Positions 1 to 55,802 of a stretch of 55,802 nt of DNA are shown here, piece after piece. Location: positions 1-55,802 of the forward strand of contig WTGI01000026.1 of NCBI GenBank assembly GCA_011523635.1. The letters are read 5' to 3'. The notes beneath the pieces were generated by a model that had not been told where the DNA came from, made no database searches, and was given only the letters and a program-made list of their open reading frames with translations. How positions within the stretch are numbered: the stretch's first letter is position 1; each line of letters begins with the position of its first letter. Origin of the DNA: Acidimicrobiia bacterium. GTDB lineage: Bacteria > Actinomycetota > Acidimicrobiia > Spongiisociales > Spongiisociaceae. The translations under genes and the position numbers were made by a program.

Positions 1-200
1 CCGTCATAACCCTGACACACAGCAGGCATATCAGCCATAGCCGTCGGAGCAGCCGCGGTGGTCGCCGGAGCAGCAGCCGTGGTGGCCTCGGTAGCGGCAG
101 GGGCGGCAGTGGTCTCCGCCGGTTCGTCATCATCGCCGCCGCACGCGGCGGCTACCAGCGATAGGGCCAATACAACCGCCAACAACTTGAGTTTTCTCAT
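1..200 (-). CDS. ABC-type substrate-binding lipoprotein, N-terminal fragment (runs off the window)
   Basis: Only the first 66 or so codons are present; the gene continues past base 1. The start ATG at 200 has a strong GGGAGG ribosome-binding site. The protein opens with a basic n-region, a hydrophobic stretch and a lipobox (LVAAAC), then an acidic CGGDDD segment and an Ala/Thr-rich linker ending in AMADMP. This is the standard layout of an actinobacterial lipid-anchored solute-binding protein, and it resembles the leader and linker of the binding protein at 19414-21405. The ligand-binding domain lies outside the window, so the substrate is unknown. A different kind of lipoprotein cannot be excluded. 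Confidence 0.75.
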   Translation of the reverse strand, partial: MRKLKLLAVVLALSLVAAACGGDDDEPAETTAAPAATEATTAAAPATTAAAPTAMADMPAVCQGYD

Positions 201-309
201 CAATCCTCCCTCTGATCGCTGAAGAGATCCCCGTCTTCACCGGGAAACCGGCAAGCACAACCGGCATAGCCCCGGACATGAGCACCCGCAGGTTAATCGA
301 AAGAAATCG

Positions 310-474
310 GTGGTCTGTCTGTGGAACGGCGGTGTGGTATGGCGTCGGCAGCGGTGTTCCTCGCAAGGCCCGCTGACGAAGGCGTGCCCGCAGCGGCACG
401 TTGAGGAAGCGGAACGCAGCGACGGGACACCGATGACCGTCAGAGCGCGCCAGGTTGTTTCACAGACAGACCAC
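310..474 (+). mobile_element. 165-bp MITE-like repeat, family 1 copy 1
   Basis: Bases 310-323 (GTGGTCTGTCTGTG) are exactly inverted at 461-474. The pairing extends to about 18 bp with one mismatch. The body is shared, with roughly nine in ten bases identical, with 10199-10362. No transposase and no clear target-site duplication is visible. The element lies in the 360-bp gap between the divergent lipoprotein (starting at 200) and the amidohydrolase (starting at 561), about 86 bp upstream of the latter. Nothing else recognisable is in this gap. It could be a non-autonomous transposon or a structured regulatory repeat. Confidence 0.7.
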
Positions 475-560
475 GCCACGCCGGAACCTCGCGGGTCCCG
501 ATTCCGGGTACCTTGCACGGGCTATTCTTCCGACCCAGACCACTACCGGGGAGGCCCAAG

Positions 561-1445
561 ATGAGTGATGTCAGCTTCGTGGACACGCACGTGCACTTCT
601 GGGAGCGTCCCCATCCCACTCTGGCCTGGGTCTGGCTGGAAGACGACTTCATCCATCCCCAGTTGGGCGACACGCTTCTCCTCAAGTCGATGAAGAAGTA
701 TGTGATCGACGAGTTCGTGGCCGACGTCGAGGGTTCGGGCGTCTCCAAGGCGGTTCACGTGCAGGCGGCCATCGGCAGCGAGGACCCGGTGGAGGAGACC
801 AAGTGGCTCCAGGGGATGATCGACCGCAGCGGCTACCCGCTGGCCATCGTGGGGGACGCCCGCATGCAGAGCCCCGACGTCGAGGGGACCATCGAGCGTC
901 ATGTCGAGTACGCCAACTTCCGCGGCCTCCGCGACTTCGCCCAGGGCGACTACCTGGTCGACCCCGACTTCCACCGGGGATACGCCCTGCTGGAGAAGTA
1001 CAACCTCGTCTACGACCTGGACGTCTTCTGGGAGAGCATGCACAAGGCAGCGGCCATGGCCGCCAAGTTCCCCAACATCATCCTGGTGGTCGACCACGCC
1101 GGTTTCCCGCAGGAGCGGACCGCCGAGTACTTCTACAACTGGCAGAAGGGCATCGCCGAGTTCAGGGGCATGGACAACGTCTACATGAAGATCTCCGGCC
1201 TTGGCATGGGCGATCACATGGCCGGGCGGAAGTGGACGCTCGAGACCATCAAGCCGTGGGTGGAGTGCTGCCTGGAGGTGTTCGGGGTGGAGCAGAGCTT
1301 CTTCGGCACCAACTGGCCGGTCGACAAGGACTACTCAACCTACCCGGTGCTCTTAGACGCCTACCGCGAGCTGATCTCCGGCTACAGCGAATCGGAGCAG
1401 ACGGCACTCTTCTCAGGCAACGCCGAGAGGGTCTACCGCATCTAG
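561..1445 (+). CDS. Amidohydrolase family 2 protein (lactonase-like)
   Basis: A 294-residue TIM-barrel metal-dependent hydrolase of the amidohydrolase_2 family, which includes L-fuconolactonase- and LigI-type lactonases. Visible metal and catalytic motifs are D8-x-H10-x-H12 (DTHVH) near the N-terminus, H179 in DHAGF and D255 in GTNWPVD. The length is normal for the family. I chose ATG 561 over an in-frame ATG at 513 because the family begins with this strand and GGGGAGG precedes it. The SDR gene follows 58 bp downstream on the same strand. A lactonase/dehydrogenase pair suggests oxidative sugar-acid catabolism, but the substrate is inference. Confidence 0.8.
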   Translation: MSDVSFVDTHVHFWERPHPTLAWVWLEDDFIHPQLGDTLLLKSMKKYVIDEFVADVEGSGVSKAVHVQAAIGSEDPVEETKWLQGMIDRSGYPLAIVGDARMQSPDVEGTIERHVEYANFRGLRDFAQGDYLVDPDFHRGYALLEKYNLVYDLDVFWESMHKAAAMAAKFPNIILVVDHAGFPQERTAEYFYNWQKGIAEFRGMDNVYMKISGLGMGDHMAGRKWTLETIKPWVECCLEVFGVEQSFFGTNWPVDKDYSTYPVLLDAYRELISGYSESEQTALFSGNAERVYRI

Positions 1446-1486
1446 TGGTCAGTGGTCAGTGGTCGGTGACAACTACTGATCACTAG
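1442..1486. repeat. AGTGGTC tandem repeat inside an imperfect hairpin
   Basis: Three consecutive AGTGGTC units (1444-1464) begin at the stop codon of the amidohydrolase. The arms 1442-1455 and 1473-1486 pair over 14 bp with two mismatches. Its position between two co-directional genes would allow a partial terminator or an mRNA-stability element. Two further AGTGGTC units lie after the next gene. Confidence 0.5.
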
Positions 1487-1503
1487 GAGGTGGAGCAGAA
1501 GCG

Positions 1504-2199
1504 ATGAGGAGAACGGCCCTGGTCACCGGATCGGCCCGCGGGATGGGCGCGGCGATATGCCGGGTCCTTCGCCAGGACGGCTTGCGCGTGATCGGCGCCG
1601 ACATCATCGGGCACGAACACGATGACTCGGACCGCTACATCGAGATCGACCTTTCCGATCCCGCCCAATGCGAACGCCTCGTAGCCGAGGCCGGCGAAGT
1701 CGACGTGCTGGTCAACAACGCCGCCATCTTCTTCCACAAGCCGATACCCGAGTTCACCGTTGACGACTTCGACTACACGATCGCGGTGAACCTGCGCGCC
1801 AACTTCCTCCTCTGCCGGGGTGTGGTGGAGGGCATGAAGGAGCGCGGCTGGGGGCGGATCATCAACATCTCCAGCGTGGGCGCCCGCACGGGCGGGGTAT
1901 CGGATTCTGCGGTGTACAGCGCCACCAAGGCGGCCATGATCTCGCTCACCAAGAACTTCGCCCGCAACTACGGCCCGTACGGCGTCACGTCCAACGCGGT
2001 GGCGCCCGGGTTCGTGGAGGGCTTCATGACCAGCCATGTCACCGATGCCGACCGCGCCCTGTACCTAAGCCAGATACCCGTGGGTCGATCCTGCCAGCCG
2101 GAGGAGATCGCCGACCTGGTCTCGTTCCTGGCCGGGGACGGCGCCGCGTTCATCACCGGCGCCACCATCGACATCAACGGCGGCTGGGTGATGACCTAG
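1504..2199 (+). CDS. SDR family NAD(P)-dependent oxidoreductase
   Basis: A 231-residue classical short-chain dehydrogenase/reductase. It has the cofactor motif TGSARGMG near residue 8, the structural NNAA motif, the catalytic Ser region (INISS), Y-x-x-x-K (YSATK) and a C-terminal TGATIDINGG typical of FabG-like members. The start ATG 1504 is preceded by AGGAGGTGGAGCAGAAGCG. It follows the amidohydrolase and probably acts with it on a sugar or sugar-acid hydroxyl group. Substrate and cofactor preference cannot be read from the sequence. It ends convergently with the lipoyl protein. Confidence 0.88.
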   Translation: MRRTALVTGSARGMGAAICRVLRQDGLRVIGADIIGHEHDDSDRYIEIDLSDPAQCERLVAEAGEVDVLVNNAAIFFHKPIPEFTVDDFDYTIAVNLRANFLLCRGVVEGMKERGWGRIINISSVGARTGGVSDSAVYSATKAAMISLTKNFARNYGPYGVTSNAVAPGFVEGFMTSHVTDADRALYLSQIPVGRSCQPEEIADLVSFLAGDGAAFITGATIDINGGWVMT

Positions 2200-2221
2200 T
2201 CAGTGGTCAGTGGTCTACTAG
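2198..2221. repeat. AGTGGTC direct repeat in convergent gap
   Basis: Two AGTGGTC units (2202-2215) flanked by inverted CTAGT and ACTAG ends. The repeat fills the gap between the convergent SDR and lipoyl-protein genes. It is the same unit as at 1444-1464 and may serve as a bidirectional transcription stop. That role is inference. Confidence 0.4.
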
Positions 2222-2229
2222 CCGTCGGC

Positions 2230-2454
2230 TCAGGTCTCGATGGTGCAGACAGGGGTACCGACGGTCACCTCGTCGTCGATCTCGACCAGCAACTCCACGA
2301 CCGTGCCGGATACCGGCGATGGAAGCTCGGCCTCTACCTTGTCGGTCTCCACCGTCATCAGGGTGTCGCCCTGGGACACGACGTCCCCCACCGAGACCGT
2401 CCATTCGAGAACCAGTACCTCGTCGACGGTCTCGCCGAGTTTCGGCATCTTCAC
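2230..2454 (-). CDS. Free-standing lipoyl (biotinyl_lipoyl) carrier domain protein
   Basis: A 74-residue protein that is essentially one lipoyl domain. It has the N-terminal MPKLGETV strand, the modification motif ETDKVE (Lys39) and the second-half SPVSGTV hairpin. In 2-oxo acid dehydrogenases this domain normally starts the E2 acyltransferase, but here the frame stops at the end of the domain with no E3-binding or catalytic part. The frame starts at GTG 2454, with a possible ATG two codons later, and no strong ribosome-binding site is seen. It lies 105 bp downstream of the E1 alpha gene on the same strand, so it is very probably the lipoyl acceptor for that E1. Confidence 0.82.
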   Translation of the reverse strand: MKMPKLGETVDEVLVLEWTVSVGDVVSQGDTLMTVETDKVEAELPSPVSGTVVELLVEIDDEVTVGTPVCTIET

Positions 2455-2559
2455 GCTGCTACGGATATCGATCCCCTTGTACAGGTACCGGACAATCTAC
2501 CAGTGGCCGGCTCGACCGATTCGGCGCGCCGGACCCAAACGTCCACGCCTCGGTTTCCG

Positions 2560-3552
2560 TCACGGGGCGTAGATGTGGCGGAACATGTCGTCCACCGTCG
2601 CCGGGTCGCCGGCCGCGGCGGTGGCCTCGGCGTCCACCACGCTTTGGGCGGCTCGAGCCTGGATCTCCTCGGCTTCCTCGGCCGTGATTACCCCTTCTCC
2701 TACGAGGCGGCTGCGGTAGGTGTTGATCGGATCGCGCTCGTACCAACGGTCGAGTTCACCCTCCGGCCGGTAGGGGGCGGTGTCGGCCCTCGAGTGGCCC
2801 GAGTAGCGGTAGGTCTTCATCTCGAGCAGGGTTGGCCCGTGGCCCGCCCTCGCCCTAGCCAGGGCCTCCCCCACGGCCGAGGCCACCACGTCCACGTCCT
2901 GGCCGTCGACCACGTGGCCCGGGATACCGTAGGAGACCGCCCGGTCGGCGATGTTCTCGATCGGGGTCGTCAGGTGGATGGCGGTGTACTCCCCGTACTG
3001 GTTGTTCTCGCACACGAACACCGCCGGCAGCTTCCAGATGGCGGCCAGGTTCAGCCCCTCGTGGAAGGCGCCGATGTTGGCGGCCCCGTCCCCGAAGATC
3101 GCAATCGCCGCGTCGTCCGTACCCTTCACCTGAGCCGTCAGGGCGGCGCCGGCCGCCACCGGGATGCCGGCGCCGACAATGGCGAACGTCGGGAGCAGGC
3201 CGATTGACGTATCGCACAGGTGCATGGATCCACCCACACCGCCGACCGAGCCGGCTCTCCGACCCATGATCTCCCCCAGCACCGTGACCGGGTGCATGCC
3301 CAACGCCAGGGCGTGACCGTGGCCGCGGTAGGTACACGTCACCGTGTCGGTGGGCCGGGCGGCTGCCGCGATCCCCACGGCTACCGCCTCCTGACCCTGG
3401 CACGTATGGGTGGTGCCGTGGACGGAGCCCTCGAAGAACATGGCCTTGACCCGATCCTCGAAGGCTCGTATCTCGCACATGGCCTCGTAGCGTCTGGCCC
3501 GGCCCGATTGGAGCCGGAGCCGCCGATCCAGTGATACGCCGGTGCCGCTCAT
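2560..3552 (-). CDS. 2-oxo acid dehydrogenase E1 component, alpha subunit (pyruvate/acetoin type)
   Basis: A 330-residue thiamine-diphosphate enzyme subunit. The TPP/Mg motif runs from GDG (154-156) to NN (183-184), and the active-site HGTTHT and YRGHGH stretches of the AcoA/PdhA family are present. ATG 3552 overlaps the beta-subunit stop as ATGA, indicating translational coupling; longer in-frame starts reach into the beta gene and were rejected. With the beta subunit it would decarboxylate a 2-oxo acid or acetoin and pass the acyl group to a lipoyl domain. No E2 acyltransferase or E3 gene is in the window. Confidence 0.88.
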   Translation of the reverse strand: MSGTGVSLDRRLRLQSGRARRYEAMCEIRAFEDRVKAMFFEGSVHGTTHTCQGQEAVAVGIAAAARPTDTVTCTYRGHGHALALGMHPVTVLGEIMGRRAGSVGGVGGSMHLCDTSIGLLPTFAIVGAGIPVAAGAALTAQVKGTDDAAIAIFGDGAANIGAFHEGLNLAAIWKLPAVFVCENNQYGEYTAIHLTTPIENIADRAVSYGIPGHVVDGQDVDVVASAVGEALARARAGHGPTLLEMKTYRYSGHSRADTAPYRPEGELDRWYERDPINTYRSRLVGEGVITAEEAEEIQARAAQSVVDAEATAAAGDPATVDDMFRHIYAP

Positions 3553-4565
3553 GCCACCACCTCCCGGTTCTCCCACCAGTGGGCCGGGCGGGCTCCTGTT
3601 TCGAGAAGGGCACCGACCTGCCGGGCTATGTAGTCCGGACCGGGAAGGTAGCGCTGCTCCAGTTCCTTCCCAAACGGTACGTGGATATCCGGGCATGTGA
3701 TGCGGACGGGCGGCGCCTGGAGATCCCCGAACAGTTCGCTCGTGACGAAGGCGGTTATCTCGCCTCCCCACCCGCCGGTAAGCGGGTTCTCCTCCACCGT
3801 CACCAGGCGCCCGGTCTTCGAGACCGACCGAGCCAGTGCCTCCTTGTCGTAGGGGACCAGGGTCTGAAGGTCGATCACCTCCGCCGACCAGGGTGCTCCT
3901 TCGGCGGCCTGCAGAGCAGCAGGGACCATCGCTCCGAGAGCCACCAGGGTGACATCGGACCCTTCCCTGGCGGTGGCCGCCCGACCGAGCGGGATGATGC
4001 CATCCTCGCCGGTCTGTACCGGCTCCCGTTTGGCGTACAGAACCCGGGGCTCCAGGAAGACGACCGGGTTGTCGTCACGGATGGCCGCCCGGAGAAGCCC
4101 GTAGGCGTTGTGGGCGCCCGACGCAACTGCCAGCTTGAGCCCCGGCGTGCCGTACATCCACGACTCCAGCGTCTGCGAGTGCTGGCACCCGAAACCGAGG
4201 CCCGCCCCGATCGAACCCCGCACGGTGAGCGGCACCGAGACCGTCCCCCGCGACAGGTAGTGGAACTTGGCCGCCTCCGTAACCAACTGGTCGAGCGCCA
4301 CCCCGATGAACTCGATGAACATGATCTCCGCCACCGGACGGAGCCCGGTCGAGGCCGCGCCCACGGCGGCCCCCATGAAGCCCATCTCCGAGATCGGCGT
4401 GTCACGCACCCGCGAGGGCCCGAACTCGTTGAGAAGGCCCGCCGACGTCTTGAAGGGCCCTTCGGCCACCGCGACATCCTCGCCGAACACGACCACATCG
4501 GGGTTGCTGCGCATCTCGTCGGCCAGCGCCGTGGCGATCGCTTGGTTCATCCGCATCCTGCGCAT
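3549..4565 (-). CDS. 2-oxo acid dehydrogenase E1 component, beta subunit (transketolase-like)
   Basis: A 338-residue beta subunit with pyrimidine-binding and transketolase C-terminal domains. FGEDVA near the N-terminus, the DTPISE segment and VTVEENPLTGGWG in the C-terminal half are typical of AcoB/PdhB. The ATG is preceded by GGAGGGAGCGGT. It is the first gene of the beta-alpha-lipoyl order on this strand. A 103-bp repeat (4590-4692) lies 24 bp upstream of the start and may affect its expression. Whether the substrate is pyruvate, a branched-chain oxo acid or acetoin cannot be decided here. Confidence 0.88.
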   Translation of the reverse strand: MRRMRMNQAIATALADEMRSNPDVVVFGEDVAVAEGPFKTSAGLLNEFGPSRVRDTPISEMGFMGAAVGAASTGLRPVAEIMFIEFIGVALDQLVTEAAKFHYLSRGTVSVPLTVRGSIGAGLGFGCQHSQTLESWMYGTPGLKLAVASGAHNAYGLLRAAIRDDNPVVFLEPRVLYAKREPVQTGEDGIIPLGRAATAREGSDVTLVALGAMVPAALQAAEGAPWSAEVIDLQTLVPYDKEALARSVSKTGRLVTVEENPLTGGWGGEITAFVTSELFGDLQAPPVRITCPDIHVPFGKELEQRYLPGPDYIARQVGALLETGARPAHWWENREVVA

Positions 4566-4589
4566 ACCGCTCCCTCCAACGTGTTGCGA

Positions 4590-4692
4590 CCAGCAGGGTA
4601 CTCAAAATGTCCAGTTGGCCCGACAGCCGGCATTGATACGCCGAGTCGAGGTAGTGGGCCAACCCATCCCCGTCCTTTCAAGAACCCTCCTG
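4590..4692 (-). repeat. ~105-bp repeat, family 2 copy 1
   Basis: On the minus strand this element begins CAGGAGGGTTCT, contains GACGGGGATGGGTTGG and ends GGACATTTTGAGTACCCTGC. It matches 30870-30974 closely at both ends and more loosely in the middle. The ends are imperfect inverted repeats. It sits immediately upstream of the E1 beta start and has the same orientation relative to that gene as the other copies have to theirs. Confidence 0.65.
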
Positions 4693-4747
4693 TACAGTGA
4701 CCCGCCGCCCTCCCCGACACCGATGGATTCCTGGCAAAGGGGACCGG

Positions 4748-5170
4748 TCAGACCGAGGTGGCGCGCCACAACCGGTGGGCCTCGACTGCGAACATGACGG
4801 GGAGGACGGTGTCTATCACGTGCCAGACGATGGCATCCGAATTCCAACCCCAGGCGTACTCGAACCAGTTGGGGACGAAGGCCAGCGCGACCAGGACCGT
4901 TCCGTAGAACATCACGTTGGATCGGAGCCACGGGCGAAGATCCCCCGAACTGTCGCCTTCGTACCTGCGCTTCTCCCGCCAGGTGGTCACCATCATCAGC
5001 ACCAGACCGGCGGCCATGAACACGTCGAGCACATGCCATACGTTGAGCGCGGAGCCGATGGTCTCTCCATCGGAGTCGTAGGCGTACAGCGGGAACACCA
5101 TGAAGTGCACCGCCACCGCGACGGCAACGAGCAGGAGGTAGGCGCTTATCAACCTGTGTAGGGCCATCAC
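4748..5170 (-). CDS. Conserved hypothetical membrane protein, four transmembrane segments
   Basis: A 140-residue very hydrophobic protein. Four probable membrane helices are visible at about 7-27, 43-62, 85-103 and 113-130, with Trp-rich ends (NWFEYAWGW). I do not recognise a named family and no catalytic motif is evident. It starts MM with no strong ribosome-binding site. It is upstream of, and on the same strand as, the E1 operon, but a 182-bp gap holding a repeat element separates them, so a functional link is not implied. Confidence 0.6.
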   Translation of the reverse strand: MMALHRLISAYLLLVAVAVAVHFMVFPLYAYDSDGETIGSALNVWHVLDVFMAAGLVLMMVTTWREKRRYEGDSSGDLRPWLRSNVMFYGTVLVALAFVPNWFEYAWGWNSDAIVWHVIDTVLPVMFAVEAHRLWRATSV

Positions 5171-5504
5171 TAACTCCGCATCATCCTTCTGTTACTGCAT
5201 CCATGCCGGTGAGGTCGCGATGATCGTACCGACTCTCCCTCGCCCGCCACGCTACTCAGGCCTTGTTCCCGGCCTGCAGGGAATGAACGAAGCCTGAGCC
5301 ATCTCGATCATTCTGGATGGTCCTGTGAGGCCGCGCAACTACCGCCCCGACATCGCGCTCGCTTCCGGATCCGGGCAGACACCAAGGCACCAGCGCATTC
5401 CACCGTATCCGCATAGGGACAGAGTTCTCACTTGTAGGTCTTGCAGGCCTCCTTGACGAACGCCACGCTCGCCACCGCCCGGACCGCACTGAGCGCGGTG
5501 ACCA
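5171..5504. other. Intergenic region between divergent genes, with a possible gene remnant
   Basis: This 334-bp region separates the four-TM protein from the DMT exporter. The minus strand carries a 25-codon open frame, 5505 down to 5428, ending in VKEACKTYK. It reads like the C-terminus of a protein and may be a decayed gene end. There is no ribosome-binding site. No RNA gene or repeat family member was recognised. Confidence 0.3.
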
Positions 5505-6539
5505 TTGCTGAAAGAGGCGATATCCTCCTCGCGCCATGGGACGGCGAACGAGAGCAACTCGGGTTTGCATGCCGGGCAGGTGTTGAATCCCTCGGCTGCG
5601 ATAGGGCGGCTGCGCGCGCTGGGCTCGCGCCGGCCCCTGCTCCTGCTCAGCGTTTCAGCAGTGGCCTTCAGCACCGCACCTGTTTTCATCCAGGCCTCAT
5701 CGACGAGCGGTCCGGTGTTCGCGTTCTGGCGGTCATGGATCGGGATCATGGCGATCGTGGCCGGGGTCACGCTGGCCGGGCGCATCCGCATAGCCTTCCC
5801 GCGGGGCCGCGAGTGGAGGATTCCCTTCTGGACCGGCTTCTTCAATGCCGTTTCCATGACCGCGTTCATGACCGCCGTCAAGTTCACCTCCGTGGTGGAC
5901 ATCGCGTTGCTGACGATGCTCAACCCGGTCCTGATCGCGTTGTGGGCGATCCCGATGTTCGGGGAACGTCCAGGGCTGCGCTTCCGTCTCTGGACGCTGC
6001 TAGCGATCCTCGGGTCCGGGGTGGTCATCCTCGGAGGATCGACGGGTCCGGACGGCGACCCGGTGGGAATCGCCCTGGGCACCGTGTCGGTCCTCTGCTG
6101 GTCTTTCCAGTACGTGAGCATGAAGCGGGCTCGCGCAACCATGGACACCATCCCGTTGATGGTCGGCATGCTGGTGGTCAGCACCCTGTTCGTGTCCCTG
6201 TTCTGCTTCGCCACCGGCGCCGCCGTCTGGACCCTGTCCGGCGCGGACATGCTCCATGTGGTGGGAGTGGTGGTCGTGCCCGGAGCGATGGGCGCCATGC
6301 TGCTCTCCTGGAGCCTGCGCTGGGTGCCGGCGAACGTCCCGCCCCTCATGTACCTGCCGGCACCTTTCCTGGCAGGCGCCATGGCCTGGGTCTTCCTGGG
6401 GGAAGGCGTGACCCTGGTCCATGTGGCGGGCGGCGCGATGACGCTGGCCGGGGTGGTGGCGGCTCTGCTCAGCCGCTCGGGCAAGGCGCTGCTGGCGACC
6501 GAGTACGCTCGCCCCACGGCCTCCCCGCCCCCGGTCTGA
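5505..6539 (+). CDS. EamA/DMT family transporter
   Basis: Up to 344 residues with about ten transmembrane helices arranged as two EamA repeats. It shows the family's FWRSW in the first repeat, MLNPVLIALWAIPMFGERP at the end of it and PLMYLPAPFLAGAMAWVFLGE near the C-terminus. Members export amino acids, nucleosides or other metabolites across the inner membrane; the substrate is unknown. The N-terminus is uncertain: the longest frame uses TTG 5505, but a GTG at 5580 gives a 319-residue protein whose first helix starts sooner, which is nearer the usual length. It ends 6 bp from the convergent shikimate kinase. Confidence 0.82.
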   Translation: MLKEAISSSRHGTANESNSGLHAGQVLNPSAAIGRLRALGSRRPLLLLSVSAVAFSTAPVFIQASSTSGPVFAFWRSWIGIMAIVAGVTLAGRIRIAFPRGREWRIPFWTGFFNAVSMTAFMTAVKFTSVVDIALLTMLNPVLIALWAIPMFGERPGLRFRLWTLLAILGSGVVILGGSTGPDGDPVGIALGTVSVLCWSFQYVSMKRARATMDTIPLMVGMLVVSTLFVSLFCFATGAAVWTLSGADMLHVVGVVVVPGAMGAMLLSWSLRWVPANVPPLMYLPAPFLAGAMAWVFLGEGVTLVHVAGGAMTLAGVVAALLSRSGKALLATEYARPTASPPPV

Positions 6540-6545
6540 AGGCGG

Positions 6546-7064
6546 TCATCGGCGTGCTTCCCAGAGTCTCCAGACTTCCTCGGCGGCCTCTTTTCGGGTC
6601 TTCCCGTCCATGTGGATGCTCATGTGGGCGGCTTCCTCGTACAAGTGCTTGCGGGCTTCCCAGATCTCGGTGTAGCGCGCGGCCAGGTCGTCATGGCCCA
6701 GCAGCAGGGGGCGGTTCTTGGTCTTACCCTTGGCGATCAGGGAAGCGATCGAGGGTTTGAGCCAGACCACCAGTCCGGTATCCCGCATCAAGGAACGGCT
6801 CGCCTTGTCGAGGATGGCCCCGCCGCCGGTGGCCACCACCAGCCGCTCCGAACGCCCGGCGATCCGCGCCACCTCCTCCGACTCCTTGGTCCGGAAGGCG
6901 GGCTCGCCATGCGTGGCGAATATCTCGGGAATGGTCATCCCGGCCCGCTCCACGATCTGATCGTCCGTATCCACCAGGGGGAGCCCGCTACGTGCGGACA
7001 GCCGCCGGCCCACCTTGGTCTTCCCGGAACTCATCATCCCGATCAGCCACAGCTTGGATGCCAT
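6546..7064 (-). CDS. aroK: Shikimate kinase
   Basis: A 172-residue P-loop kinase. Family motifs are all present: Walker A GMMSSGKT (9-16), the DTDD shikimate/Mg site (32-35), R58 in AFRTKE, ATGGG (78-82) and RPLL (118-121) in the lid. It should phosphorylate shikimate at the 3-hydroxyl in aromatic amino acid synthesis. ATG 7064 overlaps the preceding gene's TAA stop by one base (TAATG), so translation is coupled to a PLP lyase rather than to other aro genes. A relaxed-specificity small-molecule kinase working with that lyase is a possible alternative. Confidence 0.82.
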   Translation of the reverse strand: MASKLWLIGMMSSGKTKVGRRLSARSGLPLVDTDDQIVERAGMTIPEIFATHGEPAFRTKESEEVARIAGRSERLVVATGGGAILDKASRSLMRDTGLVVWLKPSIASLIAKGKTKNRPLLLGHDDLAARYTEIWEARKHLYEEAAHMSIHMDGKTRKEAAEEVWRLWEARR

Positions 7065-8050
7065 TACCGGTTCGAGGCGGTGAGTATCTCCGCCAGGCGG
7101 TCGGCGCCGATGCTCCCGCCGCTCACGATGCAGGCCACGGGGCCGTCCCTCCGCTCTCCGAGAGCGGCGGCCAGGGACATGGCGCCGGAACCCTCCGCCA
7201 CCAGCTTGTTCCCCAACGCCAAGCGGGCGATGGCGGAACGAACGTCGTCCTCGGACACCACGACCACCCTGTCCACCACCGAACTCACTAGCGGGTACAT
7301 CTCGTCGACCACCACCGGCACCGAGGTGCCGTCGCAGATCGTCGCCGCTGCCTGTACCCATGTGGGTCCACCGGCTTCCAAGGCCGCTCCCAGCGAGGGA
7401 CAGGCCGAGCTCTGCACCCCTACCACCTCTACGGCCGGCCGTAGCTCCTTGATCACGCTGCCTATCGCCGCCACCAGCCCGCCACCACCCACCGGTACGT
7501 AGACGGCGGTCAGTTCGGGAAGGTCTTCGAGTATCTCGATACCGATCGTTCCGGAGCCCGCCACCATCGATGGGTCACCCCAAGGGTTGAGGTAGCTGTA
7601 CGGCTCCTTTTCCCATCCCCGGTCGAAGATGTAGTCCATGAGAGCCGAGAACGCCACCGGAACCGGCGTGACGCCGTAGGAGCGGACCCCATCGACCTTC
7701 ACACGCGGGGCGCTGTCCGGCAGGAGACTCCTGGCCGGGACACCCAGCAGGCGGGCCGCGTACCCGAGGGCCTGGGCGGTATTGCCGGCGCTCTGGGTGC
7801 TGAGCCCTCTCTCCCTCTCGGCGGGGGACAGCGACCTGGCCCAGTTCAACACCCCCCGCAGCTTGAACGATCCGGCGGGCTGGAGGCATTCCGCCTTGAG
7901 CCAGACGGGCTCTCCTGGCTCCACGGTCCTGTACTCCAGCAGCGGCGTGCGCAACGCCACTCCGCTTATGCGACCCGCCGCCTCCTGCACGTCACGCATG
8001 GACGGTGGAGGAACTGGAGGACCGCCGGATCCGGTTCTTATCTGGTTCAT
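7064..8050 (-). CDS. PLP-dependent threonine dehydratase/serine racemase-like lyase (fold type II)
   Basis: A 328-residue enzyme of the tryptophan-synthase-beta superfamily. The Schiff-base lysine is K63 in GSFKLRG, the substrate loop is QSAGNTAQAL, and the phosphate-binding glycine loop is VGGGGL (187-192). Catabolic threonine/serine dehydratases, threo-3-hydroxyaspartate ammonia-lyases and related enzymes share this pattern and cannot be separated by eye. ATG 8050 has an AGGAGTGAGCGA ribosome-binding site. The gene is translationally coupled to shikimate kinase and lies 85 bp downstream of the sugar isomerase-like gene. Confidence 0.82.
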   Translation of the reverse strand: MNQIRTGSGGPPVPPPSMRDVQEAAGRISGVALRTPLLEYRTVEPGEPVWLKAECLQPAGSFKLRGVLNWARSLSPAERERGLSTQSAGNTAQALGYAARLLGVPARSLLPDSAPRVKVDGVRSYGVTPVPVAFSALMDYIFDRGWEKEPYSYLNPWGDPSMVAGSGTIGIEILEDLPELTAVYVPVGGGGLVAAIGSVIKELRPAVEVVGVQSSACPSLGAALEAGGPTWVQAAATICDGTSVPVVVDEMYPLVSSVVDRVVVVSEDDVRSAIARLALGNKLVAEGSGAMSLAAALGERRDGPVACIVSGGSIGADRLAEILTASNR

Positions 8051-8135
8051 TCGCTCACTCCTGCCATCGTGGCCACACGAGACCGGAAGGGTAGGGTATC
8101 CAGATTGACTGCTCGGGTGGTCCGCCACAAGGTGG

Positions 8136-8984
8136 TCAGCCAATCGCCTCGCGCAGCCAGGTGATGCTCTCGGCGACCATGCGGTCCTCATCGCTTCCGG
8201 GCGGGAGCGTGGCCAGTTCGACGCACATCAGGCCCTCGAAGTCGGCCGACCGGAGTTCGGCCAGCACGCCGCGAAGGTCTAGGTCCCCCTCGCCCAGAGA
8301 TGTACACGGCCACCATCCTCCCGGGTCGCCGAAGTCGGCCTCCGACAGGTCCAGATCCTTCACGTGCACCATGTCGGTGGCGCCTGCGAGGAGGCGGCTG
8401 GCTGCCATGAGGTCGCTGCCTACCCGGACGACGTTGGCCGTGTCGAGGACCACGCCCAGGTTTGGTGCGTCCACCCGGTCGATCAACTCAGCTAGCGCAG
8501 GGACCGGGAGGGCGGTGTGGGTCTCGATCGACAACCGGACCCCGAGCTCCGCCGCGTGCCGGCACGCTGCCTGCACCCTAGGGATGAGTCGTTCCACCGA
8601 GATGTGCGGCGGCTCGCTTCCCCAGTGGGTGAAGGTGCCGACCACCAGCCGCACCAGAGCTAGCTCCATGGCGGCCGCGTGGTCGATGACCCGGAGGAGG
8701 TCGTCGAGCCTCTCGGCGGACCTCCCCATCTCCAAGCCCCCGGGATGGCCCCAGGCCAGCACGGCCTCGAGGCCCGCCTCGTCCAGGGTCAGGGCCAGAC
8801 GATCCCGGAAGACCGCATCGTCGAGATCCAGGTAGCAGGTCTCCAGACTTACGCCGTCGACCCCGAGTTGGGCAGCCCGGTCGAGGAAGTCCCAGGTCGT
8901 CCAGCGGGTTCCCGGGTCCTCCTCACCCTCCCGTATCTCGCCGAAGAAGCGATGGTACGAGTAGGTGTCGATCCCGACCCGCAT
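8136..8984 (-). CDS. Sugar phosphate isomerase/epimerase-like TIM barrel protein
   Basis: A 282-residue protein of the AP-endonuclease-2/xylose isomerase-like TIM barrel family. It has MRVGIDTYSYHR at strand 1, the metal-ligand segments SIETHT, GVVLDTANV and MVHVKDLDL, and a terminal CVELATLPPG glutamate. Such proteins epimerise or isomerise keto-sugars and inositol derivatives. It starts 6 bp after the Gfo/Idh/MocA dehydrogenase stop, so the two form an operon; the usual pairing suggests successive oxidation and isomerisation of a sugar or cyclitol. Confidence 0.85.
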   Translation of the reverse strand: MRVGIDTYSYHRFFGEIREGEEDPGTRWTTWDFLDRAAQLGVDGVSLETCYLDLDDAVFRDRLALTLDEAGLEAVLAWGHPGGLEMGRSAERLDDLLRVIDHAAAMELALVRLVVGTFTHWGSEPPHISVERLIPRVQAACRHAAELGVRLSIETHTALPVPALAELIDRVDAPNLGVVLDTANVVRVGSDLMAASRLLAGATDMVHVKDLDLSEADFGDPGGWWPCTSLGEGDLDLRGVLAELRSADFEGLMCVELATLPPGSDEDRMVAESITWLREAIG

Positions 8985-8990
8985 CGTTGC

Positions 8991-10088
8991 TCAGTCCACG
9001 CCGGGGACCCTGGCCAATCCTCCCGTGCGGATGCTGTCGTAGGCGGCCGCCACCACCTCGACGGACCTGGCGCCGACCTCTCCGGGCGACCGGTTGGGCA
9101 CGTCCTTGCCCTGGGTGAGGTCGATCAGGGTGCTGGGCGGGCCGTCGCACTGGTACAGGCCGGCGTGGGGCGGTAGGTCGGGCTTGTTGTCCACACCGTC
9201 CTCGCGGAAGTGCCACAGGAAGTCCCGCTCCAGATCAACTATCAGTTGGCCTTCGGAGCCGTAGTAACGGACCTGGAGTTGGTGACGAGGCCAGGGCTCG
9301 TCGGCAATGTCGCCGATACCCGCCTGGCTGGGACAGCTGGCGCCGCTCAGGACCCCGGTGGCGCCCGACTGGTAGCGGATGCTGATGGCGTCGTGCAGGT
9401 CGACCCTGGCGCCCACGTTGTTCATCAGGGCGAACACGTCCTTGGCCCGCTCGCCGCTCAGCCAGAGAGCCAGACCCATGGCGTGGCTCAACTGAGCGGG
9501 GCCGTAGCCACCCCCGGACATAGCGGGGTCCGTCCACGTGTCCCAGTCGGGCATGAAGTCATCGGCCGAGCCCTCGTAGGCGCCGGTGGCCTTCAACAGC
9601 TCCCTGGTGCCCGAGGCCATCGCCACCAGAATGTGCTCGATGTCCCCTACCCCGCCGTCCTCGGTCATCATCCGCTTGGCCTCGATGACGGTGGGCCGGT
9701 AGTGCCAGCCGAACGAGATGACCAGATGCCGGCCCAGCGCCTTGGCTGTGGCGTCGAGATCCCAGGCGTCGGCAGGATCGATCGTGACCGGCTTCTCGCA
9801 CAGGACGTTGGCGCCGGCCTCCATGGCGGCCTTGGCGTGCTCGTGGTGGAACACCGACGGGCTGCCGACCACCACCGCGTCCAGATCGTGCTCGAGGGCC
9901 TCGCGGTAGTCCTCGGTGATGTGCTCGAACCCGAAGCGATCCTTGAGCATCTCGAGCGCATCCCAGCCCTTGCGAACGGCCACCACCAGCTCCACGTCGT
10001 CCCGCGCTTGCAGTACGGGGATGTGGTTGCTCGCCGCCCAGGAACCGGCGCCGATCACACCTACCCGCACCCGATCGTTCGCACCCAT
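8991..10088 (-). CDS. Gfo/Idh/MocA family oxidoreductase (paralogue 1)
   Basis: A 365-residue NAD(P)-dependent sugar or cyclitol dehydrogenase. The Rossmann motif is VIGAGSWA (11-18), the catalytic dyad motif is CEKP (97-100), and the alpha/beta substrate domain follows. ATG 10088 has a GGAGGGTTC ribosome-binding site. It is a close paralogue of 11816-12910, sharing for example PWPRHQLQVR, DLPPHAGLY and an EVGARSVE-like tail. The TIM-barrel isomerase follows directly. Confidence 0.9.
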   Translation of the reverse strand: MGANDRVRVGVIGAGSWAASNHIPVLQARDDVELVVAVRKGWDALEMLKDRFGFEHITEDYREALEHDLDAVVVGSPSVFHHEHAKAAMEAGANVLCEKPVTIDPADAWDLDATAKALGRHLVISFGWHYRPTVIEAKRMMTEDGGVGDIEHILVAMASGTRELLKATGAYEGSADDFMPDWDTWTDPAMSGGGYGPAQLSHAMGLALWLSGERAKDVFALMNNVGARVDLHDAISIRYQSGATGVLSGASCPSQAGIGDIADEPWPRHQLQVRYYGSEGQLIVDLERDFLWHFREDGVDNKPDLPPHAGLYQCDGPPSTLIDLTQGKDVPNRSPGEVGARSVEVVAAAYDSIRTGGLARVPGVD

Positions 10089-10198
10089 GAACCCTCCAAT
10101 CCGCTGTCGACACCGAGCCGTCAGAACAATAATCGCGGCGCCCGGCCGGTCACATTCCCGCAGCACCGGGCCAAATAGGCCCCTAGGGGATACTGCTG

Positions 10199-10362
10199 GT
10201 GGTCTGTCTGTGGAATGGCGGTGTGGTATGGCGTCGGCAGCGGTGGTCCTCGCAAGGCCCGCTGACGAAGGCGTGCCCGCAGCGGCACGTTGAGGAAGCG
10301 GAACGCAGCGAGGGGCGCCGATGACCGCCATAACACGCCTGGTCATTTCACAGACAGACCAC
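10199..10362 (+). mobile_element. 164-bp MITE-like repeat, family 1 copy 2
   Basis: The 14-bp terminal inverted repeats at 10199-10212 and 10349-10362 are identical to those of 310-474, and the body is near-identical for the first 110 bp. Copy 2 sits in the 315-bp gap between a divergent dehydrogenase and rhaM, 41 bp upstream of the rhaM start. It has the same orientation relative to the downstream gene as copy 1. No coding capacity is evident. Confidence 0.72.
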
Positions 10363-10403
10363 TAGATTCGAGCGGGCACCCAGACGGTTTGGAGGAGGCT
10401 TCC

Positions 10404-10718
10404 ATGGAACGAGCGTGCTTCACGTTCGAGATCTATCCGGACAAGGCCGACGAGTACAAGAAGCGCCACGATGAGATCTGGCCGGAGTTGGTCGAGGAGA
10501 TCCAGAAGGCCGGGCTCAAGAACTACAGCCTGTTCCGCCGCGGTACCCAGATCATCGCCTACGTGGAGGCCCACCCGGATGTGGCCACCGCCTTCGGCAA
10601 GATAGGACCCACCGAGGTGAACGCCCGCTGGTCGGAGTGGTTCGAGGATGTGATCCTCAGCCTCGTGGACGAGGACGGCAACCTCTACTGGGCCGACGAG
10701 GTCTGGCACCTCGACTGA
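10404..10718 (+). CDS. rhaM: L-rhamnose mutarotase
   Basis: A 104-residue dimeric ferredoxin-like protein, exactly the usual length of RhaM/RhaU. It matches the family in the N-terminal FEIYPDKADEYKKRHDEIWPEL region, the central NYSLFRRGTQIIAYVE strand and the C-terminal EVWHLD. It interconverts alpha and beta anomers of L-rhamnose, or a related 6-deoxy sugar, before catabolism. ATG 10404 follows GGAGGAGGCTTCC. No rhamnose isomerase or kinase accompanies it here; dehydrogenases of the oxidative route are nearby. Confidence 0.88.
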   Translation: MERACFTFEIYPDKADEYKKRHDEIWPELVEEIQKAGLKNYSLFRRGTQIIAYVEAHPDVATAFGKIGPTEVNARWSEWFEDVILSLVDEDGNLYWADEVWHLD

Positions 10719-10749
10719 ACGACTGCGCCACCCCTCGGCCGTGCGAGTA

Positions 10750-11805
10750 TCATCGAGCGTCCGGGGGTCGGCCTCCCGCCAGCCACGGCGGGTTGGGAAG
10801 TAGGCGTCCCGGCGGGTAGAAACCGGGCCGGGCCGCCAGGGCGCCAGGAACCGCATTGACGAGCAGGGCCGCCGTGGTGGACACGGCCGGCATGCCCGGT
10901 TCCATCGTGACTTCCAGTTCGTTCTCCCCTGAGATCCGGATGCGGTCGCGGGTCTGCCAACCCACCTCGCCCGGCGCCACGTGCAGGGAGAGTTCGAAGC
11001 GGAGCCACTCCCGTTCCCCGACCCATGCCGTGGCCAACTGGACGACCCCTGCGGTCTCGGGTGGTTCGATCGTGTGTCCGGTGAGGGCATGGACACGATC
11101 AGCGAGCACCGGCTCGATCTCCTCTTCGAACCGCTCGATCTCCAACCCCATCCCCTCCGCGATGACGCGGGCGCTCTCCGCGAAGCCGATATGCCCGCGG
11201 ACCCTGCGGGACCGGACTGCGTCCCTGAAACCTGCCTCCGTGTAGCCGATGCCCAGCGACCGGTGCACGCCCCGGCCGAACACCGACGCGTCAAGCGTGC
11301 GCTGGACCACGATCTTCGAGACATCCCAGGCGGCCCCGGCCAGGACGAGGGGGAGGGCATCGAAGGCGAAGCCGGGATTGATGCCGGCGGCGGCGATCAC
11401 CACTCCGGCTTCCTTCGCGGTGCGCTGCAGCGAGGCGCCGGCGCCGGGTTGCTCCACATCCGGCCAGGCGAGTTCCTCGCTGGTGCTTACCACGTGAACA
11501 CCCCTGCGGGCGCACAGCCGGATCAGAGGCAGGACGGAATCGAGTTCTGACCTGGTCGCTACGAGCGCGACTTCGGGGCGCGCCTCCTCGAGCATGGTTT
11601 CCGGATCCGTCCACACGCGAACGCCGGCCCAGGCGCCATCGGCCGACCTGCCTGCTCCCGAGGAAGGACTGCGAACCGCAGCCACCACGTCCATCCAGGG
11701 GCGGCGGCGGCACACCTCCAGCGCCGCGGTCGCCACGGTGCCCGCACCGAAGAAGGCGATCCTCACCCGCTCCGCGGCACCGGGGGTCTTCTGCGATGAC
11801 TTCAT
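10750..11805 (-). CDS. Dihydrodipicolinate reductase-like NAD(P)-dependent dehydrogenase
   Basis: A 351-residue protein with an N-terminal Rossmann motif GAGTVATAAL (20-29) and the DapB-like INPGFAFDALPLVLAG segment where the C-terminal domain begins. It is closest to the 2,4-diaminopentanoate dehydrogenase/amine dehydrogenase branch rather than true DapB, which is about 250-270 residues. I chose ATG 11805 (AGGGAAGGCCCG upstream) over the ATG at 11823 that overlaps the previous gene. It lies 10 bp downstream of the second Gfo/Idh/MocA gene. The real substrate is unknown. Confidence 0.65.
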   Translation of the reverse strand: MKSSQKTPGAAERVRIAFFGAGTVATAALEVCRRRPWMDVVAAVRSPSSGAGRSADGAWAGVRVWTDPETMLEEARPEVALVATRSELDSVLPLIRLCARRGVHVVSTSEELAWPDVEQPGAGASLQRTAKEAGVVIAAAGINPGFAFDALPLVLAGAAWDVSKIVVQRTLDASVFGRGVHRSLGIGYTEAGFRDAVRSRRVRGHIGFAESARVIAEGMGLEIERFEEEIEPVLADRVHALTGHTIEPPETAGVVQLATAWVGEREWLRFELSLHVAPGEVGWQTRDRIRISGENELEVTMEPGMPAVSTTAALLVNAVPGALAARPGFYPPGRLLPNPPWLAGGRPPDAR

Positions 11806-11815
11806 CGGGCCTTCC

Positions 11816-12910
11816 CTATGCATCCGCCGGGATACGGGCCACGGCGCCGGTGGCCGCGCTCTCGTAGGCGGCGCTCAGTAGCTCGACGGTCCTGGCACCA
11901 ACGTCGGTGGGAGATCGGTTCTCCGCGGCCCTTCCGAGGGCCAGATCAATCAGCACATCGGGGGGGTCCTCGCATCCGTAGAGACCGGCGTGGGGTGGCA
12001 GGTCGACCTTGACATCCCTGCCGTCGTCGCGGAAGAGCCACAGGAAGTCCCGCTCCAGGTCGGCCACGAGATGACCCTCCGTGCCGTACACCCGGACCTG
12101 AAGCTGGTGACGCGGCCACGGGGCATCCTCCTGGTTGACCGCGCTCCCCCCAGGTGGCGAAGACGCCCCCGATATAGAACCCGTGGCACCCGAGCGGAAG
12201 CGCACGCTGATCGCGTCGTGGAGGTCGACGGCGGCGCCCTCGCGGTTCATGAAGGCGAAGACCCGGGAGGCGCGCTGGCCGGTGAGCCACAACGCCAGCC
12301 CGAGGGCGTGGCTCAGCGCCGCCGGGGCGTACCCCCCGCCGGACAGCCGGGGATCGATCCAGGTCTCGACGGCGGGCTGGAAGAAGGAGTCCTGGCCCCG
12401 GTAGCTCCCCGTGCCGTGGAGGAGTCCGCGCAGGCCGGACGCCATGGCCACCAGGACGTGCTGGACGTCCCCGACACCGGGATCCTCCATCAGGCGCTTG
12501 GCCTCGATGGCGGTGGGACGGTAGTTCCAGCCGAGGGCGAGGACCAGGTGGCGGCCGAGTTCCGACGCGATGTCGTGGAGTTCCCAGGCATGCCCGGGCT
12601 CGGTGGTGAAGGGCTTCTCGCACAGCACGTGGGCGCCCGCCTCCAGTGCCGCCCTCACATGCTCGTAGTGGAGCCCCGCCGGGCTGGCCACGACAACCGC
12701 GTCCAGGTCGAGCGCCAGCGCGTCCCGGTAGTCGTGGCTGACATGTTCGAAGCCGAACCTGTCAGCCAGCATGGCCAGCGCCTCCCGGTTGGTACGGACG
12801 GCGCTCACCAGCTCGACATCGTCCCGGGCAGCCAGGATCGGGATGTGGTTGGCGATCGCCCAGGAGCCGGCGCCGATCACACCCACCCGGACCCGGCGAC
12901 CCGATCCCAT
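11816..12910 (-). CDS. Gfo/Idh/MocA family oxidoreductase (paralogue 2)
   Basis: A 364-residue NAD(P)-dependent dehydrogenase with VIGAGSWA (11-18) and CEKP near residue 97. It is collinear with paralogue 1 at 8991-10088 along its whole length, so the pair arose by duplication. It lies in a compact minus-strand operon: VOC protein, 4 bp, this gene, 10 bp, DapB-like dehydrogenase. It probably oxidises a sugar or cyclitol hydroxyl distinct from that of its paralogue. Confidence 0.9.
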   Translation of the reverse strand: MGSGRRVRVGVIGAGSWAIANHIPILAARDDVELVSAVRTNREALAMLADRFGFEHVSHDYRDALALDLDAVVVASPAGLHYEHVRAALEAGAHVLCEKPFTTEPGHAWELHDIASELGRHLVLALGWNYRPTAIEAKRLMEDPGVGDVQHVLVAMASGLRGLLHGTGSYRGQDSFFQPAVETWIDPRLSGGGYAPAALSHALGLALWLTGQRASRVFAFMNREGAAVDLHDAISVRFRSGATGSISGASSPPGGSAVNQEDAPWPRHQLQVRVYGTEGHLVADLERDFLWLFRDDGRDVKVDLPPHAGLYGCEDPPDVLIDLALGRAAENRSPTDVGARTVELLSAAYESAATGAVARIPADA

Positions 12911-12914
12911 ATGC

Positions 12915-13418
12915 CTATCCGTAAGGGTTGACGAACGGACTCTCGACCTCGAACGGCCTTCCCCCGTCGGCGAACTGGATCAGCTCGATCGAGATGTCAT
13001 CCGGGTCGCGCAGGTAGCAGGTGAGGGCACCCTCGTACCTGCCCCAGGCGCAGCGGACCGGCTCGGCGGACACGAACACCGCATGGTCCCGCATCCGTTC
13101 GTAGTCCCGGTAGATGTCCTCGGTCTCCAGGCAGAGATGCGTGTTCCCGGCGTTGTAGGTTGCCATGTCCACGCTGCCGGGCGGCGGGTTGTGGTACTGG
13201 AGCATCTCGAGCACCGAACCGCCCGGCAGCGCCCAGAATGCGCCCGACATGTCACAGTTGGGATACCCGACGATCTTGCCCACGTAGTCCTCCACGTCGG
13301 CGGCTATCCAGGTGCCCTGCATGAACGGCTCCTCCTCGAGGAACCTGGTCCACCAGGGAACCGATACCTCCAGGTCGGTCACCGCCACCCCGACGTGGTC
13401 GATCGAAAGAAAACTCAC
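12915..13418 (-). CDS. VOC (glyoxalase/dioxygenase superfamily) protein
   Basis: A 167-residue vicinal-oxygen-chelate protein with two beta-alpha-beta-beta-beta modules: IDHVGVAVTDLE at the start, NTHLCLETEDI beginning the second half, and the DPDDISIELIQ C-terminal strand carrying the metal-ligand Glu. GTG 13418 has a strong AGGAGGTAGACCG site; a longer frame from 13448 lacks one. Members isomerise, epimerise or open substrates through a bound divalent metal. As first gene of the operon with a sugar dehydrogenase, a lyase or epimerase role is plausible but unproven. Confidence 0.82.
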   Translation of the reverse strand: MSFLSIDHVGVAVTDLEVSVPWWTRFLEEEPFMQGTWIAADVEDYVGKIVGYPNCDMSGAFWALPGGSVLEMLQYHNPPPGSVDMATYNAGNTHLCLETEDIYRDYERMRDHAVFVSAEPVRCAWGRYEGALTCYLRDPDDISIELIQFADGGRPFEVESPFVNPYG

Positions 13419-13782
13419 CGGTCTACCTCCTGGTCCTGCCCGCACCACCGTGGGGCGATGGCGTCCATTGACAAGTTAGCCCCAATTATTCATGGTGGGG
13501 GTTTGTACAGGTGACAGGAATGGGTGCTCCGTGCTCCTGACCTGGAGTCATAGCCGTTTGGCAGCCCTGCCTTCCGGCCGGGTGTGAAATCAACCGCCAG
13601 GTGAAGGGTGCTGCTTCGCAAAGATGTGGTTGGAGTGGCCTGATCCGAGTCGGCGTGCTGGGGACAGGAGTAATCAGGGCTAGTGACGCTCGCCCGACCC
13701 TGCACCGCCCGGCGTACTATCTGAGCGGAACCGGTCACGAAACCGCTCCGCATGCAAACACCGGAATCCAGGAGGTCCAGGG
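13419..13782. other. Divergent intergenic region
   Basis: This 364-bp gap between the VOC operon and the metallophosphoesterase must hold promoters for both. A more AT-rich patch occurs at 13480-13500, and the ribosome-binding site AGGAGGTCCAGGG precedes ATG 13783. I see no convincing small gene, RNA gene or member of either repeat family. Confidence 0.4.
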
Positions 13783-15825
13783 ATGCCCAGCTTCGACCGC
13801 TCAGACGTACCGCAGGCCGCCCTGGAGTTCGTGGTCATCGCCGACACCCATCACCTGGTCGATCCGGGCATGTATTCGACCAAGGGCGACTCGGTCACTC
13901 CGGAGATCGTGCGCGAGTGGTCGGACCGGGGTGACTGGGCGCTGGCCCTGGCCAAGGCCACCGGGTCCGAGTTGGTCTTCCATGTGGGGGACCTGGCCCA
14001 GGAGTACCCGGGATCCCAGTTCTTCGACACCGGGAGGCGAGCCGCCGTGACCCAGTTCGAGGAGTCGGGCATGGAGGTCAACTTCGCCGCCGGCAACATG
14101 GACATCGGGGACAAACCGGATCCCACCGTGCCCGCCGGATGGGTTGAGCCGGGATTCCTGAAACGCTGGGACGAGGACTTCGGCAAGTCGTTTTACAGCC
14201 GGACCGAGGGCGATACGCACTTCGTCGTCCTCAACTCCCAGATCATGAACACCACCCTCCCCGAGGCGATAGAGCAGCGCGAGTGGGTCGAGGCCGACCT
14301 CGCCGCCCACGCCTCGTGCCGGATATTCATTTTCATGCACCTTCCGCCTTACCTGGTCAACGAGGACGAGCCCGGCCTGGGCAGCTACGACGTGCTCGAC
14401 AACCCGGACCGGACCTGGCTGCTGGACCTGTGCCGGCGCTACGAGGTCGAGGGCCTGTTCAGCGGACACACCCACTTCCAGGTCTTCAATCGTGCCGATG
14501 GCATCAGCCTGTACACGCTTCCTTCGACCACCACGACCAGGCCGGGCTTCTACGAGGCCTTCAACGTGTGTCCGCCCGACCGGGGATGGATCGACACCAC
14601 CAAGCTCGGCTTCTTCCTGGTGCGGATCGCCGATGGTGCGACATCGGTGCATCTCATCCGGACCAGCGGGGAGACCCACGCCAACCACCCGGCCGGAGCG
14701 CGGATCCTGAGCGGCACGACCGTTGACCTGCCCCATTCTCCGGTGGCCACCTACCTGCGCCTGCCCATCACCAACCAGAGCGACGGGGCGATCTCCTATC
14801 CCAACCACGTGAGGCACAGGATCCGCGACGACTACCCCCTGCTCTCGTGCGTCGAGGCGGGTATCCGCCATGTGCGGTTCCCGATCCACGACCTCGATGT
14901 GGCTCTGCAGGCCGGGCGACTCGCCGTGTTGCGGAGCGAAGGGGTGCAGCTGACGGCCACCGTCCTGTGTCCGAGGCCAGGTGACATAGCTGCTGCCGCT
15001 CGCAAGGCATCCGAAGCCGACTTCATCGAGGTCCAGCTGACCAACCGCTTCCTACCGGAAGGCGAGGATCTGGAGGCCCTCGCGGAACTGCGGGAAGCGG
15101 GAGTTGGGGTTGCGATGGCCCCGCTGGCGCTGGAGGACACCGGCAAGGTGCATCTGCGCAGCCGGACCGGCTTCCGACCCCGGGAGCTACCACACCTCGA
15201 CGAGATGCTGAACGAACGTGGCGTCCAACTGGACCGGGCGGTCTGCATGGTCGAAGACTCGGAGTCGGTGTGGAGCGACATCCTGAGCTTCGACACCCGC
15301 CTTCGCTCCGTCGGAGGCCTCGACTTCCTGGTCCCGCTGGAAACCGACGATGAACGTAACGCACTGGCGGTCGCCGAAGCCCTGTTCGCAGCCGCAACGA
15401 TGCCCGGCTGCCGCATCTATGTCGATCCCCTACAGGATCTCGACCGCGTCACCAAAGTAGTGCACGGGCTCCTCGACCGGTTGTCGAACCCGCGGCCTGC
15501 CTTCCACGTAACCCGCGTGCTGAACACGGTGCTGTTCGGGGAAGGACGCAGACCGGGCACCTACACACCTGTGGGTTCCGGCGGGCTACCGGGTGCCGCA
15601 GACGTACGGGTAATCAAGGATCGGAGAGCCGAGTTCTGGCTGGTGCCCGATCAGGAGAGGCGGAGGGCTGCCGAGGCCCTGCGGCAGGAGATCGACGAGC
15701 ACCAAACTCTTAGGCTCATCGACCCGATAGCCGGCATGTCCTGGCAGATGCCACGCGGACCCGTGGCTGACCTGGTGGCCTCCCCCGGGAGCGGCCCGAT
15801 GCCGGTGGTTCAGATCCCGAAGTAA
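13783..15825 (+). CDS. Metallophosphoesterase fused to an unassigned C-terminal domain
   Basis: A 680-residue protein. The N-terminal half (about 15-300) is a calcineurin-like phosphoesterase with D21-x-H23, GD (69-70), GNMD (104-107, where GNHD is usual), H186 in FMHLPPY and GHTH (228-231). These would bind two metals and hydrolyse a phosphoester. The C-terminal half (about 320-680) is not recognised; alternating hydrophobic strands and helices, with segments such as ADFIEVQL and GGLDFLVPLE, look like a TIM-barrel fold. There is no signal peptide, so it should be cytoplasmic. The start has an excellent ribosome-binding site. The substitution of His in GNHD and the fusion make the substrate hard to guess. 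Confidence 0.75.
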   Translation: MPSFDRSDVPQAALEFVVIADTHHLVDPGMYSTKGDSVTPEIVREWSDRGDWALALAKATGSELVFHVGDLAQEYPGSQFFDTGRRAAVTQFEESGMEVNFAAGNMDIGDKPDPTVPAGWVEPGFLKRWDEDFGKSFYSRTEGDTHFVVLNSQIMNTTLPEAIEQREWVEADLAAHASCRIFIFMHLPPYLVNEDEPGLGSYDVLDNPDRTWLLDLCRRYEVEGLFSGHTHFQVFNRADGISLYTLPSTTTTRPGFYEAFNVCPPDRGWIDTTKLGFFLVRIADGATSVHLIRTSGETHANHPAGARILSGTTVDLPHSPVATYLRLPITNQSDGAISYPNHVRHRIRDDYPLLSCVEAGIRHVRFPIHDLDVALQAGRLAVLRSEGVQLTATVLCPRPGDIAAAARKASEADFIEVQLTNRFLPEGEDLEALAELREAGVGVAMAPLALEDTGKVHLRSRTGFRPRELPHLDEMLNERGVQLDRAVCMVEDSESVWSDILSFDTRLRSVGGLDFLVPLETDDERNALAVAEALFAAATMPGCRIYVDPLQDLDRVTKVVHGLLDRLSNPRPAFHVTRVLNTVLFGEGRRPGTYTPVGSGGLPGAADVRVIKDRRAEFWLVPDQERRRAAEALRQEIDEHQTLRLIDPIAGMSWQMPRGPVADLVASPGSGPMPVVQIPK

Positions 15826-15884
15826 TGTGCCCACCTGGTCGGATTGGAAACCGGCCTCGAACTATGCACAGTTCCATCTGGGCC

Positions 15885-15926
15885 TTGATATCCCACACCT
15901 GCCTTACTATAGTTTCTCTAGTAAGG
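15885..15926 (+). promoter_or_regulatory. vapBC promoter with overlapping palindromic operator
   Basis: A -35 box TTGATA (15885-15890), a 17-bp spacer and a -10 box TATAGT (15908-15913) form a near-consensus sigma-70-type promoter. An exact inverted repeat, CCTTACTA at 15902-15909 and TAGTAAGG at 15919-15926, straddles the -10 box and the expected start point. This is where an AbrB-type antitoxin or its complex with the toxin would bind to repress its own operon. Confidence 0.7.
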
Positions 15927-15947
15927 ACTAGCTGTTTTGATTAAGGA

Positions 15948-16196
15948 ATGGATAGAAACAGAATGATCGAGTCCACTATTACGGCGAGGGGGCAGACGAC
16001 CTTGCCCAAGGCTGTTAGACAAGCACTCTCGATCCAGTCGGGAGACCGTGTGCGGTACATCATCCAGAATGATCAAGTCCGCCTGCTCGGAGTGCGTCCC
16101 ATAAACCGCTTGTACGGGGTGTTACAGCATCATGGCCCGGCCGCGACACTCGAGGACATGGATGACGCCATCGCAGAAGGAGCATCCAGGGCGTGA
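15948..16196 (+). CDS. vapB: AbrB/SpoVT-type antitoxin (VapB-like)
   Basis: An 82-residue (or 77 from ATG 15963) swapped-hairpin DNA-binding antitoxin. The TITARGQTTLPKAVRQAL segment is the AbrB domain core, and the acidic, helical C-terminus (LEDMDDAIAEGA) would wrap the toxin. AAGGA lies too close to the first ATG and rather far from the second, so the start is uncertain. The stop overlaps the toxin start (GTGA). The promoter and palindrome upstream fit conditional autoregulation. Confidence 0.85.
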   Translation: MDRNRMIESTITARGQTTLPKAVRQALSIQSGDRVRYIIQNDQVRLLGVRPINRLYGVLQHHGPAATLEDMDDAIAEGASRA

Positions 16197-16591
16197 CCGC
16201 TATCGACACGAACGTACTCGTGCGTTACCTCGTACGAGACGACGCCGAGCAGGCTGAGGCAGCCCGGGCACTGCTGGAAGGGTTGACGCGCGAACGCCCC
16301 GGTTTCGTGTGTCGCGAGGCTGTAGTGGAGGTGGTGTGGGTGCTTGAGCGAGTCTATCGGTTCGGACGAGTCGAGATCGCGGATGTACTCCTGGAACTAC
16401 TTGCGACGGACTGCCTGGTGTTCGAGTCCGCCGACGATGTCATCCGCTCGGTGCTGCGCTATCGACAGGGAGGACCGGGTTTCTCGGATCTGATGATTCT
16501 CGCTGCGGCCAACCGGGCGGAAGCGCTACCACTGCACACTTTCGACGGCCGCCTCGCCAGGGTGGAGGGGGCCTCCCTGGTTCGCACCTGA
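16193..16591 (+). CDS. vapC: PIN-domain ribonuclease toxin (VapC)
   Basis: A 132-residue PIN-domain protein with the expected acidic site: D5 (IDTN), a Glu in CREAVVE (E42 or E46), D99 (FSDLM) and D118 (TFDGR). VapC toxins cleave tRNA or rRNA once the antitoxin is lost. GTG 16193 overlaps the antitoxin stop by four bases, so the two are translationally coupled and made in linked amounts. All catalytic residues appear intact. Confidence 0.9.
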   Translation: MTAIDTNVLVRYLVRDDAEQAEAARALLEGLTRERPGFVCREAVVEVVWVLERVYRFGRVEIADVLLELLATDCLVFESADDVIRSVLRYRQGGPGFSDLMILAAANRAEALPLHTFDGRLARVEGASLVRT

Positions 16592-16654
16592 CCGTCGTTG
16601 ACCGGAGGCCAGATCGGATGGGTTGGACAGAGACCACCCCAAACCGGCAGGCTT

Positions 16655-17380
16655 TCAATACATGAGGGCGCCGCCGGTGACGCTGATGGCGGCGCCGCTT
16701 ATGTAGCTCGCGTGATCCGAGGCCAGAAAGACAACCACCGAAGCGACCTCGGACGGTTGGCCCAGCCGCCCCAGCGGGCAGGCGGCTACTCCGGCCGCCA
16801 CGACCTCCTCGGTGTTGTCGGTGTGCTGCATGGGGGTGTCGATCGGTCCGGGAAGGAGGGAATTGACGGTGATCCCGTGCGGCCCGTACCACCGGGCGAA
16901 GTCGCGGCTCACCGACACCACGCCGCCCTTGGCCGCGACGTAGGCATGGGCCCCCAGCCTGGTGCCCCGGATGAAGCCTGGCGACGAGAAGTTGATGATC
17001 CTCCCACCGCGGCCCCCAGCGACCAGAGCCTGCCCGAAGGCCCTGCACAGGAAGAAACCCGCCTTCAGGTCCACGTCCAGTTGCAGGTCCCACTCCTCCT
17101 CGCCCACCTCGTCCAGGGGCTGGCGCCGCAGGACAGCGGCCACATGGGCGAGGGCCCACAAGTTCCCCAGCGATTCCGACGCCTCCTCCACCAGGCCGTC
17201 GAGTCCGGCTATGTCCCGGAGGTCGTAACGCTTTGCCGTGTGACGGGAGGGCCACGCCAGCCCGGCGACCGTCCGAGCGACCTCCTCCCCCTGAATGTCG
17301 ACCGCGAACACCCGCGCCCCCGCCTCGGCGAAAGCCTCCGCGGTCGCCTTGCCGATCCCCTGGGCGGCGCCAGTGACCAT
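16655..17380 (-). CDS. SDR family oxidoreductase
   Basis: A 241-residue (from ATG 17380) short-chain dehydrogenase with TGAAQGIG, INFSS, Y-x-x-x-K (YVAAK) and a GGALMY end. The classical NNAG motif is replaced by AHVAAV. Homology to the broken SDR at 40180-40982 continues upstream of ATG 17380 through VWNVGAGLDGRGV, as far as the stop of the preceding ABC gene. That stretch has no ATG, GTG or TTG, yet an AGGAG lies there ahead of an ATC codon. Either a non-standard start is used or the protein begins at 17380. It is the last gene after the sugar importer, so it may oxidise the imported sugar. Confidence 0.82.
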   Translation of the reverse strand: MVTGAAQGIGKATAEAFAEAGARVFAVDIQGEEVARTVAGLAWPSRHTAKRYDLRDIAGLDGLVEEASESLGNLWALAHVAAVLRRQPLDEVGEEEWDLQLDVDLKAGFFLCRAFGQALVAGGRGGRIINFSSPGFIRGTRLGAHAYVAAKGGVVSVSRDFARWYGPHGITVNSLLPGPIDTPMQHTDNTEEVVAAGVAACPLGRLGQPSEVASVVVFLASDHASYISGAAISVTGGALMY

Positions 17381-17437
17381 GACGCCCCTACCGTCCAGCC
17401 CGGCGCCTACATTCCAGACGATGGTTCTGCTCCTGCC

Positions 17438-18214
17438 TCAGGCGGTGGCGCCGGTGATGTGGGCCACCACTTCCTGGCGGGTTGTCTCCGATTTGGGCAG
17501 GTCCGCCACCAACTGCCCCTGGCGGAGTATGAGCAGGCGGGTGCAGATCGACCACACGTGCTCCATGTTGTGCGAGATGACGATCATCGCCATTTCCGTC
17601 TCGGCCGATGAAACCATCGCCCCGATCATTTCCAGCACGGCGGCCGCCTCCTTGACACCCAGAGCGGCAGTGGGTTCGTCCAGCAGCAGGAGCCGGCCAC
17701 CCCAGAACCCGGCGCGTGATATGGCCACCACCTGGCGTTGCCCACCCGACATGGTCTCGATATCTGCGTCGAGGTTCGGGAACCGAGCGGGGAGGGCTTC
17801 GACGGCGGCCCGGGCTCTCTTCCGCATCAACCTGCGGTTGAGTATCCCCAGCTTGCCGCGCCACCCGCCCCTGACCACTTCGCGGCCAAGGTAGAAGTTG
17901 GCTGGGATGTCGAAGATGTCGACCAACGCGAGCTGCTGGTAGACGGTCTCGATTCCCTCGTCGCGAGCCTCGGCGGGAGTGGAGAACACCTTGCGGTCGC
18001 CGTGCAGGTAGACCTCGCCGGCGGTCGGGATGACGGCGCCGGCCAGGCATTTGACCAGGGTCGACTTGCCCGCCCCGTTGTCGCCGAGGAGCCCCACGAT
18101 CTCGTCCCGGTCGAGGGTGAAGCTCACGTCGTCCAGGGCGCGTATGGTCCCGTAGTGCTTGGACAGACCCCTGATATCCAGCAATGGCGCACCCGGCACG
18201 GTGACGTAGCTCAT
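17438..18214 (-). CDS. Sugar ABC transporter ATP-binding protein, single-domain (FrcA-like)
   Basis: A 258-residue ABC ATPase. Walker A is GDNGAGKS (44-51), then the Q-loop YQQLALV, signature MSGGQRQ, Walker B LLLLDEPTAAL and switch His ISHNMEHV. RbsA/XylG proteins usually contain two such domains; one domain here matches the FrcA subtype. With the permease and binding protein on the same strand it powers import of a monosaccharide. The start could instead be at 18268, overlapping the permease stop, because the ribosome-binding site at 18214 is weak. Confidence 0.87.
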   Translation of the reverse strand: MSYVTVPGAPLLDIRGLSKHYGTIRALDDVSFTLDRDEIVGLLGDNGAGKSTLVKCLAGAVIPTAGEVYLHGDRKVFSTPAEARDEGIETVYQQLALVDIFDIPANFYLGREVVRGGWRGKLGILNRRLMRKRARAAVEALPARFPNLDADIETMSGGQRQVVAISRAGFWGGRLLLLDEPTAALGVKEAAAVLEMIGAMVSSAETEMAMIVISHNMEHVWSICTRLLILRQGQLVADLPKSETTRQEVVAHITGATA

Positions 18215-18260
18215 GGCACGGCTACCCGAGCGCGTCGCGGACGTACCTCTCCCCGGAACA

Positions 18261-19280
18261 TCACACATCCATCCTGACTTCCGCCTCCCGCCGTCCCAAC
18301 TGGTCGAACACCACCGCACCCAGCAGCAGGACGCCCCTGGACACCTCCTGCCAGAAAGACTGGACCTGTAGCAGGACGAGACCGTTGTCCAGCACCGCCA
18401 GGATGAGGATCGCCACCAGGGTTCCGATCACCGAGCCCCTCCCGCCGTACAGGCTGGCGCCGCCCACGATCACACCGGTCAGGGCCAGGAACTCCATCCT
18501 CTCCCCGGTCGTGGGGGACACCGCACCCACCTGGGACACGACGATCATGGCGGCCAGGGCGACGGTCGCTCCGGTGAGGACGAACGCGATACCCACCTGC
18601 CGCTCGAGCGGGATCCCCGCCAGCCTCGCCGCCTGGGGGTTGGCGCCGATGGCGTACATCTGCTGGCCGTACTTGGTGAGGCGCATGACCACGTAGAAGA
18701 TCGCCACCACCATCAGCAGCACGATCACGGCTACGGGTATCTCAATCCCCCACACCTCGAAGCGGGTACGTCCCAGGAACCTGAACCCTTCGACGCGGAC
18801 GGCCCGCCCGTCCATCACGAGCTTGGAGGCCCCGCGGAAGGCGACGAGGGTGGCGAGCGTGGTGAGGATCGAGTTGACCCGGAACTTGATGATCGCCACC
18901 GCGTTGATGCCTGCGATCGCCATGGCGGCTGCTATCGCCGCGACGACTCCCCAAGCCATGCCGTGGTCCCGGGCGAACACCGCGAAGACGGCGCCGGCGA
19001 ACCCGATGGCGGATCCCACCGACACGTCGACCTGCCGGGCCACGAGCAGCAGGGTCATGGCGCTTCCGATGATGCCGATCACCGCCCCGTTGACCAGGAC
19101 GTTCACCAGGTTGGTGGAGGTGAAGAAGAACGGGGACCGGATGGTGAAGAAGACGCACAGCAGGATCAGGACGCCGACACGCGCCTGCATGGCCGTGAAC
19201 CGCACGCGCGACGTCAGCTTCGAGATCACCCCACCGGCCGGGGTGGCGCCCCGGCCCCGGTTAGAACGTGCCTTGGCCAC
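18261..19280 (-). CDS. Sugar ABC transporter permease (RbsC/FrcC-like)
   Basis: A 339-residue inner-membrane permease with about 8-10 hydrophobic helices. It carries the family's VDVSVGSAIGFAGAVFA and YAIGANPQAARLAGIP (the coupling helix region), and GGASLYGGRGSVIGTL near the C-terminus. GTG 19280 starts the protein and no clear ribosome-binding site precedes it, perhaps because it lies just after a large stem-loop. It forms the membrane channel of the 16.7-21.4 kb importer. Confidence 0.88.
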   Translation of the reverse strand: MAKARSNRGRGATPAGGVISKLTSRVRFTAMQARVGVLILLCVFFTIRSPFFFTSTNLVNVLVNGAVIGIIGSAMTLLLVARQVDVSVGSAIGFAGAVFAVFARDHGMAWGVVAAIAAAMAIAGINAVAIIKFRVNSILTTLATLVAFRGASKLVMDGRAVRVEGFRFLGRTRFEVWGIEIPVAVIVLLMVVAIFYVVMRLTKYGQQMYAIGANPQAARLAGIPLERQVGIAFVLTGATVALAAMIVVSQVGAVSPTTGERMEFLALTGVIVGGASLYGGRGSVIGTLVAILILAVLDNGLVLLQVQSFWQEVSRGVLLLGAVVFDQLGRREAEVRMDV

Positions 19281-19284
19281 TGCT

Positions 19285-19390
19285 TAGGAGCGTGCTGAGT
19301 AATCCACCAGCGGCCTGCTGGTCGCCGGCATGCTCCCCGGTTCAGCGAGTAGCAGGCCATCAGCAATCGTCATTAGTCAGCATGCTCCTA
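19285..19390 (-). promoter_or_regulatory. Large intercistronic stem-loop between binding-protein and permease genes
   Basis: The arms 19285-19303 and 19372-19390 are inverted over 19 bp with two mismatches. Inside them GGCCTGCT (19312-19319) pairs with AGCAGGCC (19351-19358). The structure occupies nearly all of the 133-bp gap. In ABC importer operons such structures commonly protect the upstream binding-protein mRNA and reduce downstream permease expression. A short transposable remnant is the alternative. Confidence 0.6.
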
Positions 19391-19413
19391 GCGCGGTGCC
19401 TCGCTGGTGGTCA

Positions 19414-21405
19414 TTACCCGGCTGCTTCGGGGTAGGCGTCGGTCAGGTTTGAAGCATCGAGGAACTGGTGGTCGATGAAGATCTCACGGCCCGGGTCATC
19501 ACCCTTCGCCAACGCTATAGCCGCCGGCACCGCCAGGCTCCCGTACCGATCCGGGAAATACGCCACATCACCGATCCACTGCGGATTGTTCAAAATGTCC
19601 GGCCACGCCGAAGCATCCGCCCCATGACCAACGATGAACACATGCTCACCCCGGCCCTGAGTCTCAGCCGCCGCGAACGCAGAAGCCGCATCAGGATCAC
19701 CGAAACTCGACATCACCAGAATCACCGTCGCGTCAGGCACCGTCGTCAAGATATCCGTGAACTGGCGCCGCACGTTCTCCAACGCATCCGAGCCGCCCTG
19801 ACGCTTGTCCACAACCCGGAACTTCGAATCAGGAACCGCCCCGCAGACACCCTCGAAGCCCTCACGCGAACCACCGGCCCGCTGAGCATTGATATCAGGC
19901 GACGACAGGTTCTCGATCGACACGTACAGATCGAAATCGCAACCGAACTCCGACTGAGCGAAATCACCCAACCCGGCCCCGGCCACCAAACCGGCCTCGT
20001 AACCGTTCGACCCCACAAACACCCGCTCACACGGACCCTGAGGCACATCCATCGTCACCGTCGGCAGATCACCATACGCCTCGCAAACCGCCTCAGCAGC
20101 ATCAGGGAAGAACTGCCAGTTGATCACCGCGTCCAACCCCTGAGCATCCAAAGTCCGAGCACACTGGATAGCCGTATCCGTAGAGAAATTCGCATCACAC
20201 TCGAACAACTCCACACCAGCCGCAGCAGCCGCATCACGAATACTCTCCGTCACGATGAACACGAACGGATCCGCATCACCACCCGAGATATAACCCAACT
20301 TGATCGGCTCATCGGTGGTCATCGCCATCTCATCAGCCATACCGGCTGCTTCGGGGTAGGCGTCGGTCAGGTTTGAAGCATCGAGGAACTGGTGGTCGAT
20401 GAAGATCTCACGGCCCGGGTCATCACCCTTCGCCAACGCTATAGCCGCCGGCACCGCCAGGCTCCCGTACCGATCCGGGAAATACGCCACATCACCGATC
20501 CACTGCGGATTGTTCAAAATGTCCGGCCACGCCGAAGCATCCGCCCCATGACCAACGATGAACACATGCTCACCCCGGCCCTGAGTCTCAGCCGCCGCGA
20601 ACGCAGAAGCCGCATCAGGATCACCGAAACTCGACATCACCAGAATCACCGTCGCGTCAGGCACCGTCGTCAAGATATCCGTGAACTGGCGCCGCACGTT
20701 CTCCAACGCATCCGAGCCGCCCTGACGCTTGTCCACAACCCGGAACTTCGAATCAGGAACCGCCCCGCAGACACCCTCGAAGCCCTCACGCGAACCACCG
20801 GCCCGCTGAGCATTGATATCAGGCGACGACAGGTTCTCGATCGACACGTACAGATCGAAATCGCAACCGAACTCCGACTGAGCGAAATCACCCAACCCGG
20901 CCCCGGCCACCAAACCGGCCTCGTAACCGTTCGACCCCACAAACACCCGCTCACACGGACCCTGAGGCACATCCATCGTCACCGTCGGCAGATCACCATA
21001 CGCCTCGCAAACCGCCTCAGCAGCATCAGGGAAGAACTGCCAGTTGATCACCGCGTCCAACCCCTGAGCATCCAAAGTCCGAGCACACTGGATAGCCGTA
21101 TCCGTAGAGAAATTCGCATCACACTCGAACAACTCCACACCAGCCGCAGCAGCCGCATCACGAATACTCTCCGTCACGATGAACACGAACGGATCCGCAT
21201 CACCACCCGAGATATAACCCAACTTGATCGGCTCATCCGCCATCACCGCAGTCGTCTCGGGCGCCGCCGCCTCGGTAGTGGCGGGGGCTTGGGTTGCCAC
21301 CGGTTCCGGGGTCTCCTCGTCGCCACCGCAGGCCGCGGCGAGTAGGAAGAAGACCGACACGATCACCAACCCGGGTCTGAACCGGTACCACGTCCCTCCG
21401 AGCAT
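19414..21405 (-). CDS. Sugar-binding lipoprotein with two identical tandem binding domains
   Basis: A 663-residue lipoprotein. Lipobox LLAAAC is followed by a Thr/Ala/Pro-rich linker and a periplasmic-binding-protein (Peripla_BP_4 type) domain starting DEPIKLGYISGG. After EAAG a short MADEMAMTT linker leads into the same ~300-residue domain again, identical in sequence, to the stop. Normal relatives have one domain and about 350-380 residues. ATG 21405 has a GGGAGG site. It should capture a sugar for the permease and ATPase downstream on the same strand. Base composition in the duplicated part looks less GC-rich than its neighbours by eye. The duplication may be real and recent or an assembly error. 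Confidence 0.85.
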   Translation of the reverse strand: MLGGTWYRFRPGLVIVSVFFLLAAACGGDEETPEPVATQAPATTEAAAPETTAVMADEPIKLGYISGGDADPFVFIVTESIRDAAAAAGVELFECDANFSTDTAIQCARTLDAQGLDAVINWQFFPDAAEAVCEAYGDLPTVTMDVPQGPCERVFVGSNGYEAGLVAGAGLGDFAQSEFGCDFDLYVSIENLSSPDINAQRAGGSREGFEGVCGAVPDSKFRVVDKRQGGSDALENVRRQFTDILTTVPDATVILVMSSFGDPDAASAFAAAETQGRGEHVFIVGHGADASAWPDILNNPQWIGDVAYFPDRYGSLAVPAAIALAKGDDPGREIFIDHQFLDASNLTDAYPEAAGMADEMAMTTDEPIKLGYISGGDADPFVFIVTESIRDAAAAAGVELFECDANFSTDTAIQCARTLDAQGLDAVINWQFFPDAAEAVCEAYGDLPTVTMDVPQGPCERVFVGSNGYEAGLVAGAGLGDFAQSEFGCDFDLYVSIENLSSPDINAQRAGGSREGFEGVCGAVPDSKFRVVDKRQGGSDALENVRRQFTDILTTVPDATVILVMSSFGDPDAASAFAAAETQGRGEHVFIVGHGADASAWPDILNNPQWIGDVAYFPDRYGSLAVPAAIALAKGDDPGREIFIDHQFLDASNLTDAYPEAAG
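19418..20313 (-). repeat. 896-bp direct repeat, copy encoding the C-terminal binding domain
   Basis: It appears base-for-base identical to 20342-21237, with an offset of 924 bp (308 codons). The repeat stays in frame with the other copy, separated by a 28-bp linker at 20314-20341. The two opposite-strand frames inside it also translate identically in both copies, which supports nucleotide identity. Confidence 0.9.
20342..21237 (-). repeat. 896-bp direct repeat, copy encoding the N-terminal binding domain
   Basis: Partner of 19418-20313. Identity stops on the 5' side (of the gene) where the N-terminal linker (AVMADEP) differs from the internal linker (MAMTTDEP). On the 3' side it stops at the last Gly codon, which is GGT here and GGG before the stop in the other copy. 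Confidence 0.9.
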
Positions 21406-21533
21406 TTCTACCTCCCATAGCGCTGGTGCAAGGCTTCGCTAGGCCGCCTAATGCGACCAATTGACCGTAGCAGGGACCTTCGAAACGGGGCCGTCCAGAA
21501 GCGTTCTAATCTCCCGGCCGCCGGCCACCGGAC

Positions 21534-21998
21534 TCAGCGGCGGCGTCCCCGGTGGTAGAGGTCTACGAAGTCGTTGACGGAGTAGCGGGCGACGGCCTCC
21601 CCTATGACGTCGAGAGGTAGGTCGTCGAGGAGGCGGAAGCGGACACAGCTCTTGCCCATGTCCATGCGCTTGCCCGTAGCCCGGTACGCCTGCTCGAAGG
21701 CCTCGCGGGCGGCCGGATCGGCGTAGACGCCCGACAGGTAGACGGCCATGTGCCGCTTCTGCGACGCAAGCGCCGCGTACATGAGCGGCTTCCCGTTGTA
21801 GGTGTCGGGCTGGATCGCGAGCGGCACCTCGTAGGAGATCATCCCCCAGCGCATCTCCTCCTCGTACCCGTCCGGGAGGTGGTCGAGGATGACCGCCCGC
21901 ACCGTCGAAATCGCCTCCCGCCGGTCCAGGGGAAGGCTCGCCAGGTATTCGTCCACGGTCACGGCGTCCGATCTCATCGAGCAAGAGCATAGAACCAC
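21534..21998 (-). CDS. DUF1801-like (YdhG-type) protein
   Basis: A 154-residue protein matching the DUF1801/YdhG pattern: TVDEYLASLPLDRR at the start, a YEEEMRWGMISYEVP core, ALASQKRHMAVYL and a GKSCVRFRLLDDLP C-terminal half. The fold is StART-like; no biochemical role is established. GTG 21998 has a good AAAGGAGACA site. An ATG at 21977 would remove seven residues, MVLCSCS, that are not typical of the family. It stands alone between the sugar importer and a beta-lactamase-fold gene. Confidence 0.75.
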   Translation of the reverse strand: MVLCSCSMRSDAVTVDEYLASLPLDRREAISTVRAVILDHLPDGYEEEMRWGMISYEVPLAIQPDTYNGKPLMYAALASQKRHMAVYLSGVYADPAAREAFEQAYRATGKRMDMGKSCVRFRLLDDLPLDVIGEAVARYSVNDFVDLYHRGRRR

Positions 21999-22094
21999 TG
22001 TCTCCTTTGGACCGGATGGCGGTATCCGGCGAGGAGCCGGGGAATGGTATCGGCCCTAATGGGAACGACCTGTTGTTGCTGGTTCCGCACAGAC

Positions 22095-23363
22095 TTACAG
22101 TTTGCAGATACGCTGCCCCGCTAACGGCGCCGGTTCCCCTCCGTTCAACTGTCGCAACCGGACGGGGTCGCCGTAGTCGAGTCTCTCGGACACGAACTTC
22201 CAGGACCAACCCCCGAACGCCGAAACGCAGGTGACGGCGTCAAGCGGCCTGACGGCGGCCTCCCCGACCGTCAACGCGGCGTTGATGTGGCGGGCAATGG
22301 CTTCGACAAGTTCAATCCCTGATGCCTCGTTGGGATTCAGATCGGTTAACACAGTCAAGGCGTACGCCCCGCCGGTGGGCGTGTACACCACTCCCGTAGT
22401 TCCTGCACGCCACGACCCGCCACCACGTACCGGATAGAAGCCGTTCTTCAGTGCTGCCCTGTGGTTGGCAGGCAAGCCGGCGGTAACGCCCCAGCTTTGG
22501 ATCATGCCGACCGAGGACATCCACTCCCACGCTGTCTCCCTGGAAGACCGGTTCAGCGGCCCACCGCCTACCAATGTTCGGCCGACAAGTCGGGTGCGAT
22601 CGGCTGCGGTGGTGACCGTGGCGCCGTATCGATCAGAGTGAACGGTGTCGGTCAAGCCGAACCGGGTATCCAACTGCTCCATGCCGTTGGCGCCGCCAAC
22701 AGCGATGTAGAGCTCGGACGCCGGCGGGAAATTATGGCTGTGATGCATCATCAACCTGACGTTGTTCCGTTCCCTGATGGTCAACTCCCGTCCGGTCTCC
22801 TGCGTCAACAACAGGAGACCCGCCAGGATCTGGGCTTTCATGACACTTGCGGCAGTCAGCCGCAGTTCAGGGTTCAAGCTATACACGCATCCGGTGCGGT
22901 AGTCGTGCACGGAAGCCGTGAAACGGCTGGTCGGATACGAAGCAGTCAGTTCGTTTACGAAACCGCTCTCGAACATGCTGCTGCAACGATTGAACAGCAC
23001 ATCACAGCTGACCGGTACCCAACGGCCAGGTCCTGCCGGGCTACCCGCATCTACAGGACCACTCGACACCAAAACGTCTCTACGACCCCGGAAGAAGTGA
23101 CCCGGAATCTCTTCGCGCGATCTCGGAACGAGAAAACCGGTGTCAACTGCACTGACCGGTTCGTTGCTGCCGACATCCCAACCATGCCCGATGGGTTCGC
23201 TTGGCTCAAACGAAGACTTGGCCATGACAGACAGAAAACAAAATGCTTCGGGGTGAGCCTGGGGCCCTGTTCCGGTTGCGCCAAGCGGAACGGCAACAAG
23301 CAGCATCAACAAGGTCCCCGCAACCACGCACCACACCACAGGCTTGGTCACGACGCCCCTCAC
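22095..23363 (-). CDS. Secreted serine beta-lactamase/PBP-fold protein
   Basis: A 422-residue protein with an N-terminal signal or anchor helix (about 8-30). The C-terminal half resembles class A beta-lactamases: S173-V-M-K176 (SxxK), S210-H-N212 in the position of SDN, and K307-N-G309 in place of KTG. The first 130 residues are not recognised. It could be an extracytoplasmic peptidase, esterase or inactive penicillin-binding relative. The SHN and KNG variants argue against calling it a resistance beta-lactamase. GTG 23363 has only a weak ribosome-binding site. Confidence 0.68.
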   Translation of the reverse strand: MRGVVTKPVVWCVVAGTLLMLLVAVPLGATGTGPQAHPEAFCFLSVMAKSSFEPSEPIGHGWDVGSNEPVSAVDTGFLVPRSREEIPGHFFRGRRDVLVSSGPVDAGSPAGPGRWVPVSCDVLFNRCSSMFESGFVNELTASYPTSRFTASVHDYRTGCVYSLNPELRLTAASVMKAQILAGLLLLTQETGRELTIRERNNVRLMMHHSHNFPPASELYIAVGGANGMEQLDTRFGLTDTVHSDRYGATVTTAADRTRLVGRTLVGGGPLNRSSRETAWEWMSSVGMIQSWGVTAGLPANHRAALKNGFYPVRGGGSWRAGTTGVVYTPTGGAYALTVLTDLNPNEASGIELVEAIARHINAALTVGEAAVRPLDAVTCVSAFGGWSWKFVSERLDYGDPVRLRQLNGGEPAPLAGQRICKL

Positions 23364-23439
23364 CCACTTGCCGGCAACCGTTGGCGTTCACAGTACCGCC
23401 CGCACCTGAGCGACGCCGGCGGTCCCGGCGCCGACTTCC

Positions 23440-24438
23440 TTACAGGTTGAGACCGAGGAGCTGCTCGGGGTTGGTCCTGACCATCTTGCGGATGTCGTCG
23501 GCCGGTAGGCCCAGGTCCAGAAGGCAGGCGATGAACTCGCGCAGGCCTTCGACCGGCGCCGGCAACGTGTACCCGCCGAAGTCTGTCGCCAGGATGCAGT
23601 GATCCGTCCCCACCTGCCGGATCTGTTCGGCGGCCTTCCGGATGCCGCCGCTCGCCTCACCCGTCATCTCCTCGTCCGCCGCGTACTCCAGCTCGACGTA
23701 GTAATGAGTCTTGGGGATCGACGTGGTGTGCGTGTAGGCGCCGAGGGTGTACTCGATGAAGGCGCCCCTCCGGGCCATGTACCGGAGCTGGTCAGTCGAA
23801 GCGACCTGGGTGACGGCGGTGGCCACCAGCACGTTGCCGATGCCGTACTCGCCGGCCAGTTCGACCAGGCGGATGGCCTCCTCGGGCGAGACGTGGCCCG
23901 TGTTCAGGAAGACACGGGGGTGGTCCGAGATAACGCTCAGGATCGTGTCCAGTTCAGGCCCGACCGGCCCTTCCACGGGGATGCGGATGGCCCGATCCAG
24001 CTCCTCCCGCCTGAACTCCGGGTACAGGTCCTTCAGGGGAGTGAACTTCCCGTCCACGATCCGGCCCTCCCTGGAGGCCTGGTAGTAGGTGGAATGGGCA
24101 CCGAGGCTGATGAACCTGGCGCCGTCGCCGTACCCGATCGCCGTCTTGACGGCCCGAGGGTTGAGGCCGCCGTACGCCGTATTGAGGATCAGGCCACCGT
24201 AGACCCTGAAATCGGGCACGGCCCGGTTCACGATCCAGGCGATCCCGCTGGTCATCTGGAAGACATCCATGAGGACGATGGCCCCCATACCGGCGTCCCG
24301 GGCCTCGATGGCCGCCTCGATGGGGTCCAGCCGCCTCGGGCTGCTGGGCAGGTGCGGCGTGGCGTGGACGTGGACGTCTATGGCGCCCTCGAGCAACTGC
24401 CGGGACAACTCGAAGGAACGGTTCTCGGGCAACAGCAT
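23440..24438 (-). CDS. Metal-dependent hydrolase (amidohydrolase-like, DUF6282 type)
   Basis: A 332-residue TIM-barrel-like protein. DVHVHATPH carries the paired metal histidines, with further likely ligands in NTGHVS and ATDFGG, and NPEQLLGL at the end is typical of amidohydrolases. I associate it with the DUF6282 group from memory. Its ATG directly follows the TGA of the truncated haemoglobin gene with no gap, so the two are co-translated. The substrate is unknown. Confidence 0.72.
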   Translation of the reverse strand: MLLPENRSFELSRQLLEGAIDVHVHATPHLPSSPRRLDPIEAAIEARDAGMGAIVLMDVFQMTSGIAWIVNRAVPDFRVYGGLILNTAYGGLNPRAVKTAIGYGDGARFISLGAHSTYYQASREGRIVDGKFTPLKDLYPEFRREELDRAIRIPVEGPVGPELDTILSVISDHPRVFLNTGHVSPEEAIRLVELAGEYGIGNVLVATAVTQVASTDQLRYMARRGAFIEYTLGAYTHTTSIPKTHYYVELEYAADEEMTGEASGGIRKAAEQIRQVGTDHCILATDFGGYTLPAPVEGLREFIACLLDLGLPADDIRKMVRTNPEQLLGLNL

Positions 24439-24942
24439 TCAGCAGTCCTGCCCGGACGTCGCGCCTGGCTGGTTGATCAGGTGCGTGGCGGCGTTGTCGA
24501 AGTGATCGAACATGGCCGCCCGGATCTCGGCAGGAAGCGGACGGCCCGTGCCGTCGGCGAGGGTTGCCGCATCAAGAGAGGCCGTCATGTGAGCCATCCA
24601 CGCGTCGCGCTCGGCCGGGCCGATGGCAAAGGGCATGTGGCGCATCCGCAGGCGGGGATGGCCGCGCTCCTGGCTGTAATGCGACGGCCCACCCCAGTAC
24701 TGGGCCAGGAACCCGGCCAGCCGTGCCCTGGATCTGCGCAGGTCCCGCGGATACATGGGCCGGAGCAGCGGGTCTCGCTCCACGGCGTCGTAGAAGCGGT
24801 CGACGAGATCGTCGAAGAACGCCTGTCCTCCCACCGCCCGGTACACGGTGGGAGGTGCGTTCGTCGCCTCGCGCAGCGATCCGCGCAGGATCACCCTCGC
24901 CGACTGACCCCCGTCACCGACCACGTTGTCCGGCTCGCTCAT
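24439..24942 (-). CDS. glbO: Group II truncated haemoglobin (GlbO-like)
   Basis: A 167-residue globin. VYRAVGGQAFFDDLVDRFYDAV is the B-helix region, YWGGP and HPRLRMRH (H102 probable proximal haem ligand) the E-F region, and W115 in ERDAWMAHM the G8 Trp of group II/III. About 30 N-terminal residues precede the usual start. These proteins bind O2 or NO, or feed oxygen to oxidases. Its coupling to a metal-dependent hydrolase is unusual. Confidence 0.88.
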   Translation of the reverse strand: MSEPDNVVGDGGQSARVILRGSLREATNAPPTVYRAVGGQAFFDDLVDRFYDAVERDPLLRPMYPRDLRRSRARLAGFLAQYWGGPSHYSQERGHPRLRMRHMPFAIGPAERDAWMAHMTASLDAATLADGTGRPLPAEIRAAMFDHFDNAATHLINQPGATSGQDC

Positions 24943-25062
24943 CTTCTCAGAATAGGAGGGGTCCGCGATGTTCGGTGCTCATCGGCCCGAAGCAGCTGTT
25001 GAAGGGATGCGGAAACCGGTGTCGAACGCTGGGCCTACCAACCGGTTGCCTACGGCGCCGGC

Positions 25063-27390
25063 TCAGATGGGGAAGAAGACCGGTACGAGGGCGACCACGA
25101 TGCCCAGGACGACAACGGTCAGGGGGGTACCGACCCGGGCATAGTCGATGGCCCGGTAACCACCCGCACCCATGACGAGGAGGTTGGCCTTGTGGCTGAA
25201 CGGAGTCATGAAGGCGGCCGACGCGGCCAGGCTCACCCCCATCATGGCCGCGTACGGGTTCATGCCCAGCTGAGCAGCCGTTTCGAGGGCGACCGGCGCC
25301 AGAAGGACCACCGCGGGAGCCCCGTCGAGTGCCTGGCTGAGGAGGCTGGCCAGGACCACAAGGGCGATGAGGATGACGAGGTGGCCCATCGGTCCCAGCC
25401 ATTCCCTGACCCTGCTGACCAGCAGCAAGGCTGCGCCCGTGCTCTCCATGGCGATCCCAACCGGGAGTACCGCCGCCACCAGGAAGATGGTGCGCCACTC
25501 GATGGCCCGGTATGCCTCCTCCATGGTGACGGTGCCGAACAGCAACACCAGGCTGGCGGCGATGAAGGCGGCCACGTGGATGGGCTGGATGCCCAGCACC
25601 ACCATCGCGACCATCAGCAACAACGCCCCCAGCGCTATCGGGGCCTTCTTGGGACGGCGAGGCCGCATCCCCGCCGGTGAGAGCACTACGAAGTTGGGGT
25701 CAGAACCGAGCAGACGGATCCGGTCCCAGGGACCCTGCACCAGTAGCCCATCACCGAAACGGAAGGCCAGATCGGCCAGGTCCTCGTAGATGGCGCGGCC
25801 GTCCCTCCAGACCGCCAGCAACTGGAGGCCGTAACGATCCCGGAACTGCAGCTCGCGCGAGGTCTTGCCCTCGATCGCCGAGCGGGGCGCCAGCGACACC
25901 TCGACGATGCCGAAGTTCTCCGAATCGAGTTCTCCCTCACCCACCCGGGAATCCACCTCGACGTCACCGAGCCGGACCAACCGCTCGAACCGGGCCGGTT
26001 CGCACGCCACCAGCAGACCATCGCCCGCCTCGAGCACATCTTCGGGACGCACGTCGAGACGGGTGACGTCATCGCGAATGATCCCTCCGACCGTCACGCC
26101 CACCAGTTCGCTCAGCCGGCTCGACCCGACCGTCGATCCCGCCAGCGAAGAGCCCTCCGGGATCCGGAGCACCGAGAGATGGCCCTCAAAGGACCGCATC
26201 GCCGACAACCCCAGGTCCTTCACCAGGAAGTTCGGGTCGGGTTGCATCTCCAGCAACTGCGAACGGCGCCCGATGGCGATTACATGATCCCCGGCCTGGA
26301 TCGTCCTGGTTGCCAGGTTCTCCCGCAAGACCTCCCCGTCCCGCTCCAACCCCACGATCACCGTCTCGTAACGTGCCCTGAAATGCGCCTCGCGCGGGCT
26401 CTTGCCGGCCAGGTCAGACGAGGCGGGAACCTCGAACCTGATGGCCGTGAATCCTCGCATCGGCCTCGGGAGTTGGCGGGTCGAGGTCGGCCGGAGCTCC
26501 ACTTCCCCGACCCGCAACAGGTCTTCGAGGTCCGACAGCCTGCCTTCCACGAGAAGAACGTCACCGCCCCTCAGAAGGGTGTCGGCCGCCGGGGACAGGT
26601 GCTTGGCCCCCCGGTGTATGGCTACGACCTTGATGCCCAGGGCGCCCGACAGGTTGGCGTCGGACAGGGTGACGCCGTCCATCGCGGACGGCTGGGGAAT
26701 CCGGATCGTGAACAGCCGCTCCTCGAGGTGGTAGATGTTGCTCAGCTCCGCCGCTTCCGACTCGGCGTGACCCACTTGATGGCTGGGCAGAAGCCGCCGA
26801 CCGACCGTGATCATGAACAGTATCCCGGCGGCGAGGAGCACCAACCCGATCGGAGTGAAGTCGAACAGACCGAACGGGGTCATGCCCCGCTCGGCGATGA
26901 TGCTGGCGGCAACGATGTTGGGCGGGGTGCCCACCATCGTTGTGGTACCACCGAGGATCGACCCGAACGCGAGGGGCATCATCAGGCGGGAGGCCGGTAG
27001 CCCCGCCCTCCGGGCGATTCCCGCCACTGCCGGCATCAGGACCGCGGTGGCGGCGATGTTGTTCATGAACGCTGAGAGGATGCCCGACACCAGCATGAGG
27101 GTGATGATCAGCGGGACCTCCCTGCTGCCTACCAGGGTGTAGACCTTGGACGCCACGATGTCGGCTATGCCCGTGTAGAGCAGGGCGGCACTGATGATGA
27201 AGATGGCCAGCATGGTGATCACCGCCGGCGAGGCGAAACCGCTGAAGGCTTCCGTGGGCCCGACGTAGCCTCCGACGATCAGCACCGCCAGCCCCAGGAA
27301 GGCGGTCAGATCCACCGGTAGCTTGGCGGTCAGGAACAGGTAGGCCATCACCACCAGCAGCAGGATCAAAAGTCCGATCTCCCAGGTCAC
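25063..27390 (-). CDS. SLC13/DASS-type permease with four central RCK_C (TrkA-C) domains
   Basis: A 775-residue inner-membrane carrier. Membrane half 1 (1-200) contains NNIAATAVLMP (110-120) and the GTPPNIVAAS motif (154-163). Four tandem cytoplasmic TrkA-C-like domains follow at about 222-295, 310-385, 403-478 and 492-566, each opening with a hydrophobic strand and P/S-x-x-G core. Membrane half 2 (about 583-775) has ALDGAPAVVLLAP. Such proteins transport sulfate, dicarboxylates or related anions. GTG 27390 follows GGGAG. The next gene upstream is a smaller paralogue. Confidence 0.88.
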   Translation of the reverse strand: MTWEIGLLILLLVVMAYLFLTAKLPVDLTAFLGLAVLIVGGYVGPTEAFSGFASPAVITMLAIFIISAALLYTGIADIVASKVYTLVGSREVPLIITLMLVSGILSAFMNNIAATAVLMPAVAGIARRAGLPASRLMMPLAFGSILGGTTTMVGTPPNIVAASIIAERGMTPFGLFDFTPIGLVLLAAGILFMITVGRRLLPSHQVGHAESEAAELSNIYHLEERLFTIRIPQPSAMDGVTLSDANLSGALGIKVVAIHRGAKHLSPAADTLLRGGDVLLVEGRLSDLEDLLRVGEVELRPTSTRQLPRPMRGFTAIRFEVPASSDLAGKSPREAHFRARYETVIVGLERDGEVLRENLATRTIQAGDHVIAIGRRSQLLEMQPDPNFLVKDLGLSAMRSFEGHLSVLRIPEGSSLAGSTVGSSRLSELVGVTVGGIIRDDVTRLDVRPEDVLEAGDGLLVACEPARFERLVRLGDVEVDSRVGEGELDSENFGIVEVSLAPRSAIEGKTSRELQFRDRYGLQLLAVWRDGRAIYEDLADLAFRFGDGLLVQGPWDRIRLLGSDPNFVVLSPAGMRPRRPKKAPIALGALLLMVAMVVLGIQPIHVAAFIAASLVLLFGTVTMEEAYRAIEWRTIFLVAAVLPVGIAMESTGAALLLVSRVREWLGPMGHLVILIALVVLASLLSQALDGAPAVVLLAPVALETAAQLGMNPYAAMMGVSLAASAAFMTPFSHKANLLVMGAGGYRAIDYARVGTPLTVVVLGIVVALVPVFFPI

Positions 27391-27487
27391 GAGCCAACTC
27401 CCGCGGGACTAGCCGGGTCATCAGGCGCTGCGAAGTACTCCATCGTTCTGCCTCCGGTGTTTCCGGCGCTCCGGCTCACCCGTCCGA

Positions 27488-29254
27488 TCAGAACGACCAG
27501 AGACGGGGGATGAAGATCACCGACAGGATCCAGAAGGTGATGCTCAAGGGCACGCCGGTACGCAGGAAGTCCGTGTACTTGTAGCCACCCGCGTTGTAGA
27601 CCATCGTGTTGGTCTGGTAGCCCACCGGTGTGGAGAAACCGGTCGAGGCGGCGAAGGTGATCGCCATCAGGAAGGGCCGCGGGTCAACTCCCATCTGCTC
27701 CGCAGTGGAGATCGCGATGGGCGCCAGGAGCACCGCCGCCGCCGCGTTGGTCATCGTGTCGGTCATCACCGAGGTCATCAGGTAGATAACCGCGAGCACG
27801 GCCACCGGCCCCATGTCGCCTACCACCCCCACGGCCCGCTCAGCTATTGACCCGGCCGCGCCGCTGGTCTGCATGGCTATTCCCAGCGGGAGGATTCCGG
27901 CGAGGAGGAAGATGACCTGCCAGTTGATGGCCTGGTAGGCCTCGTCCAGCCTCAGAACACGGGTCAGCAACATGGCCAGGCAACCGAGCAAGGCGGTCAC
28001 GAGAATGGGGAAGACGTCGAAGGCCGCCAGGCCGACGACAGCGACGAGGATGGCTATCACCAAGGGGGCCCGGTGCCGCAGCACTGTCCCGGGGACCTCG
28101 TCGAGCACGATGAAGTCGCTGTTGCGTCGCAGCGCTCTGATCTCCGCCTCGTGTGCCTGGATCAGGATCACGTCACCGAGGCTGAGGCTGACCGAACTGA
28201 GCTGGTCGTGAATCGTCTCGCCCCTGCGCTGCATCGCCAGCACCAGCGCCTTGTAGCGGTTCCGGAAGTCCAGTTCCTTGAGGGTATGGCCGATCAACTC
28301 GGACCCCGGAGCGACCAGAGCCTGCACCAGGCGCAGGTCCTCGGTCTGCAGCGTCTCGTCGCGCAGTTCGAAGTCGACATTCAGTTCCAGGCCCATTGAA
28401 TCGCGCAGGCGGATCAACTCGTTGATCTCGCCGCGCACGAGGAGCACCTGGTCCGGTTCGAGAACCTGCCTGAGCGGCGCCCATCCGGCATCCCCTATGT
28501 GCAGAACTCGTAGGACCGTAACGTCGTGTTCCTCGCCGAGGCGGCTGCCGCGGACGGTCTGGCCGACCAGCGGCGAGTTCTTCCGCACCCGCATCTCGGT
28601 GACGTACTCGCCCAGGTTGTAGGTGCTGGCGAGTTCGCTCACCTGGCGGTCGGGCAGCAGCCAGCGCCCGAACAGCAGGAAGAAGGTGACTCCGGCCGCG
28701 AAAAGGATCAGGCCCATCCGGCTGAACTCGAACATGCTGAACGACCCGTACCCGGCCTGCTCGGATATGGAGCTGACCAGCAGGTTGGTGGAAGTACCGA
28801 TCAGCGTGCAGACGCCCCCGAACTGCGAGGCGTAGGAGAGCGGGATGAGCAGCTTGGAGGCGGAGATCCGGCGCCGGTTGGCGAGGATCGTGACCAGCGG
28901 GATGAACACGGCCACCGCGGCCGTGTTGTTGACGAAAGCCGACATCACGGTGATCGTGCTCATCACTACCACGAGCGCGGTGTAGTGGTCCTTGCCGAAG
29001 CGCACCATGAGCCGGCCTACCGCAGCCGTGGCGCCGGTCTTCTGGAGACCCGCGCTGAGGATGAACATGGCAGCCACCGTGAGGGTCGCCGGATTGCTGA
29101 ATCCGGAGAACCCCTCCTGCGGCGTGACCAAGCCCAGACCCAGGAGGGCCCCCAGGCCGAGCAATGCCACCATGTCCAGCGGGTACTTCTCGGCAACGAA
29201 AAGGGCGACGGTCCCGACGAGGATGGCGAGCACCAGGATCGCGTCCAGCGACAT
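27488..29254 (-). CDS. SLC13/DASS-type permease with two RCK_C domains
   Basis: A 588-residue paralogue of the gene at 25063-27390, with the same membrane halves and NNTAAVAVFIP (109-119) and IGTSTNLLV (152-160) in the first. Only two TrkA-C domains lie between the halves (about 216-292 and 303-385). The second half ends in VGYQTNTMVYNAGGYK. The family imports anions such as sulfate or C4-dicarboxylates with a cation gradient; TrkA-C domains usually bind a regulatory ligand. It starts 202 bp from the divergent isomerase-like gene. Confidence 0.88.
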   Translation of the reverse strand: MSLDAILVLAILVGTVALFVAEKYPLDMVALLGLGALLGLGLVTPQEGFSGFSNPATLTVAAMFILSAGLQKTGATAAVGRLMVRFGKDHYTALVVVMSTITVMSAFVNNTAAVAVFIPLVTILANRRRISASKLLIPLSYASQFGGVCTLIGTSTNLLVSSISEQAGYGSFSMFEFSRMGLILFAAGVTFFLLFGRWLLPDRQVSELASTYNLGEYVTEMRVRKNSPLVGQTVRGSRLGEEHDVTVLRVLHIGDAGWAPLRQVLEPDQVLLVRGEINELIRLRDSMGLELNVDFELRDETLQTEDLRLVQALVAPGSELIGHTLKELDFRNRYKALVLAMQRRGETIHDQLSSVSLSLGDVILIQAHEAEIRALRRNSDFIVLDEVPGTVLRHRAPLVIAILVAVVGLAAFDVFPILVTALLGCLAMLLTRVLRLDEAYQAINWQVIFLLAGILPLGIAMQTSGAAGSIAERAVGVVGDMGPVAVLAVIYLMTSVMTDTMTNAAAAVLLAPIAISTAEQMGVDPRPFLMAITFAASTGFSTPVGYQTNTMVYNAGGYKYTDFLRTGVPLSITFWILSVIFIPRLWSF

Positions 29255-29456
29255 AAACCCTGCTATCTACCGCGCGATCGAACGGATGGGAGTGGGGTCA
29301 TCACTTCTCCCTTGCAGGTTCCACCATCGCGGCGCCGGGGCCGGCGGCTCGCTTCGGCACCTGGAATCCGACTCTCGATACCTTATCACGGGCTGCTCGC
29401 CGCCGAACGCGCCCGCCGGTGTGTCAGAATCGGACCGAGCCATGACGAGGACAGGT

Positions 29457-30872
29457 ATGCCCGGTGACAACGCTCCCCCACTCAGAATCGGATTGCTGGC
29501 CGTCTACTTCGGGCTGTTCGACGCGGCCATGCCGCCCGAGTTCCGGCAGGAGCGCACGGCATTCGCCGACGCCTTGCGGACCCGGCTCGAGCAGTTCGGA
29601 TCGGTCGTCTACCCGGGGGTGGTAGACAATGACGAGGCGGGACGGGAGGCCGGCCTGCTATTCACGCGCTCTGACGTCGACGTGATCGTCTTCGCACCCA
29701 CCATGGCAGCCCCGCCCAGCTACGGATGGGAAGCGATCCGGAATCTCCCCCGGGTGCCGGTGGTGGCGGTCGGGGCGCAGGAACTCATCGAGGTGCCGGA
29801 CGACTACGCCACCGAGGAGGCCACCCGCAGGAGCCTGACAGTCGGCCTGGTCATGTTCACGAACGTGCTGGTCCGGATGGGCCGGCAGTTCACCACGTTG
29901 GTCTCCTCGGTGATCGGGGACGATCTCGACACCGTCCTCGGCGAGACGCTGCGGGCGGCGGATGCTGCCGCCACGGTCACCAAGTCCCGCCTGGTCACGA
30001 TCGGCAAGCCCATCCCCGGCTACATGGACGTCGAGGTCACCGGCGAGCAACTGATCGGTCTTGGGGTCGAGGTCATCGACGTCGACCCGCCGGGGATCGC
30101 CGCGGCGTTCGGGGCGGTGGGCGACGGCGAGGTATCCGCTCTGGTCAGCGAGCTTCGGGACCGGTTCGATGCCGGCCGGGTTGACGATCAGGTCCTTGCC
30201 CGCTCCGCCCGGCTCGCTCTGGCTATGAAGGATCTGTGCCACCAGAACGATGCCAACGCCGGGGCGGTCAACTGCCACAGCGACGCTCTCCGCTGGAACC
30301 CGGAGGTGGGCGTGACCGCCTGCCTGGGAGTGGCCCTTTGCGCCGAGGCCGGGCTGCCCTTCGCCTGTACGGGGGACATACCCACCGCGATCGCCCTGGC
30401 CATCGGGAAGCGCCTGGCCGGTTCGGCCCTCTACTGCGAGCTGTACCAGGTCGACTTCCCGGGGAACTGGATACTGGTGGCCAACGGCGGAGAGGGCGAC
30501 ATCACCATCCGGGCGGCGCCGTCCGGCGTGACCCTGCTTCCCGAGGATCATTACATGGGCGATCACGGACCGGGGACCGCGGTGGCGTTCGAGCTCCCGG
30601 AAGGTCCGGCCACGCTGATCAGCCTCAGCCCGCTCGATCACCGCGACGGATGGGTCCTGGTGGGCGCCGAGGGCCGGATCCTCGACTCCAAGCACCATGC
30701 CATGGAGGGCCCCAACGGGATGTTCCGGTTCGACTCTGGACAGGTGGCCGAGGCCTACGCCCGATGGTGCGAGGCGGGCGCCACCCACCACGCCGCCGTG
30801 CTGCCGGGCCACCAGGGCGATGTGCTGCGCCGGACCGCCGGGATGCTGCGGATGACCTATACCGCCGTGTAG
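29457..30872 (+). CDS. L-fucose/L-arabinose isomerase-like protein (paralogue 1)
   Basis: A 471-residue protein of the FucI/AraA-type fold. Recognisable pieces are IVFAPTMAAPPSY, FTNVLVRMGRQF, GKPIPGYMDVEV, the NCHSDALRW segment, ACTGDIPTAIALAIGKRLAG near residue 300 and a terminal THHAAVLPGH. The Asp and His of these segments would be metal or catalytic residues. It is the same length as 34782-36197 and clearly related to it. ATG 29457 has GAGGACAGGT; ATG 29442 is an alternative. Its TAG stop is the first triplet of a 105-bp repeat. Likely an aldose-ketose isomerase for an unknown sugar. Confidence 0.7.
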   Translation: MPGDNAPPLRIGLLAVYFGLFDAAMPPEFRQERTAFADALRTRLEQFGSVVYPGVVDNDEAGREAGLLFTRSDVDVIVFAPTMAAPPSYGWEAIRNLPRVPVVAVGAQELIEVPDDYATEEATRRSLTVGLVMFTNVLVRMGRQFTTLVSSVIGDDLDTVLGETLRAADAAATVTKSRLVTIGKPIPGYMDVEVTGEQLIGLGVEVIDVDPPGIAAAFGAVGDGEVSALVSELRDRFDAGRVDDQVLARSARLALAMKDLCHQNDANAGAVNCHSDALRWNPEVGVTACLGVALCAEAGLPFACTGDIPTAIALAIGKRLAGSALYCELYQVDFPGNWILVANGGEGDITIRAAPSGVTLLPEDHYMGDHGPGTAVAFELPEGPATLISLSPLDHRDGWVLVGAEGRILDSKHHAMEGPNGMFRFDSGQVAEAYARWCEAGATHHAAVLPGHQGDVLRRTAGMLRMTYTAV

Positions 30873-30974
30873 GAGGGTGCTCCAAAAGACGGGGATGGGT
30901 TGGGCCGCGACGCTTCTACCTGGAGTTTCGTTCTCGGCTAACGGGTCAACGGGACATTTTTCAGTACCCTCCTA
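30870..30974 (+). repeat. ~105-bp repeat, family 2 copy 2
   Basis: It begins TAGGAGGGTGCTCCAAAAG and ends ACATTTTTCAGTACCCTCCT plus A. The two ends are imperfect inverted repeats (TAGGAGGGTnCT). GACGGGGATGGGTTGG follows the left end exactly as in copy 1. It overlaps the stop codon of the isomerase-like gene and lies 114 bp upstream of the dienelactone hydrolase start. Confidence 0.7.
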
Positions 30975-31088
30975 GCGGCACGGCAACAACCGTGGACGAC
31001 TGACACCTCCAGGAACGGGCCATCCGCCGGCTTGCTCCCGGCGCTCCTATACAATGTCGGGGCCAACCAGAGGGTTGAGGAGGCAGAC

Positions 31089-31853
31089 GTGTGTTTCGAC
31101 CAGGACTCCGCTCCTCCCATTCCCAGGGGCGACCGGGAGGCACATGGTCGTGATCTGGTGCTGACCGCTCGGGACGGCAACCGCTTGTCCGCATTCGAGG
31201 CCACCGGAGCCACGCCGTCGACGGCCGCGGTGGTGGTCCTGCCAGACGTGCGGGGCCTGTTCCGTTTCTACAAGCAGCTGGCCCTCCTGGCGGCCCACGC
31301 CGGCCACGACGCCGTTGCCATCGACTACTTCGGACGCACCGCCGGGCTCGGCGAGCGACCCCACGAGTGGGACTTCTGGCCCCATGTCCATGACACCACC
31401 TTCGCCGGCATCCGGGACGACGTGGCCGCAGCCGTCTCCCATCTCCGGGCATCCGACCCGGACCGCGCCGTCTTCACCATGGGGTTCTGCTTCGGCGGAT
31501 CCGCTTCCTGGCACCAGGCCGCCAACGGCCTAGCCCTATCCGGCGCCATCGGCTTCTACGGCAGACCCCGCCGACCGGAGGAGACGGCCGGGGCCATAGA
31601 CCGGGTGGCGGGCATGGCCTGCCCGATACTCGCCCTGATGGGCGGAGACGATCCCAGCATCCCGCTCCAAGAAGTGACGGGGTTCGAAGACGCGCTGGCA
31701 GGAGCCGGCGTCCCCCACGAGGTCGTGGTATACCCCGGCGCCCCACACTCGTTCTTCGACCGCCGTTACGCCGAGTTCGCGGAAGACTCGATCGACGCCT
31801 GGGCGCGGGTACTGGCCTTCATCGCCGCCAATTCATCCCGAGATGGGAGGTAG
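31089..31853 (+). CDS. Dienelactone hydrolase family protein
   Basis: A 254-residue alpha/beta hydrolase with a cysteine nucleophile: C134 in GFCFGG, D187 in GGDD and H220 in GAPHSF form the triad. Dienelactone hydrolases open lactones in chloroaromatic catabolism, but many paralogues act on other esters. GTG 31089 has GAGGAGGCAGAC. A TATACAAT-like -10 candidate lies about 30 bp upstream. The ABC ATPase gene starts 3 bp after the stop, so the three genes to 34456 form one operon. Confidence 0.85.
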   Translation: MCFDQDSAPPIPRGDREAHGRDLVLTARDGNRLSAFEATGATPSTAAVVVLPDVRGLFRFYKQLALLAAHAGHDAVAIDYFGRTAGLGERPHEWDFWPHVHDTTFAGIRDDVAAAVSHLRASDPDRAVFTMGFCFGGSASWHQAANGLALSGAIGFYGRPRRPEETAGAIDRVAGMACPILALMGGDDPSIPLQEVTGFEDALAGAGVPHEVVVYPGAPHSFFDRRYAEFAEDSIDAWARVLAFIAANSSRDGR

Positions 31854-31856
31854 GAC

Positions 31857-32774
31857 ATGCCGGACGCGATCGAAACCCGAGGTCTCACCAAGTATTACGG
31901 TGAGACCGCCGGCATCGTGGACCTGGACCTCTCCGTCGAGGTGGCCGAGGTGTTCGGGTTCATCGGCCCCAACGGCGCGGGCAAGACCACCACCATCCGC
32001 CTGCTCCTCAACTTCCTGCAGCCGACCAGGGGTTCGGGAACAGTGTTCGGCTTGGACATGACGGCCGACTCGGTGGCCATCCGCAGCCGCGTCGGATACC
32101 TGCCCGGTGATCTGGCCCTCTACCCGTCGATGACCGGACGGGAGTTCCTCCTCTACTTCAGCCGGCTCCGGGGTGTGGACACGGCCGCTGCCACGACCCG
32201 GCTGGCCGACCGGTTCGAACTCGACCTGGACCGGCGGATCAAGGAATACTCGAAGGGCAACCGCCAGAAGGTGGGATTGGTGAACGCGTTCATGCACGAA
32301 CCGGAGTTGTTGGTCCTTGACGAACCTACCGGCGGTCTCGATCCCCTCATGCAACAGGAGTTCGCCACCCTTCTCGGCGAGGTGCGGGCCGAGGGCCGTA
32401 CCGTGTTTCTGTCCTCGCATTACCTGCCCGAGGTGGAACGGATGGCCGACCGGGTGGGCATCATCCGGGAGGGCCATCTGATCGCCGTGGACACCCTCGA
32501 CGGGTTCCGCACCAGGATCCAGTCCAACCTGTCGATCGAGTTCGCCCGCCCGGCCGACCCGTCCGGCTTCACCGGCCTCCGGGGAGTCATGTCGGTCGAG
32601 GCCCACGATGGCGGCAGGCTGTTGCGGTTGAGTGTTTCAGGACCGCAGGACGCGGTGATCCGGGCCGCGGCGGACACCGGGGCGATCGCTATCCACACCG
32701 AAGAAGCCGACCTCGACGACGTCTTCCTCTCCTACTACGGGCCAGGGGATCCCGAATCCGGACCGGGAGGCTGA
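31857..32774 (+). CDS. ABC transporter ATP-binding protein (ABC-2 exporter type)
   Basis: A 305-residue ATPase. Walker A is GPNGAGKTT (37-45), the signature is a degenerate YSKGNRQKV, Walker B is LLVLDEPTGGLD and the H-loop is LSSHYLPEV. A C-terminal extension (about 220-305) is typical of drug or lipid exporters of the CcmA/DrrA class. It directly precedes its large permease. The exported compound is unknown. Confidence 0.9.
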   Translation: MPDAIETRGLTKYYGETAGIVDLDLSVEVAEVFGFIGPNGAGKTTTIRLLLNFLQPTRGSGTVFGLDMTADSVAIRSRVGYLPGDLALYPSMTGREFLLYFSRLRGVDTAAATTRLADRFELDLDRRIKEYSKGNRQKVGLVNAFMHEPELLVLDEPTGGLDPLMQQEFATLLGEVRAEGRTVFLSSHYLPEVERMADRVGIIREGHLIAVDTLDGFRTRIQSNLSIEFARPADPSGFTGLRGVMSVEAHDGGRLLRLSVSGPQDAVIRAAADTGAIAIHTEEADLDDVFLSYYGPGDPESGPGG

Positions 32775-32779
32775 GAGCG

Positions 32780-34456
32780 TTGACCACCGCCATCCTGGTC
32801 AAGAGCCTCCGGGACCGGCGCCGGGCCCTGATCGGTAACAGCCTCGGCCTGGTGGCGCTGGTCGTCTGGCTGGGCGCGTTGTTCCCGATCCTGCGGGACA
32901 ACCAGGGCTTCAACGACATCATGGAGCAGGTCCCGCAGGAAATGTTCGCCGCCGTCGGTGTCGACCTGGCCACGTTCCTCACCGCGGCAGGGTTCCTGTC
33001 CGCCGAGTTCTTCGCGCTGTTCGCACCCCTCCTGATCCTCATCTTCGTGATCAGCGCGATGGTTGCCGAGACGTCCACCGAAGAACGGGACGGGCTCATG
33101 GACATGGTGCTGTCCAATCCGGTATCACGGCGCCGGGTCTTCCTCGAGAAGGCAGGCGGCGTGGCGGCGGCGACTCTGCTGATGGTGGCCGTTATCACCG
33201 CGGCGCTCCTGCTCGCGAACCCCGTCTTCGGACTGGACCTGCCCGTGGCGGGTGTGGTGGCGGCCGGTCTGTCGCTCTGGCTCCTGGGGACGACCTTCGG
33301 CGCAGCGGCCCTGCTGGTAGGAGCCTTTACGGGTCGATCGATTACGGCCGGCGGGATGGCCGGGTCCCTGGCCCTTCTGGCCTGGTTCGTCACCAGCTTC
33401 TCGGGCCTACTCCCCTGGCTGGAGGGGGCAGGAGGGCTAAGCCCGTTCACCTGGTACCGGGAGCCCAACCCGCTGATCGCAGGTTTCGGCGCCGGTCACC
33501 TATGGCTGCTGATGACCACCGTGGTGCTGCTGGTGGTCGCGGTGCTGCTGTTCGAACGGAGGGACATCGCCACCGAGAGGGCGGCGGTTCCCGAGATCAA
33601 AGTGCGACGGCGAATACGGTCCCGGGTTCGAAAACCCCGAGCGGCGTGGCTCCTCACCGATCCGTTCCGCAAGGTCATCTGGGATAGGCGCCGGTCGGTC
33701 TGGGCGTGGGGCGGTGGCCTCGGCCTGCTGTCGCTCGCCATGTTCTCGGCGTGGCCGGCGCTTGCGCAGGATGCCGACGCTCTGGCGGCGCTGGTCACCT
33801 CCATGCCCCGGGAAGTGTTCGTCATGTTCGGCATGACCAACCCGGAGGCGATCGTCACCCCGGCCGGGTTCGTCTCATCCCGGAGCTACCAGTCGATCGG
33901 CCCGATCGTGGTGATCTTCTTCTGCGTGCGGGGCGTGTCGATGGCTCTGGCCCGCCAGGAGGACTCCGGTGTGCTCGACCTGGTGCTGGCCCAGCCTGCC
34001 TCCAGAAGTCGGATCGTCGCCTCCAAGCTGGCGGCTGTCGCCCTCTCGGCCGGGCTGGTGGTACTGATCCCCACCGTCGTGGCCCTGCTGGCCGACGGCC
34101 GGTGGGAGACCGGCCTCGGAATCGGACCGATCCTGGCGGCGGGCGCCGGGCTCTACCTACTCGGCCTCTTCTTCGCCGGATTGGCGCTCCTGCTGTGGGG
34201 GATCAAGGGCACGTCCCTGCCGGCCGTCCGGATCGCCGGCATCGCAGCCCTGGCCACCTTCCTGATGAACGGCCTGGGCGCTCTGGCGGATGGCCTCCGA
34301 CCTATCCGGTTGGTCTCGCCCTTCTACTGGTACTTCGGAGACGATCCACCCCTCGCCAAGGGGTTCGAGCCGGCCTATTTCCTGTTGCTGGCCGGGACGG
34401 TCGCTATGGCGTGGCTGGCCATAGCCCGCTTCCGGCAGCGGGACACCAGCGTCTGA
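32780..34456 (+). CDS. ABC-2 type exporter permease, duplicated (12-TM) form
   Basis: A 558-residue membrane protein consisting of two halves of about six helices each, both with an E(R/D)-x-G-(L/V)-(M/L)-D-(M/L)-V-L segment: EERDGLMDMVLSNPVSRRR and QEDSGVLDLVLAQPASRSR. Two fused half-permeases would pair with a homodimer of the preceding ATPase. The start is TTG 32780 after GGGAGG. It ends 7 bp from the convergent 63-residue gene. Confidence 0.88.
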   Translation: MTTAILVKSLRDRRRALIGNSLGLVALVVWLGALFPILRDNQGFNDIMEQVPQEMFAAVGVDLATFLTAAGFLSAEFFALFAPLLILIFVISAMVAETSTEERDGLMDMVLSNPVSRRRVFLEKAGGVAAATLLMVAVITAALLLANPVFGLDLPVAGVVAAGLSLWLLGTTFGAAALLVGAFTGRSITAGGMAGSLALLAWFVTSFSGLLPWLEGAGGLSPFTWYREPNPLIAGFGAGHLWLLMTTVVLLVVAVLLFERRDIATERAAVPEIKVRRRIRSRVRKPRAAWLLTDPFRKVIWDRRRSVWAWGGGLGLLSLAMFSAWPALAQDADALAALVTSMPREVFVMFGMTNPEAIVTPAGFVSSRSYQSIGPIVVIFFCVRGVSMALARQEDSGVLDLVLAQPASRSRIVASKLAAVALSAGLVVLIPTVVALLADGRWETGLGIGPILAAGAGLYLLGLFFAGLALLLWGIKGTSLPAVRIAGIAALATFLMNGLGALADGLRPIRLVSPFYWYFGDDPPLAKGFEPAYFLLLAGTVAMAWLAIARFRQRDTSV

Positions 34457-34463
34457 TAGCCGT

Positions 34464-34655
34464 TTAGAGGCCTCTTTGGAGCAGGGCCTCGAGCCTGGCA
34501 AGCCTCTCGCCGTGATCTTTGAGGGTCGCGACTACCTCGGACCGGAGCGTCTTCATATCTGACCGGAGCGCCTTGATGTCGGACCGCAACCAGAGGAACA
34601 TGAGTCCCAACAGGACCCCGACAACACTTATGACCGACGAGAGCAGCGCTTCCAT
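34464..34655 (-). CDS. Small membrane protein with a coiled-coil tail
   Basis: A 63-residue protein. An N-terminal membrane helix (about 5-23, SSVISVVGVLLGLMFLWL) is followed by heptad-like LRSDIKALRSDMKTLRSEV and a charged helix to the end. Similar small proteins occur widely as phage- or toxin-like accessory ORFs, but I cannot assign a function. There is no ribosome-binding site. Instead a good -10 element lies 7 nt before the ATG, so the mRNA is probably leaderless. Confidence 0.65.
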   Translation of the reverse strand: MEALLSSVISVVGVLLGLMFLWLRSDIKALRSDMKTLRSEVVATLKDHGERLARLEALLQRGL

Positions 34656-34662
34656 ATAGGAT

Positions 34663-34692
34663 AATATATCACAACATCATTCCAAGGTTCAA
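34663..34692 (-). promoter_or_regulatory. Promoter for a leaderless transcript
   Basis: On the minus strand: -35 TTGAAC (34692-34687), an 18-bp spacer and -10 TATATT (34668-34663), then 7 bp to the ATG at 34655. Transcription would start at or next to the A of the start codon. The tract is strikingly AT-rich for this genome. Confidence 0.65.
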
Positions 34693-34699
34693 TACCCGG

Positions 34700-34714
34700 T
34701 TTTCGCGTTCTCTT
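34700..34714 (-). repeat. AGAGAACGCGAAAA motif, site A
   Basis: On the minus strand this reads AAGAGAACGCGAAAA. The 14-base core recurs at 43538-43551 and 55754-55767. It lies just upstream of the small membrane protein's promoter. Confidence 0.45.
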
Positions 34715-34781
34715 CGCTCCTCTCGATCCGGGGCCTGATCTGTCGCCCTCGGCCCGTGAGATGAGTATCCGGACCAGTCGT

Positions 34782-36197
34782 CTAAGAGACCCGGGCGAAG
34801 CCGATCCCGAGGAAGCGGGCTACCACGCCCACCTCAGCAGCCAGGAACCCCGGAGCGGCCGCGCTGTGATGGTTGGCGCCGGCCAGCGCCCAGCGACCCC
34901 ACGCCTCCGCTACCGGCCCACCGCCTGCGAACCGGAAGGCGCCCCCCACCGTGGGACTGTCCGGAAACGACCTGCCGGTGATCTCCCCCTCGGCGGCGAT
35001 GAGCCGGAACCCGCTCGGCTCTTCGTAGTGGGGGGTGAATCCCACCAGGGTGGCCGGGCCGGGCGGCAGTTCGAACCAGGCACTGAGGCCGGTGAAACGG
35101 TCCGACCGGTACCAGGGGTTCGGCTGCAGCCGGGGACGGGTGCCGTCACCGCACCAACCGAGATCGTGCTCCCCGGAGTTTGCGATCGCGACCTCACCGG
35201 TCTCGAAATCGATCGCCTCGATCTCGTGGTAGAGCGCCGCTCCGCCCAGCCGCTTGGCGACCAGCATGGCCACCGCGGTGAGCACGTCGCCGGCGCAGGC
35301 CCACGGCACGCCCCGCGTCGTCTCCCGGCCGATGCCGAAGCAGGGAGTGACTCCCGGCTCGTCGGCGAACCTGATCTCCGCCACGTGGCAGTTCATGGCC
35401 CCGGCGTCGATGTTGCGGGCCCGATCCAGCTCTTCTACCGCTGCGGCCAGGCGCAAGGAGCGCGTCCTGCCCTCCCGATCTTCGGTCGCGTCCTCGTACC
35501 GGCCCGCCAACTCGGCCTCCAGTTCCGCCACATCGGACACGCCCTGGTAAATGGTCCGAATCTCGGCCGGATCGACGGGGACCAACTCGATCCCGGTGGC
35601 GGCCCTCAGAACATCGTCATAGACATCAACGCAGGCGTATCCGTCGATGGGCCTACCCACCCGGGCGATCCGCGCCGATGCCAGCGAGCGGGCCACCCCA
35701 GCCGCGCCGACCGTTCTCACCAGCTTCTCGACGACCGCCGCCTCGCTCATGCCGCCCACCACCAGTTCGAAGGGCCTTCCCGACCGGACCAGCAGGTTGG
35801 TCAGCATGGGCGTGCCCACCGTTGCGCCCATCGTGGTGATGTCCGACTGGTCGAACCCCGCCCCGAGCCTCCGGGACCGCTGGACCGCCCACACCACCGC
35901 CGACAGGTCCCCCAACCGATCGAGCGCGGCCATGGCATAGGTGGGAGGAACAGCCATCGACTGCGCCACCACCAGTACCTGCGCCCCGGCGGCGCCGATC
36001 TCATCCGCTGCGGCCGCCCCGGCCTCCGGTGAATCGACCAAGCCCGACCACACCACATCGACGCCCGCCCCCTGCAACCGCTCGACCACCTCGTCAAGCA
36101 GGTCCCGCCGTTCGGAGCGGAAGGATGCGCCCCCGGCACTGGACTCCCAGAACTCCCAGTACGGAAGTATCACGGCAGCCGAGACCCTGGCCCTCAT
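34782..36197 (-). CDS. L-fucose/L-arabinose isomerase-like protein (paralogue 2)
   Basis: A 471-residue paralogue of 29457-30872. Shared landmarks are VVAQSMAVPPTYAMAALD, TPMLTNLLVRSGRPFE, GRPIDGYACVDV, the NCHVAEIRF segment, ACAGDVLTAVAMLVAKRLGG, ANSGEHD and a terminal NHHSAAAPG. ATG 36197 follows GGAGGACACC; a longer start at 36233 lacks a ribosome-binding site. Conserved Asp/Glu/His in these blocks fit a metal-dependent aldose-ketose isomerase. The two paralogues flank the hydrolase/ABC exporter operon on opposite strands. Confidence 0.7.
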   Translation of the reverse strand: MRARVSAAVILPYWEFWESSAGGASFRSERRDLLDEVVERLQGAGVDVVWSGLVDSPEAGAAAADEIGAAGAQVLVVAQSMAVPPTYAMAALDRLGDLSAVVWAVQRSRRLGAGFDQSDITTMGATVGTPMLTNLLVRSGRPFELVVGGMSEAAVVEKLVRTVGAAGVARSLASARIARVGRPIDGYACVDVYDDVLRAATGIELVPVDPAEIRTIYQGVSDVAELEAELAGRYEDATEDREGRTRSLRLAAAVEELDRARNIDAGAMNCHVAEIRFADEPGVTPCFGIGRETTRGVPWACAGDVLTAVAMLVAKRLGGAALYHEIEAIDFETGEVAIANSGEHDLGWCGDGTRPRLQPNPWYRSDRFTGLSAWFELPPGPATLVGFTPHYEEPSGFRLIAAEGEITGRSFPDSPTVGGAFRFAGGGPVAEAWGRWALAGANHHSAAAPGFLAAEVGVVARFLGIGFARVS

Positions 36198-36277
36198 GGT
36201 GTCCTCCGTGGCATGGCGGACAGGGTAGGGCACGGAAGGCCTCCGGCGTGACCGATCCCTACTTCGACGGTCGTAAC

Positions 36278-36295
36278 CGGCTACGTCCGTAGCCG
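36278..36295. promoter_or_regulatory. Palindrome upstream of mazEF (candidate operator)
   Basis: CGGCTACG and CGTAGCCG are perfectly inverted around a 2-bp centre, 38 bp upstream of the antitoxin start. A -10-like TATCTT at 36322-36327 follows. The position suits an autoregulatory operator for the toxin-antitoxin pair. No -35 box is convincing. Confidence 0.4.
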
Positions 36296-36333
36296 TCGGA
36301 CTCGTTATCCCACTTTCGTGCTATCTTTATGCC

Positions 36334-36570
36334 ATGCCACGGATTCGAGTAAGCACGACCGTAAGCGACCGACTGCTGGAACAGGCCAGAGCCGCCTTGC
36401 CGGATCTGAACAACGCCTCCCTGCTCGACCGGGCGTTGGCCGCGCTCTGCGCGGAGCTGCAAGCCGCCGAGATCGACCGGTCGTACGGGATCTACGACGC
36501 CCTGCCACTGGAGACCGAGGATGAGTGGGGCAACCCGGTCGCCTTCCTCGACGCGGTCGGCTCCACATGA
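36334..36570 (+). CDS. Antitoxin of a MazEF/PemIK-type pair
   Basis: A 78-residue protein. RIRVSTTVSDRLLEQARAAL looks like a ribbon-helix-helix DNA-binding start. The acidic C-terminus (LPLETEDEWGNPVAFLDA) would bind the toxin. No ribosome-binding site precedes the ATG, and the -10-like TATCTT is only 6 bp away, so translation may be leaderless. Its stop overlaps the toxin ATG as ATGA. Confidence 0.72.
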   Translation: MPRIRVSTTVSDRLLEQARAALPDLNNASLLDRALAALCAELQAAEIDRSYGIYDALPLETEDEWGNPVAFLDAVGST

Positions 36571-36893
36571 AAGGCCTACCGCAGCGAGGCGAGGTGTGGT
36601 GGTGCGAGGTTCCGGACAAGCACCGGCGGCCGGTGGTCATACTGTCGCGAGACGCGGCCATAACCGCATTGCACCGCGTGATCGGAGCGCCGTGCAGTAC
36701 GGTGATCCGCAACCTCGCCACCGAGGTGGCACTCGAGCCGGGCGATGACCCGGTACCGCTCCCGAGCGTGGTGCGGCTTGATTCGACCTTCAACGTCTCG
36801 GTATCCCATCTCACCACGCGGCTCGGCCGGCTCAGCGGCGAGCGGATGCGCCAGGTCTGCACCGCTTTGGCCACGGCCGTAGACTGCCGGTAG
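36567..36893 (+). CDS. mazF: MazF/PemK family endoribonuclease toxin
   Basis: A 108-residue protein with the family start RGEVWWCEVPDKHRRPVVILSRD, the VIGAPCSTVIR strand and the VVRLDSTFNVSVSHLTTRLGRLS segment where the catalytic Thr/Ser lies. MazF toxins cut mRNA or tRNA at short sequence motifs. An in-frame ATG at 36525 is inside the antitoxin and was rejected; ATG 36567 gives the usual MKRGEVW-like start and ATGA coupling. It appears intact. Confidence 0.87.
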   Translation: MKGLPQRGEVWWCEVPDKHRRPVVILSRDAAITALHRVIGAPCSTVIRNLATEVALEPGDDPVPLPSVVRLDSTFNVSVSHLTTRLGRLSGERMRQVCTALATAVDCR

Positions 36894-36953
36894 CGTGATT
36901 CCAAGGCCGCGGAAGACGATGGCTCCCCAACGCGATATCGCAAGGAGGCAAGC

Positions 36954-38072
36954 ATGACCGAGACCCGTATCGAGTTCTCCGAGGCGGTCGGCAGAAGGAT
37001 CCGCCTCGGCAGTTGGGAAGACCAGAAGATCTCCACCTACCGGAAGATCCGCGAGGCTGTGGCCGAGGAACGCTGGGACCATGCGGCAGATCTGGCGGAT
37101 TACTTCATCGACGAGGCCAGCGTCTGCTTCATCCTCTACCGCCAGTGGATCAACGACCTGAGCAACTTTCTGCAGAACAACGGCGTGTCTCCTGAAGAAG
37201 TGGCCGCCATCAACGCCGACATCGTTACCAAGATCGTCCTCCCCGACGGCTCGCCCTGGAACGCGCACCGCCACTGGGACAGTTTCAAGCGGGCACAGAG
37301 AAAGCTGCTCTCCCACCTCTTCCGGGCCGAGCCCGACCAGGCACTGGCCGCACTGGACGCCATGAAGGAGACCTGGCGCCAAACCCACGACAGGGACGTC
37401 GACCACACCTACGGCCTCATGTCGGAGATACAGGAACGCTTCGGCGGCCAGGGCATCGTGGATATGTACAAGGTCGTGCTGGAGCCCTTGTTCGCCTGGC
37501 GCTACGAGAAGTTCGACATCGACAAGCATCCCTGGGACGAAGCCCTCGAAACGCTGATGAACGTGGCGTGCGAGTCCATGCGGGGCCACCTGGTGGGGCC
37601 GGAACGCACCGGCGACTTCGAGCTGATCGAGACAGACGATCGCTTCATCCTGCGGTTCGACCCCTGCGCATCCGGCCAGCGCACCATCCGGGGAGACTGG
37701 ATCGAGGGGACCCCCGCCCGGATGGAGCCCCCGTACAACTGGGGCGTCAGCCAGGAGGAGGCCTCCTGGAATCACTACCAGAAGGGGGTCTGCCTCTACT
37801 GCGCGCACTGCATCATCCTGATGGAGGAGATGCCGATGGACCGGTTCGGCTACCCGGTCCGCACCGTGGATCCGCCCATCTACCCGGACACCGATCCCGA
37901 TCCCGATGTGCGGCAGAAGTGCCAGTGGGAGATGTTCAAGGATCCCACCCAGACCCCGGAGGAGTACTACACCAGGGTGGGCCGCAAGAAGCCGGAGGTC
38001 TTCGGCTCGTCGAACTTCGATGCTCCGCCCATGCCGGACGCCGGCTCGCTGGGACTGCCCGGTACGGGATAG
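36954..38072 (+). CDS. Conserved hypothetical protein with C-terminal Cys/His cluster
   Basis: A 372-residue soluble protein without signal or membrane helices. The N-terminal two thirds look all-helical and acidic. The C-terminal part holds RFDPC (C238), H274 and C280-x-x-C283-A-H285-C286, likely to bind zinc or an iron-sulfur group. The RFDPC...YCAHC spacing reminds me of proteins annotated as L-2-amino-thiazoline-4-carboxylate hydrolase-like, but I would not assert that. AAGGAGGCAAGC precedes the ATG. It is first in an operon with a zinc alcohol dehydrogenase, a phosphotriesterase-like enzyme and an SDR, so a catabolic role is likely. Confidence 0.6.
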   Translation: MTETRIEFSEAVGRRIRLGSWEDQKISTYRKIREAVAEERWDHAADLADYFIDEASVCFILYRQWINDLSNFLQNNGVSPEEVAAINADIVTKIVLPDGSPWNAHRHWDSFKRAQRKLLSHLFRAEPDQALAALDAMKETWRQTHDRDVDHTYGLMSEIQERFGGQGIVDMYKVVLEPLFAWRYEKFDIDKHPWDEALETLMNVACESMRGHLVGPERTGDFELIETDDRFILRFDPCASGQRTIRGDWIEGTPARMEPPYNWGVSQEEASWNHYQKGVCLYCAHCIILMEEMPMDRFGYPVRTVDPPIYPDTDPDPDVRQKCQWEMFKDPTQTPEEYYTRVGRKKPEVFGSSNFDAPPMPDAGSLGLPGTG

Positions 38073-38075
38073 CCG

Positions 38076-39101
38076 GTGCGCGCCGCGGTCCTCAGGAAAT
38101 ACGGTGGGCCGCTCGAACTGACCGAGATGCCCGATCCGGTCCCGGGTCCGGGACAGGTCGTGGTCGACATCCGGGCGTGCGGTGTCTGCGGCAGCGACCT
38201 GTTCCTCCAGAAGGGCGGCTTCGATTCGACCTTGCCGGTCATCCCCGGGCACGAGGCGGCCGGGGTGGTGTCGTCCCTGGGGCCCGGGGTCGACACGGTC
38301 AACACCGGCCAGCCGGTGGCTCTTTACTACATCGACTACTGCGGGACGTGCCGGATATGCGTATCCGGGCGGGTCAACATGTGCCTGGGGGTGCGCCGCA
38401 TGGGCGTGGAGTTCAACGGCGCCTTCGCCGAGCGGGTGGTCATCCCCGCCCGGTCGGTCATTCCGGTGAGCGAACGCGACGACCCGGCCGCCGTCGCGGT
38501 ACTCACCGACGCGGTGGCCACGCCCTACCACGCTCTCGTGCGGCGAGCCGGCGCCCTGCCCGGCGAGACGGTGGTGGTGTTCGGCATCGGGGGGATCGGA
38601 GCCAACGCCGTCCAGTTGGCCAACTACCTGGGCTGCCGCGTGATCGCGGTGAGCCGCTCCGACACCAGCCTCGAACTGGCCATGAGCATGGGGGCCGAGG
38701 TCGCTATCAGGACCGGCCCCGGCATCGCCGAGCGGGTCCGGGAGGCGGCCGGTCCGGGAGGGCCCGACGTCATCATCCAGACGGTCGGGTCGGCAGAGGT
38801 CTTCTCCCAAGCGATCGAGTCTGCCGGCATCGGATGCCGGGTGATCGCGGTCGGCGCCACGCTGGACACCTTCCCGGTGAATGCCATGGACCTGATCTGG
38901 AGGGAAGCCGCCCTCGCGGGCTCCCGTGGCTTCACCCCGCGGGACATCCGGGAGGTACTGGACCTCCACCGCCAGGGCGCCATCACCACCGACCACCTGG
39001 TCCAGAACCGGCGGCCGCTCGATCAGGTGAACGACGCTCTGGACGATCTCCGGACCGGGCAGGTGGTCCGCTCGGTCATCGGCTTCGGATCGGGTTGGTG
39101 A
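38076..39101 (+). CDS. Zinc-dependent alcohol dehydrogenase (MDR family)
   Basis: A 341-residue medium-chain dehydrogenase of the threonine/sorbitol dehydrogenase type. Catalytic zinc ligands are C38 (GVCGSD) and H59-E60 (GHEAAG). The structural zinc lobe has C89, C92, C95 and C103. The Rossmann motif is GIGGIGANAVQLA. It would oxidise a secondary alcohol or polyol with NAD(P). GTG 38076 begins 3 bp after the previous stop, and its own stop overlaps the next gene's GTG (GTGA). Confidence 0.9.
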   Translation: MRAAVLRKYGGPLELTEMPDPVPGPGQVVVDIRACGVCGSDLFLQKGGFDSTLPVIPGHEAAGVVSSLGPGVDTVNTGQPVALYYIDYCGTCRICVSGRVNMCLGVRRMGVEFNGAFAERVVIPARSVIPVSERDDPAAVAVLTDAVATPYHALVRRAGALPGETVVVFGIGGIGANAVQLANYLGCRVIAVSRSDTSLELAMSMGAEVAIRTGPGIAERVREAAGPGGPDVIIQTVGSAEVFSQAIESAGIGCRVIAVGATLDTFPVNAMDLIWREAALAGSRGFTPRDIREVLDLHRQGAITTDHLVQNRRPLDQVNDALDDLRTGQVVRSVIGFGSGW

Positions 39102-40183
39102 GCGCCATTCCGGGGCCGGACGAGCGCGCTCGGGCGATGACGGTGCGGGGGCCCGTTCCGGTCTCCGAGCTGGGTCCCACCCAGATCCACGAACACCTCC
39201 ACATGGATTGCCGTCCGATCCTCCGCATCCATGGCTACCCGGTGGTGTCGGAGGCGCCGCTGACCCTCGAGACCGCCGCCGAGGCCCGGTGGAACCCGGG
39301 CGGGTTCCCCGACAACTACCACCAGACGGACTCCGATCAGGTCGTGGCCGAGTTGGAGCCGTTCCTCGCCGCGGGAGGTCGCACCATCGTGGACGTGACC
39401 CCCAGCCACCTGTCACGGGATCCCGGCATCCTGCAGCGGATAGCGGAGCGGAGCGGCGTCCAGGTCATCATGGGAGGCGGCTACTACCTGGCCGGAAGCC
39501 ACCCACCCGGCACCGCCGCGCGGACCACGGAAGCCATAGCCGGCGAGCTGATCGACGAGTGGCGCCACGGCGTGGGCGACACCGGTATCCGCCCCGGGAT
39601 CATTGGGGAGATCGGAACCGGCAACCCGGTGCACCCGGAGGAGGAACGTGTAGTCCGGGCCGCGGCGTGGGCCCACCTCGAGACGGGCCTGCCGATCAGT
39701 ATCCATGTCCACCCGTGGGGCTTCGAGGGCGGATACGTGCTCGAAGTCCTCGAGTCCGAGGGGGTCGACGCCCGCCGGGTGATCCTGGGCCACATGAACA
39801 CGGCGATCGGCCATCCGCCCTACCTGTTGGACCTCCTGGATCGGGGAGCCAGCCTCGGCTTCGATCTGATGGGCTTCGACCACTCGCTGATCGGCCTGGG
39901 CAAGTACCCGCCCAGCGACTTCGACGTGGTGGCGCGGATTGCCGACCTGGCCGAGCAAGGCTTCGCCGACCAGCTGTTCGTCTCCCAGGACATGGGCGGG
40001 GTGAAGACCCGCCTGCTCGCCTACGGGGGCTGGGGATACGCCCACATCCTCGATCACATCGTCCCGTTACTCCGGAGCGCTGGCTGGGGCGATGGGGAGG
40101 TGGAGAACCTTATGGTGGCGAACCCGGCCCGGCTGCTGGAGATTCCCGGCCTGGCCTCGGATACCGCCGGCGACCGGCCATGA
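39098..40183 (+). CDS. Phosphotriesterase-like lactonase/hydrolase
   Basis: A 361-residue amidohydrolase-superfamily protein of the phosphotriesterase group. Metal ligands are H31-x-H33 (IHEHLH), H203 in SIHVHP, H232 in GHMN and D298 in SQDMG. The position of the usual carboxylated lysine is E171 in IGEIGTGN; a glutamate bridge is known in the E. coli phosphotriesterase-homology protein. Probable activity is lactone or ester hydrolysis rather than organophosphate degradation. GTG 39098 overlaps the dehydrogenase stop; ATG 39137 is an alternative. Its TGA overlaps the SDR pseudogene start. Confidence 0.82.
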   Translation: MSAIPGPDERARAMTVRGPVPVSELGPTQIHEHLHMDCRPILRIHGYPVVSEAPLTLETAAEARWNPGGFPDNYHQTDSDQVVAELEPFLAAGGRTIVDVTPSHLSRDPGILQRIAERSGVQVIMGGGYYLAGSHPPGTAARTTEAIAGELIDEWRHGVGDTGIRPGIIGEIGTGNPVHPEEERVVRAAAWAHLETGLPISIHVHPWGFEGGYVLEVLESEGVDARRVILGHMNTAIGHPPYLLDLLDRGASLGFDLMGFDHSLIGLGKYPPSDFDVVARIADLAEQGFADQLFVSQDMGGVKTRLLAYGGWGYAHILDHIVPLLRSAGWGDGEVENLMVANPARLLEIPGLASDTAGDRP

Positions 40184-40982
40184 CCGCCACGCCGTCGACC
40201 GCGGGCGGCCCGGACCTGCCGGACCGCTCCTGGCACCTGGGCGCTGGGCTGGAGGGCCGCGCCGTGATCGTCACCGGCGCAGCCGGCGGTATCGGGCGCG
40301 CCACCGCCATCTCCATGGCCGCGGCCGGCGCCCGGGTGGCGGCCATCGACCGCGACGAGCCGGGTCTCCGATCAAACCCTCTCTGAACTCCCTGGGGGCG
40401 GTCACCTGCCGGTGGTTTTCGACCTCTCCGACACATCGGCCATACCGCAGCTGGTCACCTCTCTGGTGGAGCAGCTAGGCGACCTGTGGGCGCCGGCCAA
40501 AGTGGCCGCGGTGCTCCGCCGGCGCAGTCTCTACGAGGTCGACGACGAGGATGGAACCTGCAGATGGACGTCAACGTCAAGGCATCCTTTCTGCTGAGCC
40601 GAGGCGGGAAACGCGATGGTGGCGGCCGGCGGCGGCGGGCGCATCATCAACTTTGCTTCGATGGCCTGGCTGACCGGGCCGTTCCTGGGAAGCGACGCCT
40701 ACGTAATCGGCAAGGCCGGGATCGTCGCCATGACCCGTGGCCCGCTCGTTCGGTCCGCACGGGATCCTGGTCAACACCATCTCGCCGGGCCAGATCGACA
40801 CCCCGATGCAACACCTGGACAACCCTCCCGAGTTGTCCGAACCCACGACCGCTCAGTGCCCTCTGGGCCGGATGCGCCGTCCGGAGGAGGTGGCGGCGGT
40901 GGCGGTCTTCCTGGCCTCCCGGCACGCCAGCTTCGTCAACGGCGCCACCATCAACGTGAGCGGCGGACTCATCATGTACTAG
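40180..40982 (+). pseudogene. SDR oxidoreductase gene broken by about four frameshifts
   Basis: The frame starts at ATG 40180 (ATGA overlap with the previous gene) and reads GLEGRAVIVTGAAGGIG. It shifts near 40370, near 40550, near 40605 and near 40738, finally ending in NGATINVSGGLIMY. Joined across the shifts, it aligns along its whole length with the intact SDR at 16655-17380. No in-frame segment contains both the cofactor and catalytic motifs. Because the remaining sequence is well preserved, either inactivation is recent or the assembly has local errors. Confidence 0.82.
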
Positions 40983-40990
40983 CGTGCCCT

Positions 40991-41045
40991 CGACGGCTAT
41001 GCCGTCGCTATGGGGAAGGACTGCGGGCCGGAACTTGCCCGCAGT
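40991..41045. terminator. Double hairpin in convergent gap (bidirectional terminator candidate)
   Basis: Hairpin 1: CGACGGC/GCCGTCG around TAT (40991-41007). Hairpin 2: ACTGCGGGC (41020-41028) and GCCCGCAGT (41037-41045), an exact 9-bp stem with an 8-nt loop. They lie between the ends of the SDR pseudogene and pncA. There is no T-run, as is common in high-GC actinobacteria. Confidence 0.55.
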
Positions 41046-41050
41046 GTCGC

Positions 41051-41638
41051 TCAGCCGACCGTCACGCCCGCCCGGCGTAGCTGCTCGACCGCGGCATCCC
41101 CGTCACCGGGGTCCAGGTTGACCGCGGCGGTGGCCGCGAGGAGCACGGTGGTGTCGAACCCTTCCCTGGCCGAGTCGAGGGCCGTGTCCTTCACGCAGTA
41201 GTCGAGAGCCAGCCCCACCACCACGACCCGCCCGCAGCCCGCCTCCCGGATCATGGAGGCCAGCGCGGTGGGGATCTCCTCGCCCGACACCGGATCCCGC
41301 ATCGTGAATCCCGAGTAGCCGTCCTCCCCTCCGGTGCCCTTGCGCACGCTGGGGCCTTCGACGCGGAGGTCGGGGTGGAAGTCGGCGCCGGCGGTCCCGG
41401 CCACGCAATGGACCGGCCAGATGCCCCCGTCGATGGCGAAGTGCGGGGTGCGCTCCGGGTGCCAGTCCTGGGTGTAGAACACGGATGCGCCCGCCGCCGA
41501 CGCCAGGGAGATCTGGTGGTTCACCGCCGGTACAACCTGCGTGTCCCCGCCCCGAACGTACAGGCTTCCTCCCGGGTCGGCGAAGTCGTTCTGGACGTCC
41601 ACCACGACCAGCGCGGTGTCCGGTGCATAAACGGTCAC
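41051..41638 (-). CDS. pncA: Nicotinamidase (isochorismatase family)
   Basis: A 195-residue enzyme. The catalytic triad is D14 (DVQNDF), K100 and C148 (LDYCVKDTAL). The metal site is D58, H60 and H66 in QDWHPERTPHF, which is specific to nicotinamidases within the family. It deamidates nicotinamide to nicotinate for NAD salvage. GTG 41638 is 34 bp from the divergent GTG of pncB, which consumes the product. Confidence 0.92.
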   Translation of the reverse strand: MTVYAPDTALVVVDVQNDFADPGGSLYVRGGDTQVVPAVNHQISLASAAGASVFYTQDWHPERTPHFAIDGGIWPVHCVAGTAGADFHPDLRVEGPSVRKGTGGEDGYSGFTMRDPVSGEEIPTALASMIREAGCGRVVVVGLALDYCVKDTALDSAREGFDTTVLLAATAAVNLDPGDGDAAVEQLRRAGVTVG

Positions 41639-41672
41639 ATCGTCAGGGTACCTGCTCGGTTAACGTGGCGGC

Positions 41673-43202
41673 GTGCTCACCGAGGGCATCCTGGCCACCG
41701 ATCATTACCAGCTGACCATGGCTCAGCTCTACCACAGCCATGGCCTGGCCGACCGGGCCTCCCAGTTCGACTACCACTTCCGTCACTATCCCGACTACGG
41801 CGACCACCAGGCCGGATACTGCATCACCGCCGGCCTCGGACCGCTGGTCGATTGGATGGAGCACACCTGGTTCGGACCGGCCGAGGCGGACGCCCTGCGT
41901 ACCGTGCGAACCAGTTCCGGCAAGCGCCTCTTCGGCGAGCCCTTCATCGAGTGGCTGACCGGATCTGACGGGTTCGCGTCCCTCTCGATGTGGGCGATTC
42001 CGGAAGGCCGGGTGGTGCATCCCAAGACGCCGGTCGTGACCGTCGAGGCGCCGCTGGCCGTGGCCCAGCTACTAGAAACGCCCCTGCTGAACCGGCTCAA
42101 TTACGCCACGTTGGTGGCCACCAAGACCTCCAGGGCGGTGGAGGCGGCGGGAGGGACGGCGGTGCTGGAGTTCGGGATGCGACGGGCGCCCGGTCCGGCG
42201 GCCGATTCGGCCACCCGGGCGGCTCTCATCGGCGGCGCCGCGGGTTCGTCCAACTTCGCCACCTCCCACCGGCTGGGCTTTGTCCCTCGGGGCACCCACG
42301 CCCACTCGCTGGTCCAGGTGTTCATCGCCGAATCGGGAAGCGAACTCGAGGCTTTCAGGTCCTACGCCGACCTCTACCCGGACGACTGCTTGCTGCTGGT
42401 CGACACGATCAACACTCTCGAGTCGGGCCTTCCCAACGCCATCACCGTGTTCGAGGAACTGAGGCGGAAGGGCCATCGACCGGTAGGGATCCGGCTCGAC
42501 TCCGGAGACCTGGCCTACCTGGCGGTCCGGGCCGCAGCCATGCTCGACCGGGCGGGCTTCGATGACGTGGCGATCGTGCTCTCCTCCGATCTGGACGAGC
42601 TCACGATCTGGCAGGTACGCAACCAGATCCTGGAGGAGGCCGGCGACTACGGGGTGGATGCCGGGAGCCTGCTGGACCGCCTCGTCTACGGAGTGGGAAC
42701 CCGCCTGGTCACCTCGGACGGCTGCCCGAGCCCCAGCGGTGTGTTCAAGCTCGTGGCGGTCGAGGACTCGGGCGGCGAGTGGACCGCGGCGATCAAGATC
42801 TCCGAGACGCCCGCCAAGGTGCTGGAGCCGGGCCGCAAGCGGCTGTGGAGGATCTATGACCATCGGGGAACGGCCACGGCCGACCTGATCACCCTCGACG
42901 GATTCGACCCGAGCGTCCGTCCTATCCACCTGGTCCACCCCAACCATCCCGAGGTGGGCAGGACCCTGACCGCCCGCCAGGTGTCCCAGGTGGAACCGCT
43001 CCGGGTGAAAGTGCTGGACGCCGGCCGGCGGGTTGCCGGTGACTCCGGCGATCTCCAAGCGGCAAGAGCACGGCGCTCAGCGGATCTGTCCCGCCTTGAT
43101 CCCGGAGTACGGCGGCTGGTCAACCCCCACACCTACCATGTGTCTTTGAGCCCGGAACTGTCCAACCTCAAGCAGGAGCTGATCGTCGGCCTCCAGATGT
43201 GA
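41673..43202 (+). CDS. pncB: Nicotinate phosphoribosyltransferase
   Basis: A 509-residue enzyme that makes nicotinate mononucleotide from nicotinate and PRPP. It shows the family's [11 protein letters not shown] start, [44 protein letters not shown] and [15 protein letters not shown] segments, which build the type II PRTase site. The GTG start is divergent to pncA with almost no intergenic space. Promoters probably overlap the coding ends and either transcript could be leaderless. Confidence 0.93.
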
Positions 43203-43515
43203 CCCTGCTCCGCCTCGGCCGGTAGCCCGGTCAGGTCCCCGCGCCGTGGGATCAAATCCGACCGGCTCGCGTACGCACCGGACGGGTCCGACCAAGTGGT
43301 ATCCGACCAAAAGTCGCGAAAATCGTGCCTCCGGCCCAGGGCCCGCCCCCACCACCACCGTTCCGGTTGGAGCGTGGCAGGCCATGCCCGGCCCGGCGGC
43401 CGGATCGGCCTTCGCTCCATGAGTCAAAGCTCTGTTCCCTTCGTCTGACCGTTCCGATCGGTTCCGTGCCTCGGTCAGTGTCGGTGCTTAGCGATATACA
43501 ACTTATAGGAGAGAT

Positions 43516-43593
43516 ATGACAAGTCAACCCCTAATCGAGAGAACGCGAAAAAAATTGGCCGTGCCTGGACCGTTCACATGCCGGCAGAAGTAG
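43516..43593 (+). CDS. Possible 25-residue peptide or truncated gene start
   Basis: An ATG with a textbook TAGGAGAGAT ribosome-binding site opens a 25-codon frame, MTSQPLIERTRKKLAV followed by nine residues, ending in TAG. The first half is basic and AT-rich compared with its surroundings. It may be the 5' end of a gene lost by deletion, or a true small peptide. The AGAGAACGCGAAAA motif (site B) lies inside it. Confidence 0.25.
   Translation: MTSQPLIERTRKKLAVPGPFTCRQK
43538..43551 (+). repeat. AGAGAACGCGAAAA motif, site B
   Basis: Exact 14-base match to sites at 34700-34714 (minus strand) and 55754-55767. Here it falls within the 25-codon ORF. Confidence 0.45.
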
Positions 43594-43596
43594 CCC

Positions 43597-45138
43597 TCAC
43601 GGGTAGTGATCGGGCAGATCGTTCTCGTACAGGACGGCATCGCCGGGGCGCAGGTGCTCCCGGACCCAGCTCACCGCTTGCTCGCGGTTGTCGACCAGGA
43701 CCACTTCGACCGGGCCCTCCCGGGCGCCGAGGAGCAGTGCCCTGCGGTTGGCCCTGCCCACTATCACCAGATGATCGGCGACCTCCGAGGCGGCCGCGGC
43801 AAACTGACGGTTGGCGTCATGCTGCCGGGGGCCGAGCTCCACCATCCCGGGAGTGACCACCGCCCGGCGGCCGGTCGGTTCTCCCGATCTCGTCAAGACA
43901 TCGAGAGCTCGGGCGGCGCCGGCGGGATTGGAGTTGAAGGTGTCGTCGATGATCTCGAACCCGGCCTCCGACCGGCCGGTCGCCTGGCGATGGTCCGCGG
44001 GGGCGAGCCGGCGGGCCCGGTCGGACACCGCGCCGGGAGGAACCCCCAACTCCAGGGCCACCGCGACCGCACAGGCCAGGTTGGCGGGGAACGGGCCGGC
44101 CGGGATCGGCTCGCCGAGCGCCTGACCGTGCGCCAGGATCGTCAGGAGGTCGCCATCCCAGCGAACCCGCACGCTTGTGGCACCCTCCGAGGTTCCGCAT
44201 CGCCACACCTTCCGGTCCCCCATGCGCCCGGCCAGTTCCGCCAGCGCCGGATGGTCCACGTTGATGATCGCCACCCGGGCCCGCCCGAAGATCTCGGACT
44301 TGGCCTCGATGATGCGCTCCTCCGACTTGAACCTTTGCAGGTGTACCGGCCCTATGGCGGTCAGGACGGCGATGCTCGGGGGGATCCAGGAGCAGGTGTC
44401 CGCGATCTCTCCGGGCTGGTAGGCGCCCATCTCCGCCACGAACACCTCGGCGTCATCGGTCAGGGTCTCGTTGATCGCCCGGGCGAGGCCGAGGCGATTG
44501 TTGAAGCTGGCCGGGCTGGCCACCACCCGCCTGGTGCCGGACACCAGGTCCCGGACGTACCACTTGGTGCTGGTCTTGCCGTAGCTTCCGGTGATGCCCA
44601 CCACCACCGGAGCCACCCGGTCGAGCGTGCCGCTCGCCCGGACCACGAACTTCTGCGATAGGCGCCGCTCGATCGGGGCAGCCACCCACAGCACCAGATC
44701 CGGGATGGCGTACCACGAGACCACGGCGGCAATGGAGAGGGCCCCGGGCCATCCCCCGCCCAGGACGAGGGTGATCATCCAGCCGAGCAGGACGGTTGCC
44801 AGACAAAGGAGAACCACCCCCACCAGGGCGGTGCGCCTGAGCCGGGCGGTCCAGTTGAGCGGTGACGTCCGGCCGCGGTAACCGAGACCGATCGGGAAGA
44901 CCACCATCCCGGCGCCGCCCAGCAGGGGCCAGAGCGAATCGGGCGCCAGGGCATAGCCGGCCAGGGCGCCGGCCAGCATCACCTCCTCTAGGACGTTCAC
45001 GGGCCGGCCGGCGATCCACACCCGGCGCATGAAAACGATCGAGCCGGCCAGGTAGTGCTCCCGCTGGGCCACCCGGAGCCATTTGATGGCGGCGAGGGCG
45101 ATGGCCGCCAGGCTCAGCACCGGTAACAGCCAGGTCAT
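43597..45138 (-). CDS. Membrane-anchored Mur ligase (MurF-like)
   Basis: A 513-residue protein. About 160 N-terminal residues are hydrophobic, with roughly four to five membrane helices (about 3-19, 53-88, 103-128 and 133-154). A Mur ligase core follows: P-loop GITGSYGKTST (181-191), VAEMGAYQPGEI, INVDHPALAEL and a C-terminal domain with DDTFNSNPAGAARALDVL as in MurF. The usual soluble MurF N-domain is missing. It would join D-Ala-D-Ala or a related dipeptide to a peptidoglycan precursor. The start overlaps the hydrolase stop (ATGA). Confidence 0.8.
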   Translation of the reverse strand: MTWLLPVLSLAAIALAAIKWLRVAQREHYLAGSIVFMRRVWIAGRPVNVLEEVMLAGALAGYALAPDSLWPLLGGAGMVVFPIGLGYRGRTSPLNWTARLRRTALVGVVLLCLATVLLGWMITLVLGGGWPGALSIAAVVSWYAIPDLVLWVAAPIERRLSQKFVVRASGTLDRVAPVVVGITGSYGKTSTKWYVRDLVSGTRRVVASPASFNNRLGLARAINETLTDDAEVFVAEMGAYQPGEIADTCSWIPPSIAVLTAIGPVHLQRFKSEERIIEAKSEIFGRARVAIINVDHPALAELAGRMGDRKVWRCGTSEGATSVRVRWDGDLLTILAHGQALGEPIPAGPFPANLACAVAVALELGVPPGAVSDRARRLAPADHRQATGRSEAGFEIIDDTFNSNPAGAARALDVLTRSGEPTGRRAVVTPGMVELGPRQHDANRQFAAAASEVADHLVIVGRANRRALLLGAREGPVEVVLVDNREQAVSWVREHLRPGDAVLYENDLPDHYP

Positions 45139-45869
45139 ATCAGGGTCTCGATGGCCGCCCGGATCCGCTCCGGGGCCTCTCCGGGAAGGTCGTGGCCACA
45201 ACCATCCACCACTTCCATGTCCGCGTGCTGGAGGAGCGCTCCGGCGCGGTGCGCCACCTCGGGCGGGACCTCCGAATCGGCCGATCCCCACACCAGCCTC
45301 ACCGGACAGGTCACCTCGGGCAGGCGGTCCTCGTAGCTCTCGTTCACCACCCTCACCAGGGTGTCGCGCATCACCCCGGTCGCCGCCCGGTAGTCGGCCG
45401 ATCCGCGGCGGCGCTTCTCCCGTTCGAGACGTTCATCGCTGACCAGACCGGCCCTGTTGGCCATACGCACCAGACGGTATGCGACCGAAGGCCGGCGAGC
45501 GGCTCTGTCCAGCCGGTGGAGCAGGGGCACCCCCACCAGGACCAGGCCGGCCACCAACTCGGGCCGGGTCGCGGCCAGCACCACGGCCACCCGGCCCCCG
45601 AACGAATGCCCCACGAGGATCTGGGGCCCGGAGAGCTGCTCCAGCCAGGCGGCCACCATCCGGGCGTATCCGGCCGCGCCGGTGGCCGCGGCAGGCGGAG
45701 GCGTGGCGCCGAACCCGGGCAGGTCGACCGCCACCGCATCGAGGTCCTCCAGAACGCGCCGGAAGTCGCGCCGGTCTCGACCCCAGCCATGGAGGGCCAC
45801 CACCCGGATCGGTCCCGATCCGTAGCGCTCTCCGAACAACAAGCCATCAGCAAGGCTGGTCAAAGCCAT
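45135..45869 (-). CDS. Alpha/beta hydrolase
   Basis: A 244-residue serine hydrolase with the oxyanion segment LHGWGRD, nucleophile S89 in GHSFGG, an acid in WGSADSEVP and H in GCGHDLPGE. A GTG at 45923 gives 18 extra residues; ATG 45869 with a GGAG 10 bp upstream fits the family start better. Overlap with the membrane Mur ligase suggests a joint task in envelope or precursor metabolism, but the substrate is unknown. Confidence 0.85.
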   Translation of the reverse strand: MALTSLADGLLFGERYGSGPIRVVALHGWGRDRRDFRRVLEDLDAVAVDLPGFGATPPPAAATGAAGYARMVAAWLEQLSGPQILVGHSFGGRVAVVLAATRPELVAGLVLVGVPLLHRLDRAARRPSVAYRLVRMANRAGLVSDERLEREKRRRGSADYRAATGVMRDTLVRVVNESYEDRLPEVTCPVRLVWGSADSEVPPEVAHRAGALLQHADMEVVDGCGHDLPGEAPERIRAAIETLI

Positions 45870-46106
45870 CGGGTCTAGCTCTCCGTGGTCGAGTCCCGGA
45901 TCGTTCTGGACAGAACGCGCCACCGGTTCTCACGGCAGGTTACCGAGGGAGCCATCCGGCCCGGTTCCTTACGTTCGCAGCGAGCCCCCGGCTTTGTCTC
46001 AGGTCAGACTTGATATATTTACGCTTAGATTTTCTGGGCATAATCCACGCGCAAGCGGCGTTGAAACAAGTGGAAGGTAGTCCGGCCCCGGAGAGGCGGA
46101 ACAACG

Positions 46107-48716
46107 ATGGACGCAGGACGGTTCACCCAGAAGGCACAGGCGGCCCTGGTGGCTGCCCGCGACGACGCCACCGCTCGCCATCATCAAGCGGTCGAGCCCA
46201 CCCACCTGCTCGTGGCGCTCCTCGGGCAGCCGGACACCGTCACGCTTCCCCTGCTGGCCCGTCTCGATGTGGCGCCGGCCCTGCTCCGGCAGGGCGCCGA
46301 GGCTCTTGTGGACTCCCTCCCGCAGGTTTACGGCGGCGCCGAGACCGGCTACGCCCGGGCCACCATCCGCATCCTGGAGGAGGCCCAGACCGGGATGGCT
46401 GAAGCCGGCGACAGCTACACCTCCGTCGAACACCTGCTGGCGGCCCTGGCTGCGTCCGACACCCGGGCCGGAAACCTCCTGCGGGACTCCGGTGTCACCC
46501 GGCAAGCCATCTCCGACGTGCTGACGGAGGTGCGCGGCGCCCGGCGGATCACCTCCGACAACCCCGAGGACACGATGGCCGCCCTGGAGCGGTACGGGCG
46601 CGACCTGGTCGCCGAGGCCGGGGCGGGCCGGCTCGATCCGGTCATCGGACGGGACGACGAGATCCGCCGGATCATCCAGGTGCTGAGCCGGCGCACCAAG
46701 AACAACCCGGTTCTCATAGGAGAGCCCGGCGTGGGCAAGACCGCCATCGCCGAAGGCCTGGCCCTGCGCATCCTCGACCGCGACGTCCCCGAGGGTCTGA
46801 AGAACAAGCGGATCGTGGCGCTCGATCTGGGCGCCATGGTGGCGGGCGCTAAATACCGAGGGGAGTTCGAGGAGCGCCTCAAGGCCACGCTCGACGAGAT
46901 CAAGGCCGCCGAGGGCCGGATCATCACCTTCATCGACGAGATGCACACCCTTGTGGGCGCCGGCGCCGCCGAGGGGGCGATGGATGCCTCCAACATGCTC
47001 AAGCCGCTGCTCGCCCGGGGTGAGCTCCGCATGATCGGCGCCACCACGCTGGACGAGTACCGCAAGCATGTGGAGAAGGACGCCGCCCTGGAACGGCGCT
47101 TCCAGCCGGTAATGGTGGCGCCTCCCAGCACCGACGAGACGGTGGGGATCCTGCGGGGTCTGAAGGAACGCTACGAGGTCCATCACGGGGTCCGAATCAC
47201 CGACGGCGCCCTGATCGCGGCGGCGGTGCTGTCGGACCGCTACATCACCTCCCGGCACCTGCCCGACAAGGCCATCGACCTGATGGACGAAGCCGCCTCC
47301 CGGCTCCGCATCGAGATCGACTCCATGCCCGAGGAGATCGACACCCTGACCCGCCGCCTCCGCCAACTCGAGATCGAGGCAAGCGCGCTGGGCAAGGAGT
47401 CCGACGCCGGTTCGAAGGCCCGGATGGGGGCTGTCAGGCAGGAGATGGCCGAGATCACCGAGGAGCTGGACCGCCTGACCACCCATTGGCAGCACGAGAA
47501 GGACGAGATCGAGGCGATCAGGTCGGTCAAGCAGCAGATCGAGGATGCCCGCATGGAGTCGTACCGGGCCACCCGGGCCGGGGACCTGCAGCGGGCCGCA
47601 GAGCTGCAGTACGGGGAGCTCCCCCGCCTGGCTCGGGAACTGGCAACCCGCGAGGAGGCCCTGGCCGGTCTGCAGGCCGACATGTCCATGCTCAGCGAGG
47701 AGGTCACCGAGGAGGACATTGCGGCGGTGGTGAGCCGCTGGACCGGGATTCCCGTCTCGCGCCTCATGGAGAGCGAGATGGCCAGGCTGGTCCACCTCGA
47801 GGATCACCTCCACGAGCGGGTGATCGGCCAGGATGCCGGGGTCTCGGCGGTGGCAGGCGCCATCCGCCGGAGCCGCTCCGGCCTGGCCGATCCCAACCGT
47901 CCGATCGGATCTTTCCTCTTCCTCGGTCCGTCCGGGGTCGGCAAGACCGAGCTGGCCAAGACCCTGGCCGCGTTCATGTTCGACGACGAGCGGGCCATGG
48001 TGCGGATCGACATGTCCGAGTACATGGAGAAGCACTCGGTCAGCCGGCTGGTCGGCGCGCCGCCCGGCTACGTGGGCTACGAGGAGGGCGGTCAGCTGAC
48101 CGAGGCGGTCCGGCGACGCCCCTACTCGGTGGTCCTGCTGGACGAGGTTGAGAAGGCCCATTCCGAAGTGTTCGGTGCGCTCCTCCAGGTGCTCGACGAC
48201 GGGCGGCTCACCGACGGTCAGGGCCGGACGGTGGACTTCACCAACGCGGTGCTTATCATGACCTCCAACCTGGGCTCGGAGCTGATCACCCCCGACCTTC
48301 CAGCGGAGGCGGTGCGCAGCCGGGTCATGGAACGGGTACGGGGCCACTTCCGTCCCGAGTTCCTCAACCGGATCGACGACATCGTGGTGTTCTCCCGGCT
48401 GTCGGCGGAGGATCTCCGCCGGATCGTGGATCTCCAGTTCGCCCGGCTCGCCGAGCGCATCGAGGCCCGGGACATCACCGTGAGCCTGTCCGACGAGGCG
48501 GCTGGATGGCTGGCCGCTGAGGGCTACGACCCCGCCTACGGCGCCCGGCCACTCAAGCGCCTACTCCAGACAGCCCTGGTCGACCCGCTAGCCCTGGGCC
48601 TGCTAGAAGGCCGGTTCCGCCCCGGCGACACCGTGACGGTCACTGCCGGCGCGGAAGGGTTGGTCCTAGCGGTCGAAGACATGCCGCCGAGCGACGGTTC
48701 TGGCGCGCAGACATAG
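46107..48716 (+). CDS. clpB: ATP-dependent chaperone ClpB
   Basis: An 869-residue AAA+ disaggregase. It has the N-terminal Clp repeats (about 1-145), NBD1 with Walker A GEPGVGKT near 205, a coiled-coil M-domain (about 400-520, [17 protein letters not shown] onward) and NBD2 with GPSGVGKT near 607 and GYVGYEEGG. The M-domain separates ClpB from ClpA/ClpC. It resolubilises aggregated proteins with DnaK. The upstream 45990-46050 tract is AT-rich and probably holds the promoter, but I could not find a convincing HAIR or CIRCE element. GGAGAGG precedes the ATG. Confidence 0.95.
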
Positions 48717-48773
48717 GTCGGCTCGTACCGGCGCCGTCCCCAAAACGGGTCAACCGGAAGCGTCACCACTAGC

Positions 48774-49073
48774 GTGAGCCGGATTGCGATGCGATGGAAT
48801 CAAGTCCCCGACCGCACGAAGACCGGCATACGGCGCTGGTCGCTGTTCCTGGTAGCGGCGGTGCTCGTCGGCGCCTCCTGCGGGACGGATCAACTTCCGG
48901 ACGACCTCGACTACCTGGCCTGGGAAGTCTGCCGGCAGGTGAGGGTCGAGGGCATGACGGCCGATGAGGTGAGTGGGATCCTGGTTGATGCGACTCGCCA
49001 CGGCGCCGTCATGGACCGGATCGAGGCGGAGTGCGGCGAAGACATCGCCGCCGTGTACCGGGACAGCGGGTAG
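48774..49073 (+). CDS. Small putative lipoprotein
   Basis: Up to 99 residues. A basic start, a hydrophobic stretch (WSLFLVAAVLVGASC) and a plausible lipobox (VGASC) indicate export and lipidation. The mature part is acidic with two further cysteines and no recognised domain. It starts at GTG 48774, or ATG 48789, without a clear ribosome-binding site. Just upstream, ACGGGTCAACCGGA resembles the 3' part of repeat family 2. Confidence 0.5.
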   Translation: MSRIAMRWNQVPDRTKTGIRRWSLFLVAAVLVGASCGTDQLPDDLDYLAWEVCRQVRVEGMTADEVSGILVDATRHGAVMDRIEAECGEDIAAVYRDSG

Positions 49074-49085
49074 GCGCGATACCGG

Positions 49086-49868
49086 CTATACCGGGCTCGG
49101 AGCGGGCGCCAGCCGGTTCCTGATCCAGTCCAGGTCGGCGTTGTGCTCAGCGATACCGCCCGGGGTTTCGATGATGGTGGGCGCCCCGGCCTGGTGCACG
49201 ATCTCGGTAAGCAGGTCTCCGGGGATGTGCCCCTTGCCCAGGTTGGCGTGGCGGTCCCGCCGGGAGTCGAACCCGTCCCGCGAGTCGTTCAGGTGGACCA
49301 GGTCGATCCGGCCGGTCGCATCGAGGACCCGCTCCACCACGCCTTCCAGGGGCTCTCCCCCAGCCCAGACATGGCAGGTATCCAGGCAGAACCGGGGTTC
49401 GAGATCACCGATGACCTCCCACAGCCGGGCCAGGTCATCGATACGGCGGGCCTGGGCGTTGTCGCCCGAGGCGGTGTTCTCGATGATGATGGGAAGGTCG
49501 GTCTCCAAGCTCTGCAGAGCCTTGCGCCAGCGTGGAAACCCGTCCTCAACCGGCTCACCACCGGTTACGTGGCCACCGTGCACCACGACGCCGGCCGCGC
49601 CGATCTGCTCGGCGGCATCGACGATGTTGGCCAGAGTCTTGCGGCTCGGGATGCGGATCCGGTTGTTAGGGCTGGCCAGGTTGAGCCGGTAGGGGGCGTG
49701 GACGTAGATGTCCACCGGTGAGTCCTTCAACTCCCGAGCGTCGAGCCGCGGTGCGGGCTTCTTCCACGATTGAGGCGGGCCGAGGAAGATCTGCACCAGA
49801 TCCACGCCACGTGATATGGCTTCGGCTACCGGATCCTCACCGGACACGTGGGCACCGACATCGATCAT
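49086..49868 (-). CDS. nfo: Endonuclease IV (AP endonuclease)
   Basis: A 260-residue TIM-barrel tri-zinc enzyme that incises DNA at abasic sites in base excision repair. Metal-ligand segments appear in order: GAHVS, YVHAPY, VVHGGH, IENTASG, FCLDTCH, HLNDSRD, RHANLGKGHI and IETPGG. The length is slightly below the usual 280 or so. ATG 49868 overlaps the stop of the upstream membrane protein gene (ATGA). Confidence 0.92.
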   Translation of the reverse strand: MIDVGAHVSGEDPVAEAISRGVDLVQIFLGPPQSWKKPAPRLDARELKDSPVDIYVHAPYRLNLASPNNRIRIPSRKTLANIVDAAEQIGAAGVVVHGGHVTGGEPVEDGFPRWRKALQSLETDLPIIIENTASGDNAQARRIDDLARLWEVIGDLEPRFCLDTCHVWAGGEPLEGVVERVLDATGRIDLVHLNDSRDGFDSRRDRHANLGKGHIPGDLLTEIVHQAGAPTIIETPGGIAEHNADLDWIRNRLAPAPSPV

Positions 49869-50551
49869 GCCGACCCGTCCTCAGAGGGACCGTCGACAAC
49901 CGGATCAGCAGTCGCCGACGGAGGCGTCGGGTCGGGGCCGGTCTCGTCCGGCGGCGGGCGGGTGCCCGTAGCTGCGAACCCCAGTAGCCGGTCGGCAACG
50001 CTCTGGGGATGCCGTCTCCAGTCCGGGGCGCTCACGGAGAGTGTGGAGGGCTCGATCCACCTAGCGCCCCAGGGGTTGGGTCCGATCCGGCCCGGGTCCG
50101 CCAGGCGGATCAGCAAGGCCGGGACGTCTCCGTAATCGTCCGATACCGTCGTAGCCGACACGCTGTCCACGTCACTCCACGGGATGGTGACCGCCCGCCG
50201 GAAGGGTCCCCTTACCGCCAGCGCCAAGCCGTCCCGGTCTGCCCGGAGAGCCGGTCTCCGGCTGACGAGCCGGACGAACGTCCATACGACCAGGATTACA
50301 CCCACGATCAGGAACATCGCCGCCCATCCCATGTCCCGCGTCTCGATCCCGGGAAGGTCGTCCTCGTTCGGGTAGATCAGACCGAGGATCGTGCGCGTGG
50401 GCGCCCATCCGAACAGCAGACCGCCGCCATGAAGGATCAGGAGCGCTCCGACCAGCGCTAGGGACCACCTCCCGCCCAGTCTTCTCCTAACCGTCAGGAC
50501 GGCGTGCCAGTCAGGTTCGGTCTCGAGTGGGGCCGCAGGAGCTTGGGACAT
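49865..50551 (-). CDS. Membrane protein with a PH-like domain
   Basis: About 228 residues. Two membrane helices (about 29-48 and 74-94) precede a soluble region, LRADRDGLALAVRGPFRRAVTIPWSDVDSV, that matches the bacterial PH-like pattern of actinobacterial membrane proteins. A Pro/Asp-rich disordered tail follows. The ATG at 50551 sits after CAGGTGTCC; a GTG two codons earlier is possible. It is co-transcribed with nfo, and its function is unknown. Confidence 0.65.
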   Translation of the reverse strand: MSQAPAAPLETEPDWHAVLTVRRRLGGRWSLALVGALLILHGGGLLFGWAPTRTILGLIYPNEDDLPGIETRDMGWAAMFLIVGVILVVWTFVRLVSRRPALRADRDGLALAVRGPFRRAVTIPWSDVDSVSATTVSDDYGDVPALLIRLADPGRIGPNPWGARWIEPSTLSVSAPDWRRHPQSVADRLLGFAATGTRPPPDETGPDPTPPSATADPVVDGPSEDGSA

Positions 50552-50772
50552 GGACACCTGGTCAGGTTACCGGTTCCGGGTCCGAAGATCGGTGCGGGAC
50601 CATCGGAACGACGGCCGGCGGCTCCATGCGTGATCCACCTGGCCGCTCCTCCCGGCGGACAGCCCACGACATGTCACGCACCTGACCCCGACCTCTCGGG
50701 GACTCTTGAGGCTGAGAACGTCAAATGTGACGCCTGAGCCCGAGGTTGGCGGCCGCCGGACGGCTTCGAGGT

Positions 50773-52902
50773 CTAACTCGTGCCGGAGGTGCTGCTGGTG
50801 AGATCGAAGGTGCTCACGCGCTCGGGATCGGGGGAGTAGTGGGTGTAGGTGATCCGTCCGTAGAGGCCGGCATCTAGAGCCTCCTCGAATACCGCCTGCG
50901 TTACCGACCGACCCTCGAGCAGGAACCTGTCCTTACCCGTATAGCTGATGGTCCTGGGCGTCGGATCAGCCACCACTATCCGATTGCGGAGGGTGTCGGC
51001 GACGCGGATGACAACGCCCAAGCCGGACGCATCGTTGCGCTCCGGCCTCGCCCAGAAGTGCCGGACGGAAACGGGCGCCAGGTCCGAGCCGGCCAGCCGG
51101 GCCGTAATGCGTTCGGCGGCCGCATCCGAGCTGCTCCACAGGTAGCGCAGAGTCGCGATACCCCTCTGATCGGTCGGTCTGGACACCGCCGTACTCCCTA
51201 TTCCGTCCGGATCGTCGGATGTGAATTCGATCCGGGCGTCAGGAACGGGGTTGCCGTACTGATCGGTTAGCGAAGCCCTGATCAGGTTGGTGGGACCGGG
51301 CGCCGACTTCGGCAGCGTGTGGTACCGCACCGTCTGTGCCAGCCGGAGGGTGCTCGTCTGCGGCGCCGCGTCGGACCATGTGAACCAGGCGTCCCTGGAC
51401 TCGACGGCATCGTGGTTGACCACGCCTGGTGTGGTCCGGTCCAGGACATCCAGAAAGCCGGCATCCACGTCCAGATCCATCCTGACGGTGTCACCGACCC
51501 GTGCCGAGCTGGGATCGCTACCCGTGAACGACAGCTCCACCCTCCCCTTGTCATCCGTTAGATAAGTCCTGACTACCTTCCGTTGCCGGATCCCGTTGAT
51601 CTCGAAGGTGGTACTCACCTGAACACGCACCCCCTGGTCCTCCACTGCCTGGCCATCCTCATCCACCAACCGGACCGTGACCTCTATGGTCTCGCCCATC
51701 GGAGCCACGATGGCGGTGGGAGGTAGATCGTCCAGGACACCCACGGCGACAGCACGCTTCCACACGGACACTCGAACCATGTCGCTCGGAACACCGCCGA
51801 AGACGAATGTGTCACCGGCGGAGCCGGTCCATGCCCAGAACGCCAAATGATCGGTGGGCTGGAGAACGGCCAGCAGATTGCCACGATCGTCGAGCCGCTG
51901 GTCGAGCGGGTCGATCCTGCACACCGACTCACCGAACACCGCCTCCACGTTGTCGACGCAGAGGCCATCGCTGTCGAAGGAGGCCATGGGCCTGGACAGC
52001 GGCGTAGTGAACATGTCCACGTAGCCATGTGCGACCGGCCGGCGATTGCTGTCCCGCACCGACACCTGCACGATGAGGGTGTCGCCCGAGGACACCCGAT
52101 CGGCCGCGGCGTGCATGGTCACGCCGGCAGGCCGGGCATTGGTGTGCGCCAGCATCCGGGCGATGAAGACAGCCATCTGCGCTCGCGTCACGATCGAGGA
52201 AGGCGAGTAGGTGGTCGCCGAAGTACCGGACGTCACCCCCATCTCGAACAGGACCCGGACAGCGTGGCTCGCGTTCTCGGTGAGGTGGCCGATATCCGAG
52301 AAGATGGTGTCGTCCGGTGTGACGCCACGGGCGCTGACCCCACCCGGCCCGACGGCCGAATGGCGGAGGAACCGATGCAGTAACAACGCCATCAGGCTGC
52401 GGTTGACGAGGGAGTTGGGCGAGAAGGTGGTGGCCGAGGTACCGCGTGTTATACCCAGGCTCGCCAGCTGGTTGATCGCGTCCTGAGCCGATGGCCCGAG
52501 GCCCCCGATGTCCTGGAAGCCTTGATCGACCGGTGGGCTCAGGTCGACCCCGGCAAGGGGAGCGGCATTTACCAAGAACAACGCCATCTGCCAACGGGTG
52601 ACGGGCGAATTCGGCGTGAAGATGTTCGGCGCCGTCCCGTGTGTGATGCCGTAGTAGGCCAGGCAGTCTATGGCGGATTCGGCGAACAGGCCGAGCGTGT
52701 CCAGGAACCCGGCCGACTTGGTTGCGGCTCCGGTACAGGCTGTCCCGGCGGGCAGGTGGTCGGCGACGCCGTCTGTTGCCCGGGCAGGAACGGGACCGAA
52801 GGCGGTCGCGGAGGCGATCAGCGCTCCCGCGAGAAGCGCCGCAACGGTGCGCCGGCCGGGCCCGGTCGCCCTTCCTCCCGCTACCTCGACCCGCAACTCC
52901 AA
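50773..52902 (-). CDS. Secreted SLH-domain protein with Ig-like repeats
   Basis: A 709-residue export protein. A twin-Arg-like start and hydrophobic segment end at ARA (about residue 42). Three SLH repeats follow at about 62-110, 126-178 and 196-252, each with GIT(H/R)GT or GVTSGT and (F/Y)xPxxxVxR. Several invasin/Big-like beta domains then follow (LTDQYGNPVPDARIEF is typical). SLH repeats bind pyruvylated wall polymers, so this is a surface or S-layer-associated protein. TTG 52902, after GGATGGAAGG, is the likely start. It is a single gene with divergent neighbours upstream. Confidence 0.85.
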   Translation of the reverse strand: MELRVEVAGGRATGPGRRTVAALLAGALIASATAFGPVPARATDGVADHLPAGTACTGAATKSAGFLDTLGLFAESAIDCLAYYGITHGTAPNIFTPNSPVTRWQMALFLVNAAPLAGVDLSPPVDQGFQDIGGLGPSAQDAINQLASLGITRGTSATTFSPNSLVNRSLMALLLHRFLRHSAVGPGGVSARGVTPDDTIFSDIGHLTENASHAVRVLFEMGVTSGTSATTYSPSSIVTRAQMAVFIARMLAHTNARPAGVTMHAAADRVSSGDTLIVQVSVRDSNRRPVAHGYVDMFTTPLSRPMASFDSDGLCVDNVEAVFGESVCRIDPLDQRLDDRGNLLAVLQPTDHLAFWAWTGSAGDTFVFGGVPSDMVRVSVWKRAVAVGVLDDLPPTAIVAPMGETIEVTVRLVDEDGQAVEDQGVRVQVSTTFEINGIRQRKVVRTYLTDDKGRVELSFTGSDPSSARVGDTVRMDLDVDAGFLDVLDRTTPGVVNHDAVESRDAWFTWSDAAPQTSTLRLAQTVRYHTLPKSAPGPTNLIRASLTDQYGNPVPDARIEFTSDDPDGIGSTAVSRPTDQRGIATLRYLWSSSDAAAERITARLAGSDLAPVSVRHFWARPERNDASGLGVVIRVADTLRNRIVVADPTPRTISYTGKDRFLLEGRSVTQAVFEEALDAGLYGRITYTHYSPDPERVSTFDLTSSTSGTS

Positions 52903-53293
52903 CCTTCCATCCTCAAGAATCCGTACGTGAGCATGCTCTCCTCGACCAGGTGCGCGGCCGGCGAGATTGCTCGGTCGGGTAAGGCTAGCCTGCTCCGGGC
53001 GCTCTCAACGAGACAGTCTTGGGAACACCGGATTCCCCGGCCATAGCAGCGACTCGGCCCAGGCGCGACACCCGCCCAGCCGGTACGTAGGCGCTCGCGA
53101 TGCTGCGGTTGAGGTGGCATGGTGTGCCTCCGACCGGGAGGGGACTACGAAGAGTCAGGGCAAGGAGCATTCCCGAGAGGGAGGAGGCATGGGTGGCCGG
53201 CCACGCCCTTGGCCTTGGGTTCCAGCGCCTGTCATGGGCCGACCGGATGTTTTTCGGTACCCTCCTAGGTACCCCACCGGGAGGAGAGCCGCC
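52903..53293. other. Divergent intergenic region of 391 bp
   Basis: It lies between the SLH protein and the phosphoribosyltransferase genes. The right third is repeat family 2 copy 3. In the remainder I see no protein gene, RNA gene or clear promoter. The ribosome-binding site GGGAGGAG lies at its right edge. Confidence 0.4.
53162..53267 (+). repeat. ~105-bp repeat, family 2 copy 3 (diverged)
   Basis: The right end, GGATGTTTTTCGGTACCCTC followed by CTA, matches copy 2 closely. The left end (AAGGAGCATTCCCGAGAGG, then GGCATGGGTGGCCGG) is weaker but colinear, giving the same total length. It ends 26 bp before the TTG start of the phosphoribosyltransferase, in the same orientation relative to the gene as the other copies. 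Confidence 0.55.
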
Positions 53294-53884
53294 TTGCCCT
53301 CGCCGCTACGAGCCGGGCTTCAACAGATCCTGAGGACGAAGGCGCTGAGCCACCGCGACGAGGAGATACAACTGGCGTGCGGGGCCATGTCGAGAGACTT
53401 CATCGACGGCAAGGAGGCCTTTGCCGCGTGGCAGGACCTCAAGGTCGCATGCGAAGCCATCGTCGAGGCCGTCGGCGCAGCCGGGATCGAGTTCGACGCC
53501 GCGGGTGGTCCCACATTGGGCGCCGACGCGCTGGCGGTGGGCATCGCTGCCGTGAGCAACAAGCGCTGGTTCATCGTTCGTAAACGGCAGAAGGGACGAG
53601 GAACCGCGCGCCGCATCGAGGGGTTGCGGATCGGCCGCGGCGACCGGGTGCTACTGGTCGAAGACGTTGTGACAACCGGCGGATCCGTCCTGGACGCTCT
53701 CGACGCGGTCCGGCAGACCGGCGCCGAGGTGGCGGCGGCGGTAACGCTGGCGGACCGCGGCGACACGGCCACAGACGCCTTCGCCGATCTCGGCATCCCG
53801 TACTTCCCCATGGCCACATATGCCGACCTGGGTATCGACCCAGTCGTCCCGCCTCCGATGGCCGAGGCGCCATCAGCTGAATGA
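53294..53884 (+). CDS. pyrE: Orotate phosphoribosyltransferase-like protein
   Basis: A 196-residue type I PRTase. The PRPP-binding motif VLLVEDVVTTGGSV is the orotate/adenine PRTase signature, and GGPTLGADALAVGIA plus FIVRKRQKGRGT correspond to the flexible loop and substrate side of PyrE. It would make OMP from orotate and PRPP. TTG 53294 after GGGAGGAGAGCCGCC gives the usual length; longer frames run into the repeat. No other pyr gene is nearby, so a salvage PRTase is an alternative. Confidence 0.75.
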   Translation: MPSPLRAGLQQILRTKALSHRDEEIQLACGAMSRDFIDGKEAFAAWQDLKVACEAIVEAVGAAGIEFDAAGGPTLGADALAVGIAAVSNKRWFIVRKRQKGRGTARRIEGLRIGRGDRVLLVEDVVTTGGSVLDALDAVRQTGAEVAAAVTLADRGDTATDAFADLGIPYFPMATYADLGIDPVVPPPMAEAPSAE

Positions 53885-53911
53885 CCAGGCGCGCGGCCCG
53901 GCCTCTCCACC

Positions 53912-55249
53912 ATGCATGATGATCTGACTTCGGCCGTCGACGAGCTGTTCCCCACGCTGAGGAGCGACCTGGAGGAGCTCGTCCGGGTCGACTCGATAAG
54001 CGCTCCCGGATTCGATCCCGGCCGGGTACGCCACGGCGCCGAGGTATCCGCCGCCCAGCTGGAGCGGACAGGCCTGGCGGGGGTAAGGATCCTCGAACTG
54101 GACGGCTCCCACCCGGCCGTCTTCGCCGAGATCGGCCCTCCCGGCCCCGACGCACCCACCGTCCTGCTCTACGCCCACTACGACGTTCAACCCCCCGGGC
54201 CCGCCGAGCTGTGGAGCACTCCGCCTTTCGAGCCGACCGAGTCCGGCGGTCGCCTGTACGGACGGGGCACGGCCGATGACAAGGTCGGCATCGTGCTCCA
54301 CACCGGAGCGATACGGGCACATGAGGGCCGCCCGCCCGTCGGCGTGAAGGTATTCCTAGAAGGCGAGGAGGAGATCGGTTCCGCCCACCTGGACGGGTTC
54401 CTGGAGCGATACCGGGACCTGCTGGCCGCCGATGTCATCGTGGTGGCCGACGCCGCCAACTGGTCGGTCGGGGTGCCCGCGCTGACCACCTCGCTGCGGG
54501 GGTTGATCGACTGCACCATCGCGGTCCGCACCCTGGAGGCGGGGGTCCATTCCGGAATGTGGGGAGGAGTGTTCCCAGACGCTCTCTCCGTACTGGTGCG
54601 CGCGCTGGCTTCCCTCCATGACGAGCGTGGGAACGTGGCGGTGCCCGGCCTGGTGCGCGGGCAGCGCCCGCTCATCGATGCCGATGAGGACGGGGCCCGC
54701 CGGGATGCCGGGGTGCTGGCAGGCGTGGACACCATCGGGGTGGGATCGATCACGGAACGCCTGTGGGCCGGTCCGGCCCTGTCGGTACTCTCGATCGACG
54801 CTCCTCCGGTGGCGGGCTCCATCAACCAGCTGGTGCCGGAGGCCCGGGCCAAGGTATCGGTCCGGCTGGCGCCCGGGGACGACCCCCACCGGGCGATGGA
54901 CTCCCTGGTACGCCATCTGGAGGGGGCGGTTCCGTGGGGCGCCGCCGTCGAGGTGGAACGGGGCGCGTCCGCCCATCCCTTCTCGCTGGATACGTCCGGC
55001 CCCGCCTACGACGCCTTCCAGGCCGGCTTCCGCCACGCGTACGGACGCGAAGCCGTCTACACGGGCATCGGCGGCTCCATCCCCTTCGTGCAGGCCTTTT
55101 CCGACGCGTTCCCGCGGGCCGATCTGGTGCTGACCGGAGCGGGCGACCCCACCAGTTACATCCACGGCCCCAACGAGAGCCTCGACCTGGGAGAGTTGCG
55201 CAGGAGCGCCGTGGCCGAAGCGGTGGCCTTGCGGGCCTTGGCAGGCTGA
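53912..55249 (+). CDS. M20 family metallopeptidase (dipeptidase)
   Basis: A 445-residue di-zinc hydrolase. Metal and catalytic motifs are H89-x-D91 (YAHYDVQPP), D122/D123 in RGTADDK, E152-E153 in LEGEEEIGS, D176 in VVVADAANW and a C-terminal His in SYIHGPNE. The lid domain (about 190-320) carries VHSGMWGG. It matches the carnosinase/CNDP-like dipeptidase branch and should cleave dipeptides in the cytoplasm. It starts 27 bp after the PRTase stop without a strong ribosome-binding site. Confidence 0.9.
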   Translation: MHDDLTSAVDELFPTLRSDLEELVRVDSISAPGFDPGRVRHGAEVSAAQLERTGLAGVRILELDGSHPAVFAEIGPPGPDAPTVLLYAHYDVQPPGPAELWSTPPFEPTESGGRLYGRGTADDKVGIVLHTGAIRAHEGRPPVGVKVFLEGEEEIGSAHLDGFLERYRDLLAADVIVVADAANWSVGVPALTTSLRGLIDCTIAVRTLEAGVHSGMWGGVFPDALSVLVRALASLHDERGNVAVPGLVRGQRPLIDADEDGARRDAGVLAGVDTIGVGSITERLWAGPALSVLSIDAPPVAGSINQLVPEARAKVSVRLAPGDDPHRAMDSLVRHLEGAVPWGAAVEVERGASAHPFSLDTSGPAYDAFQAGFRHAYGREAVYTGIGGSIPFVQAFSDAFPRADLVLTGAGDPTSYIHGPNESLDLGELRRSAVAEAVALRALAG

Positions 55250-55269
55250 GCCGCCGCGCGGCGCGCCGG

Positions 55270-55734
55270 TCAGACCCCGCCGCCGAACGCCAACTGGCGC
55301 CAGGCCTCGAACAGGACGATCGCGACCGCATTGGAGAGGTTGAGGCTCCTGCGATCCGGCAGCATCGGGATCCGGAGGGTCTCGGTCACTCCGTCGTGGC
55401 CCAGGATGCGCCCGCCCAGCCCGACGCTCTCCGGACCGAACAGCAAGCCGTCCCCCTGCCGATAGGCCACGTCGGAGTACCGCTTCCGGCCGCCTCCCGA
55501 CATGGCGAACAGTCGTGCCGGCCCGGCCGCCTCCAGGTATGCCTCGAAGTCGGCGTGTTCCATGACGTTCGCAAACTCGTGGTAATCGAGCCCGGCCCGC
55601 CTCAGTCGGGTGTCATCCATGGAGAACCCCAGCGGGTGGACCAGATGCAGGTCGGCACCGGTGTTGGCGCACAGACGGATGATGTTGCCGGTGTTGGGCG
55701 GTATCTCGGGCCGGTAGAGCACTACCCGGAACAT
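55270..55734 (-). CDS. trmL: tRNA (cytidine/uridine-34-2'-O)-methyltransferase
   Basis: A 154-residue SPOUT methyltransferase. The family motifs are PEIPPNTGNIIRLCANTG at the N-terminus, LLFGPESVGL in the middle and IPMLPDRRSLNLSNAVAIVLFEAWRQL forming the trefoil knot. TrmL methylates the wobble nucleotide of certain leucine tRNAs. The length is standard. The gene is convergent with the M20 peptidase. Confidence 0.92.
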   Translation of the reverse strand: MFRVVLYRPEIPPNTGNIIRLCANTGADLHLVHPLGFSMDDTRLRRAGLDYHEFANVMEHADFEAYLEAAGPARLFAMSGGGRKRYSDVAYRQGDGLLFGPESVGLGGRILGHDGVTETLRIPMLPDRRSLNLSNAVAIVLFEAWRQLAFGGGV

Positions 55735-55753
55735 GCCCGGGGTCCTGGTCTCA

Positions 55754-55767
55754 AGAGAACGCGAAAA
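55754..55767 (+). repeat. AGAGAACGCGAAAA motif, site C
   Basis: Third exact copy of the 14-base motif, upstream of the trmL start. It is followed by a GCGGGC-TTC-GCCCGC hairpin that reaches toward the window end. Confidence 0.45.
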
Positions 55768-55802
55768 TCGCGCCGAGCGGGCTTCGCCCGCCGGGCCCTC
55801 CC

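Follow-up and report, generated by a model that had tools for sequence, protein, structure and literature searches.

Two identical binding domains in one lipoprotein

We identified a gene in Acidimicrobiia that encodes the same ligand-binding domain twice in one reading frame. The product is very probably a lipid-anchored, two-headed binding protein of a CUT2-like ABC importer, with domains that undergo concerted evolution and a pair of heads that is kept by selection. The doubling is real: it is present at the same locus in several species, with copies that are identical within a genome and different between species. The window (the whole stretch of DNA analysed, 55,802 nucleotides) comes from a 3.15-Mb draft genome of 91 contigs (G000) and was compared with Acidimicrobiia MAGs, several of which we take to come from sponges. 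The locus has the following features.

16655..17380, minus strand: short-chain dehydrogenase (SDR), end gene of the row binding protein-permease-ATPase-SDR (profile match, synteny)
17438..18319, minus strand: ABC ATPase with a single ABC domain, 293 aa (profile matches)
18261..19280, minus strand: permease, BPD_transp_2 (Pfam accession PF02653; profile matches)
19283..19390, no strand: palindromic insertion of ~105 bp between the binding-protein stop codon and the permease (fold, locus comparison)
19414..21405, minus strand: 663-aa lipoprotein ORF with two identical Peripla_BP_4 domains (ORF list, translation, Pfam)
19418..20313, minus strand: repeat copy B, C-terminal domain, 896 bp exact; domain core 19429-20298
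20314..20341, minus strand: 28 bp between the copies, core of the internal linker MADEMAMTT (linker comparison)
20342..21237, minus strand: repeat copy A, N-terminal domain, 896 bp exact; domain core 20353-21222
21328..21345, minus strand: lipobox-like LLAAAC ending the signal sequence (read from the translation)

A repeat search of the window identified an 896-bp direct repeat with zero mismatches (19418-20313 and 20342-21237, offset 924). Both copies are in frame within the 663-aa ORF, and Peripla_BP_4 (Pfam accession PF13407) matches two stretches of it (128.5 bits, cut-off 35.1). Pfam detects no other domain in the ORF, and the protein is given no named NCBIfam family. These results confirm what a sequence-only reading had described: two identical blocks 924 bp apart that encode one domain twice behind a single lipobox, in a lipoprotein adjoining its permease, here the BPD_transp_2 ORF beside the doubled ORF. 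Long open frames on the plus strand lie antisense to each copy (19468-20376, 302 aa; 20392-21345, 317 aa) and probably arise as a side effect of codon bias.

No other repeat with an exact run of at least 200 bp and a spacing below 3 kb was found in 848 kb sampled from the window, stretches of its genome and stretches of one relative. Chance is thus excluded as the source of the 896-bp repeat, and the same sample rules out a genome-wide proneness to tandem repeats. The only other exact repeat of at least 30 bp in the window is a 65-bp direct pair (358-422 and 10247-10311, 9.9 kb apart), whose second copy falls in the start region of ORFs 8991-10346 and 10290-10718.

The gene order binding protein-permease-ATPase-SDR is kept in relatives. 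The permease is nearest the AraH/RbsC type, yet scores far under the equivalog cut-offs. The palindromic insertion (fold -56.1 kcal/mol, z -2.3) is single copy in its genome and was not seen at the binding protein-permease junction of the doubled relatives G014 and G011, which rules out this candidate mobile element as the agent of doubling.

Identity within genomes and divergence between species

The sequence-only reading had proposed searching relatives for double-domain homologues, and four further genomes carry one at the same operon position, with exact runs of 899 bp (G014 and G006), 903 bp (G011) and 910 bp (G001, from a different genus than the window, with the gene on a 3.0-Mb contig). 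A gene in a more distant relative (L043, ~62% identity) is also doubled; its copies share an exact run of 866 bp and differ at 2/870 positions. The congeners G009 and G010 have one domain only at this operon position.

The two copies show 0/870 differences in each of the five doubled genomes (G000, G014, G011, G006 and G001), although short-read assemblers may merge near-identical copies and could hide a few within-gene differences in some of them. Between these genomes, the domain differs at 26-128 of 870 positions, mostly silent sites for the closer pairs. G000 and G014 have the linker MADEMAMTT in common and encode identical domains that differ at 30/870 bases, and each of these 30 differences occurs in both copies. 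Zero differences within genes against 26-128 between genomes, with a common junction in G000 and G014, is the pattern of concerted evolution. Identity within the gene while species differ argues that the copies are overwritten rather than young, and that the two heads are thus old and real. Among the three origins that the sequence-only reading had offered, homogenisation by conversion is the one supported; a very recent event does not fit a junction that recurs in G014 despite the 30 differences.

Homologous exchange between the 0.9-kb repeats, by gene conversion or unequal crossing-over, would keep overwriting one copy. The two heads may in turn be kept by selection, as such exchange can also remove a head without a scar and two relatives have only one, yet the doubling persists in several species. 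The single-domain genes of G009 and G010 show that a second head can be dispensed with; the window gene may have lost a head in these two genomes or gained one separately elsewhere.

We also identified a 4.6-kb contig (G107:C168, loci L044 and L200), binned into the genome of another family, that carries half of this binding domain. Compared with the doubled copies in the genus of the window, it differs at 15-22/486 bases; it reflects either mis-binning or transfer.

The internal linker and the origin of the second head

The internal linker, read from the 28 bp between the copies and the edges common to both, is EAAGMADEMAMTTDEPIK. Its MADEMAMTT is equivalent to MADDSAMTT in the N-terminal spacer of the one-domain orthologues in G009 and G010 (MADDSAMTTDEPIK). 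This resemblance suggests that the duplicated unit is the spacer plus domain of the same gene, and the second head would have arisen by an in-frame tandem duplication of this unit inside one gene. The match to the orthologous spacer rejects a recombined paralogue, which the sequence-only reading had named as the source of the linker; that reading had also suggested looking for MADEMAMTT in relatives, and G014 has it. As a whole, the earlier reading stands in part: a two-headed lipoprotein and conversion hold, while a very recent event, an artefact and a paralogous linker do not.

The linker is 18 codons long in all five doubled genomes and starts with EA[AV]GMA[DE] in both genera. In G011, G006 and G001, part of it also matches the N-terminal spacer of the same genome, suggesting that the length of the overwritten tract varies.

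Other doubled binding proteins in the class

The class has at least four more binding proteins with the same kind of doubling (exact runs of 956-1011 bp; in another, 4/901 differences). G014, G011 and G008 have two domains in a second Peripla_BP_4 gene, with 0/870 differences within genes and 21-26 between genomes, whereas G009 has one. A gene on contig C8 of G000 is doubled with 1011 bp exact, in contrast to its relative in G011, which is single. Two doubled genes come from different families of the class: a Peripla_BP_4 gene in G041 (956 bp exact) and a gene in G138 (4/901 differences) on a 4.78-Mb single-contig genome. In the phylum sample outside the class, we detected no doubled PF13407 pair at E≤1e-40, and a literature search of open-licence papers turned up no binding protein described as exactly doubled.

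Nine genomes of family f1 (G000, G014, G010, G012, G011, G008, G001, G003 and G007) have a Bmp/PnrA-like lipoprotein in doubled form, whereas its matches in other families of the order are single, a distribution that implies an ancestral duplication. In the eight genomes for which it was measured, identity between the copies is 85-98%, with 947 bp exact in G007, and the head-specific ends of this lipoprotein are conserved across genera. The Bmp gene is thus a clear case of an ancestral duplication with copies that are patchily or partially overwritten.

Two further observations concern G001. In two adjacent Bmp-type matches (589217-591176 region; L134, 14379-14883), identical stretches recur here and there at period 1294, which again points to exchange among copies of binding proteins. 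The second observation is a 577-aa protein (L084, 10501-12234) encoded within a few kb of this genome's doubled binding-protein gene; it has four repeated domains, Cache-sensor-like by eye, with a 142-bp exact stretch at period 804.

Alternative histories

The exact copies could instead each be young and independent, the product of recurrent fresh duplication in which heads are often lost and regained with little long-term overwriting. At three loci, some orthologues have one domain and others two (the window gene, single in G009 and G010; the second Peripla_BP_4 gene, single in G009; the C8 gene, single in G011), and the exact tracts span almost the whole unit; both points favour this history. 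This history is nonetheless unlikely, since it does not account for the MADEMAMTT junction common to G000 and G014 despite 30/870 differences, the equal linker length in five genomes of two genera, the conservation of head-specific Bmp ends across genera or the confinement of Bmp doubling to family f1 in the order sample.

It is also quite improbable that the exact in-frame repeats in several Acidimicrobiia binding-protein genes form a reversible head-number switch, in which a population varies between one, two or more heads, the variation itself is selected because it tunes nutrient capture within the population, and sequence identity preserves switchability. In favour of such a switch, in-frame repeats of 0.9 kb without a mismatch are ideally suited to gaining and losing units, closely related species differ in head number at three loci (one or two at the window locus), and repeat proteins that vary in length and consist of nearly identical domains have been described (PMC8201768). 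However, we saw no gene with three or more heads.

An assembly or consensus artefact, either a single-domain gene doubled in silico or diverged copies merged, is highly improbable: exact tandem repeats longer than the reads are error-prone and the contigs of several relatives break there, but the junction is present as sequence in five separate assemblies, one of them a 3.0-Mb contig, a comparable doubling of another gene lies on the 4.78-Mb contig of G138, and Bmp copies stay different in the same assemblies. The artefact that the sequence-only reading had considered is therefore not borne out. Hidden merging of near-identical copies is less likely for G001 and G138.

The contig breaks are themselves what a true exact repeat produces. 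In G012, G013 and G003, contigs break off 52-54 bp past GATGAGCCG at the repeat entry, consistent with an assembly graph of k=55 meeting the repeat. Concerted evolution of a doubled gene would also explain a practical pitfall: short-read assemblies of such genes fragment at the repeat, and the doubled-head trait is therefore probably under-recorded.

Relation to known systems and proposed benefit

A single-domain AF2 model (pLDDT 90) has sugar-binding proteins as its best PDB matches (5hsg, TM 0.80), and from this fold the 663-aa protein may bind a sugar. A full-length AlphaFold model was too poor for use (mean pLDDT 48). The locus resembles cluster B/CUT2 sugar-binding proteins (RbsB, YtfQ, MSMEG_1712 and KPN_01730, 5hsg) in its Peripla_BP_4 domain, its type I periplasmic-binding fold and the BPD_transp_2 permease and ABC ATPase encoded alongside. 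These relatives have one domain per protein, whereas the window protein has two. CUT2 ATPases usually carry two fused ABC domains; in contrast, the 293-aa ATPase here has one ABC_tran domain and matches only the first half of ~500-aa CUT2 ATPase models.

Most descriptions of concerted evolution by gene conversion concern separate genes or short repeats. As in tandem duplicates, the two copies in one genome here resemble each other more than they resemble those of other genomes, but the units concerned are whole domains within one ORF and the pattern recurs in several binding-protein genes of one class.

Two heads on one lipid anchor, joined by an ~18-residue linker, would double the binding sites per anchor. 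With two identical sites, loaded domain may be locally more concentrated at a single permease, and one head could capture substrate while the other docks. Such a benefit is plausible given GlnPQ and OpuA of Lactococcus lactis, which also tether more than one substrate-binding domain covalently near the permease of an importer (PMC8025302, PMC11065425). The tandem domains of GlnPQ bind independently with unchanged affinity, and transport depends on linker length (PMC8025302); the two domains of OpuA act cooperatively (PMC11065425). By analogy, higher substrate capture or transport from two heads is plausible at the window locus. The architectures differ in that GlnPQ and OpuA domains are fused to the transmembrane subunit, whereas here two domains share one polypeptide that is a separate lipoprotein, with the permease in its own ORF (18261-19280). 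The two GlnPQ domains also differ in specificity, while both heads here are identical. If the preferred history is correct, a separate binding protein with two interchangeable heads, recurrent in several genes of one class and kept perfectly identical by recombination, offers a natural test case of whether doubled binding sites per anchor improve ABC import.

Periscope proteins provide a further parallel, as each of their genes encodes globular domains repeated at high identity, which are open to intragenic recombination and copy-number change (PMC8201768). The window gene likewise has long identical in-frame repeats. In periscope proteins, the function lies in a distinct distal domain and the repeats serve as its stalk, whereas the repeated domain here is the ligand-binding unit itself, in two copies. 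Head number at the window locus varies between one and two in a comparison of species rather than strains.
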